A stretch of DNA of 32,366 nt, taken from Desulfobacteraceae bacterium (GTDB lineage: Bacteria; Desulfobacterota; Desulfobacteria; Desulfobacterales; ETH-SRB1). The notes below the pieces were generated by a model. That model was not told the DNA's origin, searched no databases, and worked only from the letters and a program-made list of their open reading frames with translations. The stretch is from contig JAUVHU010000025.1 in the NCBI GenBank assembly GCA_030593145.1, positions 1-32,366 on the forward strand, written 5' to 3'. Every line of letters begins with the position of its first letter. Position 1 is the stretch's first letter. Shown here in pieces: positions 1 to 32,366 of the stretch. Position numbers and translations under genes: made by a program.

Positions 1-138
1 CTTATACATCTTGCTTGTCCTTTTGCTTGTTTTCTGTGTTCCGTCAAGGCTTACATAACTCGTTATGCGCGCCTTAACGCGCCTTGAAAACAAACAAAAT
101 TACGGCGCAATCTGTACAACTTATTTATACTTGCCTCC

Positions 139-330
139 TAAAAAAAACAGCATACAAAAATATAAGAAAACCATCTTTGTAAATTGAAATTAATACATCA
201 TACCAAAGATGTCTTATGATCGGCTGTTTTTTCTTAAGGCTCACTAATGCGTTCAAACAGTCAGCCCTTTTCAAATTTAATTGCCTGTCTGCTCCGTAGT
301 GAAAAATAAGTTTATAAATTTTTATTTTCA
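139..330. repeat. Family H: diverged partial copy of the 288-bp MITE-like element
   Basis: This stretch closely matches 26815-26998 along almost its whole length. Both copies contain AACAGCATACAAAAA near one end, a shared GGCTGTTTTTTCTTAAGG block in the middle and CAAATTTAATTGCCTGTC near the other end. The right terminal repeat of the other copy is present here only in degenerate form (near 309-327), and its left arm cannot be recognised upstream of 139. A 68-codon reading frame on the minus strand covers this region, but it is simply the repeat read through, so no gene is called. The rest of 1-431 holds a small repeat-like block (GCGCGCCTTAACGCGCC near 68) and the hairpin at 381-422. Confidence 0.75.
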
Positions 331-380
331 CATAGTTTTACCATAAAGTCCACGAACCATCTGCAGTTGTAAAAAAAATT

Positions 381-422
381 ACCACAGAGATCGCAGAGCA
401 CACAGAGTAAATTCTCTGTGGT
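381..422. repeat. Family B hairpin (ACCACAGAGA / TCTCTGTGGT)
   Basis: Perfect 10-bp arms ACCACAGAGA (381-390) and TCTCTGTGGT (413-422) enclose a 22-nt loop that repeats the word CACAGAG. It lies just past the nikL stop codon. It has no T-run typical of an intrinsic terminator directly after the stem in the nikL direction, so a terminator role is uncertain. The same family occurs at 5363-5398, 20333-20410 and as single arms elsewhere. Confidence 0.7.
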
Positions 423-431
423 TAATAAAAC

Positions 432-1085
432 CTATAATTTCTTTCGTCGGTTTGCAAAATACAGGGCAATGCCGGCCAAGCCGAATATATACCCTATGCC
501 GCCGAATATTTCCGTTATGCCGGGGCTGCGATCCTGCAAATCCGCCAGCATATTGATAACCGGCGCAAGCTTTTTGTCCAGACTTGCTTCAATTAAATCT
601 TTGATTTCCTGCTTTGTAAGGCCTGAAGAAGTGGAGACAAGCAGCTCTCCGGCTGTATTGACATCTGTTAAACCTGATATGGTTTCGGGCCTGGTTTTTA
701 CATCAGATGAAGGAGCGCTGCTTTTTAATGCAGGCACAATTTCTTCTACTGGTATTATCCATTCGGCAGCATGCCCCATAGCTGCGTGCAGAACAACTTT
801 AAGCCCGCTCTTTTTGGGTATTTTAAAGGAAAACTCACCATTTTTATCGGTTTTTCCTTCGATAAGCTTGTTTCCTTCTGTATCGAAAACAGTCACAGGG
901 GCGCCTTTGGCTTTTTTCCCCCCGCTGAACTTGCTCTGAGTATGCACTGTATCCCCTTCAACCCACGCAAATATAGTAACTTTGTGCGCTAGAGCAGGCG
1001 TAACGGAAAATGTTGTTAGTAGAATAAACAGGAACAGATACAAAAATGGGATTGTTTTGTGTTTATGGTTTTTTTTAAACATCAT
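432..1085 (-). CDS. nikL: NikL/CbiL-type accessory protein of an ECF nickel (cobalt) transporter
   Basis: 217 residues. An N-terminal signal peptide (hydrophobic residues about 13-32, ending ALA) is followed by HKVTIFAWVEGD, so the mature protein would begin with histidine. A carboxypeptidase-regulatory-like beta-sandwich follows (about 34-118: KAKGAPVTVFDTEG..., GKTDKNGEFSF). After a linker there is one C-terminal transmembrane helix (about 190-212) and a short basic tail. This layout matches the NikL/CbiL proteins that accompany NikM in nickel importers of Desulfobacterota; their exact role is not well defined. It lies 26 bp downstream of nikM and is surely co-transcribed. The start is ATGATG; GAGG sits 4 and 7 nt upstream, so the second ATG (1082) may be the real one. 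Cobalt rather than nickel specificity cannot be excluded from sequence. Confidence 0.8.
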   Translation of the reverse strand: MMFKKNHKHKTIPFLYLFLFILLTTFSVTPALAHKVTIFAWVEGDTVHTQSKFSGGKKAKGAPVTVFDTEGNKLIEGKTDKNGEFSFKIPKKSGLKVVLHAAMGHAAEWIIPVEEIVPALKSSAPSSDVKTRPETISGLTDVNTAGELLVSTSSGLTKQEIKDLIEASLDKKLAPVINMLADLQDRSPGITEIFGGIGYIFGLAGIALYFANRRKKL

Positions 1086-1111
1086 TTTCCTCGTAATTAT
1101 ACCTGGAGCGA

Positions 1112-1717
1112 TTATGTTTGCTCCAAAATTTCAGGTCTTACTTTTCTGAGAAAAAGGGCGCAGGCGGTCGTAAAAAATCCTTCAATGATCATCACAGGTA
1201 AATGGGCGACAACTATCAGTTTTGCCACGGGCAAAAAAGCCTCTCCAGTCAGATAAAGGGAAAGTCCCACAAGCAGTCCGGATAAAAGAACAGCGGAAAA
1301 GCCTGCTGCAAAAACCGCAAGAATGAAAACGGTCTGTTTTACGCTTTTTTTTACACACCATCCAAAAAGATAATAGCATATTACAGCGGGCAGAGCCATG
1401 TTCAGTGTATTTACACCAAGGGTAGTAATGCCTCCAAACTGGAAAAGGAATGCCTGGAGAGCAAGGGCTACCATTATAACAGGGAAAACCTTCCAGCCGA
1501 GTATGAGGCCCAGCAGGCCGTTTAAGATCAGGTGAGCTGACGCAGGGCCTACAGGAACATGGACAAGAGAGGCTACAAAAAAAGCAGCGGAAAGGATTCC
1601 CATTGACGGGATTTTTTCATGATCAAGCCCTTTAAGGCCAATAGAAACCCCTGCCGCCGCAATAGCCGCGCCGCCTATAAGAATGGCCGGCGATAATACT
1701 CCTTCAGAAATATGCAT
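1112..1717 (-). CDS. nikM: NikM/CbiM-type substrate-binding membrane component of an ECF nickel/cobalt transporter
   Basis: 201 residues and mostly hydrophobic, with about six or seven membrane segments. The N-terminus MHISEGVLSP is the family signature: in this family the amino terminus and His2 bind the metal. The second signature, HVPVGPASAH followed by LILNGLLGLILGW, supplies H53 and H62. Length is typical of a stand-alone NikM/CbiM without the fused NikN domain. The product should bind Ni2+ or Co2+ on the outer face of the inner membrane and pass it inward with help from a transmembrane T component and an ATPase. Neither nikQ/cbiQ nor nikO/cbiO is present in the 1.1 kb downstream within the window. 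No clear ribosome binding site precedes the ATG; repeat words (AAGTGTTAGG) occupy that position, so translation may depend on coupling or a weak site. Confidence 0.88.
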   Translation of the reverse strand: MHISEGVLSPAILIGGAAIAAAGVSIGLKGLDHEKIPSMGILSAAFFVASLVHVPVGPASAHLILNGLLGLILGWKVFPVIMVALALQAFLFQFGGITTLGVNTLNMALPAVICYYLFGWCVKKSVKQTVFILAVFAAGFSAVLLSGLLVGLSLYLTGEAFLPVAKLIVVAHLPVMIIEGFFTTACALFLRKVRPEILEQT

Positions 1718-1750
1718 AGGTGTTAAGTGTTAGGTTAATAAAAGAAGTTA

Positions 1751-1850
1751 TAAGTGCCTAAAGTTAAGGTATGCGCCTTTGGCACAGGCAATTTTATATA
1801 AAAAATGGAGTGTAGCGACTCATTAACTTTAGCGCACTCGTAACTTCTAA
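1751..1850. repeat. Family E palindromic repeat, full-length copy (E1)
   Basis: Arms TAAGTGCCTAAAGTTAA (1751-1767) and TTAACTTTAGCGCACT (1823-1838) are inverted copies. The interior holds a GCGCC-TTT-GGC hairpin and the core GGAGTGTAGCGACTCATT. Related copies are at 4626-4702 (right arm lost) and 22282-22330 (inverted, middle lost). E1 fills most of the nikK-nikM gap, which also carries AAGTGTTAGG (family F) words at 1718-1745. Confidence 0.75.
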
Positions 1851-1862
1851 CTTTTTTTTGTT

Positions 1863-2633
1863 TTATTTCATATTATGAAATTCAACCCATATAACCGCTC
1901 CGATTTCAATATCCTTGTCTTCGCCGTTATGTTTTATTTTTTTATCCGAGGTGTTCAGCGCTGCAAAACCCCACCAACCGGCTTTTGGAGCTGCATAAGT
2001 AAAGACGCCGTTTTGATCCGCTTTTATGGTCTGTGTTACCATGTAATCTGTGGGAGCTTTAAGCTTTCCGCTCTGATTGTAATATTCGACTTCAACTTCA
2101 GCGTATGGAACAGCTTTGCCGTCCAGTTTGACAATTCCCTGGAAAACATTTCCGGCATAAAGCCCGAATGGTTTTGAAAGCGGCACTATTTCTGTTTTCA
2201 GGCCGATTTCTTCGTCCCAGCCTTCATCATCACCAAAAGCGGTGACAACAGTCTTTGTGTAATGAACTATGAAACAGTCTTCCGCAGGTTCCCAGTAAGG
2301 TTTGGGTTCCATGTAAAACATGTAAATGCCGGGTCTTTTTATCCTGTAGTCGGCCTTCCATGCAGCGTGATCCATGATCTTGGTTTTTGTGAGATTGCCA
2401 AGGAGGTTGTTTTTTTTGCCGTTGGCTATAACTCCGAAAGTTTCCGGTTTTACAAGCTCCATACCGATCCCTTCAAAAGGATGGGAAAAGGATAGTGTTA
2501 CATTTACGGTTTTGTTGTCTTCCTGCATTACCATGGAATCCGAGGGAATAACCATTCCAAAATGGGCTGATGCCGGGCCTGCCAAAATGCAGGACAATGT
2601 AAATAACAGCGCTAACATAATTCCTTTTTTCAT
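1863..2633 (-). CDS. nikK: NikK-type periplasmic DUF4198 protein of the nickel transport cluster
   Basis: 256 residues from the chosen start. The frame opens at an ATG four codons earlier, but a strong GGAGG lies inside those codons at 7-nt spacing from ATG 2633, so translation should start there ([10 protein letters not shown]). A signal peptide ends GPASA, and the mature protein would begin HFGMVIPSD. The remainder is the beta-sandwich fold of DUF4198 proteins, with His-rich positions (for example MDHAAW) and a C-terminal half resembling a carboxypeptidase-regulatory domain (about 160-250). In Desulfobacterota such proteins sit with NikM and NikL and are thought to help present nickel in the periplasm. 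First gene of the cluster, preceded by a promoter and a terminator-like leader hairpin. The nickel assignment is by context and is not proved. Confidence 0.8.
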
Positions 2634-2651
2634 AATTTCCTCCATTATTGC

Positions 2652-2707
2652 AAAAAAAAACCACGAGCTAAAGACAGTATCTTCTTGATACTAACTTACC
2701 TTCGTGG
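2652..2707 (-). terminator. Terminator-like hairpin in the nikK leader (candidate attenuator)
   Basis: Read on the minus strand, CCACGA (2707-2702) pairs with TCGTGG (2666-2661), an inner AGTATC-AAGAA-GATACT stem (2692-2676) is perfect, and the TAAG/CTTTA flanks add partial pairing. Nine T residues (2660-2652) follow at once, which is the form of an intrinsic terminator. It lies between the predicted promoter (2774-2802) and the nikK start codon (2633), so readthrough would be needed to express nikKML. It is not the end of any visible minus-strand gene. The outer stem uses CCACGAAGG words like repeat family A, so it could have evolved from a repeat. Confidence 0.65.
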
Positions 2708-2773
2708 CTTAACTTGCTGAATTTTTCTAGTTTTTTAAATACGCAACAGGCTTCAGCCTGTAATTATTGTAAA

Positions 2774-2802
2774 CATATAAATCAGGCAATAAAGTAAGTC
2801 AA
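2774..2802 (-). promoter_or_regulatory. Predicted sigma-70 promoter for nikK-nikM-nikL
   Basis: On the minus strand, TTGACT (2802-2797), a 17-nt spacer and TATATG (2779-2774) give a good -35/-10 pair. The expected start of transcription near 2767 leaves a leader of about 135 nt. That leader holds a small hairpin ACAGGC-TGAA-GCCTGT (2761-2746) and then the terminator-like hairpin. Confidence 0.55.
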
Positions 2803-2830
2803 TATTAAATTGAGCTTCAGGCAAAGCTTC

Positions 2831-2859
2831 TTGACTTGGGAATGAAAAATCTTTATGAA
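2831..2859 (+). promoter_or_regulatory. Predicted promoter for argS
   Basis: TTGACT (2831-2836), a 17-nt spacer and TATGAA (2854-2859) stand 100 nt upstream of the argS start and back to back with the nikK promoter. The -10 element is weak (4 of 6). Between it and argS lies a family A repeat segment (2883-2937, CACGAA words). Confidence 0.4.
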
Positions 2860-2958
2860 TTAAAAGATATTGTCTGAAAAAAAGGTTAACACGAAAGTGC
2901 GAAAAGAAATGTGTGTTGCACTACGAAGAACACGAATAGATTGGAATTTATAGCAATA

Positions 2959-4623
2959 ATGAAGCAGAAGATAAAAGATTTGATACTTAACGCATCGTTA
3001 GATGCGTATAAAAAAGGTGATCTGCCGTCATCTGAATTTCCTGATATCGAGGTTGAAGTTCCAAGGATAGAGTCCCATGGTGATTTTTCAACAAATATCG
3101 CAATGGTTTCGGCGTCGGTCCAGAAGATGTCTCCGAAAAAGATCGCAGAGTTTGTCATTAAACATATAAATGATTCTGACGGGATTGTTGCGAAAGCAGA
3201 AATAGCAGGGCCGGGTTTTATAAATATTTTCGTAAATAACCTGTCCTGGCATACTGTTTTGCGCAGGATTCATGAGGAGGATGCCGGGTACGGCGCTTCA
3301 GATGTCGGACGCGGCAGGAAAATCCAGGTGGAATTTGTAAGTTCCAACCCTACCGGGCCTCTGCATGTAGGGCATGGCCGCGGCGCTGCTGTGGGAGATG
3401 CTGTGGCAAATATCCTTTTGTTTTGCGGATATGATGTTCAAAAGGAATACTATATAAATGATTCCGGCAGGCAGATAAGGACACTTGGGCTTTCCGTTTT
3501 TCTTCGGTACAGGGAAAGCTTTGGAGAGGATATACAGTTTTCTGATGACTGTTATCAGGGGGATTATATCCGTGATCTATCCATACAGATTAAGGAGCAT
3601 AAAGGAAACGATCTTCTCGGTCAGGATGAAGAGGAGGCGATACTCTATTGCGCGCGTTTTGCGGCGGAAAAGATTATTGCAGGCATTCGGGAGGATCTTA
3701 AATTCTTTGGCGTGGAGTTTGACAACTGGTTCAGCGAGCAGAGTCTTTATGATTCCGGGAAGGTTGACAAGGTTTTAAATGGTTTTCGCAGCCAGGATAT
3801 TATATATGAAAAGGACGGGGCGCACTGGTTTAAGACAACCGACTTTGGAGATGAAAAGGATCGCGTGGTTGTCCGCAACAACGGACAGACAACATATTTT
3901 GCTTCAGATATAGCATATCACAAAGACAAGTTTGAGCGCGGGTTTGAGCGTGTAATAGATATATGGGGGGCTGATCACCACGGATATATTCCTCGCATAA
4001 AAGCCTCAATAGAGGCGGCTGGATACAGCAAAGACAGGTTTAGCGTAATTCTGATTCAGCTTGTCAATCTTTTGCGCGGAGGAGAGCCCGTAGCCATGTC
4101 AACAAGGTCAGGTCAATTTGTTACTTTAAAAGATGTAATAGATGAGGTTGGAGCTGATGCGGCAAGGTTTATTTTTTTGACACGTCATCATGAAAGTCCC
4201 CTTGATTTTGATCTTGAGACAGCGAAAAAAAAGACAAACGACAATCCGGTTTTTTATGTTCAATATGTTCATGCCAGGATATCGAGCATAGTTAGAAAGG
4301 GGCGTGAAGCAGGAATAGAAAAAATAGAGTGGGATGACAGGGCAATGGACATGCTTAAGGAGCCTGAAGAGATCAATCTGATTAAAACCATGACCGCTTA
4401 TCCTGAAACAGTAAAATGCAGCGCAGAGTCTATGGAACCCCATCGCGTAACATTTTATTTGATGAACCTTGCGTCATCTTTTCATGCCTATTATAATAAA
4501 CACAGGGTCTTGACGGATGATCCGGTATTAACGGCCGGCCGTCTTTATCTAATCATTGCCGTTAAAAAGATCATACGAAACGGGCTTGCGCTTTTGGGTG
4601 TGTCTGCGCCTGAAAAGATGTAG
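2959..4623 (+). CDS. argS: Arginine--tRNA ligase
   Basis: 554 residues from the chosen start. Class I aminoacyl-tRNA synthetase that charges tRNA-Arg in the cytoplasm. Seen: the N-terminal Add-1-type domain (about 1-110, [12 protein letters not shown]), the HIGH-type signature H136-V-G-H139 within [13 protein letters not shown], the arginine-site sequence [14 protein letters not shown], a KMSKS-equivalent MSTRSG (380-385) typical of the lax ArgS form, and a C-terminal DALR anticodon-binding domain. The open frame extends 16 codons further upstream ([10 protein letters not shown]...), but that extension is translated family A repeat, so ATG 2959 ([10 protein letters not shown]) is preferred. 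The ribosome binding site is weak. Followed by a family E repeat and the SPOR protein gene, probably in the same transcription unit. Confidence 0.95.
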
Positions 4624-4625
4624 GC

Positions 4626-4702
4626 TTATAAGTGCCTAAAGTTAAGGAATGCGCCTTTGGCGCAGCCAATTTCATATAAAAAGATGGAACGCAGCGACTC
4701 AA
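4626..4702. repeat. Family E repeat, copy E2 lacking its right arm
   Basis: Starts 3 bp after the argS stop. TTATAAGTGCCTAAAGTTAA, then the perfect GCGCC-TTT-GGCGC hairpin (4651-4663), then GGAACGCAGCGACTC match copy E1 in order. The TTAACTTTAG right arm of E1 is missing, and the sequence passes straight into the SPOR gene leader. Confidence 0.7.
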
Positions 4703-4730
4703 ACTTTTTTTGGAAATTAGGGGAAATAAA

Positions 4731-5360
4731 GTGAAGAAAAAGAAAAAAAAACTTTTGGGGTTGATGGATAACGGCACAGCTGTATGGATCGGTATAATAT
4801 CCTTTGTTTCTATATGGATGTTTGTTCTGGGGATCTTTGTGGGAAGGGGGACAACTCCTGTAAAATTTGATATAGAAAAGCTTCAAAAAGAGCTGGTTGC
4901 ATTAAAAGAGGCTGTTTTAAAGAAGGAAAAAAAGCGGTTAAAGGTTGATCCGGATACGGGAACAGGCAGGATTGATCTGAGTTTTTACGAGGCGCTGAAA
5001 GATACAAAGAAGAATGTCAGGTCATCCGATACGCCTCCCCCAAAAAAGAAACAGCCTGAAAAAAAAGTTGATGTACGGCCGTCGCCGCGGCAGATAAAGA
5101 CAGCTTCAACCGGTCAGGCCAAAACCGGAGACGGTTTTACAATCCAGGTGGCTTCATTAAAAGATCTGAAAGCCGCGGGTAAGATGGTTAATCAGCTTAA
5201 GGCAAAAGGATATCCTGCATATACAACCACGGCTAAAATCCCTGAAAAGGGGATATGGTACAGGGTGAGAATAGGCAAATTCAAAGACAGGTTCGAAGCC
5301 AGGGATATGTTAAGCAGGTTAAAAAAGAATAAGTTTAAGCCTATAGTTGTTCGAAAATGA
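4731..5360 (+). CDS. Inner-membrane SPOR-domain protein
   Basis: 209 residues starting at GTG 4731, chosen because AGGGGA stands 6 nt upstream; an in-frame TTG 21 nt earlier would place that site inside the gene. A lysine-rich cytoplasmic start (KKKKKK) is followed by a single membrane helix (about 16-40, WIGIISFVSIWMFVLGIFVG). A charged, coiled-coil-like stretch and a low-complexity lysine/proline linker follow (about 95-135). The C-terminal SPOR domain (about 137-209) begins GDGFTIQVASL and ends FKPIVVRK. SPOR domains bind denuded peptidoglycan glycan strands at division septa, so a cell-envelope or division role is likely, as in FtsN-like proteins; the specific function is unknown. It sits between argS and gatC, separated by repeats. 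Confidence 0.85.
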   Translation: MKKKKKKLLGLMDNGTAVWIGIISFVSIWMFVLGIFVGRGTTPVKFDIEKLQKELVALKEAVLKKEKKRLKVDPDTGTGRIDLSFYEALKDTKKNVRSSDTPPPKKKQPEKKVDVRPSPRQIKTASTGQAKTGDGFTIQVASLKDLKAAGKMVNQLKAKGYPAYTTTAKIPEKGIWYRVRIGKFKDRFEARDMLSRLKKNKFKPIVVRK

Positions 5361-5362
5361 TT

Positions 5363-5398
5363 TACCACAGAGCTCGCAGATGTGTTCTCTGCGGTAAA
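5363..5398. repeat. Family B hairpin in the gatC leader
   Basis: TTACCACAGAG on the left and CTCTGCGGTAA on the right pair with one mismatch. The right arm ends 20 nt before the gatC start codon, and the ribosome binding site AAGGAT follows it. It is immediately downstream of the SPOR gene stop. Confidence 0.65.
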
Positions 5399-5418
5399 TT
5401 TATTAAGGATATAACATC

Positions 5419-5709
5419 ATGAAAATTACCAAAGACGAGGTTGTGCATGTGGCAAAGCTTGCGCGGCTTGATCTGGATGAAAAATCCATAGACAGGCTCG
5501 CGGGTCAGACAGGAAAGATACTGGAATATGTTGACACGCTTAATAGTGTTGACACAAAGGGAGTGCTCCCGACTTCCCATGCAATTTTTTTAAACAATGC
5601 TTTCCGGGAAGACAATGTGAAAGAATCGCTTGACAGGGACAAAGCTCTCGCAAATGCTCCTGAAAAAGAGAACGGAAATTTTATAGTTCCAAAGGTGATA
5701 AACTCGTAA
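5419..5709 (+). CDS. gatC: Aspartyl/glutamyl-tRNA amidotransferase subunit C
   Basis: 96 residues, the usual length. GatC wraps between GatA and GatB and stabilises the complex that converts Glu-tRNA-Gln and/or Asp-tRNA-Asn to the amide forms. Seen: the N-terminal helical signature VVHVAKLARLDLDE, the middle segment ILEYVDTLNSVDTKGVLPTS, and a C-terminal REDNVKESLDR followed by APEKENGNFIVPKVI, all typical of the family. An AAGGAT site lies about 11 nt upstream. It precedes gatA by 106 bp of repeat sequence. gatB is not adjacent but lies at 15740-17173 on the other strand. Confidence 0.95.
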   Translation: MKITKDEVVHVAKLARLDLDEKSIDRLAGQTGKILEYVDTLNSVDTKGVLPTSHAIFLNNAFREDNVKESLDRDKALANAPEKENGNFIVPKVINS

Positions 5710-5754
5710 AGTGCCAGAGGTTATCAGGGGTCGGGGATCAGGGGATAAGGGTTA

Positions 5755-5812
5755 ATTTTTAATTCAAAATTTAACATTCAACGTTTAAAATTGAAGCGTA
5801 GCGACTTAGGCA
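5755..5812. repeat. AT-rich palindromic repeat ending in the AGCGACTT core
   Basis: ATTCAAAATTTAACATTCAACG is answered by TTTAAAATTGAA as an imperfect inverted repeat, then GCGTAGCGACTTA. The last part is the same core found in families D and E. It lies in the gatC-gatA gap, next to text-like GGTCGGGGATCAGG sequence (5728-5742). Confidence 0.5.
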
Positions 5813-5815
5813 AAT

Positions 5816-7276
5816 ATGAATTTATATGAACTTACAATACATGAGGCTTCCGATCTTTTAAGGAAAGGGAAGATATCTTCAAAGGAGCTTACCAGGTCTG
5901 TTCTTGACCGCATAGATTCTGTTGAGAAAGAGGTGGGCGCATATATTACAGTTGCCGCGGAATCGGCAATGGAGCAGGCCGATGATGCTGACAGCGAAAT
6001 ATCAAAGGGGAATATTACTCCACTTACAGGGATTCCTCTTGGTATAAAGGATCTTATCTGCACAAAGGGGCTTCGTACAACCTGCGCATCAAGGGTTTTA
6101 GATAATTTTGTGCCGCCTTACGATGCTTTTGTTATAAAAAAACTGAAAAAAGCCGGGGCTGTGATTGTCGGAAAGACCAACATGGACGAATTTGCCATGG
6201 GTTCATCCACGGAAAACTCGGGCATGAAGGTTACGCATAATCCCTGGGATTTAAGTTGCATTCCCGGCGGCTCCAGCGGGGGATCAGCAGCGGCGGTTGC
6301 CGCAGACATGTGTTTGGGCTCTCTTGGTTCGGATACAGGCGGGTCCATACGCCAGCCTGCTTCCCACTGCGGCGTTGTTGGGATGAAGCCCACGTATGGA
6401 AGGGTTTCCAGGTTCGGCCTTGTGGCTTTTGCTTCATCTCTTGACCAGATAGGGCCGGTAACAAAGGATGTTATGGATTGCGGTATATTGATGAACGCTG
6501 TTTCAGGTTATGATCCTGAAGATTCCACATCAGTGCCTGAAGATGTTCCTGATTATACTTCGTTTTGCAGGGAGGGTTTAAGCGGTGTTACTGTGGGCAT
6601 ACCTGTGGAATATCATAAAGCCGAAGGGTTAGATAAGGATGTTTTCGCTGCCGTGAAAAATGGGATAAGTGTGCTTGAAGATCTCGGAGCTGTTTGTGTT
6701 GAAGTGTCGCTTCCCCGCACAAAATATGCTGTTGCGACCTATTATGTGATTGCTCCTTCCGAGGCCAGTTCCAATCTTGCGAGGTATGACGGCGTAAAAT
6801 ACGGTTTCAGGGACAAAGAAAAAAAAGAACTCATAGATATGTACCAGAGTACAAGGTCAAAAGGGTTTGGCCCGGAAGTGCAAAGGCGCATCATTCTGGG
6901 TACATACTCACTTTCAGCCGGCTATTATGACGCATATTACAAGAAGGCGACCCAGGTGCGCACATTGATCATGGAAGATTTCAAGAATGCGTTTAAAACC
7001 TGCGACGTGATTCTTTCGCCGGTTGCTCCAACCCCTGCCTTTAAGACAGGTGAAAAAACCCAGGACCCTCTTACCATGTATCTGTCGGATATTTTTACAA
7101 TCCCGGCAAATCTGGCAGGCATCACGGGCATGTCGGTTCCCTGCGGATTTTCAGCGGCCGGCCTTCCAATAGGGATGCAGTTAATGGGAAGCCATTTTAA
7201 CGAGGGAATTCTTTTGAAAACAGCTTATAATTTTGAACAGGCCACAGATTTTCATAAGCGAAAAGCCGAAATATAA
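5816..7276 (+). CDS. gatA: Aspartyl/glutamyl-tRNA amidotransferase subunit A
   Basis: 486 residues, full length. Amidase-signature glutaminase that releases ammonia for GatB. The catalytic triad is visible: K78 ([10 protein letters not shown]), the cis-serine S153 ([11 protein letters not shown]) and the nucleophile S177 ([13 protein letters not shown]). [23 protein letters not shown] and the C-terminal [19 protein letters not shown] are typical GatA segments. It is separated from gatC by 106 bp of palindromic repeats, and no strong ribosome binding site is visible before the ATG (TTAGGCAAAT only). A long run of repeat sequence follows the stop. Confidence 0.96.
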
Positions 7277-7287
7277 AAGCATATTGC

Positions 7288-7437
7288 ACCACGAAGCTCA
7301 CGAAGAACACGAAGGGATAAAAGATAAAAAGATTAACACGAAAGCACGAAGGTACGAAAGCACGAAAAGAAATTTGTATTTACCACGAAGGGCAAAGGAT
7401 TTTTCTTTATCTTCGTGTCCTTCGTGCCCTTCGTGGT
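7288..7437. repeat. Family A repeat cluster (CACGAA words) with a perfect 13-bp hairpin
   Basis: The stretch is built of CACGAAG/CACGAAAG words. ACCACGAAGGGCA (7382-7394) and TGCCCTTCGTGGT (7425-7437) are perfect inverted copies, and AAGGA/TCCTT just inside them extends the stem. It is followed by a family B right arm CTCTGTGGTAAA (7452-7463), 25 nt before the start of the small protein gene. Confidence 0.75.
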
Positions 7438-7488
7438 AACATATTATTGTTCTCTGTGGTAAAACCCATAACAAAAGGAATTTAGGCT

Positions 7489-7668
7489 ATGACTGTTCAG
7501 CCAAAAGGGGAAAATTTGAGGAAAGCGGTAAAGTGGGTTTTAGACAAGCGGAAATATGAGCAGGAGAAAAATGTAAAGAAGCTTATAGAAGCCGCGTGTT
7601 TAAAATTCAACCTGTCGCCAAAGGATGCGGAATTTTTAGCCCACAAATTATTTGCCACGGAAGAGTAA
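7489..7668 (+). CDS. Small charged protein of unknown function, upstream of mutL
   Basis: 59 residues, beginning MTVQPKGENLRKAVKWVLDK and ending LAHKLFATEE. The start ATG has AAAGGAA and TTAGG upstream. The composition is strongly helical and charged: a first amphipathic helix (about 9-40, rich in Lys and Glu) and a second (SPKDAEFLAHKLF, about 45-57). There is no signal peptide, membrane segment or cysteine pair. The codon pattern looks coding and differs from the repeat sequence on both sides. Its small size means it may be missed by gene finders. I do not recognise a named family. It probably shares a transcript with gatA or mutL, and its role is unknown. Confidence 0.65.
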   Translation: MTVQPKGENLRKAVKWVLDKRKYEQEKNVKKLIEAACLKFNLSPKDAEFLAHKLFATEE

Positions 7669-7678
7669 AAAAGAAAAG

Positions 7679-7892
7679 ATTAACACGAAAGCACGAAAGT
7701 ACGAAAACACGAAAAAAAGCATGGTAAAAAGTTTGCTGAACTCGTAAAATGTCATTCCTAGACCAGCATCAAGTCCTGACCACTCGTAGGGAGTGTAACG
7801 CCCTGAAACAACATCACCTTCGTGTTCTTCGTGGTGCAACACACATTTCTTTTCGTGTTTTCGTACTTTCGTACTTTCGTGCTTTCGTGATT
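7679..7892. repeat. Family A long inverted repeat in the mutL leader
   Basis: Left arm 7679-7716 (ATTAACACGAAAGCACGAAA and on) and right arm 7858-7892 (ending GTGCTTTCGTGATTA) are inverted copies over about 35 bp, with small differences in the number of CACGAAAG/TACGAAAG units. The loop of about 140 nt contains a further arm, CACCTTCGTGTTCTTCGTGGTG. The right arm ends 16 nt before the mutL start codon. Confidence 0.75.
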
Positions 7893-7908
7893 ATATTTTA
7901 ATAATATC

Positions 7909-9684
7909 ATGTCTAAAATAAGAATACTTCCTGAAAACCTGTCAAACAGGATAGCTGCGGGCGAGGTCGTGGAGAGGCCGGCTTCTGTTGTAAAGGAGCT
8001 TGTCGAAAACGCGCTCGATGCGGGCAGCAGCCGGATCGCAATCGAGATTGAAAGCGGGGGCCGGTCCCTTATCCGTGTTTCAGACAACGGAATCGGCATG
8101 AACAAAGATGACGCGCTTCTTGCTATAGAGAGGTATGCGACCAGCAAAATTTACAGGGATGAAGACCTGTTTTCCATAAAGAGTCTCGGCTTCAGGGGCG
8201 AGGCGCTTCCAAGCATTGCCTCGATATCAAAATTTTCTCTTGTTACCAGGGATAAGGCTTCTGATGCAGGCGTTGAGATAATAGTCCATGGAGGAAAGAT
8301 TAAAAAGGTTTCTCAAATCGGAGCGCCTACCGGCAGCATGGTTACAGTAAAGCAGATTTTTTTTAATGTGCCCGCAAGGAGAAAGTTTTTAAAGAGCGTC
8401 AATACGGAGTTTGGGCATATCGCAGATATTATTTCAAGTATTGGGCTGGGCAGGTCTGATGTGAAATTTTTGCTAAATCACAATGGAAGGGTTGTCAAAG
8501 GCTGGTCTGTTGCATCTGATCCTTTTGACAGGGTCGTGGATGTTCTTGGCAGCGGTTTAAAAGGAGATTTGCGCAGGATAGAGTTTGATGGCAACAATAT
8601 CTCTGTGGCCGGCTGGATATCGTCATCCGGTGTTGACCGGACCACATCTCGGGGAATCTATGTATATGTGAACGGCAGGTTTGTGCGGGACAGGGTTGTT
8701 CAGCATGCCCTGTTTGAAGGATATGAACAAAGATTGATGAAGGGCAGATTTCCTGTGGCGGTTCTTTTTATTAATCTGCCGCATGACCGGGTGGATGTAA
8801 ATGTTCATCCGGCAAAGCAGGAGGTCAGGTTTGCTGAGCAAAACACGGTTCATGAAGCTGTAAAGGAGGCTGTGAAAAGGGGATTGGAAATCGTTGAAAG
8901 GGCGGGATGGAGCGACAGACCATTGCCCATGCAGGAAAAGCTTTCTGTTTCCGAGCCTGTTGCCGGTTATCGCAGCTTTCCAGCTTCTTTTTCCGATTCC
9001 TTTTCCGACTTCCGACCCCGCCAGACTGACGGCGGGCAAGCTCCGACTTCCGATCTCCGACCTCCTGCTATCGAACAGGCGCAAATCTGGGATAAAAAAG
9101 CTTTTGGCGATTTGAATGTAATTGGCCGGTTTCATGATACATACATAGTCTGCGAGTCGGATAAGGAGCTTGTGATTATTGACCAGCATGCAGCCCATGA
9201 GAGGATTGTGTATGAGCAGCTAAAGAGCAGTTCAATTGCCGCAAAAGGAGAATCCCAGAGACTGCTTGTTCCTGAAACAGTTGACCTGGGATATAAAGAG
9301 GCGGCCATACTTGAAAAGCTGATTCCTGATTTAAAGGAGACCGGCCTTGAAATAGAACCCTTTGGTTCAGGCGTCTTTGTGGTAAAGGCTGTGCCGGCCG
9401 TTCTTGTCGGCATGGAGATCAGACCGCTTGTTATCGAGATTACGGAAAAAATCGCAGAAACAGGTTTTGGGTCTGGCATTGAAAAAGCCATTGACAAATG
9501 CCTGATTCTTATGGCTTGCCACGGTGCAATCAGGGCAAACCAGGCACTTTCCGATAAAGAGATAAAAGGTCTTCTCGACCAGCTTGATAAATGCAAAAAT
9601 CCCTCCCATTGTCCGCATGGCCGGCCTACATGGATAAGGTGGAGTAAAGGAGAGGTTGAGAAAATGTTTGGAAGAGTAGTTTAG
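7909..9684 (+). CDS. mutL: DNA mismatch repair protein MutL
   Basis: 591 residues. N-terminal GHKL ATPase: IAAGEVVERPASVVKELVEN (E30 and N34 are the catalytic and Mg-binding positions), DNGIGM, and YATSKI ... LGFRGEALPSIAS, followed by the ribosomal S5-like domain ending VDVNVHPAKQEVRF. The C-terminal dimerisation and endonuclease domain shows DQHAAHERIVYE (425-436), which fits the metal-binding DQHA-X2-E-X4-E motif, plus ACHGAIRANQAL and CPHGRP. The protein should therefore be a nicking MutL of the type found in bacteria without MutH. The linker (about 350-390) contains translated repeat sequence (SDSFSDFRPRQTDGG...). No good ribosome binding site is visible. mutS is not in the window. Confidence 0.96.
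   Translation: MSKIRILPENLSNRIAAGEVVERPASVVKELVENALDAGSSRIAIEIESGGRSLIRVSDNGIGMNKDDALLAIERYATSKIYRDEDLFSIKSLGFRGEALPSIASISKFSLVTRDKASDAGVEIIVHGGKIKKVSQIGAPTGSMVTVKQIFFNVPARRKFLKSVNTEFGHIADIISSIGLGRSDVKFLLNHNGRVVKGWSVASDPFDRVVDVLGSGLKGDLRRIEFDGNNISVAGWISSSGVDRTTSRGIYVYVNGRFVRDRVVQHALFEGYEQRLMKGRFPVAVLFINLPHDRVDVNVHPAKQEVRFAEQNTVHEAVKEAVKRGLEIVERAGWSDRPLPMQEKLSVSEPVAGYRSFPASFSDSFSDFRPRQTDGGQAPTSDLRPPAIEQAQIWDKKAFGDLNVIGRFHDTYIVCESDKELVIIDQHAAHERIVYEQLKSSSIAAKGESQRLLVPETVDLGYKEAAILEKLIPDLKETGLEIEPFGSGVFVVKAVPAVLVGMEIRPLVIEITEKIAETGFGSGIEKAIDKCLILMACHGAIRANQALSDKEIKGLLDQLDKCKNPSHCPHGRPTWIRWSKGEVEKMFGRVV
8985..9066 (+). repeat. Family C repeat (TCCGACTTCCGA words) inside the mutL coding sequence
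   Basis: The words TTCCGATTCC, TTCCGACTTCCGACC and CTCCGACTTCCGATCTCCGA follow one another. They enclose a perfect hairpin, CCCGCC (9017-9022) and GGCGGG (9031-9036). Intergenic members of this family occur at 14003-14033, 17849-17886 and 19172-19194. Here it is in frame with mutL, codes for about 27 residues of the interdomain linker and introduces no stop. Confidence 0.7.
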
Positions 9685-9942
9685 TAGCTAAAGTGTTTCT
9701 ATGACAAAAAATATTTACCACAAAGAACACGAAGAAAAGGCATTTACCACAGAGTATGAGATTTTCAATGTTCGTTCGTTGGTAGTAGCATAGAAATATA
9801 GGTTGTTCGTGGTTCAAAATATTTGCTTTATTCCTGCCCTCCGACTCCCTGCCTCCTCACACTTCCTGAAAATGGTTCTGGATTTTTTAGTTCAATTACG
9901 TTATTCTTGCTTCCATAATATAACCATCAGGAAATTCTGGTA

Positions 9943-12126
9943 ATGATAAGTAATGAGACGCAAAAATCCCCTTTTTTTACCCTGCGCCGCGAAGGCGTGG
10001 TCTGCCTGTTTCTTGTCATAGCTATACTTGCTGTTTACTGGCAGGTCGGGAATCATAAATTTGTTAATTACGATGACAAAGATTATATCACAGAGAATCA
10101 ATATGTGCAGGCAGGGCTGACTTTAAAGAGCATTGCCTGGGCTTTTACATCTACAGATGTCGGCAACTGGCATCCACTGACATGGCTGTCTCATATGCTG
10201 GATTGTCAGATTTACGGTTTAAACCCTGGTGGTCATCATTTCACAAGTGTATTTTTTCATATCTTAAATTCCATCCTGCTTTTTCTAATTTTTAAAAGAA
10301 TGACAGGGGCTTTTTGGGAAAGCGCCTTTGTCGCGGCGTTTTTTGCTCTTCATCCCCTTCATGTGGAGTCTGTTGCGTGGGCGGCGGAACGCAAGGATGT
10401 TTTGAGCACATTTTTCTGGATGCTGACCATGGGCGCTTATATCCTCTATGTTGAAAATCCAGGCATAAAAAAACACCTGCTCACTGTTTTATTGTTTGCT
10501 CTGGGCCTTATGGCCAAGCCCATGCTGATAACCCTGCCTTTTGTACTGCTTCTTTTGGACTACTGGCCTCTTGGCCGTTTTGAGATTAAAAATTTGGATA
10601 CTACTCAAGGTTCAGAAGAAAACCTGCTGAAAAACACTAAAAGCAAAAAAAGAAAGTCCCGAAAACGCCTTGCAAGAAACGTAGCGCAAGCGAAGAAGAC
10701 CACAGGATTTAATTATCAGTGGTCACTTGCGCTCCCGCTTGTTTGGGAGAAAATTCCCTTGTTTGTTCTTGCAGCAGTATCAAGCATTGTAACCTTTTTC
10801 GTTCAGCAAAGCGGAGGGGCAGTAAGCTCTTTAGATGTATTGCCGCTTTTTATCAGGATTTCCAATGCCCTTGTTTCATATATAAGCTACATCGTAAAAA
10901 TGATTTTACCATATAATCTGGCGGTTCTTTATCCCCATCCAAAAGATTTTTCAATGTGGCAGGTTGCGGGAGCCTGCTTACTGCTTGCATTCATATCTTT
11001 TATGGCAGTTAAAACTTTTAAAAGACGTCCTTATTTTTTGGTGGGATGGCTGTGGTATTTAGGGACTCTTGTGCTTGTAATCGGGCTGGTGCAGGTAGGA
11101 GCGCAGTCTATGGCTGACCGGTACACATATATACCGCTCACAGGCATTTTTATTATTATCGCGTGGGGTGTTTCAGATCTTATAGCAGGGTGGCGGTATA
11201 AAAAGGAGGGGCTTGCCGCAGTGTCGGGAATTATCATTTCAACTTTAATGGTAATAACATGGTTTCAGTTAAGGCACTGGACTAACGGTATTACACTTTT
11301 TAGTCATGCAATTAATGTTACCGAGAACAATTCGATAGCGCACAATAACCTTGGGAATGCTCTCAAAAACCAGGGCAAGATATCTGAAGCCATTAAACAC
11401 TATACCGAGGCTTTGCGGATCAAGCCAAGGCGTGCGAAGGTACACAGTAATCTTGGGAACGCTCTTGCAGATCAAGGCAAAACATCTGAAGCCATCAGGC
11501 ATTATTATGAGGCGTTGCGGATCAAGCCAAACTATGTGCTCGCACACAACAATCTTGGAAATGTTTTCGCAAGCCAGAGCAAACTATCTGAAGCCATTAA
11601 ACATTATATTGAGGCGCTGCGGATCAAACCTGATTTTGCGAAGGCACACAATAACCTTGGGAATGCTCTCGCAGGTCAGAACAGGATATCTGAGGCTATT
11701 AAACATTATATCGAGGCGTTACGGATAGAGCCTGATAATGCTGAAACCCAAAGCAATCTTAAAAAGGTATCAGCATTGTTAAAGGAAATAGATGAGGCTG
11801 TTAAAAGACTACAGGAATTACTTGAAGTTAATCCAGAAGATCCTGAGCTGCATTATGATTTAGGGACTTTGTATTATAAGAAAGGGGAATTTGATAAAGC
11901 CATTTATCAATACCGGAAATCGTTGTCAATTCAACCGGACAATCCCGGCACTTATTATAATCTTGCCTGTATGTACTCAATACAAAACAGGGTGGAAAAA
12001 TCGATTGATTTTCTTAAGAAAGCTATCGAGAAGGGTTATGACAACTGGGAGCATATAAGAAATGACAGGGATCTGGAGAATGTAAGGGGTTCGTCGGGAT
12101 ACAAAAAACTTCTGAGTAGTCACTGA
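9943..12126 (+). CDS. TMTC-like polytopic membrane protein with C-terminal TPR repeats
   Basis: 727 residues. The first about 455 residues form a polytopic membrane region with roughly ten helices. It has the conserved bacterial TMTC-like signatures FVNYDDKDYITEN, NWHPLTWLSHMLD, HHFTSVFFHILN, FALHPLHVESVAWAAERKDV and GAQSMADRYTYIPL. A Lys/Arg-rich cytoplasmic loop lies at about 225-250. The C-terminal part carries four near-identical 34-residue TPRs (465-600), a degenerate segment and two more TPRs (about 635-702). The eukaryotic TMTC relatives are O-mannosyltransferases, so a glycosyltransferase acting at the membrane is a reasonable inference, but donor and acceptor are unknown. No glycan gene cluster surrounds it. 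Followed by an intrinsic terminator. Confidence 0.8.
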   Translation: MISNETQKSPFFTLRREGVVCLFLVIAILAVYWQVGNHKFVNYDDKDYITENQYVQAGLTLKSIAWAFTSTDVGNWHPLTWLSHMLDCQIYGLNPGGHHFTSVFFHILNSILLFLIFKRMTGAFWESAFVAAFFALHPLHVESVAWAAERKDVLSTFFWMLTMGAYILYVENPGIKKHLLTVLLFALGLMAKPMLITLPFVLLLLDYWPLGRFEIKNLDTTQGSEENLLKNTKSKKRKSRKRLARNVAQAKKTTGFNYQWSLALPLVWEKIPLFVLAAVSSIVTFFVQQSGGAVSSLDVLPLFIRISNALVSYISYIVKMILPYNLAVLYPHPKDFSMWQVAGACLLLAFISFMAVKTFKRRPYFLVGWLWYLGTLVLVIGLVQVGAQSMADRYTYIPLTGIFIIIAWGVSDLIAGWRYKKEGLAAVSGIIISTLMVITWFQLRHWTNGITLFSHAINVTENNSIAHNNLGNALKNQGKISEAIKHYTEALRIKPRRAKVHSNLGNALADQGKTSEAIRHYYEALRIKPNYVLAHNNLGNVFASQSKLSEAIKHYIEALRIKPDFAKAHNNLGNALAGQNRISEAIKHYIEALRIEPDNAETQSNLKKVSALLKEIDEAVKRLQELLEVNPEDPELHYDLGTLYYKKGEFDKAIYQYRKSLSIQPDNPGTYYNLACMYSIQNRVEKSIDFLKKAIEKGYDNWEHIRNDRDLENVRGSSGYKKLLSSH
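11335..11742 (+). repeat. Four tandem 102-bp units encoding TPRs
   Basis: Four consecutive 102-bp units share words such as AATAACCTTGGGAATGCTCT, ATCTGAAGCCATTAAACA and GCGGATCAAGCC. They encode units of the form AHNNLGNALxxQxKxSEAIK followed by HYxEALRIKPxxxx. Similarity at DNA level indicates recent duplication or gene conversion, so copy number may vary between strains. Confidence 0.85.
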
Positions 12127-12149
12127 GTAAGATCTTTGCAAAAACATAG

Positions 12150-12186
12150 AAAAACCCCCAACCGTTTCCGGCCAGGGGTTTTTTGT
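12150..12186. terminator. Bidirectional intrinsic terminator between the TMTC-like gene and the porin
   Basis: AAAAACCCC ... GGGGTTTTTT forms a stem with a GGCC-containing loop. A T-run follows on the plus strand (TTTTTTGTTT) and the corresponding A-run allows use on the minus strand. It sits 24 bp after the plus-strand stop and 37 bp after the porin stop on the minus strand. Confidence 0.85.
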
Positions 12187-12222
12187 TTAACTACTAAAAA
12201 ACCTATTGTTTATCAACAAACC

Positions 12223-13482
12223 TTAGAAGGACAGTTGAAGTTGATGAAACAGTGCATAGGTGTCGTCAAAGTGCGCGTCGTCACTAACATACTCTTTGTA
12301 AAGATCTCCGGCATCAAGATATGCTGCGATTGCAGTATAGGTCAGGTTGTCATAGATCTTCCAGTTCAGAGTGAGGTCATATTCTGTTCCATACTCGTCT
12401 TTTGTTTTGCCGGACTGAACTTTATCAGCCTTTGCATAACCAACTACAAGACCAAGGTTCAGGTTGTCAAGCGGTGAAAAGTTTGCGCCACCGTAAATGA
12501 TCTTGGCTCCTTCGTTTTGGTCTTCTGAAAGGTTTCCAATGCTGCCGAGATTCGTATCCAGATCAGTAATTTCACTGGTTGTCAGGATAAACAGCTTTTC
12601 CCAGTCGTCGCCGACATTGCCAAAGGCAGAGTCTTCAGTAGCATCGTCATTATCACCGCTGACAAATGCATAACCTGCCATTACGCTGCCTGGACCAAAA
12701 TTGTAAGATGCTTCTACGTTATAAGCAAGTTCTTTGATGTCAACGTCGACTACAGTGCCATCATTGTCTGTATCGCCCCAGTTGTATTGTAATTCACCCT
12801 GAATTGTGAGAGGGCCGAACTTAGATACAAAGTAAGGAGCTGCTGAATACTTTCTTGTGGTCGCGGTTTCAGTTGCTTTATTATTGGTAAAAGCAAGCAG
12901 AAGACCTGCTGTAGTATCTTCTAATTTGTATTTAGTAAGAAGATAGTAGGTTTCTGAATCCTCGTCACTGGCTAAAGTACCAGTAGTAGTATAATCGTTT
13001 TCCTCATTTTTCTGATAAACAAGATACAGAGTCATGTCGTCCATTGTCTTGGTGAACTTGATTCTGTCCTTTTCAGTTTCACTGTCGATAAAACTGGTTC
13101 CCCATGCTCCGCCTGACATACGGCCGAGATCAAACTTGCCGAAGTCGGTTTTGATGGTCATGTAGGCACGGTCAAAGTTTATATTGCCTTCATTTCCACC
13201 TACGTCTTTAGGGGTAGCTGCAGTAGAACCAAACATATAATTGTCCAGTGCATCAAACCTTGTGGTAACAGACAGATTGTCTGAAGCCTTAAACACTGTC
13301 TGGAGCCTGAAACGCATGTCCATGAAGTCATGTGATTCTGATGTGTCTTTCAGGTTATAGTGTTCCACGTAAGACCCTCTCACCCTGAAGTCGCCGCTGA
13401 AATCTGCGTCAACAGCCATAACCGGGGCAGCCATAACAACTGCCAGGCACAAGGCAAGAGCTATTATAGTTAATTTTTTCAT
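12223..13482 (-). CDS. Outer-membrane beta-barrel porin
   Basis: 419 residues. A signal peptide (MKKLTIIALALCLAVVMAAP...) ends near PVMA, and the mature part starts VDADFSGDFRVRG. Alternating polar/hydrophobic strands rich in Tyr, Asp, Gly and Asn run to the end, and the last residue is Phe (LFHQLQLSF), the usual outer-membrane insertion signal. The N-terminal FSGDFRVRGSYVEHYN and MRFRLQTVFKASDNLSVTTR resemble porin-like proteins common in Desulfobacterota. The acidic turns suggest surface loops. It should form a diffusion channel, with unknown substrate preference. A strong AAGGAG lies 11 nt upstream, a promoter lies about 210 nt upstream and a terminator follows. It appears to be monocistronic. 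Confidence 0.85.
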   Translation of the reverse strand: MKKLTIIALALCLAVVMAAPVMAVDADFSGDFRVRGSYVEHYNLKDTSESHDFMDMRFRLQTVFKASDNLSVTTRFDALDNYMFGSTAATPKDVGGNEGNINFDRAYMTIKTDFGKFDLGRMSGGAWGTSFIDSETEKDRIKFTKTMDDMTLYLVYQKNEENDYTTTGTLASDEDSETYYLLTKYKLEDTTAGLLLAFTNNKATETATTRKYSAAPYFVSKFGPLTIQGELQYNWGDTDNDGTVVDVDIKELAYNVEASYNFGPGSVMAGYAFVSGDNDDATEDSAFGNVGDDWEKLFILTTSEITDLDTNLGSIGNLSEDQNEGAKIIYGGANFSPLDNLNLGLVVGYAKADKVQSGKTKDEYGTEYDLTLNWKIYDNLTYTAIAAYLDAGDLYKEYVSDDAHFDDTYALFHQLQLSF

Positions 13483-13694
13483 CTGTTTTTTCTCCTTAAA
13501 ATTGTTTAGTCCAAATAATTTTTACCCAAATATTTCAAATCTTTTTAATTTAATCACGGGATGTCAACCCTTAAGCTGCCTGAATCGGACGGATATCACC
13601 TCCCTTAAAAAAAGTGTTAAGTGTTAAGAAAAAAACCTTTAATTTCTGTTTGTTTTTGAAGGTACATATTTAAAATTCAAGCTAATTATAGCTA

Positions 13695-13721
13695 ATTATG
13701 TGTATTATCCTGTATTGTCAA
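13695..13721 (-). promoter_or_regulatory. Candidate promoter of the porin gene
   Basis: On the minus strand, TTGACA (13721-13716) is followed after 15 nt by CATAAT (13700-13695). The -35 is perfect and the -10 is 5 of 6, but the spacing is short. A duplicated AGCTAATTAT word (13680-13699) overlaps the -10. The leader would be about 200 nt. Confidence 0.4.
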
Positions 13722-14037
13722 GCTTTTTTTATAAAATAAGTGTTAAGTGTTAGGTGTCAGGTGTTAAGCGCCAAGTGACAGATATTAAGTAGCTGATATT
13801 CTTAGCAATTTATTTTTGATCCCCTGGGTTCGCAAAGAAATTTATTTTTTAAAAGTGGGTATTAAGCGCAATAGCTATATTTTTAACCGCAGAATGTCGA
13901 AGTAAAAAACTTCATAATTCAAAAATTCTTGTCCCGCCGTGCTTGCGCCCGTCGCGGCAGGTCGACATTCAATATTCAAATCCCTCTAATCCATCTAATC
14001 CCCGACCCTCCGACCTCTGACCTCCGACCTCTGATTC
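13722..14037. repeat. Gene-free spacer filled with repeat families F, G1 and C
   Basis: 13738-13785 is a run of AAGTGTTAAGTGTTAGG-like words (family F, also at 13614-13632 and 1718-1745). 13933-13961 is the GC-rich module G1 (CCCGCCGTGCTTGCGCC ... GTCGCGGCAGG). 14003-14033 is a family C run (CCGACCTCTGACCTCCGACC). 13800-13930 is AT-rich and shows no gene or clear structure to me. Confidence 0.65.
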
Positions 14038-15720
14038 CTATTCTCCCATCAACGGACTCAGATCATATGTTATGACCGTGCTTTTTGCCTTTTGCCCGAT
14101 TACATCGCGTTTGCTTACAATCGCGGCTACAAGATCGAGTTTTCCGTCATTATTTATATCTCCTATGGCATAGTCGCAGATATAACCGGATATCTTGCGG
14201 GTATGCCAGTTTTCAGCAAGTCCCAGGCCATCCCAGGACAGGGAGTTAAACGTGGCTCCGCTGTAATGGCGAAATTTCCTGAACAGATGACCGGAGGTCG
14301 ATTTATTTTTTACTGTAATCAGTTCTGTTTTGCCGTCTTTGTTCAGATCGACGATATAAAGCCTGTGCGGTAGATAGGCACGGCTTTCATAATCTCCTTC
14401 CTTGTCCTTAAAATCGATGTCAATATAGTTTTCACTGCCTCCGAATCTGTCTTCGCTTTTCCATTCCTGATCACCGCCTGTTGAATATATACGAAGTCGC
14501 TCTTCTTCATCAAATGCAGCCACAACCTCATCATTGTTGTTTAAGATATCCCCTATGGTAAACCCGAAAACCGTAATATTTTCAGGCAGGCCCATAGCGA
14601 CTTTGCCCTGTGGCTTATAGTCGCTGCCTGTCCAGACAAGCTCATATACGCCTGGCCTGAAAAGATCTGATATTCCCATTTTCTGCCCAATGAGCATAGA
14701 CCCAAGCACAGGACGGGAAATAACCCTGAAATACCAGTTTTCATTATCTGCAATAGTCTTAAAATCGCTGCCATCCCATTCCAGGACAAAGGAATCAAGC
14801 GACTTGTCGGATTTATTAAGGCATGTAATAAATATTTCAGCATTTCCGTCTTTATTAATATCAGCAACATCAACGGAAAGATATTTATAATATTTTTTGC
14901 CGGCAATCTCCTTTATCTTGGCAAAACGCCCGTTTTCAGACCTGTAAATATGCACTGCCTGTTTTGTAATCATTACCGTCTCTGTTTTGCCATCCCCGTC
15001 AACATCTCCAAGTGCCAGGCCTTTTATCTGAAATTGAAAGTTTTTGCTTTTCCAGAATCCCGGGGTGGCGTCGCTGCGGCCGGTCATGACAAAGGAAGAC
15101 CTGCCTCCTCCGGCTTCTTCCGACTCAAGGAATTCTCCTGTAAACATGCGCTCAGGATGCATATATTGGGATGGCGGCGTTTGTGCGGGAGCTTTTTGCG
15201 CAAGCTGTCTAATTTCACTGACTGCAATTTTTCTGCCAAATACCTTTTCGCTGATCTCTTCTGCAAACAGGTTTATCCTTGGGATTACCTCGCCCATGCC
15301 CTGGCTCTGGTTGTAAAATGAAAGAGGGGGTCTGGTGCCGGAAATATCAACAATCTTTGAATCAATGCTTACGCTGTTTCCAAAAACAGTCAGGCTGCCG
15401 TATAGTACGTAATCAACATTCAGTCTGGAGCCGATTTTCCGCGCAAGTTCTTCGTTAAGCGGCCCGGAAATATTTTTAAGCGCTTTTCCCGTTTCCTCCC
15501 TGCCGATCACAGCAACCTTGCCTTCCCACGAAAGCCGTGACGTTAGCATGGAATGGATCCCTTCCCTTAAAAAGGTAAGATCCTTTTCAGCATTCATCGT
15601 AAAAGGCACAATTGCGATCCGACTTTGTTTTGCGGATGCCTCGGCAGAAATGCCGATAATTATTGTCAGGGCAAGGCTAAAAAGTGCCAGCCTGCCGATT
15701 TTATTAAATGATGTTTTCAA
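14038..15720 (-). CDS. Exported TolB-like/FlgO-like N-domain plus FG-GAP (VCBS) repeat protein
   Basis: 560 residues from a TTG start at 15720, chosen because GGAGG lies 6 nt upstream; an in-frame ATG at 15732 would place that site inside the gene. This start gives a clean signal peptide ending ASAK. Residues about 30-165 resemble TolB N-terminal/FlgO-like domains (RIAIVPFTMNAEKDLTFLRE, LNVDYVLYGSLTVFGNSVSI). The rest carries calcium-binding-like FG-GAP repeats: GDVDGDGKTE (about 238), ADINKDGNAE (about 283), VDLNKDGKTE (about 455) and GDINNDGKLD (about 518), which suggests a beta-propeller. It is periplasmic or surface-located, and its function is unknown. It starts 19 bp after the gatB stop and is probably in the same transcript. 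Family C and G repeats follow its end. Confidence 0.75.
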   Translation of the reverse strand: MKTSFNKIGRLALFSLALTIIIGISAEASAKQSRIAIVPFTMNAEKDLTFLREGIHSMLTSRLSWEGKVAVIGREETGKALKNISGPLNEELARKIGSRLNVDYVLYGSLTVFGNSVSIDSKIVDISGTRPPLSFYNQSQGMGEVIPRINLFAEEISEKVFGRKIAVSEIRQLAQKAPAQTPPSQYMHPERMFTGEFLESEEAGGGRSSFVMTGRSDATPGFWKSKNFQFQIKGLALGDVDGDGKTETVMITKQAVHIYRSENGRFAKIKEIAGKKYYKYLSVDVADINKDGNAEIFITCLNKSDKSLDSFVLEWDGSDFKTIADNENWYFRVISRPVLGSMLIGQKMGISDLFRPGVYELVWTGSDYKPQGKVAMGLPENITVFGFTIGDILNNNDEVVAAFDEEERLRIYSTGGDQEWKSEDRFGGSENYIDIDFKDKEGDYESRAYLPHRLYIVDLNKDGKTELITVKNKSTSGHLFRKFRHYSGATFNSLSWDGLGLAENWHTRKISGYICDYAIGDINNDGKLDLVAAIVSKRDVIGQKAKSTVITYDLSPLMGE

Positions 15721-15739
15721 AAAATCCTCCATTAATCTT

Positions 15740-17173
15740 TTATTTTTCTTTAAGTTTTTTCCCCAGAATTTCATTTACGATTTTCGGATTAGCCTTGCCT
15801 TTTGTTTCTTTCATAACCTGGCCTACAAAGAAACCCATAAGCTTTGTTTTGCCGTTTTTGTAAGCTTCCACTTCTTTGGGGTTGTTTAAAAGAACCTTTG
15901 ATACTACCTCTTCAATGGCAGATACGTCCGTGACCTGTACAAGCTGTTTTTTCTTTACGATTTCTTCAGGGGTTTGGCCTGTTTTAGCCATTTCTCCAAA
16001 TACTGTTTTTGCGATTTTGCCGCTTATGACTTCTTTGTCGATCAGTTTTAGCAAACCGGCAAGATTACCTGGCGAAATAGGGGATTCATTTATAGTTTTT
16101 TCTTTTGTGTTCAAGAGTCCGAGAAGTTCCACTGTGACCCAGTTGCAAACCTGCTTTGGATTCGGGAATTCTTTTACGCTTTCTTCAAAATATTCTGCAA
16201 GCTCCCGGCTGGATGTTAATGCTTCGGCATCATTGGAAGAAAGGGAAAATTCCTTTATGAAACGCTTTGTTTTTGCATTTGGCAGCTCAGGCAGGTTTTC
16301 TTTTACATCATTAATCCATATGTCATCAATTACAAGGGGCAAAAGGTCAGGATCAGGAAAGTATCTGTAGTCGTGAGCTTCCTCCTTGCCGCGCATGGAT
16401 GTTGTTCTGTTTTTATCAGGGTCCCAAAGCCTTGTTTCCTGAATTACAGTGCCGCTGTCTGATAAAATTTCCTTTTGCCGGTCTATCTCATAATAAAGCG
16501 CTTTTTCAACATGCTTAAAGGAGTTTAAATTTTTAAGCTCCGCGCGTGTTCCAAGGACAGACTCGCCTTTTGGTCTGATTGATATGTTTGCATCGCACCT
16601 GAAGCTTCCTTCTTCCATGTTGCCGTCGCATATACCGAGATAACGTACAATCGACCTGAGATGTCTTAAGTATGCCCCGGCTTCTTCAGGGGATCTTAGA
16701 TCCGGCTCGCTGACGATTTCAATGAGCGGTGTTCCTGTTCTGTTAAGATCCACCATGCTGAAAGGGAGATTAGGGCTGTGGGTTAATTTGCCTGCATCCT
16801 CTTCCATGTGAATTCTTGTAATCCCGATCCTTTTTTTATGGCCGTTGATTTCAATATTAACATACCCGTTTTCCGCAATCGGCAGTTCATACTGGGATAT
16901 CTGGTATCCTTTCGGGAGGTCAGGATAAAAGTAGTTTTTTCTGGCAAACCTGCTTTCCCTGTTGATTTCGCAATTTGTCGCAAAGGCCATGCGCAGGCTG
17001 TATTCAACAACCATTTTGTTGAGTACCGGCAGGACTCCTGGCATGCCGAGACAAACAGGGCAGGTATGGGTGTTTGGAGGGGCTCCAAATTTTGTTGAAC
17101 ATCCGCAGAATATTTTTGTTTTTGTCTTTAACTGGGCATGTATTTCAAGCCCTATAACAGGTTCAAAGTTCAT
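15740..17173 (-). CDS. gatB: Aspartyl/glutamyl-tRNA amidotransferase subunit B
   Basis: 477 residues from ATG 17173 ([15 protein letters not shown]). The frame runs 17 codons further upstream, but that part is translated family B repeat, so the inner start is preferred. GatB binds the mischarged tRNA, activates it with ATP and accepts ammonia from GatA. Seen: the zinc-type cysteines C23-x-C25 and C38-x2-C41 (FCGCSTKFG ... CPVCLGMPG), [35 protein letters not shown], and [15 protein letters not shown]. The C-terminal YqeY-like tail domain ends [12 protein letters not shown]. Length is typical. It is divergent from the DUF2065-queA-tgt group and far from gatCA. A family B arm (TCTCTGTGGTAAA on the coding strand) ends 12 nt before the start. 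Confidence 0.96.
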
Positions 17174-17274
17174 AATTATATTTTGTTTACCACAGAGATC
17201 ACGGAGGAAAAAATTAAAAAACAATCACGTCTCTTTTCAAGGCGTACGCCGCAAAACACGAAACAGAAAAAGTT

Positions 17275-17296
17275 TAACTTCTGATATCAGAAGTTA
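17275..17296. promoter_or_regulatory. Perfect 22-bp palindrome upstream of gatB
   Basis: TAACTTCTGAT is followed directly by its exact reverse complement, with no spacer. It lies about 100 bp upstream of the gatB start, between gatB and the divergent plus-strand genes. It could be a dimeric repressor site or another small repeat; sequence alone does not decide. Confidence 0.45.
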
Positions 17297-17355
17297 GTAA
17301 CCCTGAAACATGACAATTTATATCCTATTATAGGGCATAGTCAAGCCATTTTGTT

Positions 17356-17421
17356 TTGACAAAATAGGGCGTATAAGTTTATAAAATAAAACTTTGACGG
17401 TGTCGTAAAAAGCTATATTAT
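17356..17421 (+). promoter_or_regulatory. Two candidate tandem promoters in the gatB/DUF2065 divergent spacer
   Basis: TTGACA (17356-17361), 18 nt, TATAAA (17380-17385) and then TTGACG (17394-17399), 16 nt, TATTAT (17416-17421). Both pairs are close to sigma-70 consensus and point toward the DUF2065-queA-tgt genes. The leader would be about 240 nt and would include the repeats at 17512-17637. Confidence 0.5.
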
Positions 17422-17511
17422 GCTGCTTTGCGGCACTGCAACTCAAAACAACTTGTCAATCATATCAAAAGGTTATGATTCGGTTATTTGGAAATCGAAA
17501 ATCGAGTCATT

Positions 17512-17637
17512 CCTGCGAAAGCAGGGTACGTAGTGACACGAAGTGCATTTTTTCAAGCCGTAAGGCGCAACTGTCAGCGCTAACCGTTAGCGCTATCCAG
17601 AATTACCAATAATTATCTCTACGTTCTCTGTGGTAAA
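17512..17637. repeat. Family I repeat block and family B right arm before the DUF2065 gene
   Basis: CCTGC-GAAA-GCAGG (17512-17525) is a small hairpin with a GNRA loop. It is followed by AGTGACACGAAGTGC (near 17532), then GCGCTAA-CCG-TTAGCGC (near 17578-17594), and then the family B arm CTCTGTGGTAAA (17626-17637). A related block is at 32160-32205. The rest of the 488-bp spacer 17174-17661 holds the palindrome and promoters described separately and no gene. Confidence 0.6.
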
Positions 17638-17661
17638 ATATAAGATCTAAAAGGAATATAT

Positions 17662-17847
17662 ATGGAATTTTTTCTGTGCGTACTTGGGATGGTAATGATT
17701 ATTGAGGGGCTACCGTATTTTGCATTTCCGGAAAAGATGAAACTATGGGTACAAAAGGTCCTTGAAATGCCGGACAGCTCTCTCCGCTGGTTCGGTTTTG
17801 TGCTTATGTTTACAGGGTTAGCGATGATATATTTAGGGAAAGGATAG
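17662..17847 (+). CDS. DUF2065 (YjeT-like) small membrane protein
   Basis: 61 residues with two membrane helices: about 3-22 (FFLCVLGMVMIIEGLPYFAF) and about 42-58 (WFGFVLMFTGLAMIYLG). The FPEKMKLWVQKVLEMPDSSLRWFGF segment between them is the usual DUF2065 signature. Inner membrane; the function of the family is unknown. AAAAGGAA provides a ribosome binding site. It heads the queA-tgt group. Confidence 0.85.
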   Translation: MEFFLCVLGMVMIIEGLPYFAFPEKMKLWVQKVLEMPDSSLRWFGFVLMFTGLAMIYLGKG

Positions 17848-17848
17848 A

Positions 17849-17886
17849 GCCAGAGGTCGGAAGTCGGAGATCAGAAGTCAGAGAAC
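17849..17886. repeat. Family C repeat (GGTCGGAAGTCGGAG words)
   Basis: A run of AGGTCGGAAGTCGGAGATCAG-type words in the short DUF2065-queA gap, followed by other word-like sequence (AACAAGCAACCAGCAACGAG). It is the reverse-strand form of the words found in mutL and at 14003-14033. Short pieces also occur at 19172, 20750 and 27741. Confidence 0.6.
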
Positions 17887-17937
17887 AAGCAACCAGCAAC
17901 GAGTAACCCAGAACCGTGAACTGTAAACCAAATTATT

Positions 17938-18999
17938 ATGTATTCACTTATTGATTATAACTATGATCTTCCGGAAGAGTTTATTGCTCAAGAGCCGGTT
18001 GAAAAGAGAGATGCTTCGAAGCTTCTCTTTTTGCATCGTGAAACAGGGCACATGTCCCATCATTTGTTTTATGAAATTTGCGATCTTTTGCGGCCGTCTG
18101 ACGTGCTGGTTATAAATAACACGGAGGTTATTCCTGGACGTCTTTTTGGAAACAAAGTAACGGGCGGAAAGGTGGAACTCCTTATCCTTGACTATGCCGG
18201 AGGCACTGTAAAAAGGGCGGATAGCGGCGAATTTGTATGCGAATGCCTTATAAAGGCCTCAAAACGTCCGAAATCCGGAACGCTGCTTATTTTTGATCAG
18301 GAATTAAAAGCCGAAGTGCTTGAAGTTCGAAACGGATATTTTAATATAAGGTTTTTATATGACGGAGATTTTGAAACCCTGCTTTACCGGATAGGGAATG
18401 TGCCGCTTCCACCCTATATTAAAAGGAACGGCAAAGATTCCATTTGCGATGACAAGAGGTCGTACCAGACTGTATATGCCCGGGAAAAAGGGGCGATTGC
18501 CGCGCCTACGGCAGGTCTCCATTTTTCTAAAAGGCTTATTGAGAAAATAAAGGCTGTGGGTGTTAAGACAGCAGAAATCACACTCCATGTAGGATACGGC
18601 ACCTTTTTGCCCGTCAGGGAGACCGATATCAGGGATCACATAATCCATTCCGAGCAGTTTTATATCCCTGAAAAAAGCGCAGAGTTAATCAACACAGCAA
18701 AAGAGCAGGGAGGCCGCATAGTTGCTGTGGGGACAACATGCGTGAGAACCCTTGAGTATGCGTCGGATAAAAACGGACATGTTGTTTCCGGTGGTGGAAA
18801 CTGCGATCTTTTTATATATCCAGGCTACAGGTTTAAAGTCATAGACGCGATGATTACAAATTTTCATCTTCCTGAATCAACCCTGCTGATGCTTGTATCG
18901 GCTTTTGCAGGCCGCAAACATATCTTGAATGCGTATAAAGAAGCGATAAAAAGAAGATACAGGTTTTACAGTTATGGGGATGCGATGGTGATAATGTAG
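17938..18999 (+). CDS. queA: S-adenosylmethionine:tRNA ribosyltransferase-isomerase
   Basis: 353 residues, full length. Transfers and isomerises the ribosyl group of SAM onto 7-aminomethyl-7-deazaguanine in tRNA to give epoxyqueuosine. Family signatures seen: DYNYDLPEEFIAQEPVEKRD (3-22), NNTEVIPGRLFGNK, YQTVYAREKGAIAAPTAGLH, HVGYGTFLPVR, GTTCVRTLEYA and the C-terminal MITNFHLPESTLLMLVSAFAG. Upstream sequence is repeat-like, and no clear ribosome binding site precedes the ATG. It is followed, after 211 bp of repeats, by tgt, the preceding enzyme of the same pathway. Confidence 0.96.
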   Translation: MYSLIDYNYDLPEEFIAQEPVEKRDASKLLFLHRETGHMSHHLFYEICDLLRPSDVLVINNTEVIPGRLFGNKVTGGKVELLILDYAGGTVKRADSGEFVCECLIKASKRPKSGTLLIFDQELKAEVLEVRNGYFNIRFLYDGDFETLLYRIGNVPLPPYIKRNGKDSICDDKRSYQTVYAREKGAIAAPTAGLHFSKRLIEKIKAVGVKTAEITLHVGYGTFLPVRETDIRDHIIHSEQFYIPEKSAELINTAKEQGGRIVAVGTTCVRTLEYASDKNGHVVSGGGNCDLFIYPGYRFKVIDAMITNFHLPESTLLMLVSAFAGRKHILNAYKEAIKRRYRFYSYGDAMVIM

Positions 19000-19041
19000 G
19001 ATTAAGGGATTGAGGGGTTAGAAAGTGAAAAGGGATGAACG

Positions 19042-19092
19042 TCGAACACCCGCCGTGCTCGCGCACTGTCGCGGCAGGTCGAACGTTCAACA
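19042..19092. repeat. GC-rich module G2 nested in a palindrome, queA-tgt gap
   Basis: The GC-rich module (19049-19078, CCCGCCGTGCTCGCGC ... GTCGCGGCAGG) interrupts a palindrome of GAACGTCGAAC and GTCGAACGTTC. The rest of the queA-tgt gap holds GTCGCTTCGCTCC (19113-19125), which is the shared loop core in reverse, and a family C word at 19172. Confidence 0.65.
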
Positions 19093-19210
19093 TCGAATGA
19101 TGAATGTTGTTGTCGCTTCGCTCCTCAATTCTAATTTTTAATTCATGATAAGTAACGAGCAAAAGAAACAGAGGTCGGAAGTTAGAGAACCGTGAATATA
19201 TATTTAAACA

Positions 19211-20332
19211 ATGTTTAATTTTAAGATAACAGCAAAATCTAAAGAGACACGAGCAAGGGCTGGAATTATAAACACGGCTCACGGCTCTATTGAAACACCT
19301 GTGTTTATGCCGGTGGGCACTCTTGCAAGCGTGAAGTCGGTGTCTTCGGAAGAGCTTGTCAGCGCCGGCGCCGGTATAATTTTGGGGAATACATACCATT
19401 TGTATTTAAGGCCGGGCTGTGATGTGATAAATCTTTTTTCCGGTCTGCACGGATTTATGAACTGGGACAGGCCGATTCTGACAGACAGCGGCGGATTCCA
19501 GATATTTTCTCTTGCAAAGCTGGCAAAAATATCCCAAGAGGGGGTTTCTTTTCAATCTCATATTGATGGATCGAGCCATTTGCTGACACCTGAAAAAGCG
19601 GTTGAAATACAAAACTGCCTCGGCTCTGATATAATGATGTGCCTCGATAATTGCATTGCGTATCCGTCAAGTAGAGATGAAGCAATGGATGCTCTTAAAC
19701 TTACCACAAGCTGGGCTGAAAGATGTAAAAAGGCCTGGGATAATGGTTCAAAAGCCGCTCTTTTCGGAATTGTTCAGGGGGGGATGTTCAAGGATTTGCG
19801 GGAAATGTCCGTTAAAGCTCTCGTTGACATCGGTTTCAGCGGTTATGCAATCGGGGGGTTGAGCGTGGGCGAACCAAAGGATATAATGCTTGATATTGCG
19901 GATTTTACGCTGCCTGAGCTGCCTGATAATAAGCCGAAATATATCATGGGTGTGGGAAAGCCCGAAGATATTGTCGATCTTGTTGCTCTTGGCGCAGACA
20001 TGTTTGATTGTGTTATTCCAACCAGAAATGCCAGGAACGGGCAGTTGTTTACAAACTGCGGCACGATAAACATATCCAATTCACGGTTCAAGTACGATAA
20101 AAAACCGGTGGAGCATGGATGCGAATGTTATACGTGCAGGAATTATTCCAGGGCTTACCTGCGCCACCTTTATATGTCAAAAGAACTGCTTGCCTATCGT
20201 TTAAATACAATTCATAATATAACCTATTATATCGGTCTGATGAAGAGTATGCGGGAAGCGATAATAGAGAATGAATTTGAGGTGTTCAGAGAGAAATTTT
20301 ATAACAGTTTAGTTACTAAAAAGAAGGATTAA
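19211..20332 (+). CDS. tgt: tRNA-guanine transglycosylase (queuine tRNA-ribosyltransferase)
   Basis: 373 residues. Exchanges G34 of GUN-anticodon tRNAs for the queuosine precursor preQ1. Seen: LTDSGGFQIFSLAKL (acid/base Asp region), GGLSVGEPKD, and the nucleophile region DMFDCVIPTRNARNG (263-277, with D266 the likely nucleophile). The zinc site is C304, C306, C309 and H335. Length is typical of the bacterial enzyme. It acts before QueA in the pathway. The start ATG has no strong ribosome binding site and follows repeat sequence. Confidence 0.96.
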   Translation: MFNFKITAKSKETRARAGIINTAHGSIETPVFMPVGTLASVKSVSSEELVSAGAGIILGNTYHLYLRPGCDVINLFSGLHGFMNWDRPILTDSGGFQIFSLAKLAKISQEGVSFQSHIDGSSHLLTPEKAVEIQNCLGSDIMMCLDNCIAYPSSRDEAMDALKLTTSWAERCKKAWDNGSKAALFGIVQGGMFKDLREMSVKALVDIGFSGYAIGGLSVGEPKDIMLDIADFTLPELPDNKPKYIMGVGKPEDIVDLVALGADMFDCVIPTRNARNGQLFTNCGTINISNSRFKYDKKPVEHGCECYTCRNYSRAYLRHLYMSKELLAYRLNTIHNITYYIGLMKSMREAIIENEFEVFREKFYNSLVTKKKD

Positions 20333-20410
20333 CCACAGAGATCACGGAGACCATAGAGGAGTAAAATATAAAAAAACAAAAAGAAAATTCTTTGTGCACT
20401 CTGTGGTAAA
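20333..20410. repeat. Family B hairpin in the leader of the Nfu-like gene
   Basis: ACCACAGAG (20332-20340) and CTCTGTGGT (20399-20407) pair perfectly across an A-rich loop. The left arm begins right at the tgt stop codon. The right arm ends 22 nt before the GTG start of the next gene and is followed by AAGGAGG. Confidence 0.7.
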
Positions 20411-20432
20411 AAAATTAAGGAGGGATTAGATT

Positions 20433-20651
20433 GTGAAGGAAAAAATCCAGGAAAAAATCAACAAAATCAGGCCTATGCTTCAGGCGGACGGAGGCGATGT
20501 GGAGCTGGTTGATTATAAAGATGGAGTGGTTACGGTGCGTTTGAAGGGCGCATGCGCGGGATGTCCTATGTCGCAAATGACCCTTAAAAACGGCATAGAG
20601 AGATTCTTGAAACAGGAGATACCGGAAATTAAATCTGTGGAATCGGTGTAA
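20433..20651 (+). CDS. Nfu-type (NifU C-terminal domain) iron-sulfur protein
   Basis: 72 residues starting at GTG with AAGGAGG 9 nt upstream. It is a single NifU C-terminal domain: KIRPMLQADGGDVELV, then VRLKGACAGCPMSQMTLKNG with the cluster cysteines C41 and C44, then IPEIKSVESV. Such proteins hold and deliver Fe-S clusters in the cytoplasm, or act as scaffolds. It stands alone here without nifS/iscS partners, and it may be transcribed with tgt. A family D hairpin begins 1 nt after its stop codon. Confidence 0.9.
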   Translation: MKEKIQEKINKIRPMLQADGGDVELVDYKDGVVTVRLKGACAGCPMSQMTLKNGIERFLKQEIPEIKSVESV

Positions 20652-20652
20652 A

Positions 20653-20745
20653 GGATTGTTGATTGTCGATTGATGATTGTTGATTGAAAAGACAGAGCGA
20701 AGCGATTCCATCAATCAACAGTCAACAATCATAAATCATCAATCC
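20653..20745. repeat. Family D hairpin, simple form (D1)
   Basis: GGATTGTTGATTGTCGATTG ... TGTTGATTG on the left and CAATCAACAGTCAACAATC ... ATCATCAATCC on the right form a stem of more than 30 bp with a few mismatches. The loop is AAAAGACAGAGCGAAGCGATTCC. Copies D2 (22003-22112) and D3 (27751-27860) carry the GC-rich module inside the loop. After D1 come GGTCGGAG (family C) and TCGACCATTCGACCAA words, the latter also present in inverted form at 23906-23940. Confidence 0.8.
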
Positions 20746-20826
20746 AAAGAGGTCGGAGAGCCGTGAATCATGAATTGTTACAAATAATTCACTCGACCAT
20801 TCGACCAATTTCTATGGAGGTTTAAC

Positions 20827-22011
20827 ATGACTATATCGAAAAAAATTGAAACAATGATGACCAGGTCATCCTGGATACGAAAGATGTTTGAAGAGGGTGC
20901 GCGGCTTAAGGCAGAGCATGGGGCGGATAATGTTTTTGACTTCAGTCTGGGCAATCCGAACTTGAAACCTCCGGAAGAGTTCAGGAAAGCTCTTATAGAG
21001 GTTGCAAACGCATCCGGCGGCAGAGACCATGCTTATATGCCGAATACCGGCTATCCGTATGTCCGCAAGTTTGTGGCGGATTATCTTTCCGCAGAGCAGG
21101 ATGCGCGGATTTCTGAAAATGAAATTATCATGACCTGCGGAGCGGCAGGCGGCCTTAATATTATCCTGAAGGCTATACTTGATCCTGGAGATGAGATTAT
21201 AACCCCAGCTCCATATTTTGTTGAATACAATTTTTATGCGGATAATCATGGTGGTGTATTAAAAACTGTTTCCACAAACTCCGATTTTTCTCTGAATATT
21301 GAGGCTATTTCTTCCGCGATTACTGAAAAGACCAAGGCTGTCTTGATAAACTCACCGAATAATCCTACAGGCCAGGTGTATTCAAAAGAGAGCATCAACG
21401 AACTTGGCGCTCTTTTAAAAGACAGAAGTAACAGCCTTGGTAGGACAATCTATATGATTTCAGATGAGCCGTACCGCAAGATAGTCTATGACGGACTTAA
21501 GGTGCCAAGTATATTTTCTTGCTATAATGAAAGCATAATTGCTACTTCATATTCCAAAGATATTTCGATTCCAGGCGAGCGCATAGGATTTGTTGCGGTT
21601 AATCCGAAGGCTTCCTTTAAAGAGGATGTTTTAGGGGGCATGGCCCTTGCCAACAGGATTCTCGGGTTTGTAAATGCCCCTGCCCTTATGCAGCGGGTTG
21701 TGGCATCCGTACAGGGGATGAGCGTAGATGTTTCCGAGTATGCCAGGAAAAGGGATCTTTTATGCGACGGGCTTGCAGACAGCGGGTATGAGTTTCTCAG
21801 GCCCCCTGGAGCTTTTTATCTTTTTCCCAAAACTCCTGTTCCTGATGATGTTGAATTTGTAAAGACGCTTCAGGAAGAATTGATACTTGTCGTGCCGGGG
21901 AGTGGTTTTGGCGGGCCCGGACATTTTAGAATCGCTTTTTGTGTGGATGATAAAACAATTATTAATTCAATGCCGGGGTTTAAGAAGGCAATGGACAGGA
22001 TTAAGGATTGA
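20827..22011 (+). CDS. Pyridoxal-phosphate aminotransferase, class I/II
   Basis: 394 residues. Fold type I PLP enzyme. Seen: the N-terminal DFSLGNPNLKPP, the substrate-site GYPYVRKFVADYL, the NSPNNPTGQVYSKE motif, the aspartate and tyrosine region MISDEPYRKIVYDG, and the PLP lysine K244 in SYSKDISIPGERIGF. The C-terminal arginine is in GHFRIAFCVD. The general form is that of aspartate or branched/aromatic aminotransferases; the exact substrate cannot be assigned. GGAGG stands 9 nt upstream. Its last codons and stop (AAGGATTGA) coincide with the first word of family D copy D2, so the repeat has become part of the gene end. Confidence 0.85.
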   Translation: MTISKKIETMMTRSSWIRKMFEEGARLKAEHGADNVFDFSLGNPNLKPPEEFRKALIEVANASGGRDHAYMPNTGYPYVRKFVADYLSAEQDARISENEIIMTCGAAGGLNIILKAILDPGDEIITPAPYFVEYNFYADNHGGVLKTVSTNSDFSLNIEAISSAITEKTKAVLINSPNNPTGQVYSKESINELGALLKDRSNSLGRTIYMISDEPYRKIVYDGLKVPSIFSCYNESIIATSYSKDISIPGERIGFVAVNPKASFKEDVLGGMALANRILGFVNAPALMQRVVASVQGMSVDVSEYARKRDLLCDGLADSGYEFLRPPGAFYLFPKTPVPDDVEFVKTLQEELILVVPGSGFGGPGHFRIAFCVDDKTIINSMPGFKKAMDRIKD

Positions 22012-22112
22012 TGATTGTCGATTGATGATTGTTGATTGAAAAGACAGGGCGACCCGCCGTGCTCGCGCCCGTCGCGGCAGGAGCGATTCTATCAATCATC
22101 AGTCAAGAATCC
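22003..22112. repeat. Family D hairpin with nested GC-rich module (D2)
   Basis: Same arms as D1, but the loop core is split by the GC-rich module G3 (22053-22081). The right arm ends AGAATCC and is followed at once by AAAGGAG, the ribosome binding site of the epimerase remnant. The left arm overlaps the end of the aminotransferase gene. Confidence 0.8.
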
Positions 22113-22124
22113 AAAGGAGATTTC

Positions 22125-22283
22125 ATGAAAGTAATAAAAATTGATCATATCGGAATTGCTGTAACGAGCTTAAATAAAGGAAAAAAATTCTGGGGAGACA
22201 TTTTAGGGCTTTGACTTGAAGACTCCGAAATAATGGCGGACAAGAAGCTTATTACCGCTTTTTTTCCGATTGGAGAAAGTGAG
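22125..22283 (+). pseudogene. Remnant of a methylmalonyl-CoA epimerase gene
   Basis: A good ribosome binding site (AAAGGAG) and start remain, then MKVIKIDHIGIAVTSLNKGK, which is the N-terminus of methylmalonyl-CoA epimerase (vicinal oxygen chelate fold) with the metal ligand histidine in DHIGIAV. An in-frame TGA stands at 22212-22214 after 29 codons. Beyond it the same frame still reads LEDSEIMADKKLITAFFPIG, the expected continuation. Homology stops at GESE where repeat E3 begins. Only about 53 of roughly 135 codons survive, so it is a truncated pseudogene. The intact gene would have worked with the carboxyltransferase genes that follow; another copy is presumably elsewhere in the genome if the pathway is active. 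Confidence 0.85.
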
Positions 22284-22330
22284 CTAAAGTTAATGAGTCG
22301 CATTCCTTAACTTTAGTTACTTGTAACTTG
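22282..22330. repeat. Family E repeat, inverted short copy E3
   Basis: CTAAAGTTAA (22284-22293) and TTAACTTTAG (22307-22316) are perfect inverted arms, followed by TTACTTGTAACTTG. Read on the opposite strand it matches the two ends of E1 with the middle (about 45 bp) missing, joined inside the TGCG/GCGACT core. It sits exactly at the break of the epimerase remnant. Confidence 0.7.
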
Positions 22331-22348
22331 TTTAATAAAAGGAAATAA

Positions 22349-23905
22349 ATGATGCGTATTGTTGAAGATGGAATAAAGGATTTGAAAAAGCGGGAAAAGA
22401 AAATTCTGCAGATGGGCGGCGAAAAGATGGTTGCAAAGCAGCATGAAAAAGGAAAGCTGACCGCGAGGGAAAGATTAAATTATTTATTCGATCCTGATAC
22501 ATTCCGGGAAATTGATATGTTCGTTGAGCACAGGTGTGTAAATTTCGGCATGGAAAAGGTTGAGATTCCATCTGACGGCGTTATAACAGGTCATGGTCTT
22601 GTTGATGGAAGGCATGTTTTTGCCTTTTCACAGGATTTTACATCCAGAGCAGGCAGCCTTGGTGAAATGCATGCTAAAAAGATCTGCAAGGTTATGGATT
22701 TAGCCCTTAAGGCGGGCGTGCCTTTTGTCGGGATTAACGATTCCGGAGGGGCCAGGATACAAGAAGGGATTGACGCTCTTTCAGGATACGGTGAGATCTT
22801 TTTTAGAAATTCAGCCTGTTCAGGTGTTATTCCCCAAATATCGGCGATAATGGGGCCTACTGCCGGCGGAGCTGTTTATTCTCCGGCCATGACGGATTAT
22901 GTTTTTATGGTAAAAAACAGCAGCTATATGTTTATTACCGGTCCTGAGGTTATAAAGTCTGTTACAGGAGAAGAAATTACATTTGAGGATCTTGGCGGGG
23001 CCATGACGCACAACGAAAAAAGCGGAGTTGCTCATTTTGCGGGTGAAAACGATGAAGACACTATAAATAAAATAAAAAAACTGCTTTCATATCTACCGTC
23101 AAACAACATGGAGGATCCGCCGGTTAAAGATACAGGGGATGCTCGTGGGCGGACAGATTCTGTTCTTAATTCAATTATTCCTGATAATCCGAACCAGCCA
23201 TACGACATGACTGGTGTGATAAGATCGATAGTTGACAATGGAGAATTTTTTGAGCCGCATGAGCATTATGCCAGGAATATAATCGTTTGTTTTGCCAGGC
23301 TGAACGGTAGAACCATCGGCATTATCGCAAATCAGCCCATGTTTCTTTCAGGATGCCTTGATATTGATGCTTCAGACAAAGCTACCAGGTTTATACGTTT
23401 TTGCGATTCCTTTAATATTCCGATACTGACTATAGCCGATGTACCGGGCTATCTCCCGGGAAGTGATCAGGAATGGGGAGGAATTATACGGCACGGCGCA
23501 AAGCTGCTCTGGTGTTATTCAGAGGCAACGGTTCCGAAAATGCTTCTCATTACCCGCAAGGATTACGGAGGTGCTTATATTGCAATGTGTTCAAAACATC
23601 TTGGCGCTGATATGGCATTTGCGTGGCCAAACGCCGAGATTGCGGTAATGGGCGCCGGCGGGGCGGCTAATGTCATCCATCGTAGAGTGATTAAGGCAGC
23701 CGAAGATCCTGACTTGATGCGCAAAGAAAAAATTGAAGAATATGAGGATCTTTTTTCAAATCCATATTGTGCGGCAAGAAGGGGATATATTGATGCTGTA
23801 ATTGTTCCAGAAGAAACAAGACCCCGTTTAATCGATGCCCTTGAGATAATGTGCAGCAAGCGGGAGACAAGACCTGCCAAGAAGCATGGGAATATTCCCG
23901 TATGA
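22349..23905 (+). CDS. Carboxyltransferase subunit (methylmalonyl-CoA carboxyltransferase 12S / propionyl-CoA carboxylase beta type)
   Basis: 518 residues, the full length of this family. Crotonase-fold carboxyltransferase with N- and C-terminal halves. Seen: QHEKGKLTARERLNYLFDP, FSQDFTSRAGSLGEMHAKKI, PFVGINDSGGARIQEGIDAL, IMGPTAGGAVYSPAMTD, DVPGYLPGSDQEWGGIIRHG, RKDYGGAYIAMCSKHLGAD and WPNAEIAVMGAGGAANVI. It moves carboxyl between a biotinyl carrier and an acyl-CoA, most likely propionyl-/methylmalonyl-CoA, given the epimerase remnant upstream and the 5S-like gene downstream. No biotin carboxylase gene is present in the cluster, which favours a transcarboxylase or decarboxylase over an ATP-dependent carboxylase. 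Start ATGATG with AAAAGGAA upstream; the second ATG is also possible. Confidence 0.9.
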   Translation: MMRIVEDGIKDLKKREKKILQMGGEKMVAKQHEKGKLTARERLNYLFDPDTFREIDMFVEHRCVNFGMEKVEIPSDGVITGHGLVDGRHVFAFSQDFTSRAGSLGEMHAKKICKVMDLALKAGVPFVGINDSGGARIQEGIDALSGYGEIFFRNSACSGVIPQISAIMGPTAGGAVYSPAMTDYVFMVKNSSYMFITGPEVIKSVTGEEITFEDLGGAMTHNEKSGVAHFAGENDEDTINKIKKLLSYLPSNNMEDPPVKDTGDARGRTDSVLNSIIPDNPNQPYDMTGVIRSIVDNGEFFEPHEHYARNIIVCFARLNGRTIGIIANQPMFLSGCLDIDASDKATRFIRFCDSFNIPILTIADVPGYLPGSDQEWGGIIRHGAKLLWCYSEATVPKMLLITRKDYGGAYIAMCSKHLGADMAFAWPNAEIAVMGAGGAANVIHRRVIKAAEDPDLMRKEKIEEYEDLFSNPYCAARRGYIDAVIVPEETRPRLIDALEIMCSKRETRPAKKHGNIPV

Positions 23906-23957
23906 TTGGTCAAGTGGTCGAGTGGGAAAGTAGTCGACTAATTACGGAGCAAAGCTA

Positions 23958-24188
23958 ATGGAAAACAAAAAGAAAATGGCAGCCGCAATATCTGCGGTTA
24001 TGAATTATATCAGGACAGAGGAAGAGATTGTTTGTATGCAGCCTGCCAATGCGCTTGGGCAGGTTCCGTATTCATCGGCTTCGATTCAGTTGAATCTGTG
24101 GGGTATAAGCGGCAGGCAGATGCAGATGCAGATGCGTAATTTGATGCAGATGAAGAGTTTTCATGGAGTAAGGAGAAATATAAGATGA
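23958..24188 (+). CDS. Small protein within the carboxyltransferase operon, unknown role
   Basis: 76 residues. The first about 25 residues (KKKMAAAISAVMNYIRTEEE) resemble the short Ala-rich helix found at the C-terminus of OadG/MmdD-like small subunits of biotin-dependent decarboxylases, but there is no membrane helix. The rest is rich in Gln and Met (GRQMQMQMRNLMQMKS). It starts after ACGGAG at 8-nt spacing, and its stop codon overlaps the start of the next gene (ATGA), so it is translationally coupled to the 5S-like protein. It may be a small structural subunit of the carboxyltransferase. I cannot name it; the OadG resemblance is weak. Confidence 0.7.
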   Translation: MENKKKMAAAISAVMNYIRTEEEIVCMQPANALGQVPYSSASIQLNLWGISGRQMQMQMRNLMQMKSFHGVRRNIR

Positions 24189-26194
24189 GCGATCATAATA
24201 AGGTGAAAATTACAAAAATGGATTACAGTAAGGACAGGGCCAAGGCAAAGAATCCTCTTAAGATAATGGATTTATCTTTGCGTGACGGTCATCAGTCTTT
24301 GTTTGCGACAAAGGGGCGTACTGAAGACATGATTCCTGTCGCAGAGATGATGGATGAGGTCGGATTCTGGGCTGTGGAAACATGGGGAGGCGCCACATTT
24401 GATACAATGCACCGCTTTTTGAATGAGGACCCATGGGAAAGGATTAGAACTTTAAAAAAATATTTTAAAAAGACCCCTTTTACCATGCTTCTAAGGGCGC
24501 AAAACCTTGTTGGATACAGAAATTATGCCGATGACGTTGCCCGCGCCTTTGTCGATAGAGCTGCCGCAAACGGCATTGATGTGTTCAGGACATTTGACGC
24601 GCTGAATGACTTTCGTAATTTCGAGACAGTTGTACCTGTTATAAAGGAATGTGGAAAACATTTTCAGGGCTGTATCTGTTATTCAATGACCGAGCCTCGA
24701 ATGGGCGGAGATGTTTACAACCTTGACTATTATATAAATAAAGCAAAAGAGCTCGAGAAAATAGGAGCCGACAGTGTTTGCATAAAGGATATGGCAGGTC
24801 TGATTGCTCCTTATGACGCATATGCCATTGTCAAAGCATTAAAGGCCGCAGTATCGGTTCCTGTACATCTGCACAGCCATTTTACTTCCGGGATGGCTGA
24901 CATGGCTCTTTTAAAGGCGATTGAGGCAGGCGTTGATATTATTGACACCTGTTTGTCTCCTTATGCGTACCGCACGTCACATCCTGCGGTTGAACCGTTT
25001 GTCATGGCGCTTCTTGGAACAAACAGGGATACCGGATTTGATATCAAGCTCCTCGGAGCCATAAGCGAGATTCTTGAAAGGGATGTGCTTCCAAAGTACA
25101 AGCATCTGCTGAATGACAAGAAAATGTCAATAATTGATATCAACGTGCTTCTTCACCAGACTTCAGGGGGAATGCTTTCCAACCTGGTTAACCAGTTGCG
25201 TGAAATGGATGCATTAGACAGAATAAATGAAGTATACGCAGAGCTACCGAAAGTAAGAAAAGATCTTGGACAGGTTCCTCTCGTAACGCCCGCAAGCCAG
25301 ATTATAGGAGTTCAGACAGTTAACAATGTTGTCTTTGATGATGAAAATGAACAATACAGGATGATTACAGACCAGGTAAAAGATCTGTGTTACGGGCTGT
25401 ATGGGAAAACCACTGTTCCCATTAAACCGGAAGTCATGGAAAAAGTCCTGAAAGGCTATTCAAGAGGGGAAAAACCGATTACATGCAGACCTGCCGAAGT
25501 TTTGGAGCCTGAGCTGGAAAAGGCTAAAGAAGATGTGAAGGGTCTTGCTGTGGATATGGATGATGTTCTTATATATGCTCTTTATCCTGTTACGGGAAAG
25601 AGGTTTTTGAAATGGAAATACGGCAAGGAGGAGCCTCCTCTGGAAGTAAAACCAAAGACCCTGGAAGATGTTAAAACTGAGCAGGATCTGATTGAAAAGG
25701 CTCTTGCAGGCGAACTCGTTAAAAAGTCGGAGAAAAAGGCTCCTCCCAAAGGGGAAAACCTGCGTACGTTTAACGTATTTGTAGATGATGAATACTTTGA
25801 AATTGGCGTGGAAGAACCGGGAGGATCGCCAGTTGTAAGCTATGTTCAGCAAATGCCTGCATCAGCATCTGTTCCGGTTATTCCGTCTGCAGCTCCTGCA
25901 CCGCCGAGACCAGCGGCTGCTTCCGTTTCTCCACCGATTAAGAAATCTGCGCCTGCGGTTAGAAAAAAAAGTGATACTGACGGCACTCCGCTGACAGCTC
26001 CTATGCCCGGCATGATTATAAGTTATGAAAAAAAGATAGGTGATTCCGTCAAAAAAGGGGAGCCTGTTGTGATTCTGGAAGCAATGAAGATGGAAAATGC
26101 CTTGCCGTCTCCGGCAGCCGGAACAATTAAAGCGATTAATTTCAGCGCCGGAGATTCTGTCGCAAAAGGCGATGTGCTTTGCGTTATTGAGTAA
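24185..26194 (+). CDS. Carboxyltransferase 5S-like subunit fused to a biotin carrier domain (OadA/PycB/transcarboxylase type)
   Basis: 669 residues. The N-terminal DRE-TIM barrel (about 22-310) shows LSLRDGHQSLFATKG, FRTFDALNDFRN, the carbamylated-lysine region CIKDMAGL and metal-binding histidines LHSHFTSG. The PYC/OADA conserved domain follows (about 325-490: HQTSGGMLSNL, TPASQIIGVQ). A Pro/Ala-rich swinging linker (about 558-595) leads to the biotinyl domain with EAMKMEN, biotin lysine K635, 34 residues before the end as usual. It should use pyruvate/oxaloacetate as partner for the acyl-CoA carboxyltransferase encoded upstream, giving a methylmalonyl-CoA:pyruvate transcarboxylase like that of propionate-metabolising sulfate reducers. 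Oxaloacetate decarboxylase alpha or pyruvate carboxylase B are alternatives. No membrane beta subunit is nearby. Confidence 0.88.
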   Translation: MSDHNKVKITKMDYSKDRAKAKNPLKIMDLSLRDGHQSLFATKGRTEDMIPVAEMMDEVGFWAVETWGGATFDTMHRFLNEDPWERIRTLKKYFKKTPFTMLLRAQNLVGYRNYADDVARAFVDRAAANGIDVFRTFDALNDFRNFETVVPVIKECGKHFQGCICYSMTEPRMGGDVYNLDYYINKAKELEKIGADSVCIKDMAGLIAPYDAYAIVKALKAAVSVPVHLHSHFTSGMADMALLKAIEAGVDIIDTCLSPYAYRTSHPAVEPFVMALLGTNRDTGFDIKLLGAISEILERDVLPKYKHLLNDKKMSIIDINVLLHQTSGGMLSNLVNQLREMDALDRINEVYAELPKVRKDLGQVPLVTPASQIIGVQTVNNVVFDDENEQYRMITDQVKDLCYGLYGKTTVPIKPEVMEKVLKGYSRGEKPITCRPAEVLEPELEKAKEDVKGLAVDMDDVLIYALYPVTGKRFLKWKYGKEEPPLEVKPKTLEDVKTEQDLIEKALAGELVKKSEKKAPPKGENLRTFNVFVDDEYFEIGVEEPGGSPVVSYVQQMPASASVPVIPSAAPAPPRPAAASVSPPIKKSAPAVRKKSDTDGTPLTAPMPGMIISYEKKIGDSVKKGEPVVILEAMKMENALPSPAAGTIKAINFSAGDSVAKGDVLCVIE

Positions 26195-26229
26195 AATAAA
26201 CCGGGATTTTCTATATCGAGGTTTAATAT

Positions 26230-26589
26230 ATGCATGAGATGGGCATTGCAATGGAGATAATCGATATCGCAATAGCTTCAATACCCGATGATATTAAAAA
26301 TGCGAGGGTTGAAAGGGTTCATTTGAAGGTAGGCAAGATGTCTGCTATCGTCCCTGAAAGTCTTCGTTTTTGTTTTGAAATAGTGGCCAAGGACACACTT
26401 CTTGCAGGAGCAAATCTCAATATCGAAGAGATCCCTGTTGTTGCGAGATGCAGGGAATGTGATTTTGAGTGGACGGTAAATAAGCCTGTTTTTACATGCA
26501 GGGAGTGTAAAAGCGGATTGATTGATATTGTTTCCGGAAGGGAACTTGATATAACCTCTATAGAGATTGTGGATGAACAGGGAGAGTAA
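26230..26589 (+). CDS. hypA: Hydrogenase maturation nickel metallochaperone HypA
   Basis: 119 residues, full length. Inserts nickel into [NiFe]-hydrogenase large subunits with HypB. The N-terminus MHEMGIAMEI carries the nickel-binding Met1-His2. Zinc cysteines are C74-x2-C77 (CREC) and C90-x2-C93 (CREC). VHLKVGKMSAIVPESLRFCF is a typical central segment. GAGG lies 6 nt upstream. It begins 35 bp after the biotin-protein gene and may be read from the same transcript. hypB follows after 463 bp containing a hairpin and the MITE-like element; no hypC-F genes are in the window. Confidence 0.95.
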   Translation: MHEMGIAMEIIDIAIASIPDDIKNARVERVHLKVGKMSAIVPESLRFCFEIVAKDTLLAGANLNIEEIPVVARCRECDFEWTVNKPVFTCRECKSGLIDIVSGRELDITSIEIVDEQGE

Positions 26590-26620
26590 AAATGACATTT
26601 AGCTTTTTGGAAATATTACT

Positions 26621-26656
26621 GCTTCAGGTGTGATTAAATTTAATTATACCTGAAGC
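26621..26656. terminator. Strong hairpin after hypA (possible terminator or processing site)
   Basis: GCTTCAGGT (26621-26629) and ACCTGAAGC (26648-26656) are perfect 9-bp arms, and the loop contains the palindrome ATTAAATTTAAT, so pairing can continue inward. It lies 32 nt after the hypA stop. No T-run follows, so it may not terminate on its own. Confidence 0.45.
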
Positions 26657-26711
26657 CGGCCTGAAATCGATTTGTTTTAACGAGCTAAATTAATATGGAT
26701 TTTCGTGTTTT

Positions 26712-26999
26712 CAGAAATTTACAAACTCAAAAAAGTGTGTTTTATAATTCCATTACTCCGCAGACAGGCAATTAAATTTGAAAAAGTCTGAAACTCACAC
26801 AACAAGTGACCCTAAAGAAAAAACAGCATACAAAAACATAAGAAAACTGCTTTTGTCAGTTGAAATTAATAAATAATACCAAAGATGTCTTATAATCGGC
26901 TGTTTTTTCTTAAGGCTCACTAATGCGTTCAAACAGTCAGCCATTTTCAAATTTAATTGCCTGTCCGCTCCGTAGTAAAAATGAGTTTGTAAATTTCTG
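26712..26999. mobile_element. Family H: 288-bp MITE-like element between hypA and hypB
   Basis: Ends are an 18-bp perfect inverted repeat: CAGAAATTTACAAACTCA (26712-26729) and its complement (26982-26999). A second inverted pair lies inside (AGGCAATTAAATTTGAAAA near 26765-26783 and its complement near 26943-26961), and a third, AAAGAAAAAACAGC (26814-26827), pairs with GCTGTTTTTTCTT (26899-26911). GTTTT flanks both ends directly (26707-26711 and 27000-27004), consistent with a 5-bp target duplication, although the flank is itself repetitive (TTTTCGTG words of family A). It has no coding capacity of note. A diverged partial copy is at 139-330. Confidence 0.75.
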
Positions 27000-27052
27000 G
27001 TTTTCGTACTTTCGTGTTTTCGTGATTAATTTTAAAGCAAAAGGATATCAAC

Positions 27053-27724
27053 ATGGAAATAAAAGTAGTTCGCAAGGTTTTGGATGTTAACGAAAAAATG
27101 GCGGAGCAAAATAGAAAATTTTTTGCGGAAAAGGGAGTTTTTGTGCTTAATGTCATGAGTTCTCCAGGATCAGGCAAGACAGCAACCCTTGAAAAAACCC
27201 TGTCTTATATCATGCCCGAGATTAAGAGCGCTGTTATTGTGGGAGACATCTGTACTTCAAATGACGCTGACAGACTTGCCGGGACAGGCGCTCCTGTTGT
27301 TCAGGTTAATACAGATGAGTTTGGCGGCGACTGTCATCTTGCCGCCCATGTAATTGAAAAAGCGGCAGGCAACATTGATCTGAATGACATTGAGCTTTTA
27401 ATTGTGGAAAATATCGGGAACCTGGTATGCCCTGCTGAATTTGACATTGGTGAAGACGCGCGCGTGGTTGTTCTTAGCGTCACAGAAGGGGAAGATAAGC
27501 CTGTAAAGTATCCTTTGATGTTTCGCGAATGTGACGCAGCGATATTAAATAAAATAGATTTACTTCCGTATCTCGATTATGACATTAAAGAAACAATTAA
27601 GAACATTAAGCAGATACATCCTGACATGCCTGTCTTTGAAATTTCGGCGACAAAGAATATGGGTCTTGAACCCTGGATCGAGTGGCTAAAGAGTAAAGTG
27701 CGTGGTAAGCGAAAGAGGATTTAA
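27053..27724 (+). CDS. hypB: Hydrogenase maturation GTPase HypB
   Basis: 223 residues. SIMIBI-class GTPase that drives nickel delivery with HypA. Walker A is SSPGSGKT (36-43), the Mg/switch region is DICTSNDADR (65-74), and the G-domain metal site residues are C94, H95 (GGDCHL) and C126 (NLVCPAEFD). NKID gives the guanine specificity. The N-terminal CxxCGC nickel site and the His-rich stretch of some HypB proteins are absent, so this is the short form. AAAGGA lies 9-10 nt upstream, and a family A right arm ending TTCGTGATTA lies 24 nt before the ATG. Confidence 0.95.
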   Translation: MEIKVVRKVLDVNEKMAEQNRKFFAEKGVFVLNVMSSPGSGKTATLEKTLSYIMPEIKSAVIVGDICTSNDADRLAGTGAPVVQVNTDEFGGDCHLAAHVIEKAAGNIDLNDIELLIVENIGNLVCPAEFDIGEDARVVVLSVTEGEDKPVKYPLMFRECDAAILNKIDLLPYLDYDIKETIKNIKQIHPDMPVFEISATKNMGLEPWIEWLKSKVRGKRKRI

Positions 27725-27750
27725 GGGATTAGGGGATTAGAGGTCGGAGC

Positions 27751-27860
27751 AAGGATTGATGATTGTTGATTGAGAAGACAGAGCGACCCGCCGTGCTCGC
27801 GCCCGTCGCGGCAGAAGCGATTCCATCAATCGACAATCAACAATCATAAATCATCAATCC
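27751..27860. repeat. Family D hairpin with nested GC-rich module (D3)
   Basis: AAGGATTGATGATTGTTGATTG and the matching CAATCAACAATCATAAATCA flank a loop in which the GC-rich module G4 (27787-27814) interrupts GAGCGA/AAGCGATTCC. The right arm ends ATCAATCC and is followed immediately by AAAGGGGG, the ribosome binding site of amrB. Confidence 0.8.
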
Positions 27861-27876
27861 AAAGGGGGTGATGATA

Positions 27877-28734
27877 ATGAATAGTAGAAAAGCGATTTTT
27901 GCCGGAAGCTGGTATCCTGACAGCGCAAAAGAATGTGAAAAGGAGATTAACTGTTTTCTTAAAGAAATAAAGGTTAAGGATACCTTAAAAGGAAACTCGA
28001 TCGGAGGTATTGTGCCTCATGCAGGGTGGTACTTTTCAGGCAGTATTGCCTGCAACGTAATCCGCCGCCTAAAGGATGAAAAACATACGGATGTGATAAT
28101 TCTTTTTGGAATGCACCTTCATCAGGGTTCTGACTGTTATATTATAAAAGAGGGATCGTGGGAAACCCCGTTTGGTGAAATTCCAATCGAAAAGGAACTC
28201 GCAGAGGAGCTTGCCGGGAAATTTACATTTAATATTGAATCTTCTGACTACTTTATGCAGGACAACACAATAGAACTTCAACTTCCTTTTATAAAATATT
28301 TTTTTAAAGATGTAAGAATTGTTCCAATCGGCGTTCCTCCTGATAAAAGCTCTCTTGAAATAGGAAAAGCAGCAGCAGAGATCGCAACAAAGCTTGGCCT
28401 TCGGGCAAAGGTTGTCGGGTCCACAGACCTTACACATTATGGCACAAACTACGGATTTCTGCCCAAGGGGACCGGTGCTGAATCAATTGATTGGGTACGC
28501 AATGAAAATGATCGCAGGATTATTGAAATTATGCTCAAAATGGATCCTGAAGCTGTTATAACCGAAGCTATGGCCCACCAGAACGCTTGCTGTGCCGGCG
28601 CTGCCGCAACAGCTATAGCGGCTTCAAAACAACTTGGAGCAAAACACGCAGAATCGATTGCCTATGCTACCAGCTACGATAAAAATCCTGGCGACAGCTT
28701 TGTTGGATATACGGGGATAGTTTTTAGGGATTAA
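27877..28734 (+). CDS. amrB: AmmeMemoRadiSam system protein B (MEMO-like)
   Basis: 285 residues from ATG 27877, which has AAAGGGGG at 9-nt spacing; GTG and ATG codons 3 and 2 positions earlier are also possible. MEMO family features: AGSWYPDSAKE, IGGIVPHAGWYFSGSIACNV, ILFGMHLHQGSDCY, the ELQLPFIKYFF segment, GSTDLTHYG and YDKNPGDSFVGYTGIVF. The fold is related to extradiol dioxygenases, with histidines H in PHAGW and THYG near the active site. In many bacteria and archaea it is encoded with an AMMECR1 protein (AmrA) and a radical SAM enzyme, neither of which is in this window. The substrate is unknown to me. It is coupled to the holin-like gene 8 bp downstream. Confidence 0.9.
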   Translation: MNSRKAIFAGSWYPDSAKECEKEINCFLKEIKVKDTLKGNSIGGIVPHAGWYFSGSIACNVIRRLKDEKHTDVIILFGMHLHQGSDCYIIKEGSWETPFGEIPIEKELAEELAGKFTFNIESSDYFMQDNTIELQLPFIKYFFKDVRIVPIGVPPDKSSLEIGKAAAEIATKLGLRAKVVGSTDLTHYGTNYGFLPKGTGAESIDWVRNENDRRIIEIMLKMDPEAVITEAMAHQNACCAGAAATAIAASKQLGAKHAESIAYATSYDKNPGDSFVGYTGIVFRD

Positions 28735-28742
28735 GGGATTAA

Positions 28743-29138
28743 ATGAATGGCATTGTTATAAGATGGTTGACCTTGACAGGGGCCATCATACTTACATCAT
28801 ATCTGCTGGACGGGATACAGGTCAGCGGTTTCTTTTCCGCATTGTTTGCCGCAGCTATTCTTGGCATACTGAATGCTTTTTTTCGCCCCATAGCACTTTT
28901 TTTAACCCTTCCCATAAACATTATGACCCTTGGTTTTTTTACCTTTTTGATAAACGCATTTATGCTTAAAATGGCTTCCGGCGTGATTCCGGGCTTTGAT
29001 GTTTACGGATTCTGGTCGGCTGTATTCGGTTCGCTGATTATCAGTCTTATAAGCTGGCTTCTGAATTCATTTATTAATGAACAGGGGAAGGTGACATATA
29101 TTGATCTCAAACATAGAGGCGGAGACAGGTGGGAGTAA
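28743..29138 (+). CDS. Four-helix membrane protein of the phage-holin superfamily IV (YvlD-like)
   Basis: 131 residues with four membrane helices (about 6-24, 29-52, 56-78, 90-110). FRPIALFLTLPINIMTLGFFTFLINAFML is the family signature. Despite the family name these proteins are usual chromosomal genes without a lysis role. The function is unknown, possibly envelope-related. It is in one transcript with amrB (8-bp gap). It converges with the next gene, leaving a single base between stop codons and no terminator. Confidence 0.85.
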   Translation: MNGIVIRWLTLTGAIILTSYLLDGIQVSGFFSALFAAAILGILNAFFRPIALFLTLPINIMTLGFFTFLINAFMLKMASGVIPGFDVYGFWSAVFGSLIISLISWLLNSFINEQGKVTYIDLKHRGGDRWE

Positions 29139-29139
29139 A

Positions 29140-30138
29140 TCAAGTGATTTCATGTTTTGCCAGATTCATGAAACGATGCGCCAGGAATGTATCCATGATC
29201 ATCTGGGTCAGATGGTAGCTGATAGGCGGGATCATTGCCATAGGAAAATCAGAAGCAAAATATCCTGCCCATACGATATATGAAACAATCAGTGTTTTTT
29301 GAGACGTGTGGATGGTAAAAGCGGATGTTGAGGCTCTGTTTAGGCGTATGATTTTAGATATTCCGAAATTCATCAAAAGAATAACCGTATGCAGGAGTAT
29401 CATAAACAGAAAAATAAAGATTATTTTATGCCCTGTATCAGCTATTTTTGATGTTGAACTGGATATTGCATTAAAAATTATGAGAAGAACTATTAGCTGG
29501 GAAAAAATTGAAAACAGCTTTTTATATGGTATAATATAAGTTTTGATACTGGTGCGTAATAACCGACCCAGTATTGTCGGGATCAAAACAATTATAATCA
29601 GGCTTTTGATCATGGCAAGTACCGGCAAATCCATATTCTGGTTAAACTGTAAAAGAAAATTCAGAGAAAAGGGTATGGTAAATATTGCCGTAAAATTGCT
29701 GGAAATGCATATAAACAGGCTAAGGGGGATATTACCTCTTGCAAGGCCTGTTAAAACAGTGCCTGATATAACTGTTACCGGCGCTACAGCGATAATACAG
29801 GCGCCGACAATAAAATCGGTTGAATTTTCCAACAAAAGATTAGCCAGAAAAAATGTAATCAGAGGAAATAATATCAGGGAGGAAATAAGTGATGCGGACA
29901 ATGCCTTGATATTTTTTATTTCATCGACGATTGTTCTGGTATCGAGTTGAAGGCCGGTGATAAAAAATGCGATAAAAATAGCGATTTTCAGCAGGTTCCA
30001 TTCCTTGAATATTGCGCCGATAACCGGGAAATTAAAAGCCGCAAACACAACGATTACAATGCCGATAAAGAACCAGTATTTTAATAAGCTTTTTTTTAAC
30101 ATTTGTGTAAATGCTTGATCTTCATAATTCTTAAGCAT
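29140..30138 (-). CDS. SBF-like (bile acid:sodium symporter superfamily) transporter
   Basis: 332 residues from ATG 30138; a GTG six codons upstream lies in family I repeat sequence and is less likely. About ten membrane helices, a basic start (MLKNYEDQAFTQMLKKSLLK) and an internal-repeat arrangement, with FITGLQLDTRTI near the first repeat and AVAPVTVISGTVLTGLARGN, a typical SBF_like crossover segment. FTIHTSQKTLIVSYIVWAGY is the second. The family includes sodium-coupled carriers of organic anions and the YfeH/SLC10A7 group; the substrate is unknown. It follows the HD-domain gene in the same direction after 38 bp. Confidence 0.75.
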   Translation of the reverse strand: MLKNYEDQAFTQMLKKSLLKYWFFIGIVIVVFAAFNFPVIGAIFKEWNLLKIAIFIAFFITGLQLDTRTIVDEIKNIKALSASLISSLILFPLITFFLANLLLENSTDFIVGACIIAVAPVTVISGTVLTGLARGNIPLSLFICISSNFTAIFTIPFSLNFLLQFNQNMDLPVLAMIKSLIIIVLIPTILGRLLRTSIKTYIIPYKKLFSIFSQLIVLLIIFNAISSSTSKIADTGHKIIFIFLFMILLHTVILLMNFGISKIIRLNRASTSAFTIHTSQKTLIVSYIVWAGYFASDFPMAMIPPISYHLTQMIMDTFLAHRFMNLAKHEIT

Positions 30139-30176
30139 TGAGCGCTTCCGCTTCACTTCGTGCTACTCGAATCCTT

Positions 30177-30818
30177 TTACCTTGTTCCCTCATATTCTTC
30201 TAAGAAACGTTTAAAGAAAGCTTTCATAAAAGAATGACGCTCTTTTGCGATTTTCCGGCCTTCCCCTGTAAGTATTTTATTCTGGATCTTGTTGAGTTTT
30301 ACCTTAAATTCTCTGTATCCTGTGTCGTCTTTAGAATAGGATTTTGCTTCTTCAACATTAATTTCAGGGCTGTGAAGCCGCGCGCCAAGCTCGCCGGCAA
30401 ACAGATATGCTCTCGCCACACCGATAGCGCCAATGGCATCCAGCTTGTCTGCGTCAAATAATACTTTTGCTTCAACCGATTTTGGGGCATGATTTCCCCG
30501 AAACCTGTGCGTTATAATACAATGGACAATATTTTCTTTTTGTTTTTTTGAAAAAGGAAGATCTTTTATGATAGGCTGTGCCATCAGGGCGCCCTTTTCA
30601 GCGTGGCAAACCGCGCCATTTGAAGCATCCTGGCAGCTTCTTCCGATATCATGCAGATAGGCCGCAATAAGGAGTACGTTCATATCAGCGCCTTCAACAT
30701 GCCCGATACGCTCGCACAACCTGCTGACACGAAGTGTATGGTCCCAGTCGTGACTTCCGCTTGCATTGATGAACAGCTTTTCAGCACGCGCTTTAACAAT
30801 GGCTACATTATCTTTCAT
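30177..30818 (-). CDS. HD-domain metal-dependent phosphohydrolase
   Basis: 213 residues from ATG 30818, which overlaps the end of gltA by 11 nt; the frame is open for 25 more codons inside gltA but those are unlikely to be used. HD motif residues: SHDWDHTLRVSRL (first His), AAYLHDIGR (HD pair), HAEKGA and DADKLDAIGAIGVAR (second Asp). This arrangement is that of YedJ-like HD hydrolases acting on nucleotides or other phosphoesters; the substrate is unknown. The overlap implies translational coupling to citrate synthase. Confidence 0.85.
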   Translation of the reverse strand: MKDNVAIVKARAEKLFINASGSHDWDHTLRVSRLCERIGHVEGADMNVLLIAAYLHDIGRSCQDASNGAVCHAEKGALMAQPIIKDLPFSKKQKENIVHCIITHRFRGNHAPKSVEAKVLFDADKLDAIGAIGVARAYLFAGELGARLHSPEINVEEAKSYSKDDTGYREFKVKLNKIQNKILTGEGRKIAKERHSFMKAFFKRFLEEYEGTR

Positions 30819-32085
30819 CAATGGGTATGTATTTTGTTTTTGTTGGTCCAATGTAAACTTGACGGGGCCGGCTGAGCCTCCATTTGGGATCATCCGCGCT
30901 TTCTTTCCATTGCGCGATCCATCCGGGAAGCCTGCCGATGGCGAACATGACTGTAAACATATTTGTAGGTATTCTCATTGCGCGCAGTAAAATGCCGCTG
31001 TAAAAATCGACATTCGGATAAAGATTATGGTCGATAAAATAATTGTCATTTAAAGCGATCTCTTCCAGTTCCTTTGCGATGTTAAGTAACGGATCGTTTG
31101 TTTTGAGCTTTTTTAAAACCTTAGCGCAGGTTTTTTTCATAATTTTAGCTCTGGGATCATAAGTTTTGTAAACTCTGTGCCCAAAACCCATCAATCTGAA
31201 AGAATCATTTTTATCTTTAGCTCTTTTAATGACACTGTTGATATTGCCGCCGTTTTTTGCAATATCGGACAGCATTTCAATAACAGCCTGATTCGCGCCT
31301 CCATGCAGAGGTCCCCAGAGAGCTGCTATTCCAGCGGAAATCGCTGCATAAAGATTAACCCTTCCGCTTCCAACAACCCTTACTGCTGATGTGGAACAGT
31401 TTTGTTCATGATCAGCATGAAGAATCCAGAAAACATTTAATGCTTTTGCCAGCTCTTTGTCTATACGATAAGGTTTTACCGGACTGTCAAACATCATGTT
31501 TAGAAAGTTCGCGCAATAAGACAGATCCGGGCGGGGGTATATAACTTTATGCCCTCTGGATATTTTATATGACATGGCTGCCAGAGTTCTCATTTTTGAG
31601 AGAAGACGTGTGACCGTTTTGTTAATTTCTTCTACGGTTTCAAGCCCCGGATAAAAACTTCTTAACGCATTTACCATTGAAGATAAAATGCCCATTGGAT
31701 GAGAAGCCCTTGGAAAGTTCTGATAAAAAATCTGCATATCTTCATGTACAAGTGAATTGTCGTTCAACAAAACTGAGAACTGGTTGAGCTCCTTTCTGGT
31801 CGGCAAAACACCGTTTATCAGAAGATATGCCGTTTCAGTAAAGGTGGAATGCCTGGCAAGCTCCTCAACCGGTATGCCGCGATAACGAAGGATTCCCTTT
31901 TCACCGCTCATGAATGTTATGGTGCTTATGCAGCTACCGGTATTGTCAAATCCCGGATCAAGCGTGATTAATCCGGTTTTTTGGCGCAGTGTGGATATAT
32001 CGATAGCTTTTTCCCCTTCGGAACCTGTAATCACAGGGAATTCATATGTTTTTTTGTTAAATGTAATTTTTACAAAGTTATCCAT
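30808..32085 (-). CDS. gltA: Citrate synthase
   Basis: 425 residues. Condenses oxaloacetate and acetyl-CoA. Catalytic residues by alignment with the E. coli enzyme: H226 (LHADHEQNCSTS), H261 (GPLHGGANQAV), H303 (MGFGHRVYK) and D360 (YPNVDFYSG). Length and the N-terminal domain (YEFPVITGSEG...) match the large Gram-negative type (about 427 residues, NADH-sensitive hexamer in E. coli). This is si-citrate synthase; it is not related to the Re-type seen in some anaerobes. First gene of a minus-strand group with the HD hydrolase. Only a weak TGGGA ribosome binding site precedes it. Confidence 0.95.
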   Translation of the reverse strand: MDNFVKITFNKKTYEFPVITGSEGEKAIDISTLRQKTGLITLDPGFDNTGSCISTITFMSGEKGILRYRGIPVEELARHSTFTETAYLLINGVLPTRKELNQFSVLLNDNSLVHEDMQIFYQNFPRASHPMGILSSMVNALRSFYPGLETVEEINKTVTRLLSKMRTLAAMSYKISRGHKVIYPRPDLSYCANFLNMMFDSPVKPYRIDKELAKALNVFWILHADHEQNCSTSAVRVVGSGRVNLYAAISAGIAALWGPLHGGANQAVIEMLSDIAKNGGNINSVIKRAKDKNDSFRLMGFGHRVYKTYDPRAKIMKKTCAKVLKKLKTNDPLLNIAKELEEIALNDNYFIDHNLYPNVDFYSGILLRAMRIPTNMFTVMFAIGRLPGWIAQWKESADDPKWRLSRPRQVYIGPTKTKYIPIDER

Positions 32086-32159
32086 TTTTTATCCCATTCG
32101 AGCTAATTTCAAAACGTCCCCTTTTGCCCAATATCTGCGTCAGGCTCAAATTTTGCACG

Positions 32160-32205
32160 GAGTGACACGAAGTGAAGCGTCAGTGCTAACCTTTAGCGCT
32201 ATCCT
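32160..32205. repeat. Family I repeat upstream of gltA
   Basis: GGAGTGACACGAAGTGAAGCG followed by CAGTGCTAACCTTTAGCGCTATCC matches the block at 17530-17597 (AGTGACACGAAGTGC ... AGCGCTAACCGTTAGCGCT). A third partial copy lies in inverted form near 30141-30171. The remainder of 32086-32366 is AT-rich with a CAAAAT-TGAAC-ATTTTG palindrome (32273-32289) and no gene. Confidence 0.55.
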
Positions 32206-32366
32206 CGAAATACTCAATGTATTCCTGTGGTTAAACCTGATTTAAAATTTGGTCGTCTTCCTTGATCTTGAACAAAATTGAACATTTTGAAACAGCCTCC
32301 ATATTTTATGAAGTTATTTTGTCTGAACTTTTGACCTCTGATCCTCGATGAATTCAACTTTTTACA

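Follow-up and report, generated by a model that had tools for sequence, protein, structure and literature searches.

A conserved leader RNA upstream of nickel/cobalt-uptake genes in Desulfobacterales, a probable transcription attenuator

Sulphate reducers take up nickel for their hydrogenases and CO dehydrogenase, and in delta-proteobacteria the uptake operons nikMNQO and nikKMLQO are regulated by NikR (Rodionov 2004, PMC545781). The nikKML genes of a Desulfobacteraceae bacterium, located in the 32,366-nucleotide stretch of DNA analyzed here (the window), raise the question of how such genes are controlled when a terminator lies between their promoter and the ribosome binding site of nikK. A first-pass annotation of this DNA had noted the promoter, a small hairpin, and a larger hairpin followed by nine U residues, and had proposed either an undescribed, metal-responsive attenuator or a repeat that had turned into a terminator. 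We recovered all of these parts, although the -10 is weak, together with a third mini-hairpin (HP2, 2708-2698), mutually exclusive with the terminator, which the annotation had missed and which is the informative part of the leader. We conclude that the leader almost certainly belongs to a new family of conserved, structured RNAs that control nickel/cobalt uptake by transcription attenuation.

Architecture of the nikK leader

Table 1. Features of the nikK leader and of the genes that follow it (positions in the window)
Feature	Position	Strand	Basis
-35 hexamer TTGACT	2797-2802	minus	sequence; TTGACA kept in relatives
-10-like TATATG	2774-2779	minus	sequence; spacer to -35 of 17 nt
HP1, ACAGGC-UGAA-GCCUGU, loop NGAA	2746-2761	minus	folding and covariation
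A/U-rich linker from HP1 to HP2, sequence not conserved	2709-2745	minus	family length and information content
HP2, antiterminator mini-hairpin GCC-ACGAA-GGU	2698-2708	minus	covariation, loop conservation, -2.1 kcal/mol alone
Intrinsic terminator stem, GCCACGA with UCGUGGU, HP3 inside	2660-2708	minus	-20.5 kcal/mol, z -5.0; covariation
HP3, UAGUAUC-AAGAA-GAUACUG, distal part of terminator	2675-2693	minus	covariation
Nine-U run, first U able to pair with the stem	2652-2660	minus	sequence
Ribosome binding site GGAGG for the ATG at 2633	2639-2643	minus	sequence
nikK (DUF4198)	1863-2633	minus	Pfam PF10670, E 1.5e-63
nikM/cbiM	1112-1717	minus	Pfam PF01891, E 4e-58
nikL-like gene	432-1085	minus	position and homologues in relatives' nikKMLQO operons

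The -10-like hexamer matches the consensus at four of six positions and is weak alone; the promoter implies a putative transcription start at about position 2767, just before HP1. The nikK promoter, whose -10 lacks a final T, and the terminator, whose stem is interrupted, are for these reasons both missing from the output of a simple scan of the window, but both are backed by conservation in relatives. The nikK coding sequence likely starts at 2633, which fits the ribosome binding site, although the open frame begins at 2645. We note that, unlike in many relatives, no nikQ or nikO follows nikL in positions 1-432 of the window; these genes must lie elsewhere in this incomplete genome or be missing from it.

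The 58-nt terminator, a stable stem followed by the U run, has the properties of an intrinsic terminator, folding at -20.5 kcal/mol compared with -8.5 ± 2.4 kcal/mol in dinucleotide shuffles (0/200), and the entire 163-nt leader also folds better than shuffled sequence (z -2.5). The 5' arm of the terminator doubles as the 5' arm of HP2, and the two structures are therefore mutually exclusive. As the terminator is far more stable than HP2 alone, the off state is predicted to be the default.

The window also holds several repeats. A 57-nt intergenic repeat (93% identical) occurs at 1748-1804 and 4626-4682, with one copy inside the nikK-nikM gap; tracts of CACGAAAG/TTTCGTGC repeats with an 8-nt period lie between genes in both orientations (7312-7909 and 26994-27036); a tandem repeat of 102-nt period with copies 71-74% alike spans 11326-11733; and a 188-nt direct repeat (87% identical) has its copies far apart, at 142-329 and 26818-27005.

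Conservation and covariation of the element

The hairpin is found directly before nikK in 58 relatives across the order Desulfobacterales (the order as judged from named relatives and lineage). When 30 nikK leaders were picked by protein alone, independently of leader sequence, an HP1-type hairpin (at least 5 bp, with an (A)NGAA loop) was present 5' of the terminator in 21 of them, compared with 2.3% of shuffles, and the motif CC(A/G)NGAAGG in 22, compared with 0.1% of shuffles. In an alignment of 24 leaders, both sides had changed in 12 of 18 base pairs (5.0 ± 1.6 in shuffles), and the covariation score of 0.340 (0.217 ± 0.012 in shuffles) was reached by none of 500 shuffles, with slid controls giving at most 0.092; one terminator pair, 77/116, forms in just 19 of the 24. 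The covariance model built from this alignment (R1) matches 182 of the 291 Desulfobacterales genomes at E <= 0.01 and 39 of 395 genomes of the phylum, families outside the order included, at E <= 0.001. The E-values are rough, and some hits close to the cut-off could be fortuitous. Cultured species with the element include Desulfonema magnum and Desulfatibacillum alkenivorans. An exact TTGACA lies upstream of 97 of the 146 members collected, nearly always 37-45 nt before HP1, and transcripts should therefore begin just before HP1. The distance from the end of the element to the next reading frame has a median of 17 nt.

These results bear directly on the repeat proposed in the first-pass annotation, and on the related idea that an ordinary terminator, or a dispersed CACGAAG-type repeat, merely chances to precede nikK. 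CACGAAG-type tracts are indeed common in the window, but the hairpin occurs once in its own genome (a search of 2.48 Mb in 111 contigs gave no second copy), covaries across the phylum and keeps its short distance to the regulated gene. We consider such a coincidence hardly credible, and it is refuted as an explanation of the element family.

HP2 and the terminator were recognized by pattern in 132 of the 146 members, the other 14 being without the standard arrangement. In the 132, the alternative mini-hairpin reads (A/G)CC-ACGAA-GG(U/C) and is closed by the (A/G)CC of the terminator 5' arm; 113 members have the loop ACGAA and 12 have AUGAA. The bases at alignment positions 72/82/121 are A-U-U in 64 members, G-C-C in 24, G-U-C in 14, G-U-U in 12, and G-C-U in 9, which indicates that one base tracks both its HP2 and its terminator partner. 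HP1 in its strict form is missing from 13 of the 132 members. HP1 is part of the model, and its presence in the model's hits is thus partly selected. The stem sequences of HP1 are free, and its loop, in statistics restricted to loops that end in GAA, is NGAA in 90 cases, five nucleotides long (mostly ANGAA) in 24, and a hexaloop in 5, so that 114 of 119 loops have four or five nucleotides. HP1 and HP2 thus have the (A)NGAA motif in common. The conserved letters are confined to the hairpin loops and adjoining short stems, and the rest of the leader is hardly conserved: the linker that separates HP1 from HP2 has a median length of 37 nt (10-90% range 32-46) and mostly carries less than 0.6 bit per position. 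HP3 is missing or replaced in distant members. Further, in Desulfatibacillum alkenivorans, HP1 and HP2 are kept but it is the 3' arm of HP2 with which the terminator overlaps, and at three other loci (L113, L120, and L247) the overlap is between a terminator-like arm and the 3' arm of HP3. That the competition survives such rearrangements supports the view that competition between hairpin and terminator, and not a particular terminator sequence, is the conserved feature.

Genes behind the element and the distribution of NikR

Gene content was counted in 113 members found by the model, with the nikK seeds left out. The first gene encodes a DUF4198 protein in 57 of these, CbiM in 11, a TonB plug protein in 7, FmdE in 5, SBP_bac_5 and Peripla_BP_2 proteins in 2 each, and FecCD in 1; methyltransferases and porin-like proteins are also found among the genes after the element. 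In L102 and L128, the SBP_bac_5 gene is followed by reading frames resembling DppB/C-type permeases. Proteins of the FmdE family, or similar to it, turn up repeatedly at or close to operons under the element's control (L116, L200, L201, L176, L178, and L180), which suggests that FmdE-family proteins have a role in nickel handling. A SAM-dependent methyltransferase is encoded by the first gene after the element in L099, L132, and L210, in the first case adjoining a Fe/B12-type binding protein, and these loci are possible nickel-chelate uptake clusters.

NikR has the same target genes as the element but is a DNA-binding repressor, and it was rejected as the regulator here: no NikR gene was found in the bacterium's own genome, and a search of the leader for the operator GTGTTAC-N13/14-GTAACAC, or its reversed or enterobacterial form, gave a best match with 5 of 14 positions mismatched. 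This agrees with the first-pass annotation, which had seen no clear NikR site. Very few genomes of the order have NikR (4 of 291), compared with 181 of the 395 genomes sampled from the phylum. In the phylum sample it occurs in 2 of 39 element-bearing genomes and in 179 of the 356 others (Fisher p 8e-9, phylogeny ignored), a pattern that is partly a clade difference. In one of the two genomes with both, the element copy hardly differs from one in another family (L196 and L197) and may be contamination. We infer the response to metal from gene content and from this complementary distribution, which favours nickel as the signal; the signal is probably nickel rather than cobalt, with cobalt as a possible alternative. 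The undescribed attenuator of the first-pass annotation is supported, its repeat is not, and its presumed metal responsiveness takes its support from these two lines of evidence.

A model of antitermination and its rivals

The element likely acts by antitermination through HP2. In the scheme that we favour, and hold with moderate confidence, a protein stabilizes HP1 and HP2 when nickel is scarce. Transcription would begin just upstream of HP1, and by default the RNA would fold into the terminator, so that transcription would end at the U run, short of the ribosome binding site of nikK. Under nickel shortage, a trans-acting RNA-binding protein would recognize the (A)NGAA loops, first in HP1 and next in HP2, as they emerge, hold HP2 closed, and thereby occupy the terminator 5' arm, and the polymerase would read into nikKML. 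That the effector is a protein seems fairly probable: we place it ahead of direct metal sensing since conservation is limited to the repeated hairpins, and ahead of a metabolite since, in addition, the linker varies in length and sequence and both hairpins have the same loop motif. The effector presumably acts positively. Clustering of 354 reading frames from 19-kb neighbourhoods of nik operons returned only transporter genes and unrelated synteny, and no adjacent regulator. An informal look at the leaders revealed no conserved short frame of a leader peptide, and CsrA was set aside as effector, the GGA motif not being constant in the loops.

The leader RNA might instead itself bind Ni2+, Co2+ or a corrinoid and shift the balance between HP2 and terminator with no protein at all. 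The absence of a regulator beside the operons is consistent with such a riboswitch, as is a compact cis element that is widespread before metal-uptake genes. The NiCo (czcD) riboswitch, whose RNA forms a four-way junction and governs export genes, resembles the element in acting at the RNA level on nickel/cobalt homeostasis genes, but the element is without a junction and without an Rfam match. A scan with the covariance models of all Rfam families gave no match in the window at the gathering threshold and no relevant match at lax thresholds; the first-pass annotation had likewise recognized no known riboswitch. In other proteobacteria, some of the NikK1ML1QO operons follow a cobalamin riboswitch (PMC2667541), whereas none was matched in the window or in eight related loci scanned, and L102, L108, and L110 are not accompanied by one. 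Further, a conserved junction or core is missing from the element, its linker is poorly conserved and variable in length, and a loop repeated in two or three hairpins is what one typically sees at binding sites for proteins. We therefore regard direct sensing by the RNA as unlikely. The geometry would also allow the opposite sign, with a nickel-loaded protein binding HP1 or HP3 to favour the terminator and readthrough as the default; but with HP2 so much weaker than the terminator, unaided readthrough is unlikely, and the conservation of HP2 would be left unexplained, which makes this arrangement distinctly improbable.

A closer comparison is with the dual-hairpin antiterminators bound by ANTAR-domain proteins (EutV/eut, NasR/nasF, AmiR/amiE), in which, as here, two hairpins share a loop motif containing G and two purines, the second hairpin and the terminator 5' arm overlap, and the sites are spread over a regulon. 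A canonical ANTAR protein, such as the GAF-ANTAR proteins of Desulfobacterales, could then be the one that binds HP1 and HP2. The wiring matches the eut antiterminators (PMC8934654, PMC3369931), their site AGC-AANGRR-GCUY is similar to C-(A)NGAA-G, and AANGAA hexaloops occur in a few distant members. HP1 and HP2 do form the pair of stem-loops, each with 3 bp or more, that defines ANTAR targets, with the second overlapping an intrinsic terminator; however, the definition includes hexaloops with A1 and G4 and a linker of 2-25 nt (PMC8164766), and the (A)NGAA loops of four or five nucleotides in HP1 and five in HP2, like the longer linker, fall outside it. The regulon also differs, being nickel/cobalt uptake, and 70 of the 182 element-bearing genomes are without an ANTAR match (Fisher p 0.07). 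In 12 of these 70, complete genomes included, a lax search found none above the cut-off; the weak ANTAR-like match that two of them share falls within an HDOD/GAF-like protein and seems fortuitous. An ANTAR protein was rejected as the general effector on these co-occurrence results. The bacterium's own genome does encode an ANTAR protein, but its gene adjoins glutamate synthase. This gene, a sensor-ANTAR fusion whose sensor is GAF-like by eye and not by Pfam, lies on contig C8 (L159:1882-2790) and immediately precedes a glutamate synthase-like gene, in whose leader the ordinary hexaloops AAUGGA and AAAGGC overlap a terminator; the arrangement is similar in L166 and L167. Canonical ANTAR control of the element is thus very unlikely.

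Returning to antitermination by a protein that holds HP2 closed, we put the chances about even that, in much of the Desulfobacterota, an RNA-level nickel regulon, built from dual-hairpin antiterminators and a new class of nickel-responsive RNA-binding protein, has taken the place of NikR. We found no description of the element in the literature, in a search with thin coverage of subscription papers and preprints, nor of any replacement for NikR in the Desulfobacterales, which are almost without it. The element is a probable answer to how the nickel-uptake genes of this order are controlled. With it, a nickel regulon can be recognized in the sequence alone, one that takes in outer-membrane receptors, FmdE proteins, and methyltransferases of uncertain substrate, and it points to an undiscovered RNA-binding regulator that could be fished for with the RNA as bait.
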